A stretch of 64,000 nucleotides of DNA. Origin: Methanomassiliicoccaceae archaeon (lineage in GTDB: Archaea > Thermoplasmatota > Thermoplasmata > Methanomassiliicoccales > Methanomethylophilaceae). Position numbers and translations under genes: made by a program. Below the pieces are notes generated by a model. That model was not told the origin of the DNA, searched no databases, and saw nothing but the letters and a program-made list of their open reading frames with translations. The stretch is taken from positions 1 to 64,000 of the forward strand of contig JAEEOP010000032.1 in NCBI GenBank assembly GCA_016284295.1. The letters are read 5' to 3'. Positions within the stretch are counted from its first letter, which is position 1. Each line of letters starts with the position of its first letter. Below, in pieces: positions 1 through 64,000 of the stretch.

Positions 1-87
1 AGGGATGTCAACGCGGCGATCAACATCCTCCTCAAGGGGTTGACTGGCAACCCCGTTCCCGCAAGGGACGAATCGCCTACCGCATGA
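1..87 (+). CDS. tnpB: C-terminal end of an IS200/IS605-type TnpB (partial)
   Basis: Frame 1 is open from the window edge and reads RDVNAAINILLKGL, the conserved tail of TnpB/OrfB proteins that follows the last catalytic Asp of the RuvC fold, then a short Pro-rich end and TGA. TnpB is an RNA-guided nuclease encoded by IS200/IS605 transposons. Only 28 residues are visible, so intactness cannot be judged. The reRNA (omega RNA) normally overlaps this 3' end and the right end of the element, so it could run into positions 1-170. The SRP RNA gene lies head-on just downstream. Confidence 0.7.
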   Translation, partial: RDVNAAINILLKGLTGNPVPARDESPTA

Positions 88-170
88 GCGGACAGGCACG
101 TACCTGGGCGGTCTATTCTGTCATCCAGACAGGATCGAACCGTCCAAGTCAAGTTAACTGCATTCACAAA

Positions 171-484
171 AGTGTCTGGCCACAGCGGTTGTTCTCGTCT
201 CCGCATCCAAGTTGACCACTTCGCGCCTCCACCCTGCTACCCCGTAAACGTCGGTGGTTCGAAGTGAGGCTGCTCCCGTCAGGACCTGACCCGGTTTCCC
301 CGATTAATACAGGATGAACGACCCTCCGACCGTCCTCTCTGTAAACTCCGACTCTACAGGACAAGATTTCATAGTTGCTAGATGGGCTTGTATGCATCAA
401 CGGGACCGCCCGCTGCTGTCACCCCCGCGTATTGACGATTTCGGGTGTAGGGCACGCCAAGCGCCCCGGTCAAGCCAAACAAGG
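171..484 (-). ncRNA. ffs: Signal recognition particle RNA (archaeal 7S RNA)
   Basis: The minus strand carries the helix 8 signature GGGTCAGGTCC-TGAC-GGGAGCAGCC (around positions 268-293). It also has an archaeal Alu domain (TTGGCGTGCCCTACACCCG, near 440-465). The termini pair as helix 1: TGTTTGGCT at the 5' end (about 474-482) is complementary, with G-U pairs, to GGCCAGACA at the 3' end (about 173-181). The length of about 314 nt fits archaeal SRP RNA. It binds SRP19 and SRP54 and targets nascent membrane proteins. The helix 8 apical loop is TGAC rather than the usual GNAR loop. The ends are placed by pairing and are accurate to a few bases. Confidence 0.9.
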
Positions 485-499
485 GTAATTCTAACTCGT

Positions 500-512
500 C
501 ATAAAAATAACT
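500..512 (-). promoter_or_regulatory. TATA box of the SRP RNA gene
   Basis: The minus strand reads TTATTTTTAT at 501-510. It is centred about 22-25 bases upstream of the 5' end of the SRP RNA inferred from helix 1 pairing, which is the expected archaeal TATA-to-start spacing. Confidence 0.6.
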
Positions 513-618
513 TATCACGTCATCTTTGGCGGATTTGGAAGACAGTGCAACCGTTGACCGAAGATTGTTCACGAAATGGAAGAATATGCTGGCCAACCGC
601 CATTTTAGGTCGCCAATT

Positions 619-668
619 GTTAAATATGATATCCGTGATTGTGTGACTACCGTGCTATGTGTTAGCAC
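619..668 (+). promoter_or_regulatory. Promoter and hairpin ahead of the symporter operon
   Basis: A TATA-like TTAAATATGAT lies at 620-630. About 22 bases further on is a perfect 6-bp inverted repeat, GTGCTA (652-657) and TAGCAC (663-668), with a 5-nt loop. The repeat falls at or just after the expected transcription start and 20 bases before the first small gene. It could be an operator or a 5' UTR hairpin; the sequence does not decide between them. Confidence 0.45.
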
Positions 669-687
669 GCCACATTGGTGATTGGAA

Positions 688-822
688 ATGAGCATACTAG
701 GTCTGACGGACCCATGGGTGATAGGTGCATACGTGGGCTGCATACTTACAGTGGTATTCTGCGTAGCGTACAGCATTCTGAAAGGAAAGGACTCCGACGA
801 AGGAGATGAAGCCAATGACTGA
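688..822 (+). CDS. Symporter small accessory protein (44 aa)
   Basis: This short gene starts ATG-AGC-ATA and encodes 44 residues: an N-terminal LGLTDPWVIGAY segment, one hydrophobic helix (residues about 12-30) and a charged tail. Small single-helix proteins with an N-terminal G-x-x-DPW motif are known next to sodium:solute symporters, and the position here matches: it overlaps the symporter start by 8 bases. The likely role is an accessory membrane subunit of the transporter. A weak Shine-Dalgarno sequence (GGTGA, about 678-682) precedes it. Similarity to the family is judged by eye from the motif and the context. Confidence 0.75.
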   Translation: MSILGLTDPWVIGAYVGCILTVVFCVAYSILKGKDSDEGDEAND

Positions 823-2467
823 CGGTGTCGATCTGACCCTCTTCGGAGTGATGACCGCCGTCTTCATCGTCGTCACCCTTCTGCTCGGATGGTACGGTTA
901 TAAGAACACGTCCGACAACCAGGAGTTCCTGCTGGGCCGCAACAAGACCGGCCCGCTCATCATCGCCCTGTCATACGGTGCAACGTTCCTAAGCGCTTCC
1001 GCAGTCATCGGTTTCGGCGGTCAGACGGCCGTCCACGGTATGTCCCTGATGTGGCTGTGCTTCCTGAACCTCTTCGCCGGTCTCGCCGTCGCTTTCCTGA
1101 TCTTCGGAAAGAGGACGAGGAGGCTCGGTTCCAAACTCGGTGCCGCGACCTTCGCGGATCTTCTCGGTAAGGCCTACAACTCCACTTCGATAAGGACGTT
1201 CACGGTCATCCTGATCCTTGTGATGATGCCCATCTACACCGCAGCGGTGCTCAAGGGAGGCGTCAACTCCCTGGCCGTCATCACCGGTCTCACCGACTAT
1301 TACAACTACATCCTCATCGGACTCTCCCTCGTCGTCGCAGTCTATGTCGTGTACGGAGGAATCATCGCCGTCATGTACAACGATGCGCTCCAGGCGGGGA
1401 TCATGTTCATCGGTATGCTTGTCATCCTCCTTGTCACCTGGTCGTACACCGGAGGCATCACCGCCGGTAACGAGGCCATGGTCGACCTCTGGTCGCAGCG
1501 CATGGGCGACATAGGCGGTCTAGGGGTGGCACCGGGATTCGAAGGGTGGACCAATTCCCCCTCATTCGGTACCACCGAATGGATGACCGTCGTGACCACG
1601 TTCATAATGGGAGTCGGTATCGGTGCCCTCACGCAACCCCAGCTCGTGGTCAGGTACATGTCCGCCAAGAACGACAAGGACCTCAACAAGTCCCTCATGA
1701 TCGGGTCGATCTTCATCCTCCTGGTCGTCGGAGCGGCATACACCGTCGGACCCCTCACCAACGTGTACTTCTTCGATCAGCACGGGATGCTGTCCTTCGA
1801 GTACCTCTCGTCGATGGGCCTCGGTACGGACTTCATCATCCCCCAGTACATCCTCGAGGTGTTCAGCGGAATAACCTTCGGAGACGTGTTCGTCTGCCTG
1901 TTCCTGCTCTCCCTCATATGCGCATCCATCTCCACCATCAGCGCCCTGATGCACACCATCGGTGTCGCGGGCGGATACGACCTGTACTCCGTGTTCAAGT
2001 CCAAGAAGACCGGCGTCTCCAAGGACTACCAGTCCATCAAGCTCAACAGGCTGTTCATCGTGATCTTCATGATCCTGGTCGTCGTGTATTGCTACGTGAT
2101 GCCCAAGGACATCATCGCCAAGGCGACATCGGTCTTCATGGGCGTTACGGCAGCTGCGCTGCTCCCGGCATACTTCCACTGCCTCTATTCGAAGAATCCG
2201 AATAAGACGGCGGCCATCGCCAGCATAGGTGTCGGTACTGCGTCCTACATGCTCTGGGCGCTGTTCATGAACGCCGGTACGAGCGTGTTCTTACCGATAT
2301 GCAAACTGCTCACCGGAAGCTCGGTGTTGATGCCAGGCTCAGTGCTCGCTTACACAGACCCGCTGATCATCTCGTTGCCGCTGTCCATATTAACGATGGT
2401 CATCATCTTATTGGTACAGAAAAAAGAACCAAATATGAGGAACGAAGAATTAGGTTGCAAGGAGTAA
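815..2467 (+). CDS. Sodium:solute symporter (SSS family)
   Basis: A 550-residue polytopic protein of the SSS/SLC5 fold. The first helix is followed by NQEFLLGRNKTGP, a typical SSS loop, then the conserved SYGATFLSASAVIGFGGQ segment of TM1-2, and about 13 hydrophobic helices in total. It should import a solute with Na+; the substrate (organic acid, amino acid or vitamin) cannot be told from sequence. An ATG at 806 is possible, but the ATG at 815 sits 9 bases after AAGGAG (800-805), so 815 is chosen. It is coupled to the upstream small accessory gene by overlap and followed 6 bases later by a winged-helix gene, so the three form one operon. Confidence 0.88.
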   Translation: MTDGVDLTLFGVMTAVFIVVTLLLGWYGYKNTSDNQEFLLGRNKTGPLIIALSYGATFLSASAVIGFGGQTAVHGMSLMWLCFLNLFAGLAVAFLIFGKRTRRLGSKLGAATFADLLGKAYNSTSIRTFTVILILVMMPIYTAAVLKGGVNSLAVITGLTDYYNYILIGLSLVVAVYVVYGGIIAVMYNDALQAGIMFIGMLVILLVTWSYTGGITAGNEAMVDLWSQRMGDIGGLGVAPGFEGWTNSPSFGTTEWMTVVTTFIMGVGIGALTQPQLVVRYMSAKNDKDLNKSLMIGSIFILLVVGAAYTVGPLTNVYFFDQHGMLSFEYLSSMGLGTDFIIPQYILEVFSGITFGDVFVCLFLLSLICASISTISALMHTIGVAGGYDLYSVFKSKKTGVSKDYQSIKLNRLFIVIFMILVVVYCYVMPKDIIAKATSVFMGVTAAALLPAYFHCLYSKNPNKTAAIASIGVGTASYMLWALFMNAGTSVFLPICKLLTGSSVLMPGSVLAYTDPLIISLPLSILTMVIILLVQKKEPNMRNEELGCKE

Positions 2468-2473
2468 GTGTCG

Positions 2474-2758
2474 ATGGGAGATGAGACCGAAGTTGGGGCG
2501 CCCTCGTTCGAGGAGAAACATCTGATAGCCATCATGATGTATCTCGCAGTGAACGGTGCTTGCAGGAAGATCGACATCTATAGAAATGTCTCTTCCAACC
2601 CACGTATCCCCGAGAAGTTGGACCGTCTTGAGGCAATGGGCCTGATAAACCAGGCCCCCGACAAGAATCTCAGATCCATCCTAATCAATCTGACCCCCAA
2701 AGGACAGACCGTAGCGCAGAAGATCATCGATCTGGATGCGGCCATTAAAGGAATCTGA
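2474..2758 (+). CDS. Winged helix-turn-helix regulator (94 aa)
   Basis: A small protein with the layout of an archaeal MarR/ArsR-like winged helix: helix 1 (EKHLIAIMMYLAVNG), a recognition-helix region RKIDIYRNVSSNPRIPEKLDRLEAMGLI, and a wing (LRSILINLTPKGQTVA). The ATG at 2474 is preceded by AAGGAG at a 9-base spacing, the same arrangement as the symporter; a GTG at 2468 is too close. Being the third gene of the symporter operon, it may regulate that operon or respond to the imported solute. That role is inferred from position only. Confidence 0.75.
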   Translation: MGDETEVGAPSFEEKHLIAIMMYLAVNGACRKIDIYRNVSSNPRIPEKLDRLEAMGLINQAPDKNLRSILINLTPKGQTVAQKIIDLDAAIKGI

Positions 2759-2783
2759 GGGCCACCGGCAATAGTATCCAACA

Positions 2784-2817
2784 GGCCCGTACTAGTTGCG
2801 GGCCAAAAACCACTTTT
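2784..2817 (+). terminator. Terminator hairpin after the symporter operon
   Basis: GGCCCG (2784-2789) and CGGGCC (2799-2804) form a stem, followed by A- and T-rich sequence with a T5 run at 2813-2817. It lies 26 bases after the stop of the winged-helix gene. Confidence 0.6.
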
Positions 2818-2830
2818 TAGTTCTACTAAC

Positions 2831-2864
2831 GGCACGGAATGGGGTGCCTTCACCCATTCGTGCC
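2831..2864. other. Long GC-rich hairpin of unknown role
   Basis: The segment folds as GGCACG-(G)-AATGGG-(G)-TG, loop CCTT, then CA-CCCATT-CGTGCC: about 14 base pairs with two single-base bulges. It lies between the terminator and a TATA-like TTATAA (2884-2889), so it is not needed to explain either. It may be a second terminator element or a small structured RNA. Confidence 0.35.
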
Positions 2865-2932
2865 TGACGGTCATTCAGAGAGGTTATAAGCCGATTCGGG
2901 ATAGGGGTGTCCATTGAAGGGAGGGTACCGAG

Positions 2933-3427
2933 ACGAGGCGCGTTTGCAAGGAATGCGGATACGAGATCCCCGCGGACAGCGATTTCTGCTATCAGTGCGG
3001 TTCATGGGCCAAGGATTCGTTCATTTTGAACGATGAAGGGACGTATATCATCTCGGACACCTGCGCCAACTGCGGCAAGGAGATGCCCGAGGGAGCGGAA
3101 TACTGCCCCCATTGCGGTGCCCATGCCTCGCAGTCCAATGTCAGGATCAGCTCCCCCACCGTTGGAAGGTTCACCAGCAGGCACATAATAGCGCTGCTCT
3201 TGGCTGTCATACCCGGATTCTTCAACATCTTCGGGCTCGGCCAGCTGGTCCTCAAGAGATGGTCCAAGGCCTTCGTCTATATCTCTATCACAATACTGCT
3301 CTACTACCTCGCACCCAGTTTCCTGACGACAACCGGGTCGCAGATCCTGCTGACGATCTTCCAGGTGCTCGTATTCATGTACTCGCTGTTCGACCTGTTC
3401 GGAGCGATCTCCAGAGGGGAGGCCTGA
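2933..3427 (+). CDS. Double zinc-ribbon membrane protein with a non-ATG start
   Basis: The open frame encodes two CxxC...CxxC ribbons, VCKECGYEIP...CYQCG and CANCGKEMP...CPHCG, then a membrane part beginning with IPGFFNIFGLGQ and containing about three helices. The frame has no ATG, GTG or TTG before the first ribbon; a TTG at 3026 would discard it. An ACG at 2933 follows a GGAGGG Shine-Dalgarno (about 2920-2925) at suitable spacing and gives a protein starting RRVCKECG. Either ACG is the start, or an original ATG was mutated, or there is a sequence error. A TATA box lies at 2884-2889. The protein resembles the one at 46829-47248. Function is unknown. Confidence 0.65.
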   Translation, partial: TRRVCKECGYEIPADSDFCYQCGSWAKDSFILNDEGTYIISDTCANCGKEMPEGAEYCPHCGAHASQSNVRISSPTVGRFTSRHIIALLLAVIPGFFNIFGLGQLVLKRWSKAFVYISITILLYYLAPSFLTTTGSQILLTIFQVLVFMYSLFDLFGAISRGEA

Positions 3428-3429
3428 GC

Positions 3430-4902
3430 ATGGACTGGACCGAGAAGTACCGCCCAATGACGCTGGACGATGTCATCGGGAACCCCGGGGCGGTCAATTC
3501 CCTCAGGATGTGGGCAAAGTCATGGGATTCAGGCATACCCGAGAAGAGGGCGGTCGTCCTCATAGGCACGCCGGGTGTGGGGAAGACCACATCCGCCGAG
3601 GCACTGGCCAGGGACATGGGCTGGTCCATCATAGAGATGAACGCATCTGACCAGCGTACGGGCGATGCGATAGAGGACATCGCCGTAAGGGGGTCCAGAT
3701 TCAACACGTTCTCCGATGAGGGGGATTACCTCGATACCGGCAAGGGTCAGAGGAAGCTCATAGTCCTGGACGAGGCGGACAACTTCTTCGGCAATGCCGA
3801 CAGGGGCGCCATACCCGTTATTTCCCGCCTTATCAAGGAGACGCTTCAGCCCGTCATACTGATAGTCAACGATTACTACGAGCTGTCGCGCAAATGCAGC
3901 GCGGCCAAGACGGATACGATACAGATCACATTCCAGAAGCCGAAGGCGGTCTCGATGGTGAAGGCTCTCAACAAGATCGCCGTCAACGAGGGCGTCGAGG
4001 TCGAGCCTAAGGCCATGGAGATCATCGCCGAGAAGGCCAACGGGGACATGCGCGCGGCGGTAAGGAATCTCGAGGCATTGTCTCTGGGGCAGACGAAGGT
4101 CACGGTCGAGATGGCCGAAGGCATATCGGCACGCGACAAGCGCAGCGATATGTACTCCCTGATGTCGGCAATATTCAGGTCCGACGACCCGATGAAGGCG
4201 AGGAGGATGCTCATGGACGTGGACACCGATCCCCCGGAGCTCTCCCTGTGGGTCGACGAGAACATCCCCTACGAGTTCGTGGACAAGGGCGACCTGGTCC
4301 GTGGATACGAGAAGCTCTCCCGTGCGGACATATTCCTGGGAAGGGTGTCCAACCGCCAGTACTACGGATTCTGGTCCTACGCGGGGGACATGCTCACCGC
4401 CGGCGTCGCCACGGCCCGCATGACCAACAGATACTCTCATGACAGGCTTCATTTCCCCTCCTATCTGAGCAAGATGTCCAGGAGCAAGTCCGTCAGGGCG
4501 CTACGCAAGACCGTCTGCCTGAAGTTAGCAATATACCTTCACACTTCCACCAGGCGCGTGGACCTAGACATACTGCCTTATGTCAAGCAGCTGGCGGTCA
4601 ACGACCCTGAAGTGCGCCTGACTCTGACGAAGGAGCTTCTTTTGGAACCTGAGGAGCTGGGATTCATCCTGGACAAGAAGCCGGATTCCAAGGATGTGAA
4701 GGCAGTCTTCGCCAAGCTGGAGGAGCCCGCTGACGCGGAGCCCAAGCCGGCCAAGAAGAAAACAGAATCCAAGAAGGCCAAGAAGGATCCGGAGCAGCCC
4801 GCCCCAGTGGCGGAGCCGCCTAAGATGGAGGAACTTCCCAAGAAGGAGGAGCCGGTGCAGGAGAAGAGAAAGAACAACCAGGCCAGCCTCTTCGATTTCT
4901 GA
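3430..4902 (+). CDS. rfcL: Replication factor C large subunit
   Basis: A 490-residue AAA+ clamp-loader subunit. It begins WTEKYRPMTLDDVIGN, the classic RFC box, and has Walker A GTPGVGKTTSAEALA (about residues 43-57), Walker B LIVLDEADN and sensor-type segments. As in archaeal RfcL, the C-terminus is a Lys/Glu/Pro-rich linker ending in a PCNA-interacting motif, QASLFDF, at the very end. It loads PCNA on DNA together with small RFC subunits, which are not in this window. The ATG lies two bases after the stop of the zinc-ribbon gene, and Taw1 follows 8 bases downstream, so the three are probably co-transcribed. Confidence 0.95.
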   Translation: MDWTEKYRPMTLDDVIGNPGAVNSLRMWAKSWDSGIPEKRAVVLIGTPGVGKTTSAEALARDMGWSIIEMNASDQRTGDAIEDIAVRGSRFNTFSDEGDYLDTGKGQRKLIVLDEADNFFGNADRGAIPVISRLIKETLQPVILIVNDYYELSRKCSAAKTDTIQITFQKPKAVSMVKALNKIAVNEGVEVEPKAMEIIAEKANGDMRAAVRNLEALSLGQTKVTVEMAEGISARDKRSDMYSLMSAIFRSDDPMKARRMLMDVDTDPPELSLWVDENIPYEFVDKGDLVRGYEKLSRADIFLGRVSNRQYYGFWSYAGDMLTAGVATARMTNRYSHDRLHFPSYLSKMSRSKSVRALRKTVCLKLAIYLHTSTRRVDLDILPYVKQLAVNDPEVRLTLTKELLLEPEELGFILDKKPDSKDVKAVFAKLEEPADAEPKPAKKKTESKKAKKDPEQPAPVAEPPKMEELPKKEEPVQEKRKNNQASLFDF

Positions 4903-4910
4903 GGGATACC

Positions 4911-5852
4911 ATGGATGAGGATTACAGGAACCTTCTGATCAAGCAGCAGTACAGAATCTACAAGGACCATGCTGCCGTCAAGCTCTGCCACTGGATGAAG
5001 GAGAGCATGCTGCACGAGCGCCACTGCTACAAGCAGGACTTCTACGGCATAGAGAGCCACCGCTGTCTCCAGATGACCCCGGCCATCAACGAATGCAGCC
5101 ATCTGTGCTCGTTCTGCTGGAGGGTCCAGGGAAGCGATTTCGAGGTCACGGACTGGGCGGAGCCCAAGGAGATGCTGGATGCCCTCATCAATGAGCAGCG
5201 CAAGCTCATTCAGGGATTCAAAGGAGATCCGAGATGCGACCCCAAGAGGTTCCAGGAGGCCATGAACCCGAACCAGGTGGCCATATCGTTGGCGGGCGAG
5301 CCGATCACCTATCCTTACCTGTCGGACTTCCTCAAGGAATGCCACAGCAGGGGGATGACGACATTCCTAGTCACCAACGGGACCTACCCGGAACGTCTTG
5401 AGGCCTTGGACGAACTTCCCTGCAAGACATACGTCACGGTGGCGGCGCCGAACGAGGAGATCTACAAGAAGGTCTGCCGCCCCAAGATCAAGGACGGATG
5501 GCAGAAGCTCATGAGGACGCTGGAACTGATGCCCTCGTTGGACACCGGCACGGTCATACGCCACACCCTCGTCAAAGGCCACAATCTCGGATGGATCGAC
5601 GAGTACGCTGCACTGGACAACATCGCCGAGCCGGAGCTCATAGAGCCGAAGGGATACGTGTTCGTAGGCGGGTCCAGGATGCGTCTGTCCATGGACTGCA
5701 TGCCATCATTCTCAGAAATAACGGATTTCGCCAACAGGTTGGGGCCCAAGGTGGGGATGGAGATCATCCGTCAGAGGGAGGACAGCCGTGTCGTTCTTCT
5801 CGGCCACCCGGGCCAGGATATCCTGGTGCGCCGTTCGGGCGCATCAGAATGA
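4911..5852 (+). CDS. taw1: tRNA 4-demethylwyosine synthase (radical SAM)
   Basis: A 313-residue radical SAM enzyme with the archaeal TYW1/Taw1 signature: an N-terminal CYKQDFYGIESHRCLQMTP region and the radical SAM cluster motif NECSHLCSFCWR, in which three Cys bind the 4Fe-4S cluster, followed by LAGEPITYPYL. It condenses pyruvate with N1-methylguanosine-37 of tRNA-Phe to make 4-demethylwyosine. The extra Cys upstream of the SAM motif are consistent with the second cluster seen in archaeal Taw1. The FMN domain of eukaryotic TYW1 is absent, as expected in archaea. It converges on the DUF1294 gene, and the two ends overlap by 9 bases. Confidence 0.93.
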   Translation: MDEDYRNLLIKQQYRIYKDHAAVKLCHWMKESMLHERHCYKQDFYGIESHRCLQMTPAINECSHLCSFCWRVQGSDFEVTDWAEPKEMLDALINEQRKLIQGFKGDPRCDPKRFQEAMNPNQVAISLAGEPITYPYLSDFLKECHSRGMTTFLVTNGTYPERLEALDELPCKTYVTVAAPNEEIYKKVCRPKIKDGWQKLMRTLELMPSLDTGTVIRHTLVKGHNLGWIDEYAALDNIAEPELIEPKGYVFVGGSRMRLSMDCMPSFSEITDFANRLGPKVGMEIIRQREDSRVVLLGHPGQDILVRRSGASE

Positions 5853-6134
5853 TATGTATCCTTTGTAGACCAGGTATGCTATCACGATGATGTGCAGCAC
5901 GAGGAAGATGTAAACGAGTTTGAACTTGAGCTTCTGAGTCTTGTGCCTGACGGCCAGCATACCGGCTGTAGCCCCGAAGGGACCGAACAGGGCGAGGAGG
6001 ATGAGCGTCGACTCCCTGGTCCTCCACATACCTTCCTGGGCCTTGTGCTTGTCCCACACGAAGGCGAGGAAGGCTATCACGTTCAGAATCAAATATACAA
6101 TCAGGATCGGGATCAGATATTCCATCGTTATCAT
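5844..6134 (-). CDS. DUF1294 small membrane protein
   Basis: A 96-residue protein with three predicted helices: an N-terminal IPILIVYLILNVIAFLAF, the family segment FVWDKHKAQEGMWRTRESTLILLALFGP where the DK-A and RTRE positions are typical of DUF1294, and a C-terminal helix followed by KGYISF. No biochemical role is known for the family. Its ATG overlaps the stop of the flavodoxin gene (ATGA), so the two are translated from one message. A second ATG at 6125 is possible. Confidence 0.8.
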   Translation of the reverse strand: MITMEYLIPILIVYLILNVIAFLAFVWDKHKAQEGMWRTRESTLILLALFGPFGATAGMLAVRHKTQKLKFKLVYIFLVLHIIVIAYLVYKGYISF

Positions 6135-6538
6135 CTCAGTTTCTCGATGAACGCATCGACCTCGGAGGAGAATCCCGACTCGTTGGTGGCCTCTCCCCTC
6201 TTATGGATGAGGAAGGCCTCGCTGAACCCGAGCTGCTGGGCGACTGCCTTGGCCTGCTCGTCAGTCTTCTCATCTTCCTTCAGGCATACCACGTACAGGC
6301 ATGTCTTCTTCGAGGAGAGCACGCTCTTGTTCGTCTCGATGAACTCCTGGACCAGCTTGTCGGGTTTCCCGTTCATGTTGGAGGTTCCGAAGATGATCGT
6401 GTCGTATGCGTCGAGGTTGAGCCTCATCAGGTCCTTCAGGTTGAAGATATCGGTGTTAGCGTTCTTGGAAATGTACTTCGCAAGAGCAACGTTGCTCCTG
6501 GTCAGCAGATTAGTTGCGTAGATCAGTGCTTTTGCCAC
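6131..6538 (-). CDS. Flavodoxin-domain protein
   Basis: A 135-residue short flavodoxin. It begins AKALIYATNLLTRSNVALAKYI, where the first strand leads into an FMN-phosphate loop like that of the HemG/flavodoxin_5 type. It then has YDTIIFGTSNMNGKPDKL, the 50s loop. Such proteins carry electrons or act as FMN-dependent oxidoreductases. The partner is not visible. It is the first gene of a two-gene operon with the DUF1294 protein. Confidence 0.8.
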   Translation of the reverse strand: MAKALIYATNLLTRSNVALAKYISKNANTDIFNLKDLMRLNLDAYDTIIFGTSNMNGKPDKLVQEFIETNKSVLSSKKTCLYVVCLKEDEKTDEQAKAVAQQLGFSEAFLIHKRGEATNESGFSSEVDAFIEKLR

Positions 6539-6550
6539 CCCATCACATCC

Positions 6551-6567
6551 AGGCGCCTCAGGCGCCT
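6551..6567 (-). promoter_or_regulatory. Twin palindrome upstream of the flavodoxin gene
   Basis: The octamer AGGCGCCT, itself a perfect palindrome, occurs twice separated by one base. On the minus strand it lies just after a TATA-like stretch (AATATTATG, about 6570-6580) and 13 bases before the flavodoxin start, so it covers the expected transcription start. This is a plausible operator for a dimeric regulator; no regulator is identified. Confidence 0.4.
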
Positions 6568-6626
6568 ATCATCATAATATTGTAGGAGTAGAAATAGGCA
6601 CTTATCCGCTTCCAGGCCCGATGAGT

Positions 6627-7999
6627 TCAGGCGAACAACCCAATGAGGCCGGATATCAGGATGATCCCCAGCAGGACCGGCGCGATGTACATGATCATCG
6701 CCCTGAATATCCTCTTGGACCTGAACTGGCTGGACAGCTCTATCTCCTCTTCCAGATAGCTGGTCTTGATGACGTATCCGAAGAACAGGCACATCAGCAT
6801 AGCCGCTATCGGGACGATGAAGCAGTTCACGAGGTTGTCCAGGAATCCGACCCACCCCATTCCGCTGCTCACAGCGTTATCGAATCCCAGAGGTCCGCCG
6901 TTGAATCCCAGTGTGCACACGGTCCCGACGATCAGGACTATGACCGTCAGCACTGCCACAGACTTCTTGCGGTCCATCTTGGCCTTGTCATAGAGGACCG
7001 ACACGCCCACCTCGGCCATCGAGATGGCTGATGTTACGGCCGCGAAGGCGACCAGCAGGTAGAATATCGGTGCAAGTATCTCACCGCCGGGCATCATGGC
7101 GAACATCTGCGGAAGGGCGACGAACATCAGCCCCATGCCGCTGGAATCGGGGAATCCGAACACGAACGCCACCGGCACGATCATCAGTCCCGACAGGAGC
7201 GCAGCGGACGAATCCACGAGGCACACGTTGCCTGCGGATTTCTCAAGGTCAATATCTTTCCTGGTGTAGGAACCGTACGTTATCAGGACGCCCATGGCGA
7301 TAGATAAGGAGAAGAACACCTGGCTGGCCGCACCCATGAATGTGTCGGTGCTGATCTTGCTGATGTCAGGGCTCAGATAGTATGATATTCCGTCCATGAT
7401 CCCGTTGACCGTGGCCAGCTCGTAGACGATCAGTCCGACCATCATTATGAAGAGGGCAGGCATCAGGGCCTCGCTGGACTTCTCTATACCGTTCTTGACA
7501 CCGGAGACCACGCACAGCATGCAGATGGCCATGAAGATCAGGAACCAGATCATCGGCTGATCGAAACCGCCGGCCGTCAGACCGTGATATAGTCGCTCCA
7601 ATAGGATCCGCCGTCGGCCGAAAGGGTAGAGAGGTTGCCGGTAACGGATTCGAAGAGCCATTTGAGCACTCAGCCGCCGATGACGCAGTAGTAGCACATG
7701 ACGATTATCGGCGCGATGGCCATCGGATATCCGATGAACCTGTGCTTCCTGGATGTCTCGGTGAACGCGTTGATGCTGGATTTTCCGGTCCTTCTGCCGA
7801 AGGCGGTCTCCATCATCATCATGCATACACCGAAAGTGAGGGCCAGCACCAGATAGATGAGCACGAATATCCCGCCTCCGTAGTGGGAAACCTCATAAGG
7901 GAAGCGCCAGAGGTTTCCGAGTCCGATGGCGGAAGCGGATGCGGCTATCACGAGGCCGCGCCCGTGGCTGAATGAGGATCTGGTGTCGTTCTCAGACAT
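6627..7999 (-). pseudogene. Broken NSS-family sodium-dependent transporter
   Basis: The reading starts at 7999 with SSFSHGRGLVIAASASAIGLGNLWRFPY, the first helix of neurotransmitter:sodium symporters with the unwound GLGNLWRFP segment. It runs to CYYCVIGG, where TGA (7672-7670) replaces the Trp of the family motif GGW. The same frame then continues VLKWLFESVTG as far as a second TGA (7579-7577). From about 7600 to 6627 the transporter continues in another frame (DQPMIWFLIFMAICML to the end). So there is one nonsense and one frameshift change. The rest is well preserved, which implies recent inactivation or sequencing errors. An intact protein would have about 450 residues and import an amino acid or similar solute with Na+. 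Confidence 0.85.
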
Positions 8000-8129
8000 C
8001 GTAAGGTGTTAAGGACACATTATAGAAAAGAATTGCAACAATGGAAATGGCAGATCCCATCCGATCATCCATCCCAACCGATATTATCTCCTTAGACAAG
8101 GTTATCAACGGGGCGGTCATTCGAGGTTC

Positions 8130-8921
8130 ATGAAGAGCGAACTGATCATCTCCGGCTCATGCATCGGATGCGGAGCATGCGTGAAGATATGCATCCGCGG
8201 ACACCTGGCGGTCGGCGAGGACCGCAGGGCAAGGGAGATTGATTCGCCATATTACTGCTTCAGATGCGGCCACTGCGAATCGGTGTGCCCCAAGAACGCG
8301 ATAACCCTGCGCGGATTTGAGGATGAGGTGCAGTCCCCGACCATCCTGCCTCCGGTGCAGGCCTCATCCCTTGCGGAGCTGTACAGGTACAGGCGCAGCC
8401 AGCGTTGGTTCGACCGCAGCTGCACCGAGGATGAGATCCGTTCCCTGATATCCTCGATCAGATACGCGCCAACCGCGGAAAACTCCCAGGCCGTCGAGTT
8501 CGCAGTCATCCAGGAACGCTTCGACGATTTCATGAGGCATTGCGCGGATATACTGAGGGAAGGCGGTCACGACCATCCGAGGATAGGCCAGTTCATAGAC
8601 TATGTGGACGGAGGCATGGAAGGGAAGAACAACCCCTTCACCTGGGAGGGAAGGCAGATCCTCATTGCCTTCTCCAAGGTGTCCACCGACGCCGTGATAG
8701 CCATGGAGGAGCTGGACCTGATGGCCACCGCCATGGGCCAGGGCGGATTCCATTCGAGGTGGATCCTACTGGCATCGGAGGACGATCCGGAGAGGTTCAT
8801 GTCGTTCTTCCCCGAGATAAGCGAGGGGCTGATGGCATACGCCGTGTTCATAATCGGACATCCTAGGCAGAAGTATAGGCGCACGGTGCCCAGAAACGAA
8901 CGCCGTCTGGTCATGATGTGA
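8130..8921 (+). CDS. Ferredoxin-domain nitroreductase
   Basis: A 263-residue fusion. Residues 1-60 hold two 4Fe-4S motifs (CIGCGACVKIC and CFRCGHCESVCP). The rest is a nitroreductase FMN fold beginning RYRRSQRWFDRSCTEDEIRSLI, where RRSxRxF is the FMN-binding start, followed by RYAPTAENSQ, and ending with FIIGHPRQKYRRTVPR, all typical of this family. Such proteins reduce nitro or quinone-like compounds, or act as electron bifurcation and flavin redox partners, using ferredoxin. The substrate is unknown. The gene stands alone; TATA-like ATTATCTC lies about 45 bases upstream. Confidence 0.85.
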   Translation: MKSELIISGSCIGCGACVKICIRGHLAVGEDRRAREIDSPYYCFRCGHCESVCPKNAITLRGFEDEVQSPTILPPVQASSLAELYRYRRSQRWFDRSCTEDEIRSLISSIRYAPTAENSQAVEFAVIQERFDDFMRHCADILREGGHDHPRIGQFIDYVDGGMEGKNNPFTWEGRQILIAFSKVSTDAVIAMEELDLMATAMGQGGFHSRWILLASEDDPERFMSFFPEISEGLMAYAVFIIGHPRQKYRRTVPRNERRLVMM

Positions 8922-9015
8922 TCCGCTTTCCGTTTCATCACAGTTAATGTCTTTTATCTCAAATACTGACAGAAGTGTGATTCGGTTTAAATAAAGGGTT
9001 AATTTCGCCTCGTCT

Positions 9016-9699
9016 ATGCTCAAGAAGGTCCTAGCAATGATGCTTTTCGTTGCTGCGGTTATCGCAGGTGCCTCAGTGGTCACCATGGACTCCGAGTCGG
9101 ACCTCGCTTCAGCAGAGGAATCCGAGATGCGTTCAGGGATTCCGCAGCCTATGGGCGGGATGGACCGCGGTCCGATGCCGTCCGAGCAGCCGTTCTTCGA
9201 CAGAGGAGATATGAGGATGTCCGCTCCTGCTCCCGGCCCCATGCCGGGCATGCCGCCGATGGATATGGCAAACGAGAGGCGGCCTATGGTCCCCATGGGC
9301 CCTCAGCCTCCGGAATACAATCATGATGCGACACCCGAGGACTTCGAGAAGATAATCCCCATCATGGTCGACGACGATATCTCCAGGTACGATCCCGGTT
9401 TCGTCGAGGATGCCATAGACTTCGCGAGGGAGAACGGAATGGCCGATGCCGCCGATATACTGTCCAAGAAGCTCCAGGATTTCCTGGCGACTGTGCAGGT
9501 GCTCAACGACATCTGCACCATGGACACACGCGCCAGCGGTCTCGAAGAGGATGCGGAAGACGAACCGGATCAGATAACCGTAGAGGATGCCCCTGAGGAG
9601 GATCCCGTAGTCTTCACAGAAGTCGACGAGGCTCCCCAGCAGCAGTTTTTCAAACCCGTTAGCTCACCAATCCAGGTGAACCTCCAGTTGGATCTGTGA
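9016..9699 (+). CDS. Secreted Met/Pro-rich protein of unknown function
   Basis: A 227-residue protein with a signal peptide (KKVLAMMLFVAAVIAGASVV, with probable cleavage after a short Ala-containing stretch). It then has a region of about 60 residues dense in Met, Pro and Gly (GPMPGMPPMDM and similar), an acidic helical part around residues 100-165 and an acidic tail. The Met-rich stretch is reminiscent of metal-binding or disordered linker sequence, but no family is recognised. A strong TATA-like TTTAAATAAAG (8986-8996) lies about 26 bases before the ATG, so the transcript is probably leaderless. Confidence 0.75.
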   Translation: MLKKVLAMMLFVAAVIAGASVVTMDSESDLASAEESEMRSGIPQPMGGMDRGPMPSEQPFFDRGDMRMSAPAPGPMPGMPPMDMANERRPMVPMGPQPPEYNHDATPEDFEKIIPIMVDDDISRYDPGFVEDAIDFARENGMADAADILSKKLQDFLATVQVLNDICTMDTRASGLEEDAEDEPDQITVEDAPEEDPVVFTEVDEAPQQQFFKPVSSPIQVNLQLDL

Positions 9700-9713
9700 G
9701 CGGAACCCCGCTC
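9698..9713 (+). terminator. Short hairpin after the secreted protein gene
   Basis: GAGCGG (9698-9703) and CCGCTC (9708-9713) pair around a 4-nt loop, overlapping the stop codon. The following T content is weak, so it is a possible terminator only. Confidence 0.35.
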
Positions 9714-9809
9714 GTTAGGACCTGATGCATTGTCGGATAGGCCGTGTCTCCCGATATTCTGCATCGAAACTCCAATTCAATCACAAATCCAACAAAGAGG
9801 CAATCAGAA

Positions 9810-9866
9810 ATGACAGTAAAGAACGCAAAGGCGTTTGGTGAAAATGACGGAGGTGTCATGGAATGA
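9810..9866 (+). CDS. Possible short upstream ORF (18 aa) before DUF4956
   Basis: An ATG at 9810 opens an 18-codon frame whose TGA overlaps the ATG of the DUF4956 gene (ATGA). An AGAGG sequence lies about 9 bases upstream of the ATG. The overlap suggests a leader peptide or translational coupling. The Shine-Dalgarno sequence of the next gene (GGAGGTG) lies inside this frame. It could equally be chance; 158 bases separate the hairpin at 9698 from the DUF4956 start. Confidence 0.25.
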   Translation: MTVKNAKAFGENDGGVME

Positions 9867-10546
9867 CCGACATCTTCGCAAGTATATTCGACACGGTATC
9901 GGGTATGGGCCCGGTGGAGTTCCTGACCTGCGTAGGGTCGGCATTGGCGATAGGGTTCGCGATCTCGGCGATCTACTCCTTCAGGAACAAGCACAGCAAG
10001 GGATTCGCACTCACGATCGGCGTGCTGCCTGCGATCGTCTCCGTGGTGATCATGGCCGTCAGCGGCGACATCGGAGCGGGTATCGCGGTCGCAGGGGCGT
10101 TCAGCCTCGTCAGGTTCAGGTCCGCACCCGGATCCGCCAAGGAGATCGCCGTGATCTTCCTCGCAATGGCATGCGGGCTCCTCATCGGAATGGGCCTCGT
10201 CGCATACTCCGCCATCTTTGCGGCGATAGTCTGTGCGGTCATCCTGATGTTCTCCGTGTTCAGGAAGGAGGCCGACGGCAGCGAGACCAAGATGGTCAAG
10301 ATCACCGTCCCCGAGGACCTTGACTTCACCACCGAGATAGACCCTATCATCAGCGAATGCACCGAGAGCATGGAGCTCGTCGAGGTCAAATCCGTCAACA
10401 TGGGAAGCATGTTCAGGCTCACATACGATGTGAGATTCAGAGAGGATGCCGACCAGAAGGCGATGATAGACAAGGTCCGCATCAGGAACGGCAACCTCGA
10501 GGTGGCCGTCGTGCGCAAGGACTTCGCCGAATCCAGGGGGCTATGA
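9863..10546 (+). CDS. DUF4956 membrane protein
   Basis: A 227-residue protein with four or five N-terminal helices including ALAIGFAISAIYSFRNKHSK and the family-typical GAGIAVAGAFSLVRFRSAPGSAKEI, then a cytoplasmic domain after residue 135 (VKITVPEDLDFTTEID...). DUF4956 proteins commonly sit beside VTC-type polyphosphate polymerases, as here. They are suspected to act at the membrane with them, but their activity is not established. Start 9863 follows GGAGGTG at 7 bases. The gene ends one base before the VTC ATG. Confidence 0.85.
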   Translation: MTDIFASIFDTVSGMGPVEFLTCVGSALAIGFAISAIYSFRNKHSKGFALTIGVLPAIVSVVIMAVSGDIGAGIAVAGAFSLVRFRSAPGSAKEIAVIFLAMACGLLIGMGLVAYSAIFAAIVCAVILMFSVFRKEADGSETKMVKITVPEDLDFTTEIDPIISECTESMELVEVKSVNMGSMFRLTYDVRFREDADQKAMIDKVRIRNGNLEVAVVRKDFAESRGL

Positions 10547-10547
10547 G

Positions 10548-11375
10548 ATGACGGCGATGATCTTCAAGAGGTACGAGCTGAAGTACCTGATGGACAGGGA
10601 GCAGACCGAAGGCCTCCTGGAATCCATGGAGGGCAGGATGGTGTTGGACGGATACGGCCACAGCCAGATCAACAACATCTACCTGGACACGGACAACTAC
10701 CTCCTGGCCCGCCGGTCCATAGAGAGGCCTCCTTACAAGGAGAAGCTCCGCTTCCGCAGCTACGGCGCTGCGGACGACGATTCGGAGGTCTTCGTGGAAC
10801 TGAAGAAGAAGTACGAGTCGGTGGTGTACAAGAGGCGTCTCTCCATGCCCCTCAGCGAGGCCATGGAGTGGTTCACCACCGACACCGACAGATTCCCGCA
10901 TACGCAGATAGGGAACGAGATAGACTATCTCAGGCACAGATACCCCGGGATCTGTCCGGCGATGCTCCTGTGCTACGAGAGGGAGGCGTACAGGTCCCTG
11001 GACGGTTCCGACCTGAGGATCACCCTCGACACGAACATCAGGGCAGGGACGGACAGCATCGACCTGAGGAACATCTCCGGGACCAGGAGGATGATGCCCG
11101 ACGGGTACACCCTGATGGAGGTCAAGACGATGTACGGGTTCCCCGGTTGGCTGAACTCGGCCCTGGAGGAGAACGGGATACTCAAGACCTCGTTCTCGAA
11201 GTACGGGAACGCATACAAGGAACTGGAGCTCGGATTGGGGTTCGAAGATCTCTACGGGCACAGGAGAGGCTGCGCCCTGGGCGCGGCAAGATTGAACGGT
11301 AGCGATGGTGCCTGCATACAGGCGGCCATCGGAGAGCAGCGCACGGCAATGGCCGGAGTGCAGAACATGGAATGA
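10548..11375 (+). CDS. VTC-domain polyphosphate polymerase-like protein
   Basis: A 275-residue protein with the VTC tunnel-domain motifs in order: FKRYELKYLM at the N-terminus, YKEKLRFRSYG (the K-x-R-x-R strand), VFVELKKKYESVVYKRR (E-x-KKK and KRR strands) and LMEVKTMYGFPGWL (the E-x-K metal/substrate strand). In yeast Vtc4 these basic strands bind triphosphate and build polyphosphate from ATP. Synthesis of polyphosphate is therefore likely but not proven, since related CYTH-like domains have other substrates. It is the middle gene of a three-gene operon between DUF4956 and a surface carbohydrate-binding protein. Confidence 0.85.
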   Translation: MTAMIFKRYELKYLMDREQTEGLLESMEGRMVLDGYGHSQINNIYLDTDNYLLARRSIERPPYKEKLRFRSYGAADDDSEVFVELKKKYESVVYKRRLSMPLSEAMEWFTTDTDRFPHTQIGNEIDYLRHRYPGICPAMLLCYEREAYRSLDGSDLRITLDTNIRAGTDSIDLRNISGTRRMMPDGYTLMEVKTMYGFPGWLNSALEENGILKTSFSKYGNAYKELELGLGFEDLYGHRRGCALGAARLNGSDGACIQAAIGEQRTAMAGVQNME

Positions 11376-11391
11376 TCGAAGGAGTGATAGA

Positions 11392-13239
11392 ATGAACGGA
11401 AAGACAGTGCTGGTGGCAATGCTCCTGGCAGCCATAGCCATCGGCGGGGCTGCGGTCTACATGATGGGCAGCTCAGGCAACAACAATACATCCGATGACA
11501 ACGGGGTCTCCGAGGTCATCGTCACGGGTGACGGGACAGGAACGACAGAAAAAGACGACACATCCTCATCCTCAGGTACTGAGGAGATAACGTTGGATAC
11601 CGGGGAGGACTCCTCCGCTGTGAACACAGGCGACCTGCAGATAGCCTGCGAGTCCGGAACCGCCGGCGCATACACTATCACAGAGGACGACGGGGAGGTC
11701 ACCGTGACCTTCTCAGGCATTACCGCGGCCACATCGTACTCCATATCGGGGACGCTGAACGGATGCATAGTGGTAGATGCCGGTTCCTTCGACTTCGAGC
11801 TCGTACTGGCAGGGGTCACCATAACCTCTTCGAAGAACGTGCCCATATCCATCACCGGGGACGAGAACGTAGCGATATCCGCCAAGAAAGACACAACCAA
11901 CTACATCTACGACAACCGCTCGGCCGTATCTGACGAGGACATCTCCGCAGCAATCCACAGCGATTGCGACCTGAAGCTCAAAGGCAAGGGAAAGCTCGTT
12001 GTGGTATCGGCTTCGAACAACGGTATCCACTCCAAGGACGACCTCGAGGTGAAGAACCTCACTCTGTACGTCACATGCGCGGACAATGCCCTGAAGGGGA
12101 ACGACAGCGTAACGATCACCTCCGGAACGATAGTGCTCAACGCCACATCGGGCGACGGGATCAAGACATCCAGCACGGACCTCAGCAGCAAAGGCGTACA
12201 ACGCGGAACCGTCACAGTGAACACAGATGACGGCGACACGACTCTCACCATCACCGCATACTGCGACGGCATAGACGCTGCATTCGATGTCGCCATGGCC
12301 GAGACCAGCGGATTCCTTACGGTCGACATCACAGCTGGAGTGAACGCCTCCGCATCCACCACGACGACATCGTCCACTTCCGTCTGGCCCGGGATGTGGG
12401 GCGGCAGGACCGGAGGTAACAGCTGGGGACAGATGGGTCCGGACAGCAGCGGCAACAGCAACAAGGCCGATTACTCCTGCAAGGGCATCAAGGCCGGGAA
12501 CGCCGTCACAATAACGGGCGGAACCATCTCCATCGACGCATTCGACGACGCTATACATGTGAACAGCGACGATGCGATGGAATCGGGGGTCACACCCGCC
12601 GGGGACGTGACGATCTCGGGAGGTACGGTCACTATCGTCAGCAAGGACGACGGTATCCATTCGGACGGAACGATCTCCATCACCGGAGGCACCGTCACGG
12701 TCAGCGGCAGTTACGAAGGCCTCGAAGGAGCATCCATCGAAATCACCGGAGGAATCGTATCGCTGAGGTCCAGCGATGACGGCGTCAATGCGACATCAGG
12801 CGGTCTGACCCTGTCCGGAGGATACCTCTACGTGTACGCTGGCGGGGACGGTCTGGACACCAACACTAGTGCAATCAGGTTCAATGGAACGAACGTCGTC
12901 ATCGTATCGACGAGCGGTGGCAACTCGGCCATCGATTCGGATTACAGCTACACCTACACCAAGGGAACTGTCCTTGCCATCTGTCCTTACGGGATGATCC
13001 AGGAGATAACAGGCTCCAGTGCATTCAAGTCGTACGGAACGATGAAGACCATCGGGACCTTGAGCAGCGGAAGCATCGTATCCGCCTCGGTCGGCGGAAC
13101 CCAGACTGTCGCGGTGAAGATGCCCGCATCCATGAACAATGCGGTAGCATTCTACATCGGGTCCTCAAGCGCCACAATCACCACAGGAAGCTCCGTCTCG
13201 GTCTCTCTGGACGACAACGGGGTCTACTTCAGGTCCTGA
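11392..13239 (+). CDS. Cthe_2159-like surface beta-helix (carbohydrate-binding) protein
   Basis: A 615-residue exported protein. An N-terminal signal/anchor helix (KTVLVAMLLAAIAIGGAAVYMM) is followed by a Ser/Thr/Asp-rich linker and then repeated beta-strand turns of the type GNAVTITGGTISID, GDVTISGGTVTIVSKDDGI and SIEITGGIVSLRSSDDGVNA. This matches the Cthe_2159 family of right-handed beta-helix proteins, one member of which binds acidic polysaccharide. A low-complexity Gly/Ser/Trp insertion lies around residues 325-365. The start is the ATG at 11392, 16 bases after the VTC stop. Together with DUF4956 and VTC it forms a cluster also common in bacteria. Confidence 0.8.
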   Translation: MNGKTVLVAMLLAAIAIGGAAVYMMGSSGNNNTSDDNGVSEVIVTGDGTGTTEKDDTSSSSGTEEITLDTGEDSSAVNTGDLQIACESGTAGAYTITEDDGEVTVTFSGITAATSYSISGTLNGCIVVDAGSFDFELVLAGVTITSSKNVPISITGDENVAISAKKDTTNYIYDNRSAVSDEDISAAIHSDCDLKLKGKGKLVVVSASNNGIHSKDDLEVKNLTLYVTCADNALKGNDSVTITSGTIVLNATSGDGIKTSSTDLSSKGVQRGTVTVNTDDGDTTLTITAYCDGIDAAFDVAMAETSGFLTVDITAGVNASASTTTTSSTSVWPGMWGGRTGGNSWGQMGPDSSGNSNKADYSCKGIKAGNAVTITGGTISIDAFDDAIHVNSDDAMESGVTPAGDVTISGGTVTIVSKDDGIHSDGTISITGGTVTVSGSYEGLEGASIEITGGIVSLRSSDDGVNATSGGLTLSGGYLYVYAGGDGLDTNTSAIRFNGTNVVIVSTSGGNSAIDSDYSYTYTKGTVLAICPYGMIQEITGSSAFKSYGTMKTIGTLSSGSIVSASVGGTQTVAVKMPASMNNAVAFYIGSSSATITTGSSVSVSLDDNGVYFRS

Positions 13240-13251
13240 AACCATCACCAA

Positions 13252-13284
13252 ACCTCCCTTTCGGGAGGTAAAACCCCTTTTTTC
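13252..13284 (+). terminator. Terminator of the DUF4956-VTC operon
   Basis: ACCTCCC (13252-13258) and GGGAGGT (13263-13269) form a perfect 7-bp stem with a TTTC loop, followed by a T6 run at 13278-13283. Confidence 0.75.
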
Positions 13285-13353
13285 ACCCCCTATTACGGCC
13301 CAACTCTATCAAGTCCCGTTCGGATTTTTCTACAATGAGCACGATTCATAGGC

Positions 13354-14286
13354 ATGGCCTACAGCGTCGAGATCATCGGGTCGGACCGCGCGGAGGAGCT
13401 CCTCTCGCTCCACGGGGGATCCAACTACTACAGGCAGAAAGCGGACATCAACGGCATCTGCATCGAGCTTTTCACGGAGAACAAGGACTTCAGCGACATG
13501 TGGTCCGACAACTTCTACCATATGTCCGACCACGTCCGCTCCCATGGGAGGATCTACTGCATCAACGACGGGTCCGGGCTCCATGCGGAATACGACATGT
13601 CCACGTACACCATGTTCCTGTTCGATTTCGACTACTACGGATGGATCAAGAGCGTCGGGCTGGGGATGGCGGGCAACATCCTTGAGAGGGGCCATTACGT
13701 CTACTCAGTTCACGGCGCGGCGATCGATGTGGACGGCAAGGGGGTGACTCTGATAGCACCCTCCAAGACCGGAAAGACCACACAGTCATGGGGACTCCTC
13801 AGGCTGGAGAACTCCCATCTCATCTCTGACGACTGGTATTTCGTCCAGTTCGGAAACGGAAGGCCCAGGATCACCGGTTCCGAGAGGAACTGCTACATCG
13901 ACGCTGATATCGGAGACGTGTGGGAGGAGTACAAGCCCCTGGTGACCGGCGTCAAATTCGACAACAAGGGCAGAGGAATAGGCAACGTCAGATGGGTGAG
14001 GGGCGACGGTGCCGTCATCCCCAAGACGTCCATGAGCACGGTCATCCTGCTGAAGAGGGATCCCGAGGATCCTGAGCTCTGCAGGGAGATGGCGGTTGAT
14101 GATGCCCTGTCCTATCTGGAATCGCACGATTTCTGCAACCCGCATCAGCTGATCCGCGACGAAGCCAGCATCGCTCTGCGCAGGGAGTTCTTTAGAAGAT
14201 ACCTGTCCGAGTGCAAGGTGTACATGGTCAACACCACATCGCCCGCCAGGGAGACGCAGGAAAGGATCCGCTCCCTCATCGGATGA
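13354..14286 (+). CDS. HPr kinase-like P-loop protein
   Basis: A 310-residue protein. The central motif VTLIAPSKTGKTTQSWGL (about residues 134-151) is a Walker A loop, and LISDDWYFVQ shortly after resembles the D-D strand of HprK/PEPCK-type kinases. The N-terminal 100 residues are unlike bacterial HprK. The likely activity is phosphoryl transfer to a small molecule or protein, but the substrate is unknown; archaea generally lack HPr. Its end overlaps the end of sfsA on the other strand by 11 bases. A T-rich TATA-like element lies about 28 bases before the ATG. Confidence 0.65.
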   Translation: MAYSVEIIGSDRAEELLSLHGGSNYYRQKADINGICIELFTENKDFSDMWSDNFYHMSDHVRSHGRIYCINDGSGLHAEYDMSTYTMFLFDFDYYGWIKSVGLGMAGNILERGHYVYSVHGAAIDVDGKGVTLIAPSKTGKTTQSWGLLRLENSHLISDDWYFVQFGNGRPRITGSERNCYIDADIGDVWEEYKPLVTGVKFDNKGRGIGNVRWVRGDGAVIPKTSMSTVILLKRDPEDPELCREMAVDDALSYLESHDFCNPHQLIRDEASIALRREFFRRYLSECKVYMVNTTSPARETQERIRSLIG

Positions 14287-14983
14287 TCCTCAGACGGCAC
14301 TCCACCGGGGAGCCCACCGTCATGGAATCGGGTGTCACCACGCAGTCGTAGGCGAGGACGCACACCCCATCCTCAAGCACACGGGACAGGGCCTCCCCGA
14401 AAGCGGGATCCGTGGCGTAGTTCGGAACGAAATAGGATACTGGCCTCATCTGTATGATCAGTACGACCTACGATTCGTAACCTTCATCCAAAGCATCCCT
14501 CAGGCCAAGGAGATGCTTGAGTCCCCTTTCCGTTGGGGCGTCCGGGAAGGAGCACACGCCGTCGTTCTCCAATGTCACGCCCTTCACCTCGGCGAAGACC
14601 TTCCTGTCGCCGTCCTCGATGTAGAAGTCGAAGCGGGAGTCGCCATGGACGGTCTCGGGGAAGATGCGGGGGTCCTTGAAGAGGCCGGATATCGGTATAA
14701 ATTCCTTGAAAGCGGCATTGGGGGCCTGGGAATCGATGTTGATGAGCACATCTCCCTTGTAAACTGCGATAAGATCGTAGCGGGTCTTTCTGGATGGGTT
14801 GTCGGAATCATACAGGATGCATCTGGCGCCCGGGACGAGGATCTCCTTGCATCTCCCGGTGTTCTTGACGTGACATCTTACTACAGGGTCTGGCACATCC
14901 CCTTCGCCTTTGATCCGGACGTTGGCGATGAACCTGTTGGGCCTGTCTATGAATGTCCCTTGAATCACACGGTCGTACTTCAT
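14276..14983 (-). CDS. sfsA: SfsA family protein with an in-frame UAG (probable pyrrolysine)
   Basis: The N-terminal part reads YDRVIQGTFIDRPNRFIANV, then HVKNTGRCKEILVPGARC, KVFAEVKGVTLE and FPDAPTERGLKHL, all SfsA landmarks (OB-like domain plus nuclease-like fold). TAG occurs at codon 172 (14470-14468), after DEGYES. The same frame continues for 63 sense codons (VVLIIQM...YFVPNYATDPAFGEAL...GVCVLAYDC) to TGA at 14278-14276. This tail is the expected SfsA C-terminus, and with it the protein reaches the usual length of about 235 residues. UAG is probably read through as pyrrolysine. ATG 14983 is chosen over 14989 because of a GGTGG about 7 bases upstream. SfsA binds nucleic acid; its role is unclear. 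Confidence 0.85.
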
Positions 14984-15047
14984 TTCCATCCACCGATTCG
15001 TTCCGAATCGGAGAGTCGTTGCAGGGATTTTCTTCGTTGAAAAACCC

Positions 15048-15463
15048 TTGACGCTAACATCGGTAAGCATCAAGGTAATGGAGTTTGGGGGTATAATTAG
15101 TTTAACAGTTCGAGGGGTCATCCAAAAAGGGCATCATCCACCGAGTTCGTCGCGGTCTTCAACAGCGATAAGTCTGGTGATAGTCGAATTGATTGTCGCT
15201 TTATGTTCGTTCTTCATTCTTCCTGATACGATTGCAAGGCACTGGGGTGTCGGCGGGACCAGTTATGGCAGTCGATATACGTATTCGGTGCGCCTGTCCT
15301 CGCGGGGATTGTCACCGCAGCGGCCAGCATGTTTTCGAGATGGTACGAGAAGCGTGATCCTGTTGAAGGGGAGACGCTGTATTACGTGATGCTCTTCGTG
15401 TCCTTCATGATGATTTTTGTCGGATTCTTTGGAATATCCCTGATACTTGCGACTAATTTTTGA
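15048..15463 (+). pseudogene. Frameshifted DUF1648-like membrane protein
   Basis: One frame encodes a helix followed by ILPDTIARHWGVGG, the PxxIPxHW-type motif of DUF1648/SdpI-like proteins, and is intact to about 15285. The homologous continuation (VFGAPVLAGIVTAAASMF ... MIFVGFFGISLILATNF, then TGA at 15461-15463) lies in the next frame, starting at about 15284. So one frameshift near 15283-15290 breaks a gene of about 125 codons. The start is uncertain. The remaining DNA to 15691 shows no convincing gene. Confidence 0.55.
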
Positions 15464-15691
15464 CCCCTTTAACCTCGCGAAGAAGATTGAATGTACTCCT
15501 GTTTTATTGCATGAGCGGAGCGCGGCCTCGGATAATGCTCCCAAGAACCAGTTAACACTATGTTCCTAAATGGTGGCAGGAAACAGCGGTTTCGTTCAAA
15601 TACTGAATCCTGCCTAGAAAAAACGTTTCCGTATCAGGTTATTCACGGCTCGGCGGGATAACCGAACAATATTGGATGCCCGATAACGGAT

Positions 15692-15898
15692 TCACTTGTC
15701 CTGATCCTTTTCGAAAATACCTTTCCTCTTCAGGACCTCCCTTGAGGCTATCAGCGCTATGAAGGCGATGATGCTAACGGTCATGTATATGAATCCCGTA
15801 TATTCGGACAGCAGATCGCACCAATACGATATCAGATACGGGACATAGATCAGAGCCAGGCAGACGGCCATCAGTATGTTGTACGATGTCTCTTTCAT
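15692..15898 (-). CDS. Small two-helix membrane protein (68 aa)
   Basis: A 68-residue protein with two hydrophobic helices (ILMAVCLALIYVPYLI and IYMTVSIIAFIALIA) and a basic C-terminus (REVLKRKGIFEKDQDK). No family is recognised. It is a single gene with a clear ATG and TGA. Confidence 0.55.
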   Translation of the reverse strand: MKETSYNILMAVCLALIYVPYLISYWCDLLSEYTGFIYMTVSIIAFIALIASREVLKRKGIFEKDQDK

Positions 15899-15991
15899 AA
15901 AACAACCTCATTGGCCGTGGGGGTTATTAGGGGTGTCGGATACGGGATGACGATTGTCATTCCGAAGATTAGTCCATCGGAATGAAATCCC

Positions 15992-17179
15992 TCACCTTTC
16001 CAGCAGCCAATCCAGAAGGTTTACGTGGAACAGCCCGTCAGGAAGATCAGTCACGAACGTGTCCATTGACAGTACTGTCTTAGGGTAGTTATCGCGTATC
16101 AGACGGAACGGCGATATCTCGCGATCGTATGTATCCTCGGCAAGCATGGACAGTGTCACTTGGAAGTACTGTATCTCATTCCCCCTGCGGGCGGTAAAGT
16201 CCACTTCCTTATCGCCGTATTTCCCCACGACGACCTCATAACCCCTCCTGATGAGTTCCAGATAGACGATATTCTCAATCTGCCTGCTGATGTCCTCCCT
16301 TGACGATATTCCCAGGACTGCGTTCCTCATGCCTGTGTCCGAAACGTAGTACTTCTCCAGTGTGTCCAGAAGCTTCTTCCCACGGATATCGTACCGTTCC
16401 GCCTTGTGGATGAGAAAGGCCTTCTGCAGAGCATTGAGATAGTTTCTCACCTTCTCCGGATCTTTCTTTATGGTGACGGCTATGTTGTTTGCACTGGTTA
16501 TGTTTCCGATGTTCGAATAAAGGAATCTTGTTATATCGGTCAGCGTCGCTATGTCCCCGCCTTTGCAGTTCCTGATCACGTCCTTCATCATGATGGTGTT
16601 GAACAGTCCAACAAGGTGATCGTGTTCGAACATCTCGTCCGCATCCGGATCTATTACCGGGAGGGAACCGCTGCGTATGTATTGGTAGAAACGTTCGTTC
16701 CTGTCCCCGGGATGGAGTTCGAGGAATTCACCGAACGATAACGGGAGCATCAGCAGTTCGGTGTAACGGCCCGAGATGTACGTTGAGAGATCGCTTGAAA
16801 GGAGATAGGCGTTGGAACCTGTGATGTAGATGTCCGCATCGTAATCCGTCTGAAGGGAATTGACGGCACGCTCCCAATGCTCCACAGCCTGCACTTCATC
16901 GAGGAACACATAGGTCCTTTTCCCGGTATAGCGCCTGTCGATCTCTTCAAGCAGTTTCATGTAATCCGTTACATGGGCAAGGGTCTTCGATTCGAAGTTG
17001 AGATGGATGATCCTATCATCCGGTACTCCCGATTCCCTGAGAGCGGAGATGTACTGTTTCATCAGCACGGTCTTCCCGCTGCGCCTCATACCCGTTATGA
17101 TCTTCACTGTGTCCGGGCGGTCCCTGCCGGAAAGGAGCCTGTCGAGGTAGACTTTTCTTATCACTTCTTCCATGGACAT
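15992..17179 (-). CDS. AAA_14/DUF4143 family ATPase
   Basis: A 395-residue protein of the common prokaryotic AAA_14 + DUF4143 type. Walker A is GMRRSGKTVLMKQ (about residues 29-41), Walker B is YVFLDEVQ followed by WERAVNSL, and the ITGSNAYLLSS sensor strand is present. The C-terminal DUF4143 part includes RKLLDTLEKYYVSDTGMRNAVLG and the nuclease-like EVDFTARRGNEIQYFQV. The role of this family is unknown; many are thought to act in DNA handling or toxin-antitoxin-like functions. A TATA-like TTTAATAAATT about 20 bases upstream suggests a leaderless start; ATG 17173 is an alternative. Confidence 0.85.
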   Translation of the reverse strand: MSMEEVIRKVYLDRLLSGRDRPDTVKIITGMRRSGKTVLMKQYISALRESGVPDDRIIHLNFESKTLAHVTDYMKLLEEIDRRYTGKRTYVFLDEVQAVEHWERAVNSLQTDYDADIYITGSNAYLLSSDLSTYISGRYTELLMLPLSFGEFLELHPGDRNERFYQYIRSGSLPVIDPDADEMFEHDHLVGLFNTIMMKDVIRNCKGGDIATLTDITRFLYSNIGNITSANNIAVTIKKDPEKVRNYLNALQKAFLIHKAERYDIRGKKLLDTLEKYYVSDTGMRNAVLGISSREDISRQIENIVYLELIRRGYEVVVGKYGDKEVDFTARRGNEIQYFQVTLSMLAEDTYDREISPFRLIRDNYPKTVLSMDTFVTDLPDGLFHVNLLDWLLER

Positions 17180-17275
17180 ATATCGCTGTCAATTTATTAA
17201 ATTTAACGGAAATTTCCGCTAAAGTTATTTTCAGAATCAAGTTTAGAGGATAAATCATAAGGTTTTTACATTTCC

Positions 17276-17546
17276 CCCGATGACGACAGACTGACACTGC
17301 AGGAGTTTTCCTGCCCGATGAATTCCTCCGCCTTCCTCACCTGTTCCTCCAAGGGCAGCATCCCATCCACCCATAGGACTGGAATGTCCATGCACCACCT
17401 GCGGAACGTCCTCGATCTCAGGAATTCGTGGGTGCGGCCGGTGTCTTGACGTGACGCTTATGGACTACTCCGTCGATCTCCACCATGGCGATGAACCTGT
17501 TCGGCCTGCTGATGAATGTCCCCGTCGTCACTTTCTCGTATCTCAT
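17276..17546 (-). pseudogene. Chimeric remnant: SfsA N-terminus joined to an unrelated tail
   Basis: From 17546 the minus strand reads MRYEKVTTGTFISRPNRFIA...VVHKRHVK, clearly the first 35 residues of an SfsA protein, but the frame ends at 17418. After a one-base slip at HVK(N)TGR the other frame continues THEFLRSRTFRRWC...VDGMLPLEEQVRKAEEF and stops at 17278-17276. That tail is not SfsA; its R/F/R-W and VDG...EEQV pattern resembles the end of some P-loop kinases, which is speculative. This looks like a recombination scar after which the gene decayed. Confidence 0.6.
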
Positions 17547-17587
17547 GTCATATCAATCCTGAGTGGGATCCGATGTCCTTTTTCGAC

Positions 17588-17617
17588 ATCGGGGTTCTCG
17601 TGAGAAAGGTCCCCGAT
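17588..17617. other. Inverted repeat in the gap before 17725
   Basis: ATCGGGG (17588-17594) and CCCCGAT (17611-17617) flank TTCTC-GT-GAGAA, so the 30-nt segment can fold almost completely. It lies between the chimeric sfsA remnant and the end of the next minus-strand gene. It may be a terminator for that gene, although no T run follows. Confidence 0.35.
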
Positions 17618-17724
17618 CATGTGCTGTCAAGGACTGTTCGGCGATGAGTATGGATGATATAAGTGAATCGACGGTCAGTAAGTGGGTGAAGTGAAGTGCC
17701 GACTTCTTGTCCGGAGCGGTCCGT

Positions 17725-18375
17725 TCAGAAAGGCCAGAGCCATTTCAGCGACAGGAAGAACGTAAGGAAGATCGACCCGATCAGCATCTCGGCATCGAAC
17801 TTGATGCACGCCCAGATGAAAGCCCTGTATTCCACTTCCGAGTGGTCTGCTTCATTCATCCCGGTTATGTGCGTGACATGGCTGCCATCGATCTCGTCCA
17901 TCGTTATCCTGAGGTCTTGCGGTCTGCCTTTGAACGGATGACTGTCCTCATGCCCTGAGGCCTCCCTGGAGATCGCAACGGTGACCTCCGAATCCGGAAC
18001 GACGATGCCGACATCCGTGCCTCTGAAGACCTTGGCATAGGGGACATCGTCCACGAACACGAAGAACGGCATGTTGGTGTACACATGTCTGCTGCAGGAT
18101 ATGTTCACGGGAACGCCGGATTCGGAATGATGGAGCACCTCGTTCTCGTACTCGATCACCGGATAACTCGGATCCAGATAGGAATCGATGATGTTACACA
18201 GGAACAGGGCCACGAAGAACAGACCGACACAGGGTGCGAGCACGTAGAACCCGAAATCGAGATCCTGGCAGAAGGCCCAGATGATCAGCACCAGTTCGAT
18301 CAGGGCGAACGATCTGAAGGCAAGCTTCGGTATCGTGGTATCTGATACTCCTCTCCTGATACCGCCAAGGCCCAT
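17725..18375 (-). CDS. Membrane protein of unknown function (216 aa)
   Basis: There are two adjacent N-terminal helices (residues about 22-65), a hydrophilic beta-rich domain of about 115 residues (EVTVAISREA, RITMDEIDGSHV), and a C-terminal helix (IGSIFLTFFLSL) ending KWLWPF. No recognisable family. The topology suggests a membrane-anchored sensor or assembly domain, which cannot be proved from sequence. Confidence 0.6.
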   Translation of the reverse strand: MGLGGIRRGVSDTTIPKLAFRSFALIELVLIIWAFCQDLDFGFYVLAPCVGLFFVALFLCNIIDSYLDPSYPVIEYENEVLHHSESGVPVNISCSRHVYTNMPFFVFVDDVPYAKVFRGTDVGIVVPDSEVTVAISREASGHEDSHPFKGRPQDLRITMDEIDGSHVTHITGMNEADHSEVEYRAFIWACIKFDAEMLIGSIFLTFFLSLKWLWPF

Positions 18376-18490
18376 GGTTGCAGGTAGGCGGGGAGCGTAT
18401 TTTATGTTAGTCGCATCCGGTGACGGGTGACGTCAATAATAAGAGACTATTCGGATGAGGCATGTCTACAAAAGCGATCCTGCCGAATGT

Positions 18491-18525
18491 ATTCGCCGAC
18501 ATAAACGGGCGAATCCTTTTATCTA
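18491..18525 (+). promoter_or_regulatory. Promoter with a 7-bp inverted repeat ahead of the repeat-rich surface protein
   Basis: ATTCGCC (18491-18497) and GGCGAAT (18508-18514) are a perfect inverted repeat with a 10-base spacer. It abuts the TATA-like TTTTATCTA (18517-18525), so it covers the BRE region. A bound protein could block or help TBP/TFB. The GTG start of the gene is at 18571. Confidence 0.45.
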
Positions 18526-18570
18526 CAGGGCGTGTCGGAAAGCCAGTAATACTCCGAAAGGTGGATAGAA

Positions 18571-19218
18571 GTGAAGAACAAATTGATGGCCGGAATCGCG
18601 GTGCTCGCGGTGCTGGGGATGGTCTTCGTCGGCGCATCTGCTATAGAAGACGAGCAGGACGCCGCCGGTAGTGCTGTCGCGGAGAACAAGTTGATCATAT
18701 ATTCCAATATTCCAGGCAGCGCCATTACCTGGGAATCAAACCAGGTGTTTACATTGCCTAACCCCGACCCCCTGTTTAAATGGGAGGGCCATGAGTTCTA
18801 TTGTTATTCTCACAGTACCACCTATACAGGTGAGAAGCTCATGCCTGGAGATGTATTATCTGTAAAGGGCTTGGTCAAACTGTACTGCATCTGGGATGTG
18901 GATGAATCGGCTTCTCAGGATGACGACAAGCCATCAGAGGGGAAAGAGGACACCAAACCTTCCGAGGGCGGAGACGATACCAAACCTTCCGAGGGCGGTG
19001 ATGACACTAAGCCATCAGAAGGTGGTGATGACACCAAACCTTCTGAAGGCGGTGATGACACTAAGCCATCTGAGGGCGGAGATGATACCAAACCCTCTGA
19101 AGGCCAGGGTGAATCCGGCACGGCACCGGTACAGGATAACACCCTCATCATCTGTGCAATCGTCGTGATCATCGCCTTGATCGCCGTGGCGGCGTTCGTT
19201 CTGCATAAACATCATTGA
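18571..19218 (+). CDS. Surface protein with DDTKPSEGG tandem repeats
   Basis: A 215-residue exported protein. GTG at 18571 is preceded by GGTGG at about 7 bases. There is a signal peptide (LMAGIAVLAVLGMVFVGASA), a globular region of about 75 residues (LIIYSNIPGSAITWESN...KLYCIWDVD), a repeat tract with the 9-residue unit GGDDTKPSE, and a C-terminal helix LIICAIVVIIALIAVAAFVL followed by HKHH. The layout is that of an anchored cell-surface protein with a disordered acidic stalk. Function unknown. Confidence 0.75.
   Translation: MKNKLMAGIAVLAVLGMVFVGASAIEDEQDAAGSAVAENKLIIYSNIPGSAITWESNQVFTLPNPDPLFKWEGHEFYCYSHSTTYTGEKLMPGDVLSVKGLVKLYCIWDVDESASQDDDKPSEGKEDTKPSEGGDDTKPSEGGDDTKPSEGGDDTKPSEGGDDTKPSEGGDDTKPSEGQGESGTAPVQDNTLIICAIVVIIALIAVAAFVLHKHH
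18967..19101 (+). repeat. Five 27-bp tandem coding repeats
   Basis: Five consecutive 27-base units encode GGDDTKPSE, with synonymous differences between copies. A degenerate unit lies on either side. Such arrays expand and contract by slippage or recombination, so stalk length may vary between strains. Confidence 0.85.
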
Positions 19219-19352
19219 TTTCTGATGGGCGGTCGGTTCGGCCGCCTCATCAGAAACTATCAGATTCTTACTCAGGTAACTGTCGCAATGGGAACCGTCT
19301 GTAGTCTTCGTTTTGACCGGGCGCACAGATCGTTTTGAAGATACGGTTGGAA

Positions 19353-20690
19353 TCAGGCCATCGCCAGCACGGTATCCATGAACTTCAGCGTCTTCGCGAA
19401 GTTCTCCGCTCCGGAGGGGGTATGGGTGTTCAGCTCCCAGATGTGCAGCAGCACCGGATTATCCGGGAAGTTGCCCTCGACATAGACTCCAAGTTCCTGG
19501 AGCCTCTTCACGAGGTCCTTCCCCTGGTCATAGAACGATCCGAAGTTCGCATCGCTGACGTAGCTCGGAGGGAAGTTGGCATCCACATTCTCGAGTATCG
19601 ATGCCTGATGCGCTAGTTCGGTATGCTCGTAATCGATCTCGCCGAACACGGACCTTCCGCAGACGTTCCCGAACCAATCGAAGACGAACATGTGCATGTT
19701 CCCGAACCTGGGCATGTCCACGAGGCCGGAGATCGAAATGTATCCGTCCACATCGACACCGGTTCCATCCAGAGCGGGAACGATCCCCACTTCGTCGGCA
19801 TAACTGCGGTTGGTCTGCAGCAGGGCCAGCTGTCCGCTGAGTTGGGATCCTCCGGAGTCGCCTCCGACGAACAGGCCTTCGATGTTCGCTCCGTAGTCGT
19901 CGGCATGATTCACGAAGTATCTCAGTGCATTGTTTACCGCGGTTATCCCCTGTGGATACGGGTTCTGCGGGGCAAGGACGTAATCAACCGTCACTACGCA
20001 GTATCCGGCATCCACCATCGAATCCAGATAAATGTTCTGTGAACCGAGTTCCTTATCTCCGAACACCAGCCCGCCCCCATGGACGTAGAAGAATGTCCCT
20101 TTGCTGTCCGGGATGGAGTATACGGTGTAGGTGTTGTTCGGGTATGCCGATTCGTAGGTGACGTCGCGGTAGATTGTGACATCGCCTATGACCTCGACTG
20201 ATTCCTCTACATCCGTCGGATAATCCGCGGATCCGGATTGGAATATCATAGCCGCAGGGGTAGGGTCCACCGCACAATAAGCGAAGAAGACCATCATGGA
20301 TCCTGCCACTATCAAAACGGCGAAGCCGAAGACACCGAGCACTTTTCCGAATGTGGTGTGCTCATGGTCCAGGTGCCTTCTGGCATCCATAACGGCTATC
20401 GCCATGGCGAATATGCTCACAAAGGCGGCCAGTGCCGAATGTATGGAGAACCTGTCAGTGAAGCATCCTGCGGCCATGAAGATCAGGATCAGAGCGAAGA
20501 AGCACAAGCGGAGCTTGATCTCCTTATCGTTGCGCTCCAGGTAAACGGAGATCGCTATGACCCCCGCTGCCAATGCCGTCATGTGCGGGAAGTAGTTGAA
20601 TGCCATGAACAGGTCTATCGCTATCAGCAGCAGCACTGCATGCAGGAACCTTGTCAGGAGCGTTCTGTGTCTGTCTTTCATGGCCTTCAC
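19353..20690 (-). CDS. Membrane-anchored alpha/beta-hydrolase (HSL-type esterase)
   Basis: A 445-residue protein. About 150 residues with four or five hydrophobic helices are followed by an esterase domain. HGGGLVFGDKE is the HGGG oxyanion motif of the hormone-sensitive lipase family. VGGDSGGSQL holds the nucleophile Ser in GDSGG. Asp and His candidates are in FPDNPVLLHIWELNTHTP near the end. It likely hydrolyses esters at the outer face of the membrane; substrate unknown. GTG 20690 or ATG 20681 could be the start, and no strong Shine-Dalgarno sequence decides it. Confidence 0.8.
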   Translation of the reverse strand: MKAMKDRHRTLLTRFLHAVLLLIAIDLFMAFNYFPHMTALAAGVIAISVYLERNDKEIKLRLCFFALILIFMAAGCFTDRFSIHSALAAFVSIFAMAIAVMDARRHLDHEHTTFGKVLGVFGFAVLIVAGSMMVFFAYCAVDPTPAAMIFQSGSADYPTDVEESVEVIGDVTIYRDVTYESAYPNNTYTVYSIPDSKGTFFYVHGGGLVFGDKELGSQNIYLDSMVDAGYCVVTVDYVLAPQNPYPQGITAVNNALRYFVNHADDYGANIEGLFVGGDSGGSQLSGQLALLQTNRSYADEVGIVPALDGTGVDVDGYISISGLVDMPRFGNMHMFVFDWFGNVCGRSVFGEIDYEHTELAHQASILENVDANFPPSYVSDANFGSFYDQGKDLVKRLQELGVYVEGNFPDNPVLLHIWELNTHTPSGAENFAKTLKFMDTVLAMA

Positions 20691-20898
20691 TCGGAGGATT
20701 TCGAATCCGCTACATCCTCCGCCTGCTCAGTGTTGCAATTATATCAACTCTATGGAAGTTCTTTCGCGATTAGTATCCGTTTTCGGCTGCAACCCATCCA
20801 ATATGCAGATATTATCAGTGCATCCGACATAGGCTGCCGGAAGTTCTGTAGAAGTGAAGAAGGGGTTTATGCCGGGCATCGCCCGGCCGGTCGCATGC

Positions 20899-21492
20899 TC
20901 AGAACGATCCCTTGTTCCTCGCCTTGCTCATCTTGCATTGGACCGTTTTGTACATGTTCGCGATGCCTTTGCTGTCGCAGCAGTACTGGACGGTGTTCTC
21001 GCGGCATATGCCGATCCTTCCCGCCTCCTCTGCGACATCGATGTTCGCCCCGATGAACAGGAAGTCCCATCCGTCTTTCTTCCTCGCTTCGATTAATTCC
21101 TTCACCTTCCAGTAGGAGTATTCCCTGCTGGAGTTCTCCTGGCCGTCGGTGATTATGACGAACAGGGTGACGTCGGGGACGACACTCCCGGGGGATCCCT
21201 GGGTGCGCCTTATGCGCTCGATGGTCTCTCCGACCGCATCCAGGAGGGCGGTGGAACCAGTGACGAAGTACTCCTCCTCGGTCAGCTTGGGGACCTTGTC
21301 GAGAGAGATCCTGTCGTGCAGCACCTGCATCCTGTCGCTGAAGAGGACTGTCGATACGATCGCATCACCTTCCTTCTTCTGCTTCTCGATCATGGAGTTG
21401 AATCCGCCGATGGTATCGCTCTCGAGACCCGACATTGATCCGCTTCTGTCGATTATGAACACCATTTCCGTAAGTTTGCCTTTCATGGTCAT
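20899..21492 (-). CDS. VWA-domain protein
   Basis: A 197-residue von Willebrand factor A domain with a complete MIDAS: DRSGSMSG (DxSxS), GSTALLDAVG (the Thr) and FVIITDGQEN (the Asp). It resembles the stand-alone VWA (TerY-like) proteins involved in metal-dependent protein binding. The partner is not evident. ATG 21492 or 21486 is the likely start; a longer frame to 21537 exists but lacks family similarity. Confidence 0.8.
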   Translation of the reverse strand: MTMKGKLTEMVFIIDRSGSMSGLESDTIGGFNSMIEKQKKEGDAIVSTVLFSDRMQVLHDRISLDKVPKLTEEEYFVTGSTALLDAVGETIERIRRTQGSPGSVVPDVTLFVIITDGQENSSREYSYWKVKELIEARKKDGWDFLFIGANIDVAEEAGRIGICRENTVQYCCDSKGIANMYKTVQCKMSKARNKGSF

Positions 21493-21656
21493 CGTACGGA
21501 AGATTCCGTGGGAAGAATAAGAATGTAAAATTGTCACCTATGTCCGGAATGTTGGTAATGTTGGAAAAGAGGTCTGTCATCGATTACTCATGTGTGAGAG
21601 GAATTGTCTAAATCCTTAATAACTGCTGGAAGCTCTCAGTTTGCGAGCTTGAAACA

Positions 21657-21985
21657 ATGCATTCGTTATTCAACTCTTTGCACAGAAGTCCACCAGAATC
21701 CGATACCACACAAAGGATTGGTACGTTGCAACTATCATCCATTACATTCAGAGATCAAACCATTCAACTTTCAGTTCCACTTAACCTGTCAATAACAAAA
21801 AGGGACACACATTCTATGTAGAGAACCTTGAAGTAAGCTGTTTAGGGATCGGAACGGGATTCGAATCTGCTTTAGATGACTTCTCTTCCCAGTTTATCTT
21901 GACGATTCGCATGGCTCAGGAATTTGGCAGACAGGGGAATGAATACTGTGACAATGCAATGTATTACTTGAGTGGAATAAGATGA
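21657..21985 (+). pseudogene. Frameshifted small gene of unknown function
   Basis: ATG 21657 opens a frame that reads as normal protein (TFRDQTIQLSVPLNLSITK) up to an A5 run near 21797. The natural continuation, KGHTFYVENLEVSCLGIGTG...ALDDFSSQFILTIRMAQEFGRQGNEYC...YYLSGIR with TGA at 21983-21985, is in the next frame. One extra A in the run would restore a protein of about 109 residues. No family is recognised. The rest of 21538-22041 shows nothing further. Confidence 0.45.
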
Positions 21986-22041
21986 CCCGCAAAGGTAGGA
22001 ATTAATCCTATTACGATAGGCCCTCTATGTCCGAATCATTG

Positions 22042-23004
22042 TCAGAGTTGATTCATACTGATGCTGAACGTGTATTTCCGGTCCTTGCTGACGAGCACCA
22101 CGGTGTTGGACAGGGGTTCTGACTCTGAGACGTCCTCTTCCAGGTCCGGAACGGACATGAAGCACTTGCCGAGAGCAGATTCGGGCAGATTGGCGGATCT
22201 TTCGGCATTGCACCGACGGGCCAATATGTCCCTGAAAGATGCCTCTGGTCTATACACGGACAGATATGCCCTTCCAGAATCGGTGAGCCTGATAGTGCGG
22301 TCGGAGGGCTTCTCCAGCCAGCCGTTCTCGAGGGCTATGGCGATGTAGTGCCTCTTGAGGTACCTCTCCTCCTTCTCCTCGAGGGAGGTCCTTCCATATC
22401 CGCTCTTCCTGTCGGGGTCGTAGGACCATTCGCCGGCATCCTTCAGCCCATCGATTATCCTGCGGTACTTGGGGTATCTGGATTCCCTCAGGAGCCTGTC
22501 CACGATGCCGAGGAATACTATCATCTCCTGATCGGGTCTGTCGTTCCTCAGACCGGTGACCCTCTCCGGCTCCGATACACGGGCCGATGCATCGATACTG
22601 CTGATGATCTTCCCGATCTCGTCCGCTGTCATCCCCAGGTCCGTCTCGACCTTGAAGGCAACCGCAGTCTTAGTGAGCATGGATGCGAACATAGCTGCGG
22701 CGGAGAACTCCGGTGTCCCGGAGGATATGTTGATGAAGATGTCCAGGTCGGAACCATATTCGCGGCCCAGGCCGTTCATGATATCGATGATGCATCCCAG
22801 GACCTCGTTGTAATCAGAGACGTCTACCTCATGCTCCACGATGTTAGTGCATGTTATGTCGGATCTGGACGAAACGTAGATCTTCCTGGACAGTTCGGAT
22901 AACGGCGCATCCCTGGCATCCACGAAAACATGGATGATGTCCGGTTCGTAGTGGCCTATTGGCTCAAGATAGACCTTGCTGATTGGCGAGATGCAGAAAA
23001 GCAT
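22042..23004 (-). CDS. CARF-like / winged-helix regulator (HFX_2341, DUF6293 type)
   Basis: A 320-residue protein. The N-terminal half has a Rossmann-like CARF layout (LFCISPISKVYLEPIGHYEPDIIHVFVDA ... DLDIFINISSGTPEFSAAAMFA), where the NISSGT loop is typical of nucleotide-sensing CARF-type domains. The C-terminal part is helical with a winged-helix look (KYRRIIDGLKDAGEW...TIRLTDSGRAYL). Related archaeal proteins are annotated as HFX_2341 or DUF6293 regulators. It may sense a nucleotide signal. ATG 23004 has AGGGAG 7 bases upstream; a longer start at 23031 lacks this. No CRISPR array or cas gene is in the window. Confidence 0.75.
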   Translation of the reverse strand: MLFCISPISKVYLEPIGHYEPDIIHVFVDARDAPLSELSRKIYVSSRSDITCTNIVEHEVDVSDYNEVLGCIIDIMNGLGREYGSDLDIFINISSGTPEFSAAAMFASMLTKTAVAFKVETDLGMTADEIGKIISSIDASARVSEPERVTGLRNDRPDQEMIVFLGIVDRLLRESRYPKYRRIIDGLKDAGEWSYDPDRKSGYGRTSLEEKEERYLKRHYIAIALENGWLEKPSDRTIRLTDSGRAYLSVYRPEASFRDILARRCNAERSANLPESALGKCFMSVPDLEEDVSESEPLSNTVVLVSKDRKYTFSISMNQL

Positions 23005-23148
23005 CACAGACTCCCTTCTTCCGGACGACATCCCTTAGTGCATTGGGCAGTACGGTTAAAGCGATTTCCCTCGGAAAGGCAGATGCATCCCAGACGTCTA
23101 CCGAATTTGGTCAAATTCCTTATATGCGGCTTATCGGATTGTCTCCCT

Positions 23149-23185
23149 CTATTCGTTTTTTTCGTCTTATTCGTATCAATACGAT
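23149..23185 (-). promoter_or_regulatory. TTCGT-repeat operator upstream of the CARF-like regulator
   Basis: The segment holds ATTCGT (23151-23156), TTCGT (23161-23165) and an inverted pair ATTCGTAT / ATACGAT (23169-23185). A TATA-like element (CATATAAGG on the minus strand, about 23117-23126) lies between it and the gene start at 23004, so the repeats are in an activator/repressor position. The same motif recurs upstream of the next gene at 24479-24514. Confidence 0.5.
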
Positions 23186-24462
23186 TAGTGACGGACATAT
23201 TTGGTCGACCTGCCCGAACCGCATTGCTCTATCAACCCTTTGGATAGAAGATCATCGATTATCTTCAGGGCCTGCATCCTGGATACTCCAATTTCCTTTT
23301 CGAGCTCGGATCTTCCCATCGGGATGTCCGAGAAAGCTTGCAGAGCCCTCATGGACGGTTCGGTCAGAGGTTCGTCGGTCATCTTGGGGAGGGTGATCTT
23401 GAAAACGTTCGTGCTGAGTTCTATCTTAGGTTTCCTGGGATCTCCTGAATACGCTCCGAAGATGCGCGGTATGCCGGTACCGTAGGACTCCATCAGCCCC
23501 AGGCGATAGAAGATCGCTGCTAACGCCTCGTTCCTCCTGGAAGAGACTCCGAGATACAGATCGTCCAACGCCAGACCCTTATATAGGCCGCCCAGGGACG
23601 ATACGGACATACGATCATCATACATTTCCACAAGTATGCTTCCGCTCAACGAGTAGTCGCGATGCACCAGCGCATTGATCAAGCATTCACGTACGGCTTC
23701 GACAGGATAATCTCTGGAATCGATGCGACGAACGCCTTGTATCTTGGATCTCCTTGAATTGTGTTTGTCGATGAATTCGAGGGCTTTTTCGAGCTGGAAT
23801 AATAGCGATCCACTGAATTCGCCCCGGTCCTGGAAGCTCACTTTGGCATCATCGCCGAACAGTGATGCCTTGATACTCTGAGTGCATTGGTCCGAAAGGA
23901 GGTACCCCAGATTCGTATATTCGGAATCTCTTATCATGCCTAAGGATCTCATCTGCTCCTCTTTGAGTTCCAGGCCGTTGGCGGAGAGTATCCTGGTAGT
24001 CTCTTTGAAGGTCAGATCCTGTTTTACGGACCTAAGGTCTTCATATGGGGTTGTAGGCGACTCTCTGATCATCTCTCTTATAATTGGTTCTTCAGCTGGA
24101 ACGTTGGTCGGGCCTTGGCGGATATAAACGCTTCCTTCTTTCAGCCCTTTCTCTTTCCAGTAGTATGGTTTGCTAGGGCCTTCAGGCACTTCGAGTACGA
24201 CTACATCTTTGCCATCCATTTTTACAGTCCTGATACGGATATTTGCGATGATCGATGGGCGAACATTGTCCCTTACACTCGAGAGAAGGCTGTTGGAGAC
24301 TAGATCTTGGTCATCGACGCCAATGATGTTGCCGCTATCAGAAATGCCGATGTAAATAGTACCGCCGGTTGTATTACTGAAAGCCACAACCGCTTTCAAA
24401 ACCTTGGATGTGAACATCTCTTTGAATTCAGTCTTGGCATCTTCAACAAGATCGGTCTTCAT
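23185..24462 (-). CDS. AlbA_2/ATP-binding regulator (Schlafen-like domain)
   Basis: A 425-residue protein of the widespread AlbA_2 + HATPase_c_4 family. The N-terminus DLVEDAKTEFKEMFTSKVLKAVVAFSNTTGGTIYIGISDSG is the AlbA_2 (Slfn-AlbA_2) signature. The middle holds REVYLINALVHRDY-type sequence (VRECLINALVHRDYSLSG) and RNEALAAIFYRLGLMESYGTGIPR, as in HATPase_c_4. A C-terminal winged helix follows (SELEKEIGVSRMQALKIIDDLLSKGLIE). These act as transcription regulators or nucleic-acid processing factors. Direct TTCGTA repeats at its promoter suggest autoregulation. Confidence 0.85.
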   Translation of the reverse strand: MKTDLVEDAKTEFKEMFTSKVLKAVVAFSNTTGGTIYIGISDSGNIIGVDDQDLVSNSLLSSVRDNVRPSIIANIRIRTVKMDGKDVVVLEVPEGPSKPYYWKEKGLKEGSVYIRQGPTNVPAEEPIIREMIRESPTTPYEDLRSVKQDLTFKETTRILSANGLELKEEQMRSLGMIRDSEYTNLGYLLSDQCTQSIKASLFGDDAKVSFQDRGEFSGSLLFQLEKALEFIDKHNSRRSKIQGVRRIDSRDYPVEAVRECLINALVHRDYSLSGSILVEMYDDRMSVSSLGGLYKGLALDDLYLGVSSRRNEALAAIFYRLGLMESYGTGIPRIFGAYSGDPRKPKIELSTNVFKITLPKMTDEPLTEPSMRALQAFSDIPMGRSELEKEIGVSRMQALKIIDDLLSKGLIEQCGSGRSTKYVRH

Positions 24463-24764
24463 AGCTAGTCATTGCAATATTCGTATTTATTCGTATTTAT
24501 TCGTAGTAATCGTATCACAAACAATTTCAATTCCATTCACGAACGGTATAAATCTTTATGTTGTTGAGAATTCATTGACACCTGGTAGACACTGAATTCT
24601 CAAGCTCAAGGGTCTTGATTAGCGAAGCTATGTCCAGGCTGCTGAATTTGACGCCAAGAATCTGTAGAATTGACATGATTTCTCATTCTTGCTGCAAAAA
24701 GAACGAGTTTCGAGCCGTTCTCAGGGCTCAGTTAGAAAAATGAATGGGCCTGCCGAATACATGT
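24463..24764. other. Intergenic segment with a strong inverted repeat
   Basis: TTGAGAATTCA (24564-24574) and TGAATTCTCAA (24593-24603) are perfectly complementary with an 18-base spacer. A plus-strand TATA-like GGTATAAATC (24545-24554) lies about 22 bases before the repeat, so a transcript starting in it would run toward the IS element. A 37-codon frame from 24631 is not convincing. Otherwise nothing is seen. Confidence 0.35.
24479..24514 (-). promoter_or_regulatory. Triple TATTCGTA direct repeat at the AlbA_2 promoter
   Basis: Three near-identical 10-base units, TCGTATTTAT, TCGTATTTAT and TCGTAGTAAT, follow one another from 24481, 17-50 bases upstream of the ATG at 24462. They overlap the A/T-rich sequence that must serve as TATA box, so binding there would repress. 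The TTCGTA core is shared with 23149-23185. Confidence 0.6.
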
Positions 24765-25789
24765 CTAAGGCAACTGTGTTTCCTAATTCTTTCATATCGA
24801 CCACCTTGTTGATTTGAAAAGATTGAACACGATTACGAACCAACCGATCATGTTGGCGACCTGCTCCCGGCCTCTGGCCCGGAGCGTGTCGCCGAATTTC
24901 CTCTTGAGGTCGGAGAACGCCGCCTCGATCTTCCACCTTCTAGAATAACCGACCTCCTCCTTCCATTTCTCCCTGCCGATCTCGAGGATCCTCCTCACGT
25001 GTTTCGCACGTGACCAGCATCCTCTGATCTTACCGCTGCCTGAATTGCGTGCCATGGGATCCAGACTGCCTCTGATGTTCGCGATGAACTCGATCCCCTT
25101 CTCCTCCATCCAATTCCAGTACTCCTTCTTGTCGTAAGCGGCATCGGCTAGTACTTTCTTCACCTCATGGCCCTCGCCGAGGACGAGTTCCATGAGCCTT
25201 CCGAATACCGGAGAATCGTTCAGGTACGGTTCTGATATGACATATGCCAGTATCTCCCCCGTGTCCACGTTGACAGCTGCATGGAACTTGTACCAGCCCC
25301 TCACACTAACCAGGTTCCAATGGTATACTCTCCACCCCGACGGCCTGTCCGGGGACAGGCCGGTGGAGTCTATGGCGACGGTGATGGGACCGGGACGGGG
25401 CTTCGCCCCGGTCCCGAAAGCCATCACCCTCGCATCGGTCACATCCGTGGTCCCTTTGTGGATGTCCAATCCCGCACCCCTCTTGTTCAGCTGCGAATAC
25501 GATATGCCCGGAAGCCCCATCCTCTGCATCTCGTAGGTTATCCTGGCAGCGACGGCCCTGTATCCCGCCTTGTGCCCGACGATCTGCCTCATGCCCCATT
25601 CGATCACACAGTCCGGAGCCCTGAAACGTGCGCCGACCTTATCGGCATTGGCATCGTTCAGTTCCGCCAATACCTCCTCCTCACTCGGAAATGCATCCAA
25701 AATAAGTTCGAATTCTCCTTCGCAACGGTTGTCGCGATGCCAATCTCTATTAGTCTTGTCGTCCTTTGCCAAAACGTTGACCGCCTAAG
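24765..25789 (-). mobile_element. IS5-like insertion sequence
   Basis: A single transposase gene occupies nearly the whole 1.0-kb segment, as in IS5-family elements. CTAAGGC (24765-24771) and GCCTAAG (25783-25789) are candidate ends, complementary except that the next bases diverge, so the boundaries are tentative. No clear target duplication was found. The downstream flank (25898-25925) has a separate 11-bp inverted repeat. Confidence 0.5.
24792..25772 (-). CDS. IS5-family DDE transposase
   Basis: A 326-residue transposase. The DDE catalytic positions are visible as ITVAIDSTGLSPD (first Asp, about residue 134), VKKVLADAAYDKKEYWNWMEEKGIEFIANIR (second Asp) and SRRWKIEAAFSDLKRKFGDTLRAR (the Glu within the R-x-x-x-E-x-x-F signature). 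The start is TTG at 25772 followed by GCAAAGGAC. The frame is uninterrupted, so the element may be active. The C-terminus is complete. Confidence 0.85.
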   Translation of the reverse strand: MAKDDKTNRDWHRDNRCEGEFELILDAFPSEEEVLAELNDANADKVGARFRAPDCVIEWGMRQIVGHKAGYRAVAARITYEMQRMGLPGISYSQLNKRGAGLDIHKGTTDVTDARVMAFGTGAKPRPGPITVAIDSTGLSPDRPSGWRVYHWNLVSVRGWYKFHAAVNVDTGEILAYVISEPYLNDSPVFGRLMELVLGEGHEVKKVLADAAYDKKEYWNWMEEKGIEFIANIRGSLDPMARNSGSGKIRGCWSRAKHVRRILEIGREKWKEEVGYSRRWKIEAAFSDLKRKFGDTLRARGREQVANMIGWFVIVFNLFKSTRWSI

Positions 25790-25897
25790 TCGACCGCCCC
25801 CTTCCTTGTCAGGTTCGAAATTGAGTAGGACGGGGGCGTATTTTTCCATGTCTCATGCTGGATCATCGACTTTATCCTTGAATGCCATTCTGAAATT

Positions 25898-25925
25898 TAA
25901 AAATCATTACTGGCAATGATTTTTA
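25898..25925. other. Hairpin TAAAAATCATT / AATGATTTTTA
   Basis: A perfect 11-bp inverted repeat with a 6-base loop lies in the 333-base gap between the IS element and the phosphatase-like gene. It is A/T-rich and could end transcription from either side or be part of an IS end. The rest of the gap holds a TATA-like CTTTATTC at about 26073-26080. Confidence 0.4.
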
Positions 25926-26105
25926 TTGTTTCCAATTGCGAAGAATGTATTGGTATTTAACATTTGCATCGGCTCGAAACGATCGAAAACAAGCCACAGG
26001 AATGCTTTTTACCTTGCATTCAGTCTTTACAACAGGACCAGAGAATTAGGATACACAGTTGTCTAAGGCGCACCATCTTTATTCTTCAGAAGGGGTACGG
26101 AGTTC

Positions 26106-27254
26106 ATGGACAGGATGCCGAAGCTCATCATCATAGCCGTAGTTGCGGTGGTGGCCATCGTCGGGGCCATAGCGATCTCTGACTCTTTCATAGGTAAGGA
26201 ACCTACGCTGCGTGCTGAGGTGATCGAGGTCCAACACGGAAACACCATCGTTCTGGATATCGGTATGGATGATCTGAGGGGTCTCGGGGCAGAGATAGGC
26301 GATGACATCCTGGTGAAGACCGGTGATGACGCGAACCTGTTCCTTCTTTCCCCCGATGCGAAATACAAGGCAGTACCTATCTATGGCGGATACATCGCCG
26401 ATGAATCTGGAAAAATCACCTTAGGTTACACCACTTGCAACCACGTCACCCTGAATTTCAAGGTCGGCGACGTCCTCACCCTGTCCCGCGAGGGAAGGAA
26501 TCCGAATGTTGACAAGTTACCGAACTATCTGAATGGTCATAGCGATAATCCCGATGATTATGATGACATGGTTAAGTTCGCCAATATACGTGAGCTCAGC
26601 GGAGGAGAGCTGTCATCTGATTCGTTATACCGTTCAGCATCGCCGTGGAACGTCGGCAATCGCAGCCTTATCACTGATGACTTTTACAGAGAGTTAGGGA
26701 TTGAGTCCCTGATATGTTTGAACAAGGATGAGGAGGAAGTGGCCGAATATGCGGAGAAGATGCCGGATGCATATGCGAGCGGATTGTACAGGGAAGGCAA
26801 GGTGTCATGTCAGTTGTGCCATGCGGCAGTACATTCGTATCCTGACGAGATCGGATTCCTGATCGATTCCCTCCTCGAAGCAGAAGGGAAGACGGGGATC
26901 TTCTGTTCATACGGCAAGGACCGTACGGGTTTTTACTGTGCGGTCATCGAGGGACTTGCCGGGGCGACCTATGATGAGATAGTGACTGATTTCATGACCT
27001 CCTTCTGCAACTACTATAACATCGAGGAGGGCAGCGAGGAATACGAAATCATCTCTGAGTGCTATCCGAAACGCGTGTTATATCTGTACGATCATACCGA
27101 ACTGATAGAACATCCGGAGAAAGTGGATTGGAATAACATAGAATTCGAGAAGTTCGATCCCGAAGAGGTATTCACCAAATACCTTGTGGATTATGTCGGA
27201 ATAGATGCAGACAAGGTCGTAAAGGTCAAGGAAAAGCTTACCGGCGGGATTTGA
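26106..27254 (+). CDS. Exported protein-tyrosine-phosphatase-like protein
   Basis: A 382-residue protein with an N-terminal anchor (KLIIIAVVAVVAIVGAIAI). A beta-rich domain follows (LRAEVIEVQHGNTIVLDIGMDDL ... FKVGDVLTLSREG) that resembles the C-terminal domain of SAM-hydrolysing HAT proteins. The phosphatase domain begins SDSLYRSASPWN and has the P-loop FCSYGKDRTGFY, i.e. C-x5-R-T/S as in Y_phosphatase3. It probably dephosphorylates protein or phosphoinositide-like groups outside or at the membrane. Catalytic Cys and Arg are present. GGAG lies 4-8 bases before the ATG, with a TATA-like element about 30 bases upstream. Confidence 0.8.
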   Translation: MDRMPKLIIIAVVAVVAIVGAIAISDSFIGKEPTLRAEVIEVQHGNTIVLDIGMDDLRGLGAEIGDDILVKTGDDANLFLLSPDAKYKAVPIYGGYIADESGKITLGYTTCNHVTLNFKVGDVLTLSREGRNPNVDKLPNYLNGHSDNPDDYDDMVKFANIRELSGGELSSDSLYRSASPWNVGNRSLITDDFYRELGIESLICLNKDEEEVAEYAEKMPDAYASGLYREGKVSCQLCHAAVHSYPDEIGFLIDSLLEAEGKTGIFCSYGKDRTGFYCAVIEGLAGATYDEIVTDFMTSFCNYYNIEEGSEEYEIISECYPKRVLYLYDHTELIEHPEKVDWNNIEFEKFDPEEVFTKYLVDYVGIDADKVVKVKEKLTGGI

Positions 27255-27539
27255 AACACGATATCATAAACTTCGGCCAGAGTCTGATTACACAGGATCG
27301 TTCCGAAGAATCCGCCCGATCTTATTAGCAGGGTTGGTCGACGCAAGGGCGTTTCAACGCCTTATGAATTTGTAACGCACATCAAGGACAGCTTTCCAAT
27401 ACGATTCAGGGAGGTCTAAACCTCTATGTTGAGCAAAAAATGAGTCATGTGTTGTCAGTTTCTAACAGCAATCGATCTTTCTGATGGGAATGAAGGATGA
27501 AATCAGTATTGATGAAGAATGGCGAAGGACTTCTATTTC
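27255..27539. other. Gap with one short hairpin and no gene
   Basis: GAGGT-CTAA-ACCTC at about 27411-27424 is a small perfect hairpin. CAAGGGCGTTTCAACGCCTT near 27344-27363 also folds. No reading frame with coding character is seen. Read on the minus strand this is the region downstream of the candidate large RNA, so either hairpin might help end it. Confidence 0.3.
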
Positions 27540-28368
27540 TACTGCAGCGCCAGATGCCTGGATATACAGTGGCGCAGGAGGGGGAAACCCTCCTACAATG
27601 CCGAGGTGCCTTCAACCCCCGGACCCAATGGGGCCCAAAGTGGCCATGGCGGCCACACTGAGCTACCTAATGGGGTTTGTGCCGCTATGCCTCTTAACGA
27701 GGTCGGACGCTATGACGTCCAGCTACATGGTTAAGCGTTGCCGCTTAACCTAATGCAGCTGCCACGCCTGCATGGCGCAGGTGTGGCTCCCTGACTCTGG
27801 GTGCGAATATGGACCTTTCGGACCATAAAGCGCAGCTCCCATGCCCTTGCTTGCTCGACCATGGCGGCCGGGAAGCAACCCTTGTGGACGATCCCTGTCT
27901 GCTTCATGCGTGGTGCACGAAGCTCTGCCAAGGACCAATGGCCCGGAACATCCATGGTGGATGTACCGGCTGACTCTGGCTTGAGACATTGCTCTCACTG
28001 CCCACCGAGGTGGGACTTACGGCCAATGAACCAAATCTGGTTACCTGTTGCCTGGTGCAACAGGTACTGCCCACACGCCTTTTGAACGCGGGCTGCAGAC
28101 GCCTTCCCATTGGGGAGATTGCGGCTTCGAACAGGCAGGACTCTCACCCACTCCCAGCATGGCGCCAGGCTCCTTTGCGGAACTGCTCTTTCTATGCGAA
28201 CCTTGTCGCCTACCCTACGGATGTCTCCGCAGACAGCGGACTCACCTTCACCCCATGCGGGGACTCTGGATCATCTCGGCTCCTAACCGGCCTTGACGGT
28301 CGGATACACAGACCAATGTGATTTCTCACCAACATAAACTCTGTGAGTTTGTGCTATTTTTTGGTAGT
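27540..28368 (-). ncRNA. Candidate large structured noncoding RNA (about 0.83 kb)
   Basis: No reading frame of coding quality exists on either strand, yet the segment is GC-rich between A/T-rich flanks and packed with hairpins. Examples: GGTTAAGCG-TTGC-CGCTTAACC (27731-27752), ACCTGTTGC-CTGGT-GCAACAGGT (28042-28064), AGGAGGG-GGAAA-CCCTCCT (27576-27594), GGACG-CTATGA-CGTCC (near 27705-27720), CCCACC-GAG-GTGGG (near 28000-28013) and GCGCCA...TGGCGC (27547-27575). GACTCTGG recurs three times (about 27791, 27971, 28263). A strong minus-strand TATA box (ATTTATATTT, 28386-28395) sets the orientation. No known family (rRNA, RNase P, group I/II intron) was recognised. Confidence 0.6.
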
Positions 28369-28385
28369 TCTACGATGCACCTGAC

Positions 28386-28395
28386 AAATATAAAT
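28386..28395 (-). promoter_or_regulatory. TATA box for the large RNA candidate
   Basis: The minus strand reads ATTTATATTT, close to the archaeal consensus. The expected start is about 25 bases downstream, near 28365-28370, immediately before the structured segment. Confidence 0.55.
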
Positions 28396-28406
28396 AATTT
28401 TCTAAT

Positions 28407-28542
28407 GTTACATCCAATAGTCAATGTTTGACTTTACTGTCATTCGTCAGATCCTATGAAGTCTTTCAATGTCTGGCTACCCCTATAATATTTAAATCAA
28501 TTTTGGTTTTGAATAATATACGGATTTGATGTTGGATGTAAC
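28407..28542. repeat. 136-bp segment bounded by an 11-bp inverted repeat
   Basis: GTTACATCCAA (28407-28417) and TTGGATGTAAC (28532-28542) are perfectly complementary and flank 114 bases. Inside is a smaller palindrome, AGTCAA-TGT-TTGACT (28419-28433). The segment has no reading frame. It could be a miniature inverted-repeat element, or a regulatory region for the RNA gene whose TATA box lies 12 bases outside it. Confidence 0.4.
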
Positions 28543-28561
28543 TTAGAAGGGGATCTCACAG

Positions 28562-28578
28562 AAATGCGTAGCGCATTT
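28562..28578. other. Perfect 7-bp hairpin AAATGCG-TAG-CGCATTT
   Basis: The arms are at 28562-28568 and 28572-28578. It lies between the inverted-repeat segment and the decayed ORF; its role is unknown. Confidence 0.4.
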
Positions 28579-28625
28579 ACCCCGTTATACAGACCGATTA
28601 TATACGTACCTACGAATCTAATCTC

Positions 28626-28967
28626 ATGGGTAGCGACACTTCGAGGACCGTCATGATGTCGGTAGCGAAAATCGCAGTGGCAACGCTTCGCATTTCCTGC
28701 TAACGCATCTTGTGAAGGGCGTGGACGACAGGCTGAGCGAAAATGACGAACTCTTCGATGCAGACGGATACTACGAGCTTATCAAAGGGTATGCCGACAT
28801 ATCACGAGGTCCAGGCTATGAGCAGGACGATGGCCGGTGGCCTGATAATCATTCTGAACAAGCTTTTCCGCAGCTGGGAGATGGTTATACGGCGACCGAC
28901 TGATCTTTCCGGTGCTGCAGCCGCTGGTCAGACTATCCTATACGAATCCACTATCTCGCCGATGTAG
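28626..28967 (+). pseudogene. Decayed coding sequence, identity unknown
   Basis: Protein-like stretches are spread over two frames: GSDTSRTVMMSVAKIAVA at 28626, HLVKGVDDRLSENDELFDADGYYELIKGYAD to about 28800, then YHEVQAMSRTMAGGLIIILNKLFRSWEMVIRRPTD in the next frame to about 28905. They suggest one former gene with at least two frameshifts. No family is assigned. It ends against the flavin reductase gene on the other strand. Confidence 0.3.
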
Positions 28968-29464
28968 ACGACATGGTCGTCGTCATCGGAGTCGTGCTGA
29001 CTGGGGATGCCCTTGTGAGGATAGAACCTGGCCTTGATGTTGTCGGGGATGAGAGAGACGTCCTGTTCCTGGCGGTATATGACCTTGCATTCAAGAGTGA
29101 TCGGCAGCTCCCTTATTCCGGGAACGGAAATCTTTTCCGGATCCTCAAGAGTGAGTCCGGCCTCGGCCACCTTGTCGACGTCGCGGCCGCTCTTCCCTCC
29201 GCAGATACGGACTATTTTCTTGTCGTAAGGGCCGTCGGGGATGTTTATGGTGAATTCGGGGTTTGCATCGAGCATCTCCCTTGTGAACCTGCTGTTCCTG
29301 ACGAAGGCTATGAAAACGGGTTTGGCCCAGAGGTTCCCGATTGTGCCCCATTCGATGGCCATGCAGTTCACCTTATCGCCGTTCCTGGTCGTGATGAACA
29401 CGCACTTGGGGATCGCCTTGACGATGTCCCCTGATCTCTCGAATACGTCGAAATGCTCCTTCAT
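28928..29464 (-). CDS. Flavin reductase-like FMN-binding protein
   Basis: A 178-residue split-barrel flavoprotein. It has CVFITTRNGDKVNCMAIEWGTIGNLWAKPVFIAFVRNSRFT, the flavin reductase family's phosphate/isoalloxazine region, followed by EFTINIP and a G-K-x-S-G-R-D segment (CGGKSGRDVDKVAEAGL). Archaeal relatives bind FMN and reduce flavins or serve as redox carriers. It is a single gene; no partner is visible. Confidence 0.85.
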   Translation of the reverse strand: MKEHFDVFERSGDIVKAIPKCVFITTRNGDKVNCMAIEWGTIGNLWAKPVFIAFVRNSRFTREMLDANPEFTINIPDGPYDKKIVRICGGKSGRDVDKVAEAGLTLEDPEKISVPGIRELPITLECKVIYRQEQDVSLIPDNIKARFYPHKGIPSQHDSDDDDHVVYIGEIVDSYRIV

Positions 29465-29623
29465 GCCGTAATCTCCTCGAATTCTGTGGAACCAGGGCGT
29501 GGATGCATCTTTTCGACTTAAAGCGTTTCCACGCGCCCTCGATGGTCTGGAATAATTAACTTCGGGCAGTTTTCCTCTTTAGTTTTTATAGTAAACTACC
29601 ATAGCGAAAACAGTGAGCATCAG

Positions 29624-31138
29624 ATGGATGAAGCAACAAAGAAGAAACTACCGGGAATGATGTTATTGTCATTCAGCACGTTCGTGGTCTGTGTACCGGC
29701 CGCGTTCACGCAGATACTGTCGTTCAATCTGATGTTCGATCTGAATGCGTTCCCGAGCACCGACTATTCGTGGACGTTCCCGATGTTCGTGGCCGGAGAA
29801 TGCGCATCCATGGGGCTTTGCGCAGGTCTGATAGACCGCTACGGCAGGAAGATGCCGTATCTGTTCGGGGCCCTGATGTTCATGATCGCCTCGATTCTTT
29901 GTGCTGTTTCCACAGAAATGGGCATGTTCATCGCCTTCAGGTTCATACAGGGGTTCGGCGCAGGGATAATAGTCGTCACCTGCATAGCCCAGATATACTT
30001 CGATATCGAGAATCAGAAGGACCGCTACATGGTCAACGGCATAATGTCGCTGGGTTTCGGCGGCGGTATGCTGGTCGGATTGTTCGTGGCCACGTCCGTC
30101 GACAGCTCGATAGGGTGGAGAACCGCATTCTGGATCCTCGTGATCCTCCAGGCCATCGTGTTCTATCCATGCCTGCAGGTCCTTTCCAACGGAAAGAAGA
30201 GCCATATGAAGGCAGACATTCTGGGAGCGGTCATCCTTACCATATGGGCGGCTGTCTTCGTGCTGTATCTCCAGAAGGTCTACATCGATTGGCATTTCTT
30301 CAGCATCGAGGGAATGATGGGCCTGATGCTGGTCGTGCTGATATTCCTCGTGTTCCTGCTGGTCGAGACCCGCAATCCCGATTCGGTGTTCCATCGGAAG
30401 GTGAACGACGGGAAACTGGTCACCGCATCCCTGATCTTCATCGTCCTTCTTGGTGCCATAGACATGGCCGGTGTAGGATGCATGGTCAAGATCGCATTCT
30501 TCACCTATCAGATGTCCGTCGCAGAGGCCGCTCCGTTTTTCATACTCCTGGTCCTCGCTGCCGCGATAACGGCCGTGACGATCTCGGAGAAGATAGATAA
30601 GACCGGACACCTGCCCTGGTTGCTGCTCAGTGCGGTGCTGTCGCCGATAGCCCTGCTGTCGATGCACCTGGTCCGCTCCGATGACCCGGCCATCATGCTG
30701 GCCGTCCACCTGTTCCTGCTCGGACTGGCGATAGGATGCCTTATCTCGATGCTGAACGCGACCATCCAGAACAGGACCAACCATGACAACAACGGGGCCA
30801 TGATGTCGTTCGCCATGATGATACGCACAGTCGCGCTATGGCTCGGATACAACTTCTACACGAAGATCGCGGACCGCGTCATGTCCTTGGAGATCGGGGA
30901 GACCATGGACCACTGGAACGCCGTGATGCCCATCCAGCTCCCCACGGACAGCACTCTGGCGAACCTTCTCATCACGCCGCTGCAGGATGTCATCAAGATG
31001 ATACCCGGGCTTTCGGAGAAGATCGCCCAGGTGTTCTCGGAGGCCGTAGCGCAGGGATTCACGATCACCGCGGTGGTGTTCGTGGTGGTGAGCGTCCCGG
31101 TCTCGATTCTGCTCGTAGGAAGGAGGAAGAGGCTATGA
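29624..31138 (+). CDS. MFS drug-exporter-like transporter (14 helices)
   Basis: A 504-residue major facilitator protein with the DHA2/EmrB-QacA layout of 14 helices. Motif A is GLIDRYGRKMPYLFG between TM2 and TM3, with RFIQGFGAGIIVV in TM4 and FGGGMLVGLFVATSVDSSIGWRTAFWI as motif C-like. It should export small hydrophobic compounds by proton antiport. The promoter has TTTTTATAG (29584-29592). The stop overlaps the start of the surface protein gene (ATGA), so the two are coupled and the surface protein may work with the exporter. Confidence 0.85.
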   Translation: MDEATKKKLPGMMLLSFSTFVVCVPAAFTQILSFNLMFDLNAFPSTDYSWTFPMFVAGECASMGLCAGLIDRYGRKMPYLFGALMFMIASILCAVSTEMGMFIAFRFIQGFGAGIIVVTCIAQIYFDIENQKDRYMVNGIMSLGFGGGMLVGLFVATSVDSSIGWRTAFWILVILQAIVFYPCLQVLSNGKKSHMKADILGAVILTIWAAVFVLYLQKVYIDWHFFSIEGMMGLMLVVLIFLVFLLVETRNPDSVFHRKVNDGKLVTASLIFIVLLGAIDMAGVGCMVKIAFFTYQMSVAEAAPFFILLVLAAAITAVTISEKIDKTGHLPWLLLSAVLSPIALLSMHLVRSDDPAIMLAVHLFLLGLAIGCLISMLNATIQNRTNHDNNGAMMSFAMMIRTVALWLGYNFYTKIADRVMSLEIGETMDHWNAVMPIQLPTDSTLANLLITPLQDVIKMIPGLSEKIAQVFSEAVAQGFTITAVVFVVVSVPVSILLVGRRKRL

Positions 31139-33681
31139 GATCCAAGTTAGTGTTCTTCTTATTTTTCGCGGTGTTCGCGATTTCATCCATAATCCTTGTC
31201 TGTGCAGACGACGGCGATACTGACGCCGCTCCTGCCGAGGACTACATCATCAGCGGCCATGTGACGCTCCATTCCGATCTGACTATCCCCAACGGCACAA
31301 GGGTCGTCATCCTCGACAATGCCGTGATCGACATCGGTAGCTACACCCTGGACTTCGGAAGGGATTCGCACATAATCATGTCCCCCAACGTCCAGTTCCA
31401 ATCATCCGCAGGAAAGTTCGTCATTGGATTCGGAACGGACATCATCCTGCTGGGCGCCGTCATCCCCTCGCCGCATTCCGATGTGACGATACAGTACAAC
31501 GGTTCCCTGACGTTCTCAGGACTGTCCATGACCAAGCAGGGAGCAGGCATGCACTTCTTCCCTTATGGTTCGGATCCTGCGGTGAGCATCTCCTGGGATC
31601 ACTCGGTCCTGTCCATCGATAATCCGTCCCTGGAGTACACCGTGTCCCTCAAGACCATAGGGCTCACGATCGGATCTCCCAAGATACAGTACAAATCGGA
31701 GGAATACGACGGCGGCACCCTCGCAGTCACATCGGAGACCACCCTGACCGGAAGCTCATCGAACATGGCCACCCTCACCCTCGGCAACGGCACCCAGACC
31801 GCCAGGTTCTGGATCGACGAGGCGAAGTTCGTTGATACATATCATGAGAACGGTTCCAAGAGGACCACCGATGTACGTGGCATCGGGGAGATCCAGGTGT
31901 CCGTGGACAAGAATCTGCTCATGAAGCTCAGCGGCAGCGCGGAGTTCATCGATGTCGACAATTCGGAATCCGGCACCATGACGACTTCCATATCGCTGCA
32001 GGACACCGCTTTCAGCATCCAGCTGAAGTCCGACATCATGAGCCTCATCAATTTCATACTCCCGGGCATCAACCATACCGAGGTCCCGGTCGAGATCCGC
32101 AGCCTGGATGCGACCTGCAGCTATCTGGACATCAACGACCGCGAGAGAGGGGTCCAGAAGAGGTTCTCCGCCATATCCGCTGTGATCGACGGCCAGAACC
32201 CTACACAGTACTTCATGAAGATGCAGTTCGAGGATGGCAGCAAGAGATTCACCATCCTGATGGACAAGGCGGAGTTCGCACTCCTCAGCATCAGCCGCAG
32301 CCTTATGGCGGATGTTGATGCAACCATCCCCGAGATAACGGTCACCGTGACCGAATCGGATAAGGTAATCTCCGAATCCAAAGCGGAAGGAATCGGAATG
32401 AAGGCCAGCAGCATCGATCTCATGGCTCTCTACAGCTACTACGCCGTCAACGGCGATCTCACAGTCAGGGAGATTTTGGACGACACCTTGAGGCTGGAGC
32501 TCTCTGTGGCAAGCCTATCCATGGACCGCGACCACGACGGCGAGGCCGATGTGACGGCCGAGAAGCTGACGATAAGGTCCTCCGTCGACGACAGGGGCTA
32601 CGACACGCTGGACATCTCGCTCGCCAAGATGTCGGGCACCTATCCGTACAATGAAGGCACCCTGAACTTCAGCGCGACCGATACGGAGCTCTACATCGAG
32701 TCGGACGGTTCCGTGGACGACATCCTCGATGCGTTCACATCCGGAATCCACTTCACTGAGGACACGCTGGCGGAGTTCAAACTCACGTCCGCAGGGGCCT
32801 CCATAATGTACTTGAAGGATTCCATGACCATGGGCTTCGAGATCGCTCCGATATCATCGGTCTCACCAAAGGGAATCTCCGTTGTCGCGGCGCTGGAGTA
32901 TCTGAGGTACAACGAGATCACGACCTTCGGCGGCAACATGTCCGCGATCGGATACGCTGTCAGGTTCGTCGTCCAGGACGAATACACCGACCCTGACGGC
33001 AACCTGGATTGCGTATTCGAGTCCAGGGACATGACCGGAACCTTCGGGTTCGGCTTCGACGACAAGGTCTCGATATCCTTGGACCTTCATGGACCGATGT
33101 TCTTCGACATCGACTACTATGACATTGATTTCGAGACCGACCTGACCGGAACCACCCTGGGCCTGAACCACGGTGTCCTCGATATCGACGGTTATTCTCC
33201 AAGGGACGAGGGCATCCTTGCCATGCTGCACAAGATCCGCGATGCGGACCTGTCGTTCAGCTCCAAGGTGAACATGTCCGTGGATAGGATTGATGTTTAC
33301 CGCGATTCCAGGCAGACCCTCTACAACACCTACCTGGACACGGAGATAAGCATCAAGGATCTCAGCATCGGCATCGTCAGGGACGACAAGTTCACCCTGT
33401 CATTGGAAAGGTTCATCATCTCGCTCATAGACGCCGACGGCACCAACGTGCACAGGACCCTGGACCATCTGGACATAGAGAAGGACCTGTCAGGAAAGGA
33501 TCCAGAGCAGGGCTGGCTCGAGCAGAACGCGATGATCCTCCTTGTGATCTTCAGTGTCATATCGGCCATACTTGCGGGTATGCTCATAAGGCTCAGGATC
33601 AAGAGGCCGGAGCTCTTCAGGTTCACCGATACCGAGGCCGAAGAGAACGAGGCATCCGCAGAGGAACAGAAGTCCGAATGA
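31135..33681 (+). CDS. Large exported surface protein (848 aa) coupled to the MFS gene
   Basis: Signal peptide KLVFFLFFAVFAISSIILVCA, a very long beta-rich extracellular part without obvious repeats of high identity (GHVTLHSDLTIPNGTRVVI near the start resembles a pectate-lyase-like turn), then a C-terminal helix (AMILLVIFSVISAILAGMLI) and a cytoplasmic acidic tail. No catalytic motif is recognised. It is translationally coupled (ATGA) to the MFS exporter. Similar large anchored proteins are common in host-associated methanogens, so a role in envelope or host contact is possible. Confidence 0.75.
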   Translation: MRSKLVFFLFFAVFAISSIILVCADDGDTDAAPAEDYIISGHVTLHSDLTIPNGTRVVILDNAVIDIGSYTLDFGRDSHIIMSPNVQFQSSAGKFVIGFGTDIILLGAVIPSPHSDVTIQYNGSLTFSGLSMTKQGAGMHFFPYGSDPAVSISWDHSVLSIDNPSLEYTVSLKTIGLTIGSPKIQYKSEEYDGGTLAVTSETTLTGSSSNMATLTLGNGTQTARFWIDEAKFVDTYHENGSKRTTDVRGIGEIQVSVDKNLLMKLSGSAEFIDVDNSESGTMTTSISLQDTAFSIQLKSDIMSLINFILPGINHTEVPVEIRSLDATCSYLDINDRERGVQKRFSAISAVIDGQNPTQYFMKMQFEDGSKRFTILMDKAEFALLSISRSLMADVDATIPEITVTVTESDKVISESKAEGIGMKASSIDLMALYSYYAVNGDLTVREILDDTLRLELSVASLSMDRDHDGEADVTAEKLTIRSSVDDRGYDTLDISLAKMSGTYPYNEGTLNFSATDTELYIESDGSVDDILDAFTSGIHFTEDTLAEFKLTSAGASIMYLKDSMTMGFEIAPISSVSPKGISVVAALEYLRYNEITTFGGNMSAIGYAVRFVVQDEYTDPDGNLDCVFESRDMTGTFGFGFDDKVSISLDLHGPMFFDIDYYDIDFETDLTGTTLGLNHGVLDIDGYSPRDEGILAMLHKIRDADLSFSSKVNMSVDRIDVYRDSRQTLYNTYLDTEISIKDLSIGIVRDDKFTLSLERFIISLIDADGTNVHRTLDHLDIEKDLSGKDPEQGWLEQNAMILLVIFSVISAILAGMLIRLRIKRPELFRFTDTEAEENEASAEEQKSE

Positions 33682-33714
33682 GGTACGGAGCAGAAACTGA
33701 GATAAGGGTGAAGA

Positions 33715-33734
33715 TGGCCCGAAGGCCACCTCCT
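33715..33734. terminator. Hairpin between convergent operons
   Basis: TGGCC-CGAA-GGCCA (33715-33728) sits between the end of the surface protein and the end of the ABC ATPase gene on the opposite strand. It is short but stable and could act in both directions. Confidence 0.4.
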
Positions 33735-33737
33735 TTG

Positions 33738-34541
33738 TCAATAGTCCTCGGCCATGCCCATGATGGCCGATCCGAGGATTATGTAGGGTTTGTTCGTCTC
33801 ATCGTCGGTGAACACCCTGCAGTTGATGCCGTAGACATCGCGGATGTTCTCCTCTGTGAGGACCTCTTCCGGGGTTCCAACAGCATGGATCTTCCCGGGC
33901 CTTGCCAGCATGATGACCTTGTGGGCGTACTTCGAGGTGATGTTCAGGTCATGGCAGATCGTCATGATGACCATCTGCCTCTCGATGGCTATCGCCCTGA
34001 GCATCTCCATGACATAGACCTGATACTTCACATCTAGATTCGCCGTGGGCTCATCGAGGATGAGCACAGCCGGTTCCTGGACTAGTCCCCTGGCGATGGA
34101 CACCTTCTGGTGCTGTCCGGCGGACAGGGCGTTGTAGTTCCTCATACCGAGGTTCTCTATGTGGAGGAGCTTCATGGTCTTATACACCATCTCGAGGTCC
34201 TTCTCGCGGGAGCCCCACTTCTGGTGATTGTACCTTCCGATGAGGATGGTGTTGATCACAGACATGGAGAAGGCGTCCTGGGAGAAAGCAGGCACGAAAC
34301 CGACCTTCTTGGCAACCTCCTTGTGCTTCATCTGGGCCACATCCTCTCCGTCCAGCAGCACCTGGCCTTTCAGAGGCGTAACGATTTTGCTGACGCACTT
34401 CACCATGGTGGATTTTCCGACCCCGTTGGGCCCTATTATGCAGTAGAGTCCCGGCTCGTTGATCTCCAGATTGATGTTGTGGAGGACGATGTGGTCCTCG
34501 CTGTATCCGAAATCGACATCCTTGATCATTATCTCGGTCAT
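33738..34541 (-). CDS. Iron-complex ABC transporter ATPase (FepC/BtuD type)
   Basis: A 267-residue ABC ATPase. Walker A is GPNGVGKSTMVK, the signature LSAGQHQKVSIARGL carries a His in place of the usual Gly/Arg position, Walker B is VLILDEPTANLD, and the switch His is in MTICHDLN. It energises uptake with the adjacent FecCD permease. The context GGTGATATCATG supplies a Shine-Dalgarno sequence 4 bases before ATG 34541. It is third in the order binding protein - permease - ATPase. Confidence 0.92.
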   Translation of the reverse strand: MTEIMIKDVDFGYSEDHIVLHNINLEINEPGLYCIIGPNGVGKSTMVKCVSKIVTPLKGQVLLDGEDVAQMKHKEVAKKVGFVPAFSQDAFSMSVINTILIGRYNHQKWGSREKDLEMVYKTMKLLHIENLGMRNYNALSAGQHQKVSIARGLVQEPAVLILDEPTANLDVKYQVYVMEMLRAIAIERQMVIMTICHDLNITSKYAHKVIMLARPGKIHAVGTPEEVLTEENIRDVYGINCRVFTDDETNKPYIILGSAIMGMAEDY

Positions 34542-34545
34542 GATA

Positions 34546-35685
34546 TCACCACGCGTTGCTGTTGCGCCTGAGGATCATCCAGAGGAAGAACGGGCCTCCG
34601 ATGAATGACATAACGACTCCGACGGGCAGTGCGGAGGGGTAGATGACGACCCTTCCGATGACGTCCGCAATGATCATCAATGCCGCTCCGAAGATGGCGC
34701 TGGCGGGGATGAGGTATCTGTTGTCCGCTCCGATGAACATCCTGACGATGTGGGGGGTGACCAGTCCGACGAATCCGATGAGTCCGGTGTAGCTGACGAT
34801 CGCAGCGCTGACAACACCGGTGAGCACCAGGGTGAATATCCTCATGCGGTCTGCGTTGATACCGAGGGCCTTGGCGCTGTCGTCGCCTGTGGCAAGGACG
34901 TTGAGCTTCCCGGACAGGATCATGGATATGATCAGACCTACGAGCACGACTCCGAACATGACGGGAAGGGATTCCCATCCGTCGATCAGTGCAAGCGATC
35001 CGGTCTGCCAATAGAAGATCCTGTTGAGGTCGCTGGAGTTGGCCCATAGCATCATGACGGTGGTCAGGGCATTGAACAGGTACATCACGCCGATACCGGC
35101 CATGACCACTGTTGTGGGCGATGCGTTGGCGAACTTGGACATCATCGCGATGATGACCGTTGGCACCAGGGAGAACACGAAAGCGAGGATCACGACGGAT
35201 CCGTCCCCTGCGAAAGCGGCCAGGCCCAGGGTCATCGCCATGGTGGCTCCGAACGATGCGCCTGATGACACTCCGGTGGTATACGGGTCGGCCAGCGGGT
35301 TCTTAAGGACGCTCTGCATGATGACTCCGCAGATTGCCAGTCCGGCACCTGCGATGATACCGGCTACAACCCTCGGAAGCCTCATGTTGAACACGATGTG
35401 GTCGTAATCGGAGGTGATGTTACCGGTGAGATGGTCTATGATTATCTGATACACCTCGAAGAAGCCGATGTTGACCGCACCGACAGTCACCGCATAGCTC
35501 ACGACCACGAGGATCACCAGCAGGCAGGCGGCGATGAATATGAACTTCATCCTGATGGAACGGTTGTATACGTCCACGGTCTCCGAGTACTGGGAGTCTC
35601 CGACGGGTTGGGAGCTCCATTCCTTCACAGAATTGACTACATCTGAACTGAGGATGCGATCCTCCTCGATCATAGTCTGTGACAT
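34546..35685 (-). CDS. Iron-complex ABC transporter permease (FecCD family)
   Basis: A 379-residue permease with about ten helices and typical FecCD blocks: MRLPRVVAGIIAGAGLAICGVIMQ, NPLADPYTTGVSSGASFGA, GDDSAKALGINADR and GLVTPHIVRMFIG. It forms the channel for a siderophore, cobamide or haem. ATG 35685 sits 5 bases after an AAGTGAT Shine-Dalgarno sequence; the longer frame is unsupported. Only 4 bases separate it from the ATPase gene. Confidence 0.92.
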   Translation of the reverse strand: MSQTMIEEDRILSSDVVNSVKEWSSQPVGDSQYSETVDVYNRSIRMKFIFIAACLLVILVVVSYAVTVGAVNIGFFEVYQIIIDHLTGNITSDYDHIVFNMRLPRVVAGIIAGAGLAICGVIMQSVLKNPLADPYTTGVSSGASFGATMAMTLGLAAFAGDGSVVILAFVFSLVPTVIIAMMSKFANASPTTVVMAGIGVMYLFNALTTVMMLWANSSDLNRIFYWQTGSLALIDGWESLPVMFGVVLVGLIISMILSGKLNVLATGDDSAKALGINADRMRIFTLVLTGVVSAAIVSYTGLIGFVGLVTPHIVRMFIGADNRYLIPASAIFGAALMIIADVIGRVVIYPSALPVGVVMSFIGGPFFLWMILRRNSNAW

Positions 35686-35738
35686 GATATCACTTGGAAA
35701 AGGGGTTTGCCGGCCTCCGGAGAGACCGGCATGTTGGA

Positions 35739-37118
35739 TCAGGCGCTGTACTGCCACACTGCGAACTTGGACTTCTTGAGGTCGTCAAGGGTTCCGTCGT
35801 AGTTGGTGAACTTGTCGTAGTACTCGAACATCAGGTCCCATGCCTCGCTCTCGCTGAAGGATCCGGGCCAGATCTTTGACGCAAGGGTCAGGATGAAGGC
35901 GGGTCCCGCCATGGAGCAGTTCTCGAAGGCGATTCCGTAGATGGGCTTCTTGTAACCGATGGTCCTGAAGATCTTTGCGATCTCGTTGAAGTGGTCCGTG
36001 TACTGCTTCTCGGTCATGGTCTTGGATGAAGCGTATCCGAAGGAGCTGATGATGAGGACGTCGGGGTTGTAGGAGATGATGGTCTCCGCCTCGACAGCGT
36101 CGAATCCGTCGGCGGTCTGGACGCTCACGGCGCTCTTCAGGGGCAGCTTCTCGATGGTGATGACATCCGCCATGAGGGTGGTTCCGGTTCCACGTGCGTC
36201 TACGTACATGGGGTTGAGGTCGTATCCGGGTGCGGTGTAGGGCATCATGTAGGTCTTGGTTCCTGCAGAGGACTTCTCCATCGCCTCGGCGATCTTCTTC
36301 TCGACCTTCTCGAGGTACTCGATATAGGGTGCGGACTTGTCCTGGAGGTTGCACATGACACCGAGGGTGATCATGGTGTCCTCCCAGGTGATGTCGCCGA
36401 TGGCCCTGTTCTGGGGCAGCTTGATGACCTGGAGGTTGTACTTGGAGTAGTTGTTCTCGACCGCGTTGAGGAAGGTGCTGTCGTACCATCTCTTGTCACC
36501 CATGGTGACCTTGATCTTCTCGTTGATGAAGGTCTCGTAGTGGTCGGAGGTGAGGCGCATGTCGTTGAAGACGCCCATCTTGTCGACGTTGGGGTAGAGC
36601 TTGGTGTCCATGTCGGAGGGTCCGATGTCACCATTGGACATGTAGGTGAACTTGTCGTAGATTCCGAGGATGATACCCATGTCGAGTCCGGTGCTGAACA
36701 TGCTGTGGATTCCGTATCCACCGTTCAGGACGTTGGTCAATGGGTACTCGATGGAGCTCCTCTGGTTGTCCCAATCCATGTAGTACATGGTGCACGACTG
36801 TCCTTTCAGGAACTTCTGGACGAGCTTGTAGTCGGCGTCGGTGATGTAGAAGTCCCCGTCTGCGTCAGCAAGGGGGTAGTTGTTCCTGTCCCATACGACC
36901 TTTCCGTCGATGATCTGCTGGATGTAGTCCAGATCCTTCTGGTCCAGATAGTTGTCCATGTTGGCGTTACCATAGACCCTGAGCTTGCAGCCGATATCGG
37001 TCGGCTCGGGATCCGTGTTGCCTCCTCCGTTGTTATTGTTGAGGAGGAGTACTGCTGCGGCAGCGATCACTATGATTGCGATGACCGCTACCAGGATGAT
37101 AGTGACTTTCTTGTCCAT
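35739..37118 (-). CDS. ABC substrate-binding protein with a dockerin-like segment
   Basis: A 459-residue exported protein. An N-terminal anchor (KKVTIILVAVIAIIVIAAAAVLLL) and an N/G linker are followed by about 70 residues that look like two dockerin/EF-hand turns (YGNANMDNYLDQKDLDYIQQII and LADADGDFYITDADYKLVQKFL). A periplasmic-binding-type domain follows (EYPLTNVLNGGYGIHSM ... PDVLIISSFGYAS ... YKKPIYGIAF). It should capture an iron complex or corrinoid for the adjacent FecCD/FepC system. ATG 37118 follows GGTGTTA; TATA-like sequence is near 37190. Confidence 0.82.
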   Translation of the reverse strand: MDKKVTIILVAVIAIIVIAAAAVLLLNNNNGGGNTDPEPTDIGCKLRVYGNANMDNYLDQKDLDYIQQIIDGKVVWDRNNYPLADADGDFYITDADYKLVQKFLKGQSCTMYYMDWDNQRSSIEYPLTNVLNGGYGIHSMFSTGLDMGIILGIYDKFTYMSNGDIGPSDMDTKLYPNVDKMGVFNDMRLTSDHYETFINEKIKVTMGDKRWYDSTFLNAVENNYSKYNLQVIKLPQNRAIGDITWEDTMITLGVMCNLQDKSAPYIEYLEKVEKKIAEAMEKSSAGTKTYMMPYTAPGYDLNPMYVDARGTGTTLMADVITIEKLPLKSAVSVQTADGFDAVEAETIISYNPDVLIISSFGYASSKTMTEKQYTDHFNEIAKIFRTIGYKKPIYGIAFENCSMAGPAFILTLASKIWPGSFSESEAWDLMFEYYDKFTNYDGTLDDLKKSKFAVWQYSA

Positions 37119-37333
37119 TCTAACACCGTAGTAGTTGATGGATGTATAATCCATTTCAACACAAAGGTAAGTTGAATTTAAAACTTCATACATAAGACTA
37201 TAAACCAGAGATTGACCAAAGAATAACATGCAAAAGTTAGTATTCCGGCCGTCTATTTTGATGAACTAAACCCATGATACGTCGCTTCATCCTTGATGAA
37301 ACAACGATATACATCGTAGTGCTTGGTGGCCTC

Positions 37334-37957
37334 ATGGCATCCGTAAGCTTGGATGATTTCGCAGTGGACGAGATCTACGTCCTCGATACTGAGACCACAG
37401 GTCTGAAGGGCGCACCGCTGGATGTCGTCGTCGATATCGGCATAACCAAGGTCGATATCGCCGAAGGTAAGGTGGAGGACGTCTATTCTTCAGTCCTTGG
37501 CTACGATGTGGACAAATGGGACGACTATCGTCGCAACGCATGGATTTTCGAGAACACCGACATGACGCTTGATATGGTGAGGGATGCCCCACCCGCCGAG
37601 AGGGTCATGAGGGATGTGTCCCGTATCCTCAAGGACAAGGCGGTCACGGCGTACAATGTCGGATACGACATGAAGAAGTTCCTGTATCTCGATCCATGGT
37701 GTCTCAACGGGACATTCCGCGAATGCTACGACATAATGCTCGCAGCCACGGACGTATGCAAGATCCCCAGCGAGTACTACGGAAGGAAATACCGCTATCC
37801 GAAGCTCGATTACGCCTACACCCACATCGTCGATGGCGATCCCGCCGGGATCCACGGCGTCCAGGACCACAGAGCCCTCTCCGATGCACGCATGGCTTCC
37901 TATCTCATGATAGAGCTCTACAGGTCGGGCGACTACACGCCTTGGAAATCACTTTGA
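37334..37957 (+). CDS. DnaQ-like 3'-5' exonuclease
   Basis: A 207-residue RNase H-fold exonuclease. Motif I is IYVLDTETTGL (DxE), motif II lies in TAYNVGYDMKKFLYLD (the N-x-x-x-D of exo II) and motif III is QDHRALSDARMASYLM (HxxxxD), so all DEDDh residues are present. It should degrade single-stranded DNA or RNA 3' ends. ATG 37334 is preceded by GGTGG and by TATA-like GATATACAT; a start at 37274 would add an unlikely tail. It is paralogous to the degenerate protein at 46295. Confidence 0.85.
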   Translation: MASVSLDDFAVDEIYVLDTETTGLKGAPLDVVVDIGITKVDIAEGKVEDVYSSVLGYDVDKWDDYRRNAWIFENTDMTLDMVRDAPPAERVMRDVSRILKDKAVTAYNVGYDMKKFLYLDPWCLNGTFRECYDIMLAATDVCKIPSEYYGRKYRYPKLDYAYTHIVDGDPAGIHGVQDHRALSDARMASYLMIELYRSGDYTPWKSL

Positions 37958-40555
37958 GATCAGGTTCTCCTCGTTGACCACATCGCCCTTCGTGTATTCC
38001 TTATCTAATTTCTGCAGGTACCACTGCTCGAATATCTCCACGAGGCCGTGCATGATGTCCTTCTTCACAGCGATGAGTATCAGGACGAAGGCGATCGCAA
38101 TGGCGGCGACGATGATCTCGAACGCCACAGGCGGGAGCATGGCCATTCCGAACACCGCAAGGATGTCGGGCACGAAAGCGTACATGGCGCAGACACCGGC
38201 GAGGATGAGCGCCACCAGGAATATGGGGAGCAGCCTCTTGTTGGTCTTCCCGTCAGCGGAAAAGAACTTGAAGAACGGGCATACGATGAGCAGCTGGAGA
38301 GCTCCTGTGACACCGGCGGTCAGGATCATCGCCGTACGTGCGAGGATGTCCGCGTAGGATATCGGTGCGTCCGGGTCGTATAGGTAATCCGCGCTAAGGA
38401 ACGTATCGATGAATTCGTCCAGGGACATCTGCCTCATTGATGCCAGGGATTCTAGGTAGCTCGGGTCCCAGACGAGGTCCCCGTTGACGGTCATGTTCCA
38501 AACGACGCCGTAGACGATCAGGCTGACAGTACCGATGATCACGGCCGAAGGAACGGCGAAACGCAGCACATCGGGCAGGATCAGTTCGCCTATCTCGTCG
38601 GGCTTGGCGAATATGGTCATGAAGAATGCGATTATGGTGACTGCGATGAAGGCGTAGACCATGTTCTGGATGGGTAGCATGGGCATGTGGTCCATGAAAA
38701 TGTACAGGACGATGAACATAAGGGCCATGATCAGGTTCCTGGAGAGGTAGATCTTCAGGATGTCCCTGATGCCGGAGATGGTCCTCCTTCCCTCGACCAG
38801 TGCTTTGGGGAGGGCGTTGAAGTTGTCGTCCACGAGGATCATGTCGGCAACACCTCTGGCCGCGCCGGAACCGGATTCCAATGCGACTCCCACCTGGGCG
38901 GACTTGAGGGATTTGACGTCGTTGACGCCGTCCCCGATCATCGCCACATACCTGCTGTTGCGCTTCAGGACCTCGATGACCTTCTCCTTGTTCTCGGGTT
39001 TCATCCTACCGAATATGTTCGTCTTGAGGATGACCTCGTCGAGCTGGGAATCCGGAATCTCGTCGAGCTCCGGACCGGATATGATGTGCCTTTCGCCGGG
39101 GATGTCGGCCAATTTGAAAAGTGCATCCACCGTCACGGGGTCGTCCCCGGAGATGACCTTCAGGTCCATTCCGTTCTGCAGGAAGACATCTATCGTCTCA
39201 CGGCAGTCGGGCCTGATCTCGTCCCTTATGGAGATGACCGATACCGGTTCGAGATCGTTGATCACGTACTCCCCGTTCACCTCGAACGGCCTGTCATCGG
39301 ATCTGCAGAGGAGTACGGTCCTCAATCCCTTGGCGGACTGCTCCTCGATCTTCGCATCTATAGTCTCAGGTGTTGCGACATGGGGGCGAAGGACGTTCCA
39401 TGCCCCGGTGTAGAGGGAAACGACCCTGTCACCGTCGCGGACCTTCACGGCGCTGTACTTGCGGGCGGAGGAGAACTGGATCTCGTCCAGGAGCTCCACG
39501 TCGGCCTCTCCGTACCGGCTGATCAGGGCCTTGATGGTCCTGTTCTTGCTGCCTGTAGCGTTGGCGAAATCCCTGATGAGGCGCTCGGCCTCGGCGGGGT
39601 CGATCAGATGGTCGGCCGATTCGAAGACCAGGTTGTTGGTGGTTATCGTACCGGTCTTGTCCATGCAGACGGTGTCCACATGGCTGATGGATTCGACGGA
39701 GTTGAACCTCTGGAGGAGGACCCCTGTGTTGGCCATCCTGATGGCGGCCATCATGTAAGTCAATGTGATTAGAAGGAAAAGAGCGATCGGGACAATGTCC
39801 AGGCATATCACGAACAGCTCCAGATACTGTGTGAGGTCATCTAGACCGCTGATGCCGCCGCTCCTGATGAACTCGATGATGATCGTGAGGAACAGCAGGA
39901 AGAATGCGATGATCATCAGAACGGTGGTGATGGTCGTCGTCTCCATCTGGAGAGGCGTCCTCTTGGAAGTGAACTTCTTGGCGCTGTCAAGCATCTTGGA
40001 GGCTAGCGAATCGTTTCCGAAGGCGGTGACGACGAAGCGTCCCTCTCCGGTCACGCAGATGGATCCGGAATAGATCTCATCCCCTTCCTTCTTGCGGACC
40101 GTGCTGGATTCCCCGGTGAGGAGGGATTCGTCCATCTCCAGGGATGAGGCGGAGACCAATGTACCGTCCACCAGGGCCTGTTCCCCGGCGCGCATGACGA
40201 TGAGGTCGTCCTTCACGATCTCAGTCTGGTCTATCACCACTTCCTTCCCGTCGCGGATGACCGTGACCTTGGGGCGGGTGAGCAGCGAGATCTTGTCCAG
40301 ACGGCGCTTGGCACGCATCTCCTGGATGGTGGAGATGAGGATGTTGACCGATATGATACCTGTCGCCGACAGGGCGCTCATGAATTCGCCCAGAAGAAGC
40401 AGGGCGGCCCCTATGACGAACAGTGTCAGGTTCATAGGGGTGATGACGTTCTTGATGATTATGTCGGTGTACGACCTGCTGGTCTTCACGCTCGATCTGT
40501 TAATCTGTCCCGAGTCGGTACGCGCCTTTACTTCCTCGGAGGTCAATCCATCCAT
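37949..40555 (-). CDS. P-type cation-transporting ATPase
   Basis: An 868-residue P-type ATPase. The actuator motif is LLTGESS, the phosphorylation site is VCMDKTGTITTN, then FGRMKPENKEK and the hinge MIGDGVNDVKSLKSAQVGVAL. There are about ten helices, with four in the C-terminal block. TM4 reads ICLDIVPIALFLLIT, a proline-centred cation site without the CPC of heavy-metal pumps. It resembles the CtpE-like Ca2+ ATPase group, so Ca2+ or Mg2+ transport is most likely. TATA-like TTATTTAA lies about 27 bases before ATG 40555, so it is probably leaderless. Confidence 0.9.
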   Translation of the reverse strand: MDGLTSEEVKARTDSGQINRSSVKTSRSYTDIIIKNVITPMNLTLFVIGAALLLLGEFMSALSATGIISVNILISTIQEMRAKRRLDKISLLTRPKVTVIRDGKEVVIDQTEIVKDDLIVMRAGEQALVDGTLVSASSLEMDESLLTGESSTVRKKEGDEIYSGSICVTGEGRFVVTAFGNDSLASKMLDSAKKFTSKRTPLQMETTTITTVLMIIAFFLLFLTIIIEFIRSGGISGLDDLTQYLELFVICLDIVPIALFLLITLTYMMAAIRMANTGVLLQRFNSVESISHVDTVCMDKTGTITTNNLVFESADHLIDPAEAERLIRDFANATGSKNRTIKALISRYGEADVELLDEIQFSSARKYSAVKVRDGDRVVSLYTGAWNVLRPHVATPETIDAKIEEQSAKGLRTVLLCRSDDRPFEVNGEYVINDLEPVSVISIRDEIRPDCRETIDVFLQNGMDLKVISGDDPVTVDALFKLADIPGERHIISGPELDEIPDSQLDEVILKTNIFGRMKPENKEKVIEVLKRNSRYVAMIGDGVNDVKSLKSAQVGVALESGSGAARGVADMILVDDNFNALPKALVEGRRTISGIRDILKIYLSRNLIMALMFIVLYIFMDHMPMLPIQNMVYAFIAVTIIAFFMTIFAKPDEIGELILPDVLRFAVPSAVIIGTVSLIVYGVVWNMTVNGDLVWDPSYLESLASMRQMSLDEFIDTFLSADYLYDPDAPISYADILARTAMILTAGVTGALQLLIVCPFFKFFSADGKTNKRLLPIFLVALILAGVCAMYAFVPDILAVFGMAMLPPVAFEIIVAAIAIAFVLILIAVKKDIMHGLVEIFEQWYLQKLDKEYTKGDVVNEENLISK

Positions 40556-40599
40556 GCTGGGCCTATATCATAGCTGTTAAATAACCTTAGCAGGGGATT

Positions 40600-43494
40600 T
40601 CAATCGGATTCGGCCTTGTCCTCCAGATATCTGCGCACCCTGTCCTCGATATCATCCAGCGGGACGGGCTCAATCCTCTTGCTCTCCTTCATCGAGACGT
40701 AGTCTATGTAGCACTCCGCGTCGCAGCCGAAGTTCTCGCATGCCGCATACTAGTAGACGGACAGCTGGACCCTGTACTCGTCCTCGAACTGATGGGAGAT
40801 GTCGGTCTTCCAGTCGTGTATCTCCACATGATCCTCATAGACGGCTATCATGTCGATGATGCCGTGCAGGGTAGCTTCGGTGTTCTCCAGCGGGAGCCAG
40901 CAGTCTATCTCGGCATAGATGTGGTTCGCATCCGAGATGGAATCCAGGACCTTGCGGATCTCAGGGATCTCCTCGTAGACGTCTTCGACCTCGCGGCCGT
41001 AGCACATGGTCTGGGCGATGCTATGGATCTTTTTCCCGTACTCCATTCCTTTGCCGGATACCTCGTCGGACCCATCAGGTATGGATGATCCGTCGCCGGA
41101 ATCGAAGTCGAGTATCTCATGCACGCCTATCTTCGTGCGCCTCCTCCTGTACGGAGGGATCTCCGGGCTCGGGATGCGATCCTTCTCATTGTCATCGGCC
41201 TCGTATCCCACATCGGGGATGTCCGTGAACGAATCGGCCAGCCCCTCCATGAACGCGGAGGGCTGGTCACCGCAGATGACCGTCTCGTACTGCTTCGCCC
41301 TGGAAAGGGCCACGAACATCAGACGCCTCTCTTCGCTGTAATCGGTCTTCAGAGTGCCCAGGGCCAGGCTGGTCCTCCAATCAGGGCACATCTTGGAGTA
41401 GTCGCCGAACCTACCGACGACGCTCCTGCAGCGGACCCCCAGCGTCCTGTCGAAGAGGAACACGTCCCCGTCGCCCCTGACCCAAGGCATGGAGCCCTTG
41501 TCTATGAAAGGACATATGACGGTGGGGTACTCCAGTCCTTTGGACTTGTGCATGGTCATTATGGTAACGGCCTCGTCGTCGATGAAGTTCTCCACGGGGT
41601 ATGTGGCCTCGTTCTCTATGTCGTCCTCTATCAGCGTGATGACGTCCGAGATAGTCAGCAACGATCCTCTGTGCATCGAAGATATGGTCGATATGATCGC
41701 CTGCGTGATGTCGTTGTCCAGTCCGTAGAAGCGGAACATCTTCGTCAGGAGGTCTGTGACCCTGCGCTTCTTCCTGAATAGGAACTCCCTCTGGTCGCGG
41801 AGCAAGGCAGGGACATGGGTCGGGTCCTCCGCCGCATCCAGCACCTGCATGGGGTTGTACTGCATGTCCACCATGATCGGCATGTACCCCCAGCGGTCCT
41901 CCGAGTTGTTCACATATCTGAGCCAGGCCAGGGCCAGCTTGCCCTCGCGGGTGGACATGATCTCGACCTCTCCCTGGAGATATGCAGGAATACCTTCCTT
42001 CTTGCAGGCATCCTTTATCAGCCTGCACTGGGCGGTCTTGCGGCAGAATACCGCTATGTCCCCGAAGCCCAGCAGACGGGATTCTCCGTTCCTGACGACA
42101 TGGTACCTCCCTGACCTTACGTAGTCCTTGATGGCGGCCACCGTGGCGGCGACCTCCCCCTCACTAGAGTCGGCCTGCACGAACCTGACCTCGGAATCGT
42201 CATCGTTCAGATCGCTCCTGCCCTGGTTCAGTAGGACCACGTTCTCCTTCACCTCCTCCTATCTGGGGTTGTCATCCTTGGATCCGTTGAGGCACATGGC
42301 CCTGAAGGCGGTGTCGATCACCTTGCGTGACGAACGGTAGTTGATGTTCAGACGCGGAGTGTCCACCTCGGGTATGCTGTACCCTATGCGCTTGATGTCA
42401 TCGTTGAGGAAGCGCCTGTATTCGACGAGCTTCCGTTCGAAATCGGTGATGTTCTCGATGGAGACGTGCCTGAAACCATAGATCCCCTGCTTCCAGTCAC
42501 CGAGCACGGCCAGATTGGGCTCCTTGAGGATCATCATCGCGATCATCATCTGGTTGGCGTTGGTGTCCTGGAATTCGTCTATCATGACATACCTGAACGA
42601 GTTCCTCTCCCTGACGGAGGGCTTGCTGTAGAGGACGACGAAGGCCAGCATGGCGTTCAGTCCGAACGTGAGGCGGTTGTCCCTGATGCTGGTACGGATG
42701 TACTCGTAGTAGACGTCATGGATGAAATCGAAGAGGCCCTGCCTGTCTGGCGACGCCGCCTCCAGGAGCACCTCGTCGGGGAAGCTGCCGTCCAGATCAG
42801 GTTCCGGGAAATCGTAACGATCTGTCTTGATATCGTTCAGTCTCGATACGTTAGGGGACGCACCCCTGGACCTTGGGATGTTCCTTTCTTTCAGCTGCTC
42901 GAGGACCGCTTCGCAGTCGCCTTCCAACATCCTCTTCCAGTCGTTCCCGAACCATCCTTTCCTCAGAGGTATCAGCCCTTTGGACATCAGGTTCTGGATT
43001 AGCTTCATAATGGTCAGGGGCCTCTCGCTGGCGATGACGGCGTAATCGCCGTAGTCCGAACCCTTCCTCAGGAGGAAGCCGTCCATGAAGCGGATGAAGT
43101 AGTTCCTGTTCATGGCCCCGTTCTGGCTGAGGACAGCGGATCTCGTGAGTGATTCGTCGAATCTGAAGAACTCCCCTATCATATCGGGAGAGTCCAGGAC
43201 GATGGACAGGCAGAAGGCGTCGAACGTCATCGTGCGCACGAGCTTGGAATCCCTCTCCATGCCCTTCTCGACCATCTTGTTCCTGATGCGCTCGTCCATC
43301 TCAGCGGCGGCGTTGTTCGTGAATGTGAGGAGCATGATGTCGCTGGGCGACACGTTGCGCTCGGTAAGGATGTTCATGTAACGGGCGACGATCGTGTGCG
43401 TCTTTCCGGTACCCGGGCCGGCATCGACTACCATCATGCCGTCCAGGGTGTCGGCTATGTGCTGCTGGATCTCGTTGAGCTCACTCATCGTCAT
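40600..43494 (-). CDS. AddA-like UvrD helicase-nuclease with two in-frame UAG codons
   Basis: One frame runs from 43494 to TGA 40602-40600 (964 codons before the stop), interrupted only by TAG at codon 412 (42261-42259) and codon 915 (40752-40750). Before the first: DAGPGTGKTHTI (motif I), VMIDEFQDTNANQ (II), LGDWKQGIYGFR (III) and NYRSSRKVID (IV). After it: TIMTMHKSKGLEYPTVI (V), RLMFVALSRAKQ (VI) and the nuclease motif EIHDWKTD. After the second: 49 residues ending RRYLEDKAESD. Neither half makes a complete SF1 helicase, so UAG is probably decoded, most likely as pyrrolysine. Residue 915 sits at the usual QLSVY-x-YA position. It overlaps the AddB-like gene by 14 bases. The start could be 43488. 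Confidence 0.88.
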
Positions 43495-46153
43495 CGACCT
43501 CCTCCGCCTCCAGATGGACGCTGTCCTCGGTGCATACCGGGTAGAACGGGCATTCGGAGCATCTGGCCTCCGGGTTGACAGGGAAGGACGTCCTGCTCCG
43601 CTCCATCATCTCCTTGTGCTTGGATGCCACCATGCCCATGACCTCCTCATAGGTCTTCAGCGGTATGACGACGGTGTCTCCGATGATCACCATGTCCGCC
43701 TTGATGCGGGATGCCACCTTCCTGACGGCCTTCTCAGCATCGCCCCTGTTGGTCTTGTTGTCGTTTAGGCCGGTCACGTCGAGTATGTTGGTGATCAGCG
43801 CATGGTCCTTGTCCCAATCGGCCGGATCGTCGGAGCCCATCTCCGATATGATGCCAAGGATGGCATCGGCGAAGGGTCTGAACTTCTTGCTGAGCCCTTT
43901 GCCGCCCTCTCTGGAGAGGTCCCTGGCCATATCCTCGCCGCAGACGATGTCCTTGATGCTTCCGCGTATGAGCTTGACGGTCCTGGTGTTCCTGTCGATG
44001 TCGAAGTCCTTGTCCGAGGATTCGATGTCGTTGTCCATCGCATAGAACAGTCTGAACTCGTCCCCGGGGACGTCCAGGGTCTGGAGCAGGGCCAGGTAGA
44101 TGACAGGTTGGAACTCCGGCCTGCGGGTATCGACGGTCAGGCCTTGGGCGATATTCGATGCCGATTTAGGCTTCGATGTCTTGTAATCGGTGATTATCCC
44201 GTTCCATAGCAGGTCCGCGATGCCGTATATCGGATAGTCCTTCGATATCAGACGGCTCTCGCACATCGAGCTGGTCATCTCCTTTCCCATGGACACCATG
44301 AAGATATTGGGGTGCTTCTTATCGGCCAGCGGGATGTTCAGCGGCGCCGCGGGCAGGCCGAGGGTATCGATGTACCTGACCAGGGAAGTCATCGCTTTGC
44401 GGATCTTGTCGTTGTCCAGCTCCTCCATCATCGGTGACGACAGTCCCGAGTAACGTTCGCCGATCAGGGTTATGAAGTGGTCTATGCCGAGGTCCTGTAC
44501 ATCCTGCGGATAGCAGACGTAGTATTCGGCGAATGCATGGATCAGGTTACCGAACTCGGTGTACTTCTCCTCGGGTGTCTTGAGGCCCTGACCGAAAAGG
44601 AAGCGACGAGGGCATGCGAAGTAGTTGTTGAACGATGATTTCGTGAAGTTCTCATGAATGCAGTCATCGGCCACGGGAACCATCTCCGGGTCGGAAGGCA
44701 TGCTCCCGTCCGAATCCTCGTGCCATCTGCCGCGTACGAAGTTGTCGCACATGTCGGAGAAGCTGCCCATCGGTCTGCCGTACACCAGGTCGAACAGGAG
44801 GCTGGGCCTGGCAGGTTTCCCTCCCTTGGTGGAATTGACGAAATAGTACCTGGCGGAGCCCTGCTGGATCAGGGCCGTGAGCTTCTGGACGTTGTTGTTC
44901 GTCTCCTCCTCGGCATCCAGATACCTCTTCCCGACCACCGGCCTGTTCCAATCCTGCTCCATGCCCAGATAGAGTACGACCGGCCTGTCGATGTAGACGG
45001 AATTGTTGCAGTCCACGAGCAGCACCCCTTTCTTCTCCTCGTCAGGGATCTGTTCGCTGTGCTTCAGCTCGTTGACGTTGTCGACCGCGTATACGATTTC
45101 GTTGAGGATGCTCTCCTTGATCCTGGTGCCGAACACCTTCAGCTCGTTCAGCATCATGGAGACTTGGATCCTGGATTTGGAGTCGCAGATGGCCTCGCAT
45201 ACCTCTCCGAAGGTACGGTCGCGGATGTCCCTCATCGTCTCCCACAGCAGAGGCCCCTTGCCCTTGAGCTCCCCGGGATCCTGCTTGCTGAGAAGGAATC
45301 CATCCTGGCCGACAGGGAAGAAGCCCTGGTAGTTGGAGAACAGTTCCTTGACGTTCCTGACCCTGATGGTCTCGAAGTCCATCGCCAATGATATGAACTG
45401 GAGGTAGTCCCTTATCTGAGAAAGGTCCCTCACGTTGAGGGAGTTGATGAACGGGATGTTCCTTCTGTAAAGGGCGGTCCTGACCGCATCCGCTATAGGG
45501 CTGGCGGTGTTGAGGACTATCGCCACATCGGAGGGGTTGTCCCTGTCGATCATGTCGACGGCGTTGTCGGCGATCTGGCGGTCGTTCCCCAGCTCGTAGA
45601 TGGTATCGATGCTGTAGTCCGCGTTCTTGAAGATGGATATCGGAGTGTGGTCTATCGGGATGAAATGCTTGTCGAGGTCGTTGAAGAGCTCCTCGGCGAT
45701 GACCGCCACGGGGATATCCGAGTACAGTTCGTTCCCGTTCTCCTCGGGGATGAAATCCCCCATGATCTTGTCCAGCGTCGGAAGCTCCCTGTAGGATTCG
45801 TATATCCTTTTGGCCCTGTTGCCGTGGAGGTTCGACTCGACATCCATGGTGTACTTGCGTATCTCCTTGATGTTCTCGACCTCGCTGTGGACGTACTTGA
45901 GGCCTAGTCCGGTCATGTCGGATACGGCAGAGATGACCTCCAGTTCGGTCAGGAACGGCTTGCCGAGGATCCTGGATCCCAGATAGGACGCTATCTGCTT
46001 CGGGGTGACGGCGAAATGGCCGACGATGGCCCTATCGAGCCTTGCGTTAAGGGCGGTGGCCAGAGCCGCATCTGTGGTGATGACCAGACCGTATTCGGAT
46101 ACCTCTTCGTAGAGCTCGTCGATGCTCTTCGCGCACTTCATCGGGACAGGCAT
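43481..46153 (-). CDS. AddB-like helicase-nuclease subunit with 4Fe-4S cysteines
   Basis: A protein of about 890 residues with the AddB plan: a helicase-like N-terminal half without a clear Walker A motif, then NYFACPRRFLFGQGL where the Cys is the first cluster ligand, a PD-(D/E)xK nuclease motif (ADLLWNGIITDYKTSKP), and a C-terminal CSECPFYPVC with the remaining cluster ligands. With the overlapping AddA-like gene it should resect double-strand ends. Several ATGs are possible (46195, 46153, 46141); a TATA-like TTATTACC near 46170 favours a short or leaderless message from 46153 or 46141. Confidence 0.82.
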   Translation of the reverse strand: MPVPMKCAKSIDELYEEVSEYGLVITTDAALATALNARLDRAIVGHFAVTPKQIASYLGSRILGKPFLTELEVISAVSDMTGLGLKYVHSEVENIKEIRKYTMDVESNLHGNRAKRIYESYRELPTLDKIMGDFIPEENGNELYSDIPVAVIAEELFNDLDKHFIPIDHTPISIFKNADYSIDTIYELGNDRQIADNAVDMIDRDNPSDVAIVLNTASPIADAVRTALYRRNIPFINSLNVRDLSQIRDYLQFISLAMDFETIRVRNVKELFSNYQGFFPVGQDGFLLSKQDPGELKGKGPLLWETMRDIRDRTFGEVCEAICDSKSRIQVSMMLNELKVFGTRIKESILNEIVYAVDNVNELKHSEQIPDEEKKGVLLVDCNNSVYIDRPVVLYLGMEQDWNRPVVGKRYLDAEEETNNNVQKLTALIQQGSARYYFVNSTKGGKPARPSLLFDLVYGRPMGSFSDMCDNFVRGRWHEDSDGSMPSDPEMVPVADDCIHENFTKSSFNNYFACPRRFLFGQGLKTPEEKYTEFGNLIHAFAEYYVCYPQDVQDLGIDHFITLIGERYSGLSSPMMEELDNDKIRKAMTSLVRYIDTLGLPAAPLNIPLADKKHPNIFMVSMGKEMTSSMCESRLISKDYPIYGIADLLWNGIITDYKTSKPKSASNIAQGLTVDTRRPEFQPVIYLALLQTLDVPGDEFRLFYAMDNDIESSDKDFDIDRNTRTVKLIRGSIKDIVCGEDMARDLSREGGKGLSKKFRPFADAILGIISEMGSDDPADWDKDHALITNILDVTGLNDNKTNRGDAEKAVRKVASRIKADMVIIGDTVVIPLKTYEEVMGMVASKHKEMMERSRTSFPVNPEARCSECPFYPVCTEDSVHLEAEEVDDDE

Positions 46154-46294
46154 CGTCTGTAGGGTAATAAGCACCTCGGTCGGATGCAACAACATGTCCT
46201 GTTACCGTAACAGTCAAGCATCCATACCGGACCGTTCTGGACATCCTGGCGTAGCGTTCGCGGGTTTTTATCGTAGATCCGGTATCATTCCCGC

Positions 46295-46822
46295 ATGGAC
46301 GATGTTTATGTCGTGGAGGCCGCATTCACGGGGCCCCGCGGTTTCCCCGTGGACAGGGTGATCGAGGTCGCAGTGTGCAGGATGCACCGCGATGGAGAGG
46401 ATTTCGATACTGTTTACGATTCGTTCGTCCATGCCGACCCGATGGACATCGGCAAGGATTCGCTGGATTTCATCCAGGAGAACTACGGGGTGACTGCAGA
46501 GACGCTCTATGCCGCGCCTCCCGTGGAAGTTGTGGCCAAGGAGCTTCTGGAGAAGCTGAGGGACACCGAATGCACCTCGTTCGATGTGAACCATACGTTC
46601 GGAAGGTTCCTCTGCGTGGAGCCCTGGGATCTGAACGGGGAGCTGGAGCTTTTCCCCTCGATATCCTCCAGGCTGCCTCCGGAGTACTGCAAGACACTGG
46701 AGGAGGCATATGATTACGTCACGCCGGGAAATCCGATGGGCGTGGAGGGCAGGACCGCGATGGATCGCTGTCTCATGTCCACCTCCATCATGATGAAGCT
46801 GCGCAAGACTGGATATTTCTGA
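46295..46822 (+). CDS. Degenerate DnaQ-like exonuclease paralogue (probable pseudoenzyme)
   Basis: A 175-residue protein alignable by eye with the exonuclease at 37334: VYVVEAAFTG against IYVLDTETTG, SFDVNHTFGRFLCVEPWDLNG against AYNVGYDMKKFLYLDPWCLNG, and the PEY and DPAG/NPMG blocks. Motif I Asp and Glu are Glu and Ala here, and the motif III HRALSD is GRTAMD, so the metal ligands are lost. It should not be catalytic; it may bind nucleic acid or a partner. It is divergent from the AddB-like gene. TTTTTATCG about 27 bases before the ATG suggests a leaderless transcript. Confidence 0.75.
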   Translation: MDDVYVVEAAFTGPRGFPVDRVIEVAVCRMHRDGEDFDTVYDSFVHADPMDIGKDSLDFIQENYGVTAETLYAAPPVEVVAKELLEKLRDTECTSFDVNHTFGRFLCVEPWDLNGELELFPSISSRLPPEYCKTLEEAYDYVTPGNPMGVEGRTAMDRCLMSTSIMMKLRKTGYF

Positions 46823-46828
46823 TGTTGA

Positions 46829-47248
46829 TCAACGTACGACTATGCTCGTACTTGCCAATGAATCCAGCACGGACAGCAGGAAGAGTATCGCATAGATGAA
46901 TCCCATTCCGATGCCTGCGATGGTCTTGAAGACGCTGACGAAGAACTCCGGGATCGGGAACAGCAGAAGAGTGATCGCTCCGATGGCGAAGAAAAGGCCC
47001 AGGAGCAGGAACACGTATCCTCTTTTCTGCCTGTAGTTACGGTAGATTTGACCGAGACCCAATATGCCGAAGAAACCGGGCACGATCGAGAGGATCATGC
47101 GTATGGTGTTCGATTTGCCCTTGGCATCGGTGCCTCCGCTCTTCTTCTCGGTCTTCGCCGGCTCCGGCGGGATCTTGGCGTAGCATTTGGGACAAGTCAG
47201 GCTGTTGGATGGTACCGGCTCACCGCATTTGGGGCAATAACGAGTCAT
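46829..47248 (-). CDS. Zinc-ribbon membrane protein
   Basis: A 139-residue protein. Residues 3-25 form one zinc ribbon (RYCPKCGEPVP ... CPKCYAKIP). A Lys-rich linker and three or four helices follow, beginning MILSIVPGFFGILGLGQIYRNYRQKRGY. The VPGFFxIxGLGQ segment is shared with the protein at 2933-3427, so they are paralogues with one and two ribbons. ATG 47248 overlaps the stop of the thioesterase gene (ATGA), with AGGAGG 5 bases upstream. Function unknown. Confidence 0.8.
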   Translation of the reverse strand: MTRYCPKCGEPVPSNSLTCPKCYAKIPPEPAKTEKKSGGTDAKGKSNTIRMILSIVPGFFGILGLGQIYRNYRQKRGYVFLLLGLFFAIGAITLLLFPIPEFFVSVFKTIAGIGMGFIYAILFLLSVLDSLASTSIVVR

Positions 47249-47679
47249 TCTGTCCTCCTGATGACGAATCCTGTGCATACGGCCGAGGCGATCAGCTTGC
47301 CTTCGGTGCTGTACACCCTCACGTCAAAGATTCCCAACGACCTGGACAGATTTATCGGCTTTGCTACGCACCTGAGGTCCGAGTTCCCCGGGCGGTAGTA
47401 TTTCACCTCTATGCTCTGGCCGGTCCCGTCGCGGGTCATGTTCGAGATGATGGCGAACGTGTGGTCTATTAGGGAGTAGATCACGCCTCCGTGCATCCTG
47501 CCCATGCTGTTGAGCATGAAAGGCTGCATCTTCATGGTGCATACGACCTCGTCCAGCGATGCGCTCTCGATCTCCAATCCCAAATATCTGGCGAAGGGGG
47601 CGTCGAAGACCTCCGATATGCGTTCGGCGTACGGTCTGGCATCCTCTGAAAGCTTCGGCATGAGGGTATCCATGTCCAT
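47245..47679 (-). CDS. PaaI-type hotdog thioesterase
   Basis: A 144-residue hotdog fold. The signature NSMGRMHGGVIYSLIDHTFAI has the HGGxxxxLxD active-site helix of the PaaI/YdiI group, in which the catalytic Asp follows HGG. It should hydrolyse an acyl-CoA thioester. TATA-like AAATATTA lies about 30 bases before ATG 47679 and there is no Shine-Dalgarno sequence, so a leaderless start is preferred over ATG 47718. It is first in an operon with the zinc-ribbon protein. Confidence 0.82.
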   Translation of the reverse strand: MDMDTLMPKLSEDARPYAERISEVFDAPFARYLGLEIESASLDEVVCTMKMQPFMLNSMGRMHGGVIYSLIDHTFAIISNMTRDGTGQSIEVKYYRPGNSDLRCVAKPINLSRSLGIFDVRVYSTEGKLIASAVCTGFVIRRTE

Positions 47680-47805
47680 GCGCGGTCGGAAAAGGAGGCC
47701 CGACTTAATATTTTGCATAGGTACATCGGAATTGTTGGGACTGCGGAAACAGGAGCCCGACGTTCGAAGATAGCGGTTATATTGTCGTTAGGATATGGGT
47801 TGCCG

Positions 47806-49203
47806 ATGCCCGAGACGATAACCGTAACGGAACTTAACACCCGCGTGAAGGAGCTCTTCCTCAAGACTCCGGCGATCAACGATGTATGGGTCAGCGGGGA
47901 GATCTCGGGCCTCAGGAAGTACCCCTCGGGCTATTATTTCGTCCTGAAGGATGCCACCAGCGAGATCCACGCGGTCATGTTCAACTCCGCACGCATGCGC
48001 ATCGACTTTGAGCCGCAGGAGAACATGAAGGTCCGCGCGTTCGGGAGCATAGGGATGTACGTCCCCAGAGGAACATATCAGTTCATAGTTGAGGTCATGC
48101 AGAAATCAGGTCTCGGAGACAGGTACATCGCCTTCGAGGCGCTGAAGAAGAAACTGGGCGAGGAGGGGCTGTTTGACGAATCCCATAAGCGGAAGCTCCC
48201 GCCCTATCCAAAGAAGATAGGGGTGGTGACATCGCAGAGCGGGGCGGTCATCCACGACATCATCATGACATCCGCATCTAGATACACCGCCGACATAATC
48301 TTGGCGCCGGCGAAGGTCCAGGGGGACGGAGCGGCCGAGAGCATCGTTGATGGTATCCGCATCCTCAACAAGGCGGATGTGGACGTGATCATCGTCGGCA
48401 GGGGAGGAGGTTCCATCGAGGACCTCTGGGCTTTCAACGAGGAGATCGTCGCCAGGGCCATCTACAACTCCAGGGTGCCCGTTGTCTCTGCCGTAGGGCA
48501 CGAGACGGATTTCACAATCGCCGATTTCGTCGCCGATGCCAGGGCCCCGACCCCCACCGGAGCCGCAGCTCTCATACTCCGTGACAAGGCGGAGATCGAC
48601 GCAGAGATGGATGCCCTCTCCACGAGGCTTCAGAGGGCTATGCAATCGCAGATGAGGTCCGAGAGGCACGCGTTCGAGATACTGGATTCCAAATTGGACC
48701 TTAGGTCGGCCATGGAGGGCCTGGACATGCATGCGATGCACCTGGACGACCTCATGAGGACGGCCGAGCATCGTATTTCATCGATGCTCTCGGACATGAA
48801 GGGACGTTACAATGCGGTCGATCTCGGGCTCCGCCCATCCAGGGCCCTGGAGGACATGGAGGCATTGGGCGAGAGGGTGGAGGTATCCCTGGAGAGGATC
48901 CGTGTCAGGACCTCGTCCACACTTGAGAATCGCAGGGCGATCCTTGAAGGCATCCAGGACAGGCCCGACAGGGCCATAAGCAAGGGTCTCCAGGACCTCG
49001 ATTCCCGCATGGCCGCGGATTCGAAGATGCTGGACGGCCTCAACCCGCTGAATGTCCTGAACAGGGGATACAGCATGATAACATCCGAGGATGGCAAGGT
49101 CCTCACATCCATAGACGACATCGAAGTGGATGACAGCGTAAGGATACACATGCGCGACGGCACCGCCGACGCCGAGATAAGGAAGAAGGAGAAGAGAACA
49201 TGA
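47806..49203 (+). CDS. xseA: Exodeoxyribonuclease VII large subunit
   Basis: A 465-residue XseA. The OB-fold domain starts ITVTELNTRVKELFLKTPAINDVWVSGEISGLRKYPSGYYFVLKD. The catalytic domain has KIGVVTSQSGAVIHDI, ILAPAKVQGDGAAESIVDGI, VIIVGRGGGSIEDLWAFNEE and SAVGHETDFTIADFVADARAPTPTGAA. A long coiled-coil arm follows. It degrades single-stranded DNA together with XseB. ATG 47806 matches the family N-terminus; a TATA-like GGTTATATTG lies about 27 bases upstream, so it is probably leaderless. It is a bacterial-type enzyme in an archaeon, probably ancient transfer. Confidence 0.94.
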   Translation: MPETITVTELNTRVKELFLKTPAINDVWVSGEISGLRKYPSGYYFVLKDATSEIHAVMFNSARMRIDFEPQENMKVRAFGSIGMYVPRGTYQFIVEVMQKSGLGDRYIAFEALKKKLGEEGLFDESHKRKLPPYPKKIGVVTSQSGAVIHDIIMTSASRYTADIILAPAKVQGDGAAESIVDGIRILNKADVDVIIVGRGGGSIEDLWAFNEEIVARAIYNSRVPVVSAVGHETDFTIADFVADARAPTPTGAAALILRDKAEIDAEMDALSTRLQRAMQSQMRSERHAFEILDSKLDLRSAMEGLDMHAMHLDDLMRTAEHRISSMLSDMKGRYNAVDLGLRPSRALEDMEALGERVEVSLERIRVRTSSTLENRRAILEGIQDRPDRAISKGLQDLDSRMAADSKMLDGLNPLNVLNRGYSMITSEDGKVLTSIDDIEVDDSVRIHMRDGTADAEIRKKEKRT

Positions 49204-49442
49204 GCGGATACGAAGAGGAAGTCGAGCAGATGAGCTTCGAGGAGAGCATAAAGACCCTCGAAGAACTGGTGAAGGAGCTGGAGGCCGGAGGTCTCGACCT
49301 GGACAAGAGCATAGAGATCTACGAGAAGGCGGTCATCCTCCGCAACCACTGCAGGAAGATCCTGGACGAGAGCGAGAGGAAGATCCAGAAGATCATGGAG
49401 TCCTCCGGACAGCTCAAGACAGAGGATTTCGAAGTCGATTGA
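49200..49442 (+). CDS. xseB: Exodeoxyribonuclease VII small subunit
   Basis: An 80-residue helical hairpin: MSFEESIKTLEELVKELEAGGLDLDKSIEIYEKAVILRNHC, the XseB signature, plus a short acidic tail. Several copies bind the coiled-coil arm of XseA. Its ATG overlaps the xseA stop (ATGA), giving coupled translation. It converges on the DUF4435 gene with a 29-base overlap. Confidence 0.93.
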   Translation: MSGYEEEVEQMSFEESIKTLEELVKELEAGGLDLDKSIEIYEKAVILRNHCRKILDESERKIQKIMESSGQLKTEDFEVD

Positions 49443-50289
49443 CCCGCCAGAGGGACAGCCCTCTGGATTCCACCCAATCCTTCGATACGCGATACAGTTC
49501 CGTATCGTCGAAATCGTCGAAGGAGAACGCCAGCCTGAGCGACCCGCCGAGGCTGCCCTCGTTTATGTTCGCCGTGTTGTAGGTGCCGAATATATCCTTC
49601 AATCCTATCAGCAGCACTTTGACGGAATCATGGCCTCTGGCGATGCGCTCCTTGTCCTGGAAGAGCTGCGACTGTTGGTGAAGGTCCCTCAGGGCGTTTC
49701 TGTAGGACAGTTCGCAGCCTTCCGTGTTCCTGATCACCGCCTGGACCATCTTCGTCTCGTCGATGCGGAGGGTCCTGCGGTCTATGAAATCCCTGAAATC
49801 CAGGTCCTTGAAGTCCAGATTGTATCCGCGGAGGAACGATACGTACATGAAAAGGCCTAGCGGGTAAGATGCGGAGATTATGACGTCCCTTATGGGGCCG
49901 TTCTGCTTCTCGAAACGCTCCAGACGGTCGCGGTCCGCATACTCTATCAGCACATCCGACAGGGCATGGCTGTTGATGAGCATCATCTCCAGGTCGCGGT
50001 AATCCGTGTAGAACACGGGCTTCTCCATGCTCTTGCCCTTCATCTCGTCCAGGTCCCTGTCCACTATGCCGATGACCTTCGCATCCCTGCGGGCGATCAT
50101 CTTGCGGACGCACGAAAGCACGTTCGTCTTGGAATACGCTGACAGGACCCTCACACGGTCCCTGTCCACGAATTTTGAGTATAATCTCTGATCAGTATTT
50201 CCCTCGGTCATGACGATGGTCCCCTTGAAGAGGGACCTGTTCATCGAGATCTGGTTGCAGATGTCGTCGGTCGTCAGGTATTTACGCAT
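49414..50289 (-). CDS. DUF4435 TOPRIM-like protein (AriB-like)
   Basis: A 291-residue protein. The TOPRIM-type acidic residues are visible in IVMTEGNTDQRLYSKF (Glu) and KVIGIVDRDLDEMKG (DxD), followed by FYTDYRDLEMMLI, a typical DUF4435 block. In PARIS defence systems a DUF4435 TOPRIM nuclease (AriB) is held by an AAA_15 ATPase (AriA) and is released when phage anti-restriction proteins are sensed. Here it overlaps an AAA ATPase gene by 8 bases (ATGCGTAA) in that arrangement. The assignment to PARIS is an inference from domain pairing. Confidence 0.75.
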   Translation of the reverse strand: MRKYLTTDDICNQISMNRSLFKGTIVMTEGNTDQRLYSKFVDRDRVRVLSAYSKTNVLSCVRKMIARRDAKVIGIVDRDLDEMKGKSMEKPVFYTDYRDLEMMLINSHALSDVLIEYADRDRLERFEKQNGPIRDVIISASYPLGLFMYVSFLRGYNLDFKDLDFRDFIDRRTLRIDETKMVQAVIRNTEGCELSYRNALRDLHQQSQLFQDKERIARGHDSVKVLLIGLKDIFGTYNTANINEGSLGGSLRLAFSFDDFDDTELYRVSKDWVESRGLSLWRVNRLRNPLS

Positions 50290-51319
50290 TCTTACACACC
50301 AGTTCCTGTGCGAGGTCCCATTTGTCGTGGATCACCTGAGGAGAGTGTGTGGTAATCACCATCTGTATCCTCCTGATCCTGCTGATGTCGCTGAAATAAT
50401 CGCCCAGCATCTGCTGCCAGGAGACATGGAGGGATATCTCCGGTTCGTCCACAATGAGCAGGCTGTCCGTCTGGCAGTGGAACAGGATGGAGTAGAAGAT
50501 GACCAGGATCTGCCTCTCTCCGGAGGACAGCTTGGTGATGGGAAGGGATGTGCCGTTCCTCATCGTGATGGTTATCTTCCCGGAACCTGTGACGTCCAGG
50601 GTCTTGTTAATCAGGATGTTGTTCACGATGTCCTTGAAGACTATGATCGATTCCGCCAAGGGGTAGTTGCGGTCCACATAGTCCGATACGGCGAAGGCAA
50701 GGTCCTCATACGCTTGCCTGTTATCCATCAGATCGTATCTCGATGGAGGGAACCTGAGCTGGTCGGGGATCCTGGGCTGGAAACCCGCATCCGATATGAA
50801 GTCGAGCTTGGCTTTGAGGTCCTTGCACCAGAACTCCAGCTCGCTGTCGGTGAACGCCTTCCTCCCGTCCTTGGGAGGGATGGATAATTCGGTATCATCC
50901 TTTGCACGGCGGATGGTCTCGTACAGCTCCTGGGCGTAGTATTCGAGGGTGTTGACGATGTGCCCGTCCTTCTTCTTGAGTGTCATACGCTCCGGCGGGA
51001 GGTAGTTGATGTCCAGCAGGTTCTCCACATCCTCGTATGTGACGTCGGACACACCCGATTTCTGCATCTGCAGCGAGACCTTGCCGTCGACGTTGTTGAC
51101 TATTAGCATGGAACCGTCATCGAAATCGATGAAGAGCTTGCTGAAAGGCGTCTCGCTGATGAACTCCGCATCGCCCTTGAACAGGCTGTAGACTAGATGC
51201 ATCAGGATGGTCTTCCCGTAGCCGTTGGGGGAGTGAAGGAACGTGAGGTCCGGGTTGAGATTCAGATCGTAGTCGAACTCGTTGAAAAGACCCTGTACAC
51301 GGACCGACTTTAACTTCAT
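50282..51319 (-). CDS. AAA/ABC-type ATPase (AriA-like)
   Basis: A 345-residue ATPase of the SMC/RecF/AAA_15 class: LNPDLTFLHSPNGYGKTILMHL (Walker A), then a central insertion, ITKLSSGERQILVIFYSILF (ABC signature) and LLIVDEPEISLHVSWQQML (Walker B with Glu), and VITTHSPQVI (switch His). It is first in a two-gene unit with a DUF4435 protein. The combination matches PARIS (AriA + AriB) or an OLD-like split system. An A/T-rich TATA-like stretch, AAATAATTATAAAAG, lies just upstream of the start (near 51340-51358). Confidence 0.8.
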   Translation of the reverse strand: MKLKSVRVQGLFNEFDYDLNLNPDLTFLHSPNGYGKTILMHLVYSLFKGDAEFISETPFSKLFIDFDDGSMLIVNNVDGKVSLQMQKSGVSDVTYEDVENLLDINYLPPERMTLKKKDGHIVNTLEYYAQELYETIRRAKDDTELSIPPKDGRKAFTDSELEFWCKDLKAKLDFISDAGFQPRIPDQLRFPPSRYDLMDNRQAYEDLAFAVSDYVDRNYPLAESIIVFKDIVNNILINKTLDVTGSGKITITMRNGTSLPITKLSSGERQILVIFYSILFHCQTDSLLIVDEPEISLHVSWQQMLGDYFSDISRIRRIQMVITTHSPQVIHDKWDLAQELVCKNA

Positions 51320-51378
51320 GCCAAGGAATCGGAATCGGTCTATAAATAATTATAAAAGCACAATAATGCCACCTTAAA

Positions 51379-52206
51379 ATGTCCAACGACGACGCATTGC
51401 AGGGTATATCGGCCGATATCACGGCCGGTCGCAAGGATGGTCTCTCAGACAGGATACTGGCCGTCGCGCAGTCCACCGAGGATCCGTTCGATATTCTCAA
51501 GCTAATGTCCCTGCTGAAGCTCCTCCCCCGTGATTTCGTGGAATCCAAGGTGGCCGAGATCGTCGTTTCCAAGGCGGACAGCTCCAACGGGCTGTCTCTC
51601 GCCAACGGGCTATACAATCTGGGATGCCACGTACAGGCATCCGATATCCTGAGGAAGCTCGAGCCCAGCGACCAGGTCGAGAGGCTGAGATGCAGATGCC
51701 TCTGCGACATGGAGGAGTACGAATACGCCTTGGAGGTCTACAATCTCATCAAAGAGCCTGTCATCAACGACAAGGTCCTCAAGTGCAGACTCCTATCGTC
51801 AGTGGGGGAGCACAAGAAGGCCATCGCGGCATCCGAGGAGCTCCTCCGCGAGTACCCTAAGGATTACGATGTCCGTGTGACCTATACCAATGCGCTGATG
51901 ATGGGCGGCCACAACAAGGAGGCCCTCAAATACGCCCGCGAGGGCCTGAAGGAGAAGACCGCGGACGCCAACGCCGTCGCGGCATACGTCCTCTGGGTCC
52001 AAGGCAACATCAAGGCGGCCGGAGGATACGCATCGAGGGCCGTCCAGATGGACAACACCCATATCGGAGCCATGGGAGTGCTCGGCATCTGCCTCGCGCT
52101 CAAGGGCGAGTATGAGAAGGCGAAGATCACGGCCGGCGCCATAAACGAGCTCTCCCCTGGCAACAGGGTCGCCATAGAAGTCCTGTCTTATTGCGAAGGG
52201 CACTGA
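51379..52206 (+). CDS. Tetratricopeptide-repeat protein
   Basis: A 275-residue all-helical protein with TPR-like units from about residue 70: GLSLANGLYNLGCHVQASDILRKL, RCRCLCDMEEYEYALEVYNLI, LSSVGEHKKAIAASEELLREYP, TNALMMGGHNKEALKYAREGL and AYVLWVQGNIKAAGGYASRAV. It is a scaffold for protein contacts; partner unknown. Divergent from the AriA-like gene with 59 bases between, so the promoters face each other. Confidence 0.8.
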   Translation: MSNDDALQGISADITAGRKDGLSDRILAVAQSTEDPFDILKLMSLLKLLPRDFVESKVAEIVVSKADSSNGLSLANGLYNLGCHVQASDILRKLEPSDQVERLRCRCLCDMEEYEYALEVYNLIKEPVINDKVLKCRLLSSVGEHKKAIAASEELLREYPKDYDVRVTYTNALMMGGHNKEALKYAREGLKEKTADANAVAAYVLWVQGNIKAAGGYASRAVQMDNTHIGAMGVLGICLALKGEYEKAKITAGAINELSPGNRVAIEVLSYCEGH

Positions 52207-52210
52207 CCCT

Positions 52211-53758
52211 TCATTCCCTTCTGTGGTTGCGGCGATTCGCTATATGGTTCGAGCGTATCGAATGTCCGACATCCTCCCAGAACGTCCTCGTGAACACCAC
52301 AAGTGCGAGGGTGATCTCGAGACGTCCGACCCACATCATGAACATCAGGAAGACCTTGATCGGGTCCGACAGCGTATCGAAGGATCCCAGAGGTCCGTAT
52401 TCTCCGAATCCGACGCCGGTGTTGGAGATCATTCCTGCAGCAAGACCTAGCGAATCCTGCCAGTCGATACCCTGCGACAGCAGGACGATCATGGTGAAGA
52501 ACATCGTCAGGAAGTACAGCAAAGTGATGGATACCGCGGTGATCACGCGTTTCTCGTCAACGTTCTCCCCGTCGATGGACACGGAGTAGACGGCGTTCGG
52601 GTGAAGAACGTTCTTCATGGTGTTGTTGAAGAACTTGAGGACCACCCTCATCCTCGAGAACTTGATTCCTCCGCTGGTGGAACCTGCGGACGCACCGATG
52701 AGCATGAGAACTATCAGTATGAGCGTGATGGTCACGGGGTACTCGGTGAAATCGAACACAGCGCTTCCGGTCGTCGTACCCAGGGACACGACGGTGAACA
52801 CCGCGTTCTTGAAATCCGTCGCCATTTCGCCGGCGTTGATGTCGAATGCGGACAGCTTCGGCCATTCCATGATGAGGAACACTATGACGGCCATCGTGGT
52901 GAACCACAGCAGGATGTACCTGAACTCCCTGTTGCTCGTGTAGGCCTTCAGGTTCTTTCCGTAAATGGCCTTGAAATGGAGGTAGAAGTTGGTACCTCCG
53001 ATGAACATGAAGACTATGGTGACGATCTGGACCCATATGTTCATCTCCACGAGGCTTGAGTTCGAGACTATGAGTCCTCCGGTGGAGATGGTCGTAAGCG
53101 ACAGGCAGAGCGCATCGCAGAATGATGCGTTGCATATCAGGAGCAGGGCCAGGTTGACCAGGGTCAGTCCTACGTAAACCTGTATGAAGGAGCTGGCGGC
53201 GTTCCTGAGCTTGATGGACAGCTGGGAGGAACCGGATCCCTCCAGCTCGTTGCTGAAGAACGTGCGTCCCATACCGAACATGGGCAGGATGTAGATGAAA
53301 ATGAGAACGACAGCGATACCTCCGATCCACTGCGTCATGGATCTCCACACCATGAGGCTCTGCGGCATCACGGTCACATCGCTGATCGTGGAGCTGCCGG
53401 TGGTGGTGAAGCCGCTTACCGATTCAAAAATTGAGTTCAAAGGTGTCAGGCCGGCCATTAGATAAGGGATGGATCCGAGGGCGAAGAGGACCAGCCAGAC
53501 GATTATGACCAGGAATACTCCGTTCACAGTACTGAAGTCCTCCGAAGGACCGTTGAGAAGGAACAGCAGGCTGCCGATGATGAGCAAGAACGGCACCGGA
53601 AGCAGGAAGATGGACATGTCCTCCCCCACCCAGTATGCATACGTTGCCGGGAACAGGAAGATCAGAGCCATCATGACCATCAGCCCACCGATGATCTTGA
53701 TGATCGTGCTGTTCATCACATGCAGGGAATCCAGAACGGTGGTCTTCTTGAAGGCCAT
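52211..53758 (-). CDS. trkH: Potassium uptake protein TrkH
   Basis: A 515-residue TrkH/TrkG/KtrB channel with four M1-P-M2 units. The selectivity-filter segments are ESVSGFTTTGSS, LSLTTISTGGLIV, FTVVSLGTTTGSA and GMISNTGVGFGEYG, each with the conserved Gly. It conducts K+ gated by the cytosolic TrkA ring. The start is 53758, 3 bases after the stop of trkA on the same strand, so they form an operon. Confidence 0.93.
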   Translation of the reverse strand: MAFKKTTVLDSLHVMNSTIIKIIGGLMVMMALIFLFPATYAYWVGEDMSIFLLPVPFLLIIGSLLFLLNGPSEDFSTVNGVFLVIIVWLVLFALGSIPYLMAGLTPLNSIFESVSGFTTTGSSTISDVTVMPQSLMVWRSMTQWIGGIAVVLIFIYILPMFGMGRTFFSNELEGSGSSQLSIKLRNAASSFIQVYVGLTLVNLALLLICNASFCDALCLSLTTISTGGLIVSNSSLVEMNIWVQIVTIVFMFIGGTNFYLHFKAIYGKNLKAYTSNREFRYILLWFTTMAVIVFLIMEWPKLSAFDINAGEMATDFKNAVFTVVSLGTTTGSAVFDFTEYPVTITLILIVLMLIGASAGSTSGGIKFSRMRVVLKFFNNTMKNVLHPNAVYSVSIDGENVDEKRVITAVSITLLYFLTMFFTMIVLLSQGIDWQDSLGLAAGMISNTGVGFGEYGPLGSFDTLSDPIKVFLMFMMWVGRLEITLALVVFTRTFWEDVGHSIRSNHIANRRNHRRE

Positions 53759-53761
53759 GCT

Positions 53762-55108
53762 TCATCCCTCTGTGATGTAGTTCCTTCCGAAGATCCTGGC
53801 CAGCTCCTTGTCCCTCGTGAAGTTGGTGAAGACCAGCACCTTATCCCCCTCGCGGAAGAAAGTGTGCAGCTTCGGGTAGATGATCTGGCCCTCGCGCCAG
53901 ATGGCGACGATCCTGATGCGCTCGGGCACCTTGATGTCGCCGTAGTACCTGTCCTGCAGCTTGGAATACTTGTTGACGTCATGGATGAACAGGATCTCCT
54001 CCTGGTCCCTCATGCGCAGCAGTATCTTCGACTCGGACATGACGCATTTGCCGATCTCGTTGGACACGATCCTGTCGAATCCGACGATGGTCTGCAGTCC
54101 GTCGAAGGAGAAGATGTCCATGTACTCCTTCTTGAAGTACCTGGAGACCACCTTGGCGGTGTTGTTGCGGTGCGCTGTCATGCACATCAGCAGATTGGTG
54201 TCGTCCTGGCCGGATACGGAGACCATGCAGTCAGATTTGAAGATGCCCTCGCTCCTCTGGATGTCGGGGTCGGTGTAATCGCCGCCGACGGTGACGAATC
54301 CTCCCAGCTTGGAGATCTCCCTGGAGCGTTCCAGGTTCTTCTCGAACAGCCTGACGAACCTCTTCCTCTTGTCCTGGGCCAGGAGCATCGCCAGACGGCG
54401 GCCGACAATGGTCCCTCCGAGGATGACTATGTCCCTTATGGTCGTCTCCACGCCCAGGTCGTCGTTGAAGCGCTCTATCGACTCCTCCGTACCCATGACA
54501 TACAGGCTGTCGCCGGCATGGATCTCGACGGTGTCCACTTGGAATGTCAGAACGTCGTCATGCTTGGCGGCGAAGATGGTGAGGTCGTCCTTGACCAGAT
54601 TGAGTACGACCTTGCCCAGCAGCGGGCTGGTGTCGGGAACGTTCATCACGGCGACCTTGATGTCGAAGGAGGTCAGGTTCTCGTAATCGATGGCGTTCTC
54701 GACCGTGCACAGCCTGAACATCTTGTCGGCAGTGATCATCTCGGGCGAGATGATGATGTCGATCCCCGGGACCCCTTCTGCGGATGTCTCCACGATGTAA
54801 TCGGGGTCTGTGACGGATGCGATGGTTATGATGTCCGGTTTGTACCTCTTGGCCATCATGCAAATGAACAGGTTGGTGTCATCCTTGCTGATGGTGCTGA
54901 TTATCATGCTGGGCTGATGCTCCTGGAACGACTTCTTTAGAGAACTGGGGTTGGCCCCATTGGCATTCAGAACACTGACGTTGAGACGGTTCTTTACCGT
55001 ATCGGCGATTTCCGGATCGTTCTCGATCACTAGCACGTCATGGGATTCCGAGAGGGTCTTCGCCGCGACGAAACCTACACGACCTGCTCCAACAACGATG
55101 ATCTTCAT
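53762..55108 (-). CDS. trkA: Trk system regulatory subunit TrkA
   Basis: A 448-residue protein with two RCK units, each TrkA_N + TrkA_C. The first Rossmann motif is IIVVGAGRVGFVAAKTL, with acidic DVLVIENDPE; the second is DIVILGGTIVGRRLAMLLA. TrkA_C follows near residues 140-210 and 365-448. It binds NAD(H)/ATP and gates TrkH. First gene of the trk operon. Confidence 0.93.
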   Translation of the reverse strand: MKIIVVGAGRVGFVAAKTLSESHDVLVIENDPEIADTVKNRLNVSVLNANGANPSSLKKSFQEHQPSMIISTISKDDTNLFICMMAKRYKPDIITIASVTDPDYIVETSAEGVPGIDIIISPEMITADKMFRLCTVENAIDYENLTSFDIKVAVMNVPDTSPLLGKVVLNLVKDDLTIFAAKHDDVLTFQVDTVEIHAGDSLYVMGTEESIERFNDDLGVETTIRDIVILGGTIVGRRLAMLLAQDKRKRFVRLFEKNLERSREISKLGGFVTVGGDYTDPDIQRSEGIFKSDCMVSVSGQDDTNLLMCMTAHRNNTAKVVSRYFKKEYMDIFSFDGLQTIVGFDRIVSNEIGKCVMSESKILLRMRDQEEILFIHDVNKYSKLQDRYYGDIKVPERIRIVAIWREGQIIYPKLHTFFREGDKVLVFTNFTRDKELARIFGRNYITEG

Positions 55109-55341
55109 CCTTTCGTCAGGTACGAGATATATCTGCGTAAAAATACATTCGCATAATCTAGTGGGTTCTTAGACCCTATCCGGGGACCTGAAAGGCCATG
55201 ATTCGGGGGAGAATTTCGTTCTTCCGGAGGGTAGGACCCATCGGATGGGCAGCAGCCTCGTACATCCGCCAGGGCGAAATGACATCCTATAGTGTTCGGA
55301 TTTTCAAATCAAATAAATAGGGCTGTATATTAGAGAGGGGC

Positions 55342-56595
55342 ATGTGGAAGCAAGTCAGTGAGGATTTCTGGGCACAGAATCGCACTTCGAAGGTAGATCA
55401 GGTCAACGATATCGTCAAAGGTATCATCGACCAGGTACGCAACGACGGGGACAAGGCGCTCATCGAGCTCGCAGAGAAGTTCGACAAGGTCAAGCTCGAC
55501 ACCGTCGTGGTCAAGAGAGAGGAGATCGAGGAGGCCTACGAGAAAGTATCGGCCGACATAGTTGAAGAACTCGAGAATGCGGCCTACAACATCCAGCGCT
55601 TCCATCAGATGCAGAAGCCCGCAGGACTCTGGCTCTCCGAAGTGGAGCCCGGCGTAACCCTCGGTGTCAAGACCACCCCGCTCCGCAGGGTCGGATGCTA
55701 CATCCCCGGAGGAAGGGCCTCCTACCCCAGCACGGTGCTCATGACCGTCATCCCCGCCAAGGTCGCAGGGGTGGACGAGGTCATCATGTTCACTCCCGCA
55801 CCCGCCAACCCGATCACATTGGTCGCGGCGGACATCGCCGGTGTGGACGAGATATACTACAGCGGAGGCGCCCAGGCGATCGCCGCCATGGCCCTCGGTA
55901 CCCAGAGCGTGGAGCCTGTCGAGAAGATCGTCGGCCCCGGCAATGTCTTCGTCACAGCGGCGAAGATGATGCTCCGCGACAAGGTGGACATAGACTTCCC
56001 GGCCGGACCCAGCGAGGTCGCGGTTCTGGCGGACAGCTCCGCGGACCCTGAGTTCGTAGCCGTCGACCTGGCTGCACAGGCCGAGCACGACCCCTCTTCC
56101 GCCTGCCTGCTTATCACGGATGACCCCGAGCTCCCCGACAAGGCATGGGCCATAATGAAGGACTTCATCAATGAGACCCCCAGGAAGGAGATCATCGAGA
56201 AGGCTCTGGCCAACTCCGGATACATCATCACGGAGGACATGGACAAGGCCATCGAGGCCATGAACAACATCGCCCCTGAGCACCTCTCCATCCAGACGAG
56301 GGACCCCCTCGACACCCTGAGCAAGGTGAGGAATGCCGGATCCATATTCATCGGGCCCTACACCCCCGTGGCCGCCGGAGACTATGCATCCGGTACGAAC
56401 CACGTCCTCCCCACCGCAGAGCACGCCAAGACCTGCTCCGGACTGAATGTCATGGCATTCATGAAGACGTCCACCGTCCAGTACCTCACCAAGGAGGGCC
56501 TGGCGTCTCTGGCACCCACCGTGGAGACCCTTGCGAACGCCGAAGGGCTCTACGCCCACGGCGCATCGGTCAAGGCCAGGAAATCCAGTCAATGA
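55342..56595 (+). CDS. hisD: Histidinol dehydrogenase
   Basis: A 417-residue HisD. Blocks: GCYIPGGRASYPSTVLMTVIPAKVAGV, YYSGGAQAIAAMALGT, VGPGNVFVTAAKMML, DFPAGPSEVAVLAD, AAQAEHDPSSACLLIT (Zn ligands Gln and His), NIAPEHLSIQT and GDYASGTNHVLPTAEHA (Asp and His ligands). It oxidises histidinol to histidine with two NAD+. No other his gene is adjacent, so the pathway is dispersed. ATG 55342 has GAGAGGGG just upstream and TATA-like AAATAAATAG about 25 bases before that. Confidence 0.95.
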   Translation: MWKQVSEDFWAQNRTSKVDQVNDIVKGIIDQVRNDGDKALIELAEKFDKVKLDTVVVKREEIEEAYEKVSADIVEELENAAYNIQRFHQMQKPAGLWLSEVEPGVTLGVKTTPLRRVGCYIPGGRASYPSTVLMTVIPAKVAGVDEVIMFTPAPANPITLVAADIAGVDEIYYSGGAQAIAAMALGTQSVEPVEKIVGPGNVFVTAAKMMLRDKVDIDFPAGPSEVAVLADSSADPEFVAVDLAAQAEHDPSSACLLITDDPELPDKAWAIMKDFINETPRKEIIEKALANSGYIITEDMDKAIEAMNNIAPEHLSIQTRDPLDTLSKVRNAGSIFIGPYTPVAAGDYASGTNHVLPTAEHAKTCSGLNVMAFMKTSTVQYLTKEGLASLAPTVETLANAEGLYAHGASVKARKSSQ

Positions 56596-56792
56596 GACCG
56601 GAGGGGTCCGCCCCTCCTCTCCCCTTAGGAATAATAGTCCGTTTTTGATCTTCTGAGCTGTTTTCGAGCACTTTTTGAGTGAAATATAAATCCTGTGAGC
56701 CGTATTCAGAATCATAGTAGGAGACAGCCCCTTGCATGGAGAAATCCACTGTCTCCTCTATTAGTTTATATCATTCAGCGTATGAGGCGTCA

Positions 56793-58073
56793 ATGGCGGA
56801 TCAGGGGAGACTTTTCGAGGAGATGACCGGTTCGGGCGACGTCGTCGTCAAGAACGGCCTCTGCAACCTCTGCAAGGGCACAAGGAAGCTCTGCGGCAGG
56901 GAAAGATGCCCTCTGATGGTCAGATTCTACAATAATAATCTCAGGATGCCCGAGGTGAAGTCAAACGACGTCGCCGGCAGCTCGCCCCCTGCGGTCTTCG
57001 TGGGAAGGTACGGGTACCCCAAGGTGGACATCGGACCATTGCTCCCCACGTTCCTCGGTGACACCACCCATCTGGACACTCCCGAGATGTGGTCCGGGAA
57101 GTCGATGTACGACATCGCATCCATGAGGTTCCAGCTGATCCGCGGCAAATACAGGATCGACGCAAAGGACTTCCAGAAGTCCGGGAGGATCGTGGACAGC
57201 GTCCAGGAGCTCGCCCTGACGGAGAAGCCGGTCGATCTGGAGACCGTCTTCGAGAAGAAGCCGTCCGGGCGCATAGTGATGGACGACGACATCATCCCGT
57301 TCGGTCCCTCCGGGAAGATGTCTCAGATGAGGATGGAGAACGGCAGGTTCGAGCACAACCTCGAGAAATCGTTCTATGACACGGACATGAGGTCCGCCGA
57401 TGCGGTCGTGTCCGCCTACTCGAACGGCACGCTGGTGTCCGAGATCGAGAAGGCCTTCTCAGTCGGGACCATGGGAGTCGGGAAGAGGAGGTGCTTCGTC
57501 CCCACCAGATGGAGCATCACAGCGGTGGACGACATCATCAGCAAGGACCTGATGAAGGAAGTCAGGTTCCTGGAGACCATCGACGAGTTCAGGCTGTTCC
57601 AGTGGAAGGGGCTTGACAACTGGTGGTCCATAGTCATGATCCCCCAGACCTGGAAGTTCGAGATGATAGAGGCATGGTATCCGAAGACCTCATGGAACCC
57701 GAGCCCCAACGAGATGATACTCTCCCACGACCACGAGTTCTTCGAGGGAAGGACGTCCTATGCGGACAACATCACCGGCGGCTATTACGCGGCGAGGCTG
57801 GCCGCTGCAGAATATCTGGAGAGCATAGGCCGTTCGGCCACCGTGCTGGTCTGCAGGGAGATCCATCCGGGATACGACATCCCCCTGGGGGTTTGGAACA
57901 TCCGCGAGAACGTCCGTGCGGCCCTGAGGACCAAGCCGTACACGGCGGAGAGTCTGGAGGGCCTCTGGCCGCAGATAAACTCGTTCATGGACCTTAAAAA
58001 GGACCGCTGGGTGAAGAACTCGGAGGTGCTCAAGGACTATCTCACCCAGCGTCGCATAGAGGATTTCTACTGA
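56793..58073 (+). CDS. Nre family DNA repair protein
   Basis: A protein of about 426 residues. A four-Cys zinc site near the start (GLCNLCKGTRKLCGRERCPL), the Nre core (VFVGRYGYPKVDIGPLLP ... TPEMWSGKSMYDIASMRFQLIRG ... VPTRWSITAVDDIISK) and a C-terminal PCNA-interacting tail, TQRRIEDFY. Nre proteins are archaeal factors with a role in DNA damage tolerance. ATG 56793 lies 25 bases after TATA-like TTTATAT (56765-56771), hence probably leaderless. ATG 56736 with an upstream AAATATAAAT (56682-56691) is the alternative. Confidence 0.85.
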   Translation: MADQGRLFEEMTGSGDVVVKNGLCNLCKGTRKLCGRERCPLMVRFYNNNLRMPEVKSNDVAGSSPPAVFVGRYGYPKVDIGPLLPTFLGDTTHLDTPEMWSGKSMYDIASMRFQLIRGKYRIDAKDFQKSGRIVDSVQELALTEKPVDLETVFEKKPSGRIVMDDDIIPFGPSGKMSQMRMENGRFEHNLEKSFYDTDMRSADAVVSAYSNGTLVSEIEKAFSVGTMGVGKRRCFVPTRWSITAVDDIISKDLMKEVRFLETIDEFRLFQWKGLDNWWSIVMIPQTWKFEMIEAWYPKTSWNPSPNEMILSHDHEFFEGRTSYADNITGGYYAARLAAAEYLESIGRSATVLVCREIHPGYDIPLGVWNIRENVRAALRTKPYTAESLEGLWPQINSFMDLKKDRWVKNSEVLKDYLTQRRIEDFY

Positions 58074-58110
58074 CGCTGGCTTAACAGTTATCCTTCGAAT
58101 CCTGATTAGC

Positions 58111-58120
58111 ATCCTTTATA
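58111..58120 (+). promoter_or_regulatory. Thermosome promoter TATA box
   Basis: CTTTATATAG matches the archaeal TATA consensus and lies about 45-50 bases before the thermosome ATG, leaving a short leader that contains the AAAGGTGA Shine-Dalgarno sequence (58151-58158). Confidence 0.7.
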
Positions 58121-58163
58121 TAGAAGAACTAAAATATCGTCGAACCATAGAAAGGTGAAAACC

Positions 58164-59801
58164 ATGTATGGTTCTGGAAATCAGCCCGTCATCGTACTGA
58201 AAGAAGGTACACAGAGGAGCAAGGACAAGGAAGCTCAGTTCAACAACATCTCCGCCGCTAAGGCCGTCGCAGATGCGGTCAGGTCCACGCTCGGACCCAA
58301 GGGAATGGACAAGATGCTCGTCAACACGATAGGTGATGTCGTCATCACCAACGACGGTGTCACGATCCTCAAGGAGATTGACGTCCAGCACCCCGCCGCC
58401 AAGATGGTCGTCGAGGTCGCCAAGACTCAGGATTCCGAGTGCGGAGACGGAACCACCACATCCGTTGTCCTCGCCGGAGAGCTCCTCAAGCAGTCCGAGG
58501 AACTCATAGACGCCAACGTCCATCCCACCGTCATCACCAACGGTTACAAGATGGCCGCGGCAAAGGCGATCGAGGTCCTCAACTCCATCGCAGTCGATGC
58601 GAAGAACGACAAGATCCTCAAGCAGGTCGCAGCCACCGCCCTCACCGGAAAGTCCGTGGGTGACGAGGAGTCCCTGCTGGCAGACATCGTCGTCAAGGCA
58701 GCCAAGACCGTCATGGACAACGATGTTGTCGACCCCAAGAATATCCGCATCCAGAAGAAGGTCGGAGGTACCATCGCCGACACCGAGATCGTCCAGGGAA
58801 TCGTAGTCGACAAGGAGAAGGTCCACAGCAGGATGCCCGCCAAGGTCGACAAGGCGAAGATCGCACTGTTCTCCTGCCCTCTCGAGGTCAAGAAGACTGA
58901 GTTCGACGCATCCATCCAGATCACAGACCCCACCATGATGTCCTCATTCCTCGCAGAGGAGGAGAACAGCATGAAGCAGATGGTCGAGGCGATCAAGAAG
59001 GCCGGTGCGAACGTCGTCTACTGCTCCAAGGGAGTCGACGAGCTCGTCCAGCACTACCTCGCAAAGGCCAACATCCTCGCATACAGGAGATGCAAGGCAT
59101 CCGATCTCGACGCCATCGCACTCGCGACCGGCGCAACGATCGTTGGAAACGTCCTCGAGGTCACAAGCAAGGACCTCGGTACCGCAGGAACCGTCGAGGA
59201 GAAGAAGGTCGGAGAGGACGGAATGTCCTTCATCACCGGATGCAAGAACGCAAAGGCAGTAACAATCTTCGTCCGCGGCGGAACCGAGCACGTGCTCGAA
59301 GAGGTCGAGAGGGCACTCACCGACGCCATCCGCGCCGTTGGAGTCGCACTCGAGGACGGAAAGGTCGTCGCAGGCGCAGGAGCACCCGAGATTGAGGTCG
59401 AGCTCGCCCTGATCGATTACGCATCCTCCGTCGGAGGAAGAGAGCAGCTCGCTATCGAGAAGTTCGCGAAGGCCATGGAGATCATCCCCTGGACCCTTGC
59501 AGAGAACGCCGGTATCGACCCCATCGACAGCATCATTAAGCTGAAGAACGCGCACGAGAAGAAGAACGCCAAGGCCAAGTACTTCGGTCTCGACCTTGAC
59601 ACCGGTGAAGCGGTCGACATGCTCGCCCGCAACGTCGTCGAGCCCCTCAGGGTCAAATCCCAGGCCATCAACTCCGCTGAGGAAGTGTCCAACATGATCC
59701 TCAGGATCGACGATGTCATCGCCTCCCGCAAGGCCCCTCCAGCGCCCGCAGCGAGCAACGCCCTCGCCAACGGACCCCACGGAATGGCCGGCGAGATGTG
59801 A
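58164..59801 (+). CDS. thsA: Thermosome subunit (group II chaperonin)
   Basis: A 545-residue group II chaperonin. [23 protein letters not shown] at the start, then the ATP-binding [22 protein letters not shown] and the catalytic [15 protein letters not shown]. The helical-protrusion region reads [34 protein letters not shown]-terminal SGG-type repeats are replaced by a short Ala/Pro/Met tail. It folds proteins in a closed double ring. ATG 58164 has GGTGA at 5 bases; a GTG at 58155 is too close. Codon use is strongly biased, indicating high expression. Confidence 0.96.
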
Positions 59802-59817
59802 TTCCGTAAAACTTCAC

Positions 59818-59838
59818 AGGCGGGGAGCCACCCCGCCT
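59818..59838 (+). terminator. Thermosome terminator
   Basis: AGGCGGGG and CCCCGCCT form a perfect 8-bp stem with a 5-base loop, 16 bases after the stop codon. A/T-rich sequence follows. Confidence 0.75.
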
Positions 59839-59979
59839 CTTAACAACTTAAAGATTAGTGATTCTACTTACATTTTGTATATTTTTTGGTATTTTTGTTT
59901 TAAAGATTTAAAATATCGAACTTAAAAATCCATAGTTATAATAACTTGATGATGTTAAGTGGTGTTTATCGGTAATATC

Positions 59980-60462
59980 ATGAATCCACCAGTCAAAACA
60001 GATGAAATGGATTTCAAACAGTCCTTGTTTGCAAGCTATGCGAACATCGCGATAATGGAGATGAAGCTCTTCAATTCCAATTCGGAAATCATGCGTCCCA
60101 CCCACAAGGAGGTCCTGTATCTTTACAGCATATGGACCAACCCGGGGTGCACCGCATCGGATCTGGTTGAGCTGTTCAACAGCTCTAAGGCACTCGTCTC
60201 ACAGACCATCATCGCTATGGAGGAGAAGGGATATATAATCCGTACGAAGGATCCCAAGGATAACAGAAGGCAGATCCTTGAGATCGCCCCCCAGAGGATG
60301 GAGGCCAGCACGAAGGAGCTCGAGCTCATCGATGAGGCAGCCAAGTCCCTCTCCAAGGACTACACAGAGGAAGAGATCCGCACCGCGGCGAAGATAATCA
60401 ACATCTTCACCTACCGCATGATGGACCTGGCCCTCGAAGAATCCGCTAAAAACAAAAGGTGA
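59980..60462 (+). CDS. MarR family transcriptional regulator
   Basis: A 160-residue MarR-type winged helix. The core is PTHKEVLYLYSIWTNPGCTASDLVELFNSSKALVSQTIIAMEEKGYIIRTKDPKDNRRQILEI, with the conserved D-x-R wing (DPKDNRR). Flanking helices form the dimer interface. Ligand and targets are unknown. ATG 59980 is preceded by GGTAATATC; the longer frame from GTG 59959 is less likely. Preceded by a very A/T-rich stretch with possible TATA boxes. Confidence 0.88.
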   Translation: MNPPVKTDEMDFKQSLFASYANIAIMEMKLFNSNSEIMRPTHKEVLYLYSIWTNPGCTASDLVELFNSSKALVSQTIIAMEEKGYIIRTKDPKDNRRQILEIAPQRMEASTKELELIDEAAKSLSKDYTEEEIRTAAKIINIFTYRMMDLALEESAKNKR

Positions 60463-60491
60463 ACGCTCCTCAAGGAGCTTCACCCCCTTTA
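60458..60491 (+). terminator. Terminator after the MarR gene
   Basis: GGTGAA-CGCTCC pairs with GGAGC-TTCACC around TCAA, with the stem starting inside the stop codon, followed by CCCCCTTT. The following sequence to 60742 (about 250 bases) shows no gene. Confidence 0.65.
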
Positions 60492-60742
60492 CATCCCTCT
60501 ACTTGCTGTTCATAGCTTACTCTAGCAAACTCCTGCATCCGACGGGAGTTTCGATGATATGGCCATACTAATCGAAATCTCTCTTTCCGAACCATGATAA
60601 TCGAATCAACGATAGCGACCCCCGCACAAATCAGCATGTGGCGAATGGGCCAGACTTCATTCAGTGGTCACAAAGTGGTGAGGTCAGGATAGAAGATCGG
60701 TCGACTCGAGGGCCAAGGTCAACACTTGATATTATGAACTTT

Positions 60743-60763
60743 GGGGGGGGGGGTGACCCCCCC
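60743..60763 (-). terminator. G11/C7 hairpin downstream of the LRR protein
   Basis: The plus strand has G x11 (60743-60753), TGA, then C x7 (60757-60763). On the minus strand this is a G/C hairpin 19 bases after the stop of the LRR gene, and it probably ends that transcript. The long homopolymer is prone to slippage and to assembly error. Confidence 0.5.
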
Positions 60764-60781
60764 TGTTAAAATCGGTTTGTT

Positions 60782-63055
60782 TCAGGCCTTATGCCAATGC
60801 GCATACAGTTTAGTATCTGATGTGAACTGGGTATCTGTGGTGACCTTTTTGCCCCCCTCAGATTCGGTGAACCAGCCGTCGAACTGATAACCTTCCCTAA
60901 TGGGATCCACCGGGAGTTCGGGAAGCTTTCCCTCTACCGCTGTCCAAGCGTCATCGTAGGTGCCTTCGGTTCCGTAGTTGAGTTCGAATTCCACCAGGAA
61001 TGCGTGGTAGAGCTTCTGGCCTCCTTGACCTGCCCAGGTCTTTCCTTTGAGGTTGTCAGCTGTAATGTCTATTTCCTTCCAGGTTCCGTCCCTGAGGTCA
61101 AAGAATGTGAAATCTTCGAAAGCATCATCACGTATCGTTTCCAAACCAGCGGGCAGGCTGATCAGGGCCAACGAGGAACACTCGTAGAATACGCTGTACC
61201 CCAGCTCTGTCAGGGTTTCCGGCAAGGTCGCCGTGACGAGCGATGAGCAACCGAAGAACGTAGACGTGATCTCGGTCAAGCCCTTTCCGATCACGGCCGA
61301 TTTCAGCGATACGCAACCATCGAAGACTCCGGTATCCATGGCAGTCACACTGTCCGGAATGGTAGCGGTGACGAGAGAACCGCATCCGTTGAAGATAAGG
61401 TAACCCATCGTTTCGATACCTTCTCCCAACTCGACGGAGGTCAGCGAATCGCAGTCATAGAATGCATTATTGCATATCTCCTTGACTGTGCCCGGGACGG
61501 TGACGGACACCAGGTATCTGCAGTTGCCGCATGCCGAATCAGCGATGACCGTTACGCTGTCGGGTACGGTGAATGTGGTGGATGGGCATGCAGGCGGATA
61601 TCTCAACAACGTGCTCTTCCCCTTGTCATAGAGTATCCCGTCCTCCGACGAGAAATTGGGGTTGTCCTTGACCACTGAGAACGATTGTACGGAATCAAAG
61701 AGATCGAACGCATCCTTGTCGATCGTTTCAACGTTCTTCGATATGATGATCGATGCGAGCGAATTGCATTTCATGAATGCATTCGCTCCGATGGTCGTTA
61801 CCGTTTCGGGTATTACGAACATGTCCGCGGCCTTGCCTTCGGGATATCTTATCAGAGCGGTCGCATCCTTGTTGTACAGTACTCCGTCCGCTGATGAGAA
61901 ATGGTTGTTGTCGGGATCGACGTTTATGGCTTCAAGGGATTTGCATAGAACGAAGACTTGATCGTGGTCATTTTTGACACCTTTGCCGATATAGGCGGTG
62001 GTCAACGATTTGCATTGGAAGAATGCATAGCTGCCCAGGTATTCCACGCTGTCCGGCACAACTATCGACACCAGGGAAGTACAGCTATCGAACGATCCGA
62101 ATCCTATGCGGGTCACGGTATCCGGGATCTCGATCGATGCCCATGATTCGCAACCATAGAACGCCTTCTCACCTATGGTCTTCAGTCCGCTGTTCAATTC
62201 CACGTTCGTCAGATTCTTACATAAGTAAAACGCCGAATCTCCTATGTCCTCGACGCTGCCCGGTATGGATATGGACTGGAGGCGGTCGCACTCATAGAAT
62301 GCATACTTGTCAATGATCTTCAATCCATCAGGTATTTCGACAGAGGTGAGATTGTGACACCTATCGAAAGCAGACCTGTCTATCGTGACGACGGTTTCTG
62401 GTACGGTGAATGAGGTTGCCATCTTTCCCGCAGGGTACCTGACGATGGTGCTCATGTCCTTGCTGTAAAGGACCCCATTCGACGATGTGTAATGGCTATT
62501 GCTCGGATCCACCGTGAAGGTGTCCAGGGCGCCACAGCCGTCGAACACATCCTCCAGGATCGATTCGACGCTGCCCGGGATCCCAATGGTCTTGAGGGAT
62601 ACGCAATTGGTGAATGCATCCGCGCGTATTTCTTTCAACCCATCCGGCAGGTCCACCGAGACGAGTGAGACGAGTTCAAAGAACGATTCGTCCCCTATCA
62701 CGGTAACACCTTTGCCGATCATAATATGCTCTATGGATTCACTGTAGGAGATCCATGGTTGTTCGACTTTGCTTTCGCTGTAGTCGTACATCTCGCCCTT
62801 GCCCTCACCGCTGACGAAGATATCCAACGTCTTGGTGGATCCGTCATATGTACAGTATACATTGTCCCCGCATTTCTCGCCCTGTTTGCTATGGTCATCG
62901 AAAACACCGAAAGCGAACAGTGCCGCTACGAGGACCACGATCACGACCGCGATCCCCGCTACGAGGATGTACGGGTTCATCCTCTTCCCTGAAGTCGGCC
63001 TCGGGCCTACGGTTGTGCTCGGGGTCGATCTTTCATCAACAGGATCATTTGACAT
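60782..63055 (-). CDS. BspA-type leucine-rich repeat surface protein
   Basis: A 757-residue protein. An N-terminal cytoplasmic stretch and helix (NPYILVAGIAVVIVVLVAALFAF) are followed by about 20 LRR_5 units of the form IGDSAFYLCKNLTNVELNSGLKTIG and GVTVIGDESFFELVSLVSVDLPDGLKEI. A C-terminal InlB/Flg_new repeat (FELNYGTEGTYDDAWTAVEGK ... REGYQFDGWFTESEGG ... LYAHWHK) completes it. BspA-like proteins mediate adhesion in bacteria and are abundant in gut archaea. The orientation implies a type II anchor with the LRRs outside. Confidence 0.88.
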   Translation of the reverse strand: MSNDPVDERSTPSTTVGPRPTSGKRMNPYILVAGIAVVIVVLVAALFAFGVFDDHSKQGEKCGDNVYCTYDGSTKTLDIFVSGEGKGEMYDYSESKVEQPWISYSESIEHIMIGKGVTVIGDESFFELVSLVSVDLPDGLKEIRADAFTNCVSLKTIGIPGSVESILEDVFDGCGALDTFTVDPSNSHYTSSNGVLYSKDMSTIVRYPAGKMATSFTVPETVVTIDRSAFDRCHNLTSVEIPDGLKIIDKYAFYECDRLQSISIPGSVEDIGDSAFYLCKNLTNVELNSGLKTIGEKAFYGCESWASIEIPDTVTRIGFGSFDSCTSLVSIVVPDSVEYLGSYAFFQCKSLTTAYIGKGVKNDHDQVFVLCKSLEAINVDPDNNHFSSADGVLYNKDATALIRYPEGKAADMFVIPETVTTIGANAFMKCNSLASIIISKNVETIDKDAFDLFDSVQSFSVVKDNPNFSSEDGILYDKGKSTLLRYPPACPSTTFTVPDSVTVIADSACGNCRYLVSVTVPGTVKEICNNAFYDCDSLTSVELGEGIETMGYLIFNGCGSLVTATIPDSVTAMDTGVFDGCVSLKSAVIGKGLTEITSTFFGCSSLVTATLPETLTELGYSVFYECSSLALISLPAGLETIRDDAFEDFTFFDLRDGTWKEIDITADNLKGKTWAGQGGQKLYHAFLVEFELNYGTEGTYDDAWTAVEGKLPELPVDPIREGYQFDGWFTESEGGKKVTTDTQFTSDTKLYAHWHKA

Positions 63056-63224
63056 GCTGATATCACTGAATCTGCATTCGTCTTTTGCAATTATAAAGAG
63101 AATGGAAGCCAGGAATCTCGGTTTTCTATATCGGCAGGGTGTTTCGGCCCTTTGGAATCAATATGCGGAATGATGCAGGGGAGGAATATTAGGCCCATCC
63201 TCCGATAATATTCGAACAAGAGGT

Positions 63225-63237
63225 TATTCCGGGAATA
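63225..63237. other. Palindrome TATTCC-G-GGAATA near the recombinase
   Basis: A perfect 13-bp interrupted palindrome, 60 bases before the recombinase start. Large serine recombinases often have their attachment site close to their own gene, so this could be a candidate site, but no crossover dinucleotide or second copy is seen. Confidence 0.25.
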
Positions 63238-63297
63238 GGTGTGAAAGTCAATGTTAAATATCATCGACCGACATGTCATTCACGGGATGGATAGCAC

Positions 63298-64000
63298 TTG
63301 CGTGCAGCACTATACGCTAGGGTATCCACTGAGGATCAGGCAGTGGAAGGATTCTCGTTGGATGCTCAGATGAAGAAGCTCGAGGCCTATTGCAGGTCGG
63401 AGGGTTACGAAGTGGCCGATCGCTACATAGACGACGGTTACTCTGGTCGTAAGACCAACCGTCCGGAGTACCAGCGTATGCTGTCGGAGATCGACCGTTG
63501 GGATGTGATCGTCGTTCTGAAGATGGACCGTATCCACAGGAACAGCGTGAACTTCACCAACATGATGGATTTCCTAGGCAAGAATGGAAAGAAGTTTGCA
63601 TCCGTCTACGACAAATTAGACACGGGTAATGCTATGGGAAGATTTGTTATGGACATAATGCAGCGTATCGCTCAGCTAGAGAGCGAGCAGATCGGGGAGA
63701 GGGTCAAGCTGGCCATGGGGTATAAGGCCAAGCACGGCACCGGCAATCTCGGGTCAGGGCATCCGTACGGGTACCAGTATGTGAACGGCGAGCTGATCAT
63801 CGTCGAGGACGAGGCTCACATCGTCCGTGCAATATACAACATGTACATCCGCGGTTCCACCCTTCAGGAGATATGCGACTTCCTGAACAACGCTGGGATC
63901 GAGTCGAAGAAAGGTGTGGGTTGGAGCAGGCAGACCATCTCCAACATAATCCACAATCCCCTCTATGTTGGGCAGAGGAAATGGGACGGCATAACCCTGA
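63298..64000 (+). CDS. Large serine recombinase (partial, runs off the window)
   Basis: The frame runs from TTG 63298 to the window end without a stop: RAALYARVSTEDQAVEGFSLDAQ is the serine recombinase N-terminus with the catalytic Ser in RVST. It then has VVLKMDRIHRN and FASVYDKLDTGNAMGRFVMDIM, then the ESEQIGERVKLAMGYKAKHG helix and the start of the recombinase domain (ISNIIHNPLYVGQRKWDGITL). GGATGG about 7 bases upstream supports TTG. It probably mobilises an integrated element lying mostly to the right. TATA-like TTAAATATC is at about 63254-63262. Confidence 0.88.
   Translation, partial: MRAALYARVSTEDQAVEGFSLDAQMKKLEAYCRSEGYEVADRYIDDGYSGRKTNRPEYQRMLSEIDRWDVIVVLKMDRIHRNSVNFTNMMDFLGKNGKKFASVYDKLDTGNAMGRFVMDIMQRIAQLESEQIGERVKLAMGYKAKHGTGNLGSGHPYGYQYVNGELIIVEDEAHIVRAIYNMYIRGSTLQEICDFLNNAGIESKKGVGWSRQTISNIIHNPLYVGQRKWDGITL

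Follow-up and report, generated by a model that had tools for sequence, protein, structure and literature searches.

UAG codon 172 of a predicted sfsA nuclease gene as a probable pyrrolysine codon in a Methanomassiliicoccales archaeon

Here, we report that UAG codon 172 of sfsA, a gene predicted to encode the DNA/RNA nuclease SfsA, is best explained as a sense codon for pyrrolysine, the uncommon 22nd amino acid; we hold this reading to be very probable on sequence evidence. The gene lies in the window, i.e., the whole stretch of 64,000 nucleotides that was analysed (bases 1-64000 of contig 34 in a 45-contig draft genome of 1,857,069 bases, from a methanogenic archaeon of gut type). The original prediction had already proposed UAG decoding here. 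Four findings now support it: the genome holds all of pylTSBCD as one cluster, a sister species carries TAG at the identical codon, the stretch 3' of the TAG is under purifying selection, and TAG is almost never a final stop in the 36% of the genome that was sampled; taken together, these make UAG most likely a pyrrolysine codon. We infer the identity of the residue at 172 (pyrrolysine itself and not another one), as well as the efficiency of read-through and the neutrality of the change.

The sfsA gene and its in-frame TAG

14276..14983, minus strand: sfsA, predicted DNA/RNA nuclease SfsA, 235 residues with TAG as sense (TIGR00230, Pfam, fold)
14468..14470, minus strand: in-frame TAG, codon 172, proposed pyrrolysine codon (translation; TAG in the same column in ISO4-G1)
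14279..14467, minus strand: 63 codons 3' of the TAG, coding for the final strands and helix of the nuclease domain (Pfam SfsA, dN/dS, model)
14276-14278, minus strand: final stop TGA of sfsA (translation)

The earlier description of the gene gave no strand; sfsA is on the minus strand and starts at 14983. Translation bears out its TAG at codon 172 (14470-14468), followed by 63 sense codons up to the TGA. Please note that the codon number depends on the chosen start; counted from an ATG that lies two codons further upstream, it becomes 174. The expected read-through length of about 235 residues is also right: the product has 235 amino acids and matches TIGR00230 over its full length (E 3.8e-48, 163.9 bits, curated cut-off 126.45), and both Pfam domains, SfsA_N and SfsA, match it (family PF03749 and PF17746). 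There is no frameshift in the gene and no in-frame TAA or TGA before its end. The parts before and after the TAG, in one frame, each match the SfsA domain separately, and the 63 post-TAG residues, which had been claimed to be the normal SfsA C-terminus, by themselves cover profile positions 91-137 of 138 (E 1.3e-9). A chance open frame after the TAG is ruled out by this homology. Open length alone would not suffice, as 75 of 334 coding-like ORFs ending in TAA or TGA in the 36% genome sample stay open for 63 codons or more past the stop, and 20 of the 334 combine this with an equal coding score.

The predicted structure of SfsA has a mean pLDDT of 78.2, and its best fold matches are 4dap (TM 0.83) and 4dav (TM 0.81), i.e., the solved structures of SfsA from E. 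coli and Pyrococcus. From residue 170 on, the model contains strand 170-177, helix 193-204 and strands 208-217 and 220-226, with residue 172 placed within the first of these strands. If UAG terminated translation, perhaps with rare read-through, a functional product of 171 residues would remain. This product would retain the OB domain and D119/E132/K134, which we take to be the catalytic motif of SfsA's nuclease superfamily, and it scores 127.1 bits against the cut-off of 126.45; according to the model, however, it would lack four elements of the nuclease domain that follow residue 170, namely three strands and a helix. Together with the alignment and selection results below, this makes a functional truncated product very unlikely.

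Pyrrolysine machinery and TAG usage in the genome

The complete pyl cluster is on contig 36 of the window's genome (stretch L062), in the order pylT, pylS, pylB, pylC, pylD. pylT (L062 2996-3066) was called as tRNA-Pyl with anticodon CTA, and PylS, PylB, PylC and PylD all score above the curated cut-offs (TIGR02367, TIGR03910, TIGR03909 and TIGR03911, respectively). PylS is of the short form: its 273 residues align to the C-terminal portion of the long PylS model and to no other part of it. Adjoining the cluster is mtmB with an in-frame TAG, our positive control; it was matched by Pfam (PF05369, 692 bits) and gave no match in NCBIfam. Another suppressor tRNA could in principle read UAG and insert an ordinary residue, and the tRNA scan covered 36% of the genome; however, across the window, L062 and another 40 stretches, tRNA-Pyl was the only CUA tRNA, and all of the pyrrolysine biosynthesis genes are present, so we regard such a suppressor as extremely unlikely. 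A PYLIS-like structure 3' of the sfsA TAG was sought, and no unusual stability was found there (z +1.07 in the window and -0.97 in the ISO4-G1 locus, L023). According to a review, UAG decoding does without such an element and involves competition with the release factor (PMC9499178).

TAG usage was evaluated in 670,819 of the 1,857,069 bases (36%), on ORFs that had 100 codons or more and scored above 0.1 per codon for coding; extensions that run off a stretch were dropped. The 345 coding-like ORFs end in TGA (306), TAA (28) or TAG (11). A coding-like continuation follows 9 of the 11 TAG-ended ORFs, two of which are supplied by one helicase, versus 24 of the 334 ending in TAA or TGA (Fisher p 1e-8). 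In ISO4-G1 the corresponding counts are 6/6 and 13/217, and in G117, a genome without PylS, 1/19 and 23/194, i.e., the effect is absent. The nine read-on TAGs are those of CobN, the helicase (two), a Na/Pi cotransporter, a Cys/Met PLP enzyme, MatE, MtmB, SfsA and one protein without a Pfam match. Also TAG-ended are a pterin-binding enzyme and a GNAT enzyme. The TAG of the former is at residue 237 and is probably read through as well, because the Pfam domain (14-250) extends past it; the latter has a TGA two codons past its TAG.

The helicase is the other UAG case that had been claimed for the window, and it is real:

40603..43494, minus strand: UvrD-type helicase/PD-(D/E)XK nuclease, 964 aa, in-frame TAG at 42259-42261 and 40750-40752

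Its PD-(D/E)XK nuclease domain is C-terminal to the helicase. Among the best matches in the seven genomes of the genus that were searched, three (G073, G077 and G078) have one TAG each and four have none. For CobN across 31 genomes of the genus, a hand count found TAG inside 6 of the 124 matches listed, and TAA or TGA inside none. One of the six belongs to G085 (82% complete), a genome with no PylS over the cut-off; this counts mildly against a strict link between TAG and PylS, or else the gene is missing from an incomplete genome. Contigs 3, 38 and 42 of the window's genome carry about seven CobN/Mg-chelatase-like genes (eight CobN matches, two of them probably one gene), which seems many for an archaeon of 1.9 Mb.

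Relatives, origin of the TAG and selection

An order-wide search gave an SfsA match in 70 of 147 genomes, and the resulting alignment holds 67 sfsA sequences, the window's included. An additional scan by genome name gave mostly bacteria; these loci were left out of the sfsA alignment and counts and were used solely in the DNA comparison, apart from L102, which also entered further comparisons of the sfsA 5' region. As had been claimed, other SfsA proteins carry an ordinary residue at the TAG; this holds for 65 of the 67, the exceptions being the window and ISO4-G1 (G073; TAG at the same codon, L023:1999-2001). The column contains Tyr in 40 sequences (TAC 26, TAT 14, each one base from TAG), Cys in nine, Ser in five, Trp in four, Val in three, TAG in two, and Met, Phe, Ile and Thr in one each. 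That so many relatives have no stop here also speaks against a functional 171-residue product. A sequencing or assembly error at the TAG would be conceivable in a 45-contig draft; however, ISO4-G1 was sequenced independently and has the TAG at the same codon in a genome finished by 454, MiSeq and Sanger gap closure (PMC4824259), which leaves an error next to no chance.

In the sfsA tree, the window and ISO4-G1 sequences are sisters (support 0.999) and their nearest neighbours carry Tyr; one gain therefore explains both TAGs, and the pattern fits a single TAY-to-TAG change in the common ancestor of the two species. Please note that four of the 67 rows (the incomplete genes L094, L096, L097 and L098) were omitted from the tree, and that the first 56 columns were dropped because this region may come from an element. 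A genome of another genus, G041, has an in-gene TAG elsewhere in its sfsA (L079:2078-2746, alignment column 100), with both SfsA domains matching around it; judged by the alignment, this is a separate, independent gain. G031 was rejected as a further case, since the codon counted there sits just ahead of the start Met. Across the order, the premature stops in full-length sfsA matches are TAG only, and the one TGA, in G072, is in a short sfsA fragment.

The comparison with genomes lacking pyl genes found an in-gene sfsA TAG in none of the 15 PylS-negative rows, a class that may include genomes missing the gene through incompleteness, and in three of 51 PylS-positive rows; the single row with partial PylS only has none, and 3/51 versus 0/16 is on its own not significant. 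All three TAG-bearing genomes (the window's, ISO4-G1 and G041) have PylS.

Between the window and ISO4-G1, dS is 1.63 before the TAG and 1.37 after it, with dN/dS of 0.10 and 0.26 and identities of 79% and 60%, respectively. The post-TAG pN/pS is 0.45 (bootstrap 95% 0.29-0.67; 0 of 2000 replicates at or above 1), and the segment is thus under purifying selection, like that of TAG-free relatives. The ratio of dN after to dN before the site is 2.22 in the window/ISO4-G1 pair and has a median of 1.71 in 175 TAG-free pairs, 20% of which reach at least 2.22; the median dN/dS of the 3' part in these pairs is 0.32. TAG-free pairs are also faster in the 3' part, and therefore there is no extra relaxation in the window/ISO4-G1 pair. 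For this comparison, rows L094, L096, L097 and L098 were dropped and only pairs whose pre-TAG part has dS 0.8-2.2 and dN 0.05-0.35 were used; the pairs share branches, so that the statistics are descriptive. That TAG-free pairs show no clearly stronger selection on the 3' part argues, again, against a product ending at residue 171.

The same data bear on a pseudogene, i.e., a nonsense mutation that truncated sfsA and left the remainder decaying. The TAG comes ahead of the gene's final quarter, conservation is lower 3' of it, and sfsA is not universal in the order, as the 70 of 147 genomes indicate. Decay is, however, hard to reconcile with a TAG common to ISO4-G1 at dS above 1.3, with a post-TAG frame that is open and under purifying selection, with a gene that has neither frameshift nor TAA/TGA, and with premature stops that are exclusively TAG across the order; we consider a pseudogene very improbable.

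Several observations concern the 5' end of sfsA and its neighbours. The first ~36 codons together with ~180 bp upstream (14875-15162, minus strand) resemble G027 and G034, which belong to other genera, and G089; this 5' region is unlike that of the sister ISO4-G1, whose DNA match ends at 14875. Upstream of sfsA, 15162-15118 (minus strand) retains the 3' end (LKTATNSVDDALFG-stop) of the gene for a tyrosine recombinase, which is intact just upstream of sfsA in G034 (L095:324-1880, PF00589, E 1.8e-11). Another sfsA start, this one frameshifted, is found at 17433-17546 (minus strand), 2.5 kb upstream of the gene, and between it and sfsA is an AAA_14/DUF4143 ATPase (15992-17179, minus strand); a different ATPase of similar look, judged by eye, is upstream of sfsA in G040 (L101:2392-3636). 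The arrangement suggests an integrative element that integrates close to the HVKNTGR codons of sfsA and makes the gene whole again with a 5' end that it brings along, and the 5' end of the window's sfsA looks element-derived. Short sfsA pieces occur apart from the intact gene in G034 (L099, C1:734899-735039, N-terminal, 57 kb upstream), G037 (L100, C1:1059056-1059208, C-terminal, about 20 kb downstream) and G040 (L101, N-terminal), and these are possibly att remnants. Elsewhere in the window, an archaeal SRP RNA was found at 173-481 (minus strand, 177.9 bits).

Proposed decoding and known systems

In the mechanism that we propose, PylBCD would make pyrrolysine, PylS would charge it onto tRNA-Pyl (pylT, anticodon CUA), and the charged tRNA would outcompete the release factor at UAG 172 to give the 235-residue SfsA. 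The TAG would have arisen from TAT or TAC by one base change in the ancestor of the window species and ISO4-G1. The affected position is variable and sits where a late strand of the nuclease domain begins. The TAG would have been kept as UAG hardly ever terminates translation in the lineage, and the Tyr-to-TAG change would therefore be nearly neutral. A near-neutral replacement of Tyr by pyrrolysine is more likely than a chemical role, because residue 172 is variable in the family and is presumably not among the catalytic residues of SfsA.

With the genome sample, sfsA supports UAG as a general sense codon in the genus. We lean toward the broader view that UAG has there all but lost its stop function and become a regular pyrrolysine codon proteome-wide, tying the cell to the pyl cassette by the code and not by the regulation of a single gene. 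If this is true, the cell could complete even such unrelated enzymes as SfsA, the CobN-type chelatase, the PLP enzyme and the DNA helicase only as long as it has pyrrolysine. The pyrrolysine-dependent genes would gain a nuclease that has no relation to methylamine metabolism, with a site that is common to two species and selection-tested. Gene calling is affected, because the standard code makes genes of this kind appear truncated, and the case bears on how a codon ceases to signal stop.

A code in which every TAG means pyrrolysine, i.e., genome-wide sense use of TAG, has reportedly been described in archaea. Pyrrolysine is also said to have entered a tRNA-His guanylyltransferase 'by neutral evolution'; there too a gene outside the methyltransferases acquired a TAG without any obvious requirement for pyrrolysine, although the family and the lineage are other ones. 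Our literature search, in which most subscription journals lay outside, found no paper joining pyrrolysine with sfsA. Within the order, the accessible text on 'Ca. Methanomethylophilus alvus' gives TAG as the stop in 1.6% of genes only and, as in the window, in-frame TAG in non-methyltransferase genes (16 other genes, Cas1, MtxX, Fic and others); SfsA is absent from its Table 7 (PMC4153887). In ISO4-H5, an in-frame amber codon is present in 46 genes, including adenylate kinase, an isomerase and Cas3, with SfsA not named in the accessible part of the report (PMC5011839). ISO4-G1, the very genome with the same sfsA TAG, was reported to have 25 pyrrolysine-containing genes, nine of them methyltransferases, in a text without a gene list (PMC4824259); its sfsA may be among the other 16, counted but unnamed. 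In-frame TAG in non-methyltransferase genes of the order is thus already published, and sfsA is an added example.

Follow-up and report, generated by a model that had tools for sequence, protein, structure and literature searches.

Two in-frame UAG codons, probably read as pyrrolysine, in the AddA-like helicase-nuclease gene of a Methanomassiliicoccaceae archaeon

The addA-like gene of a Methanomassiliicoccaceae archaeon, a gut-type methanogen, contains two in-frame TAG codons, both of which are very probably decoded by tRNA-Pyl as pyrrolysine. The insertion of pyrrolysine at UAG412 and UAG915 would yield one complete AddA chain of 964 residues, and UAG would act as a rare extra sense codon instead of a DNA-repair-specific signal. 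The gene lies in a stretch of 64,000 nucleotides (below, the window; positions 1 to 64,000 of contig JAEEOP010000032.1) from genome G000, a draft of 1.86 Mb in 45 contigs that is 95% complete. The first-pass annotation had described, on a strand left unstated, a frame of about 964 codons at 40600-43494 that ends in TGA and has TAG as codons 412 and 915. Translation of the minus strand gives exactly this frame, 964 codons long, and the plus strand of the same region is not a single open frame. The gene (40603..43494, minus strand) starts with the ATG at 43494, followed by a second ATG two codons further and preceded by GGAGGAGGT. The adjacent stop codon TGA is at 40600-40602.

The two TAG codons divide the protein as had been described. 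The 411 codons before the first TAG (42262..43494, minus strand) encode helicase motifs I-IV, that is, GPGTGKT (residues 26-32), DEFQDT (306-311), GDWKQ (332-336) and NYRSS (385-389). The segment between the TAG codons (40753..42258, minus strand) contains motif V, TMHKSKGLE, motif VI, VALSRAK, and the nuclease motifs up to DWKTD (894-898) and QLSVY (910-914), the latter immediately 5' of the second TAG. The final 49 codons (40603..40749, minus strand) cover the end of the nuclease fold, from midway through a helix to the last helix, with two strands between them. At the level of domains, the read-through product contains an SF1 UvrD-type helicase with motifs I-VI (Pfam UvrD-helicase, PF00580, and UvrD_C, PF13361) and a C-terminal RecB-type PD-(D/E)XK nuclease (PDDEXK_1, PF12705). 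The best Foldseek match of the read-through model (mean pLDDT 72.5) is AddA, 4cei, with E-value 7e-36. The protein scores below the NCBIfam cut-offs for bacterial AddA equivalogs (135.8 vs 707.65 bits for TIGR02785, 107.6 vs 860.75 bits for TIGR02784), and it is therefore named AddA-like.

The next gene upstream is addB-like (43481..46195, minus strand), and its end overlaps the start of the addA-like gene. It encodes a TAG-free protein of 904 amino acids with a PD-(D/E)XK nuclease domain (PF12705) and candidate Fe-S cysteines in FACPRR and CSECPFYPVC (CX2CX5C). The arrangement is similar to that of AddAB of B. subtilis, whose AddA (4cei, 4cej, 3u44) also combines a UvrD-type helicase with a PD-(D/E)XK nuclease and is encoded beside addB. 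On the other hand, the archaeal protein is approximately 270 residues shorter, has 16% identity to B. subtilis AddA in the structural alignment, and is encoded with two UAG codons. The addA-like product is best explained as the predicted helicase-nuclease subunit of an AddAB-type DNA-end-processing enzyme.

The genome encodes the complete pyrrolysine system, the search for which had been proposed as the first check. A tRNA-Pyl with the CUA anticodon (CTA in the DNA) was found by ARAGORN, and pylT is followed by consecutive genes for PylS, PylB, PylC and PylD, each scoring above its NCBIfam cut-off. Directly upstream of pylTSBCD there is mtmB, encoding monomethylamine methyltransferase; this textbook pyrrolysine protein was used as a positive control, and its gene has an in-frame TAG of its own. 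Pyrrolysine, as suggested in the first-pass annotation, is by far the best reading of the two UAG codons given the pylTSBCD genes, the sense codons of uninterrupted homologues, and the TAG412 of relatives. The identity of the inserted residue would follow from pylT and pylS. One could assume instead that a near-cognate tRNA or a suppressor other than tRNA-Pyl decodes UAG with a standard amino acid. This is extremely improbable, as the pylTSBCD set is complete and all genomes of the clade with TAG have PylS.

AddA-like matches were found in 100 of the 102 genomes of the family; those in G067, G070 and G079 are weak or fragmentary only. In most of the approximately 100 genomes the homologues align along the whole length and span both TAG sites with sense codons, and nearly all strong matches lack internal stops. 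The alignment across both sites and the TAG412 of three further genomes show that the long frame is not fortuitous. A search reported an internal TGA in the match to the AddA homologue of G009 (L031). Among the AddA-like genes of the family, TAG is limited to those of G000, ISO4-G1 (G050), G054 and G055, all of which have PylS, and to a second, distant gene of ISO4-G1. The latter (L038, 714632-720550) has TAG at codons 689 and 763 and groups weakly with the homologue from G065.

The first TAG (42259..42261, minus strand) occupies the same column in all four genomes, which belong to one genus, in the alignment of 49 sequences. In the tree, with paired support values, G000 groups with ISO4-G1 (98/88), G054 and G055 group with G064 (100/97), and all five genomes form one clade (98/95). 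G064, the fifth member, has GTG (Val) in this column, and close neighbours not belonging to the clade encode Glu there, as GAG or GAA, the former being one base from TAG. The lineages are divergent: G000 and ISO4-G1 lie approximately 1 amino-acid substitution per site apart, with terminal branches of 0.55 and 0.51, and identity at fourfold sites among the TAG lineages in two long segments is 0.36-0.53, and thus the sharing of TAG412 is not due to recent copying. From the alignment and the tree, one gain and one loss seem more likely than two gains, both of which would have had to hit the same one of some 960 available codons. The TAG would then have arisen once, in the ancestor of the five genomes and perhaps from the Glu codon GAG, and later would have been lost once.

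Codon 412 is situated at the edge of a loop (404-412) that is modelled with low confidence, is very variable in sequence and lies between conserved helicase blocks. Judging by the model, this site should readily tolerate a bulky residue. Over the whole gene, the three TAG lineages all agree in approximately 50% of residues and 21% of codons; in the loop around 412, the 35 positions include 11 with the same residue and 4 with the same codon. A special conservation of TAG412 was considered and dropped: its retention in three lineages does not exceed that of an average residue, although it exceeds that of a free codon. A freely changing codon at this position would probably have been lost, and retention at about the level of an average residue means that a special role need not be assumed. 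It is conceivable, if unlikely, that pyrrolysine at 412 has been kept by selection, either for a function in the loop or because full-length AddA, and with it break repair, would need a supply of Pyl-tRNA and so be tied to the methylamine-linked pyl system.

As an alternative to read-through at codon 412, the first-pass annotation had mentioned internal reinitiation behind a Shine-Dalgarno-like sequence. This sequence, GGAGGAGGTGA, is indeed present (42249..42259, minus strand). It overlaps the first TAG by a single base, the third of the codon, and its 8-base part GGAGGTGA is placed 8 nt before an in-frame GTG, the latter seven codons after the TAG. Ribosomes would thus terminate at UAG412 and begin again at the GTG, and two chains would assemble into a split AddA. 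The break would fall between two conserved blocks, in the low-confidence loop, and the addA start itself has an upstream GGAGGAGGT. However, the combination of the Shine-Dalgarno sequence and GTG is confined to G000. The nearest in-frame start (ATG, GTG or TTG) is 62 codons past TAG412 in G054 and G055, and the nearest in-frame start in ISO4-G1 is 23 codons past it, in each case lacking a good Shine-Dalgarno sequence. In 471 kb of G000, GGAGGTGA occurs nine times within genes and never before a predicted start, which is a weak argument, as the starts are those of the longest ORFs. Moreover, a split at 412 leaves TAG915 unaccounted for, and the pyl system is present in the genome. Reinitiation was therefore rejected as a conserved mechanism of the TAG412 genomes, and a split AddA is quite unlikely in G000 itself, where some reinitiation might still occur given the good Shine-Dalgarno sequence and the GTG. 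In the case of pyrrolysine insertion, the motifs V and VI would be retained, whereas termination at 412 would leave a protein lacking both.

The second TAG (40750..40752, minus strand), also a predicted pyrrolysine codon, is private to G000. The corresponding column, whose alignment in related species had been recommended together with that of codon 412, contains Ala in 46 of 48 homologues and Gly in the other 2, with no TAG in the relatives. Codon 915 falls within a confidently modelled helix (904-922), just after QLSVY. A stop here would, according to the model, cut this helix in half and deprive the nuclease fold of two strands and its last helix, whereas read-through would replace a near-invariant small residue of the nuclease helix by a bulky one. 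This is the riskier of the two pyrrolysine sites, and the TAG would have appeared later than TAG412, in this lineage alone, at a nuclease-domain helix position occupied by a small residue. One possibility is that only TAG412 is genuine, and that TAG915 comes from a mistake in sequencing or assembly, or from a minor strain, in the draft of 45 contigs. Indeed, it is known from one genome, and at least two changes are needed to convert the Ala codon GCN into TAG. On the other hand, an error would have to affect two or three bases of the same codon and leave the frame intact, and the same pattern is seen in other TAG codons private to G000, namely those in the genes for SbcD (codon 123), citrate synthase, a TPR protein (codon 216) and SfsA (codon 218). 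This explanation is thus unlikely.

The two in-frame TAG codons, one of them in place of a near-invariant Ala, are also what could be expected of a pseudogene decaying after two nonsense mutations. However, the frame contains no frameshifts and no internal TAA or TGA codons, TAG412 is common to a deep clade, relaxed change is not seen in any segment, addB is intact, and a second copy of AddA was not found in G000. Amino-acid identity between G000 and its relatives is 59-65% before codon 412, 53-61% between the TAG codons and 32-44% after codon 915; the respective values for ISO4-G1 are 59-64%, 55-64% and 38-53%. Hence there seems to be no clear decay after either TAG, although the comparison of the tails has little power, as it is based on 49 codons. 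This agrees with the initial impression of coding character on both sides of each TAG, as do homologues aligning across them. The relatives also lack separate genes starting after the TAG codons. The shared TAG and the conserved segments largely refute decay, making a pseudogene very improbable.

If UAG is a rare sense codon, TAG is expected in unrelated genes and at places differing between species, and this is what was observed in stretches of G000 sampled to a total of 471 kb, about a quarter of the genome. Of the 386 coding ORFs, 340 end with TGA, 31 with TAA and 15 with TAG. A strong coding extension follows 6 of the 15 TAG ORFs (two of the six being pieces of AddA) and 24 of the 371 TGA or TAA ORFs, and in the latter group the extension may be merely a neighbouring gene in the same frame. 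TAG codons flagged by the codon score alone include many antisense frames and were left out of the counts. According to Pfam, the genes continuing past TAG include those for MtmB, citrate synthase, a NifH-NifD-like fusion and the TPR protein; the extension of SfsA is weaker. The best reading of these data is that UAG may be a rare sense codon, appearing and drifting in genes and tolerated at many sites of the proteome. The probable use of UAG as a sense codon across many genes of G000 resembles the genome-wide "Pyl code" of archaea reportedly described by Kivenson et al. (Science, 2025), in which UAG is said to be a regular sense codon in many genes.

Several of these genes provide candidates of their own. 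The SfsA-like gene (window positions 14279-15121, minus strand; PF03749 and PF17746) has its in-frame TAG within the domain, as codon 218, and is a candidate pyrrolysine gene. Both citrate synthases of G000 contain TAG (one of them at C36:23363-24709, minus strand; L188), and TAG occurs at differing columns across genomes (L181-L187), one column being TAG in G057, G061, G062 and G068. In-frame TAG was also found in the NifH-NifD-like fusion and in a neighbouring gene (C7:50111 and C7:48510, minus strand). In ISO4-H5, too, a predicted nitrogenase gene was reported to contain an amber codon (PMC5011839).

NurA was found in just 2 of the 102 genomes of the family, whereas AddA-like proteins are nearly universal, and thus AddAB is probably a main DNA-end-processing enzyme in this family. 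The scarcity of NurA suggests that AddAB has taken over end resection. AddA as the sole end-resection enzyme was considered and rejected, as an SbcD-like protein and an ATPase of 703 amino acids are encoded consecutively on contig C36, both TAG-free. A search with a Rad50 zinc-hook model was uninformative, as the model misses Haloferax and Methanosarcina as well. In G000, codon 123 of an SbcD/Mre11-type nuclease gene (L158; C21:28722-29453 and on) is an in-frame TAG as well; across 17 further genomes of the genus, the SbcD homologues are free of TAG. The link between DNA repair and methylamine metabolism proposed initially is overstated. AddA would depend on pyrrolysine if the read-through is right, and in that case, provided that AddAB matters, so would the repair of DNA breaks; but TAG is scattered over unrelated genes, the data do not support regulation, and the TAG-free nuclease-ATPase pair is encoded in the same genome. 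Regulation of AddA by methylamines is speculation. What would follow from read-through is that full-length AddA needs pyrrolysine despite being unrelated to methylamines, and that loss of the pyl genes would harm DNA-end repair too. This would help to explain how pyrrolysine can become difficult to give up after UAG has come into use throughout a genome. Standard annotation would break the addA-like gene into pieces and miss the enzyme.

Predicted pyrrolysine proteins of Methanomassiliicoccales include 16 proteins other than methyltransferases in 'Ca. Methanomethylophilus alvus', where TAG is the stop codon of 1.6% of genes (PMC4153887), 25 proteins in all in the complete genome of ISO4-G1 (PMC4824259) and the products of 46 genes with in-frame amber codons in ISO4-H5 (PMC5011839). 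AddA is best read as an extension of these predictions, 16 to 46 such genes per genome, that adds a DNA-repair enzyme to the list. It is a real and well-supported further example of a known phenomenon. Common features are pylTSBCD, the scarcity of TAG stops and in-frame TAG in ordinary genes, including those for Cas1, Cas3 and a prophage-type helicase. The four-genome TAG column, the most useful part of the present analysis, and the test of reinitiation are new compared to the published predictions. An appearance of pyrrolysine that would be neutral was described for tRNA-His guanylyltransferase (Heinemann et al. 2009, as cited in PMC4153887). As far as that citation goes, AddA is similar in being a housekeeping enzyme whose gene gained TAG with no evident need, and differs in that its TAG412 was inherited across several divergent species. 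The texts of PMC4153887, PMC4824259 and PMC5011839 do not name an AddA/RecB-type nuclease. The AddA of ISO4-G1 may be among the 25 proteins predicted for that genome, which PMC4824259 does not list individually.
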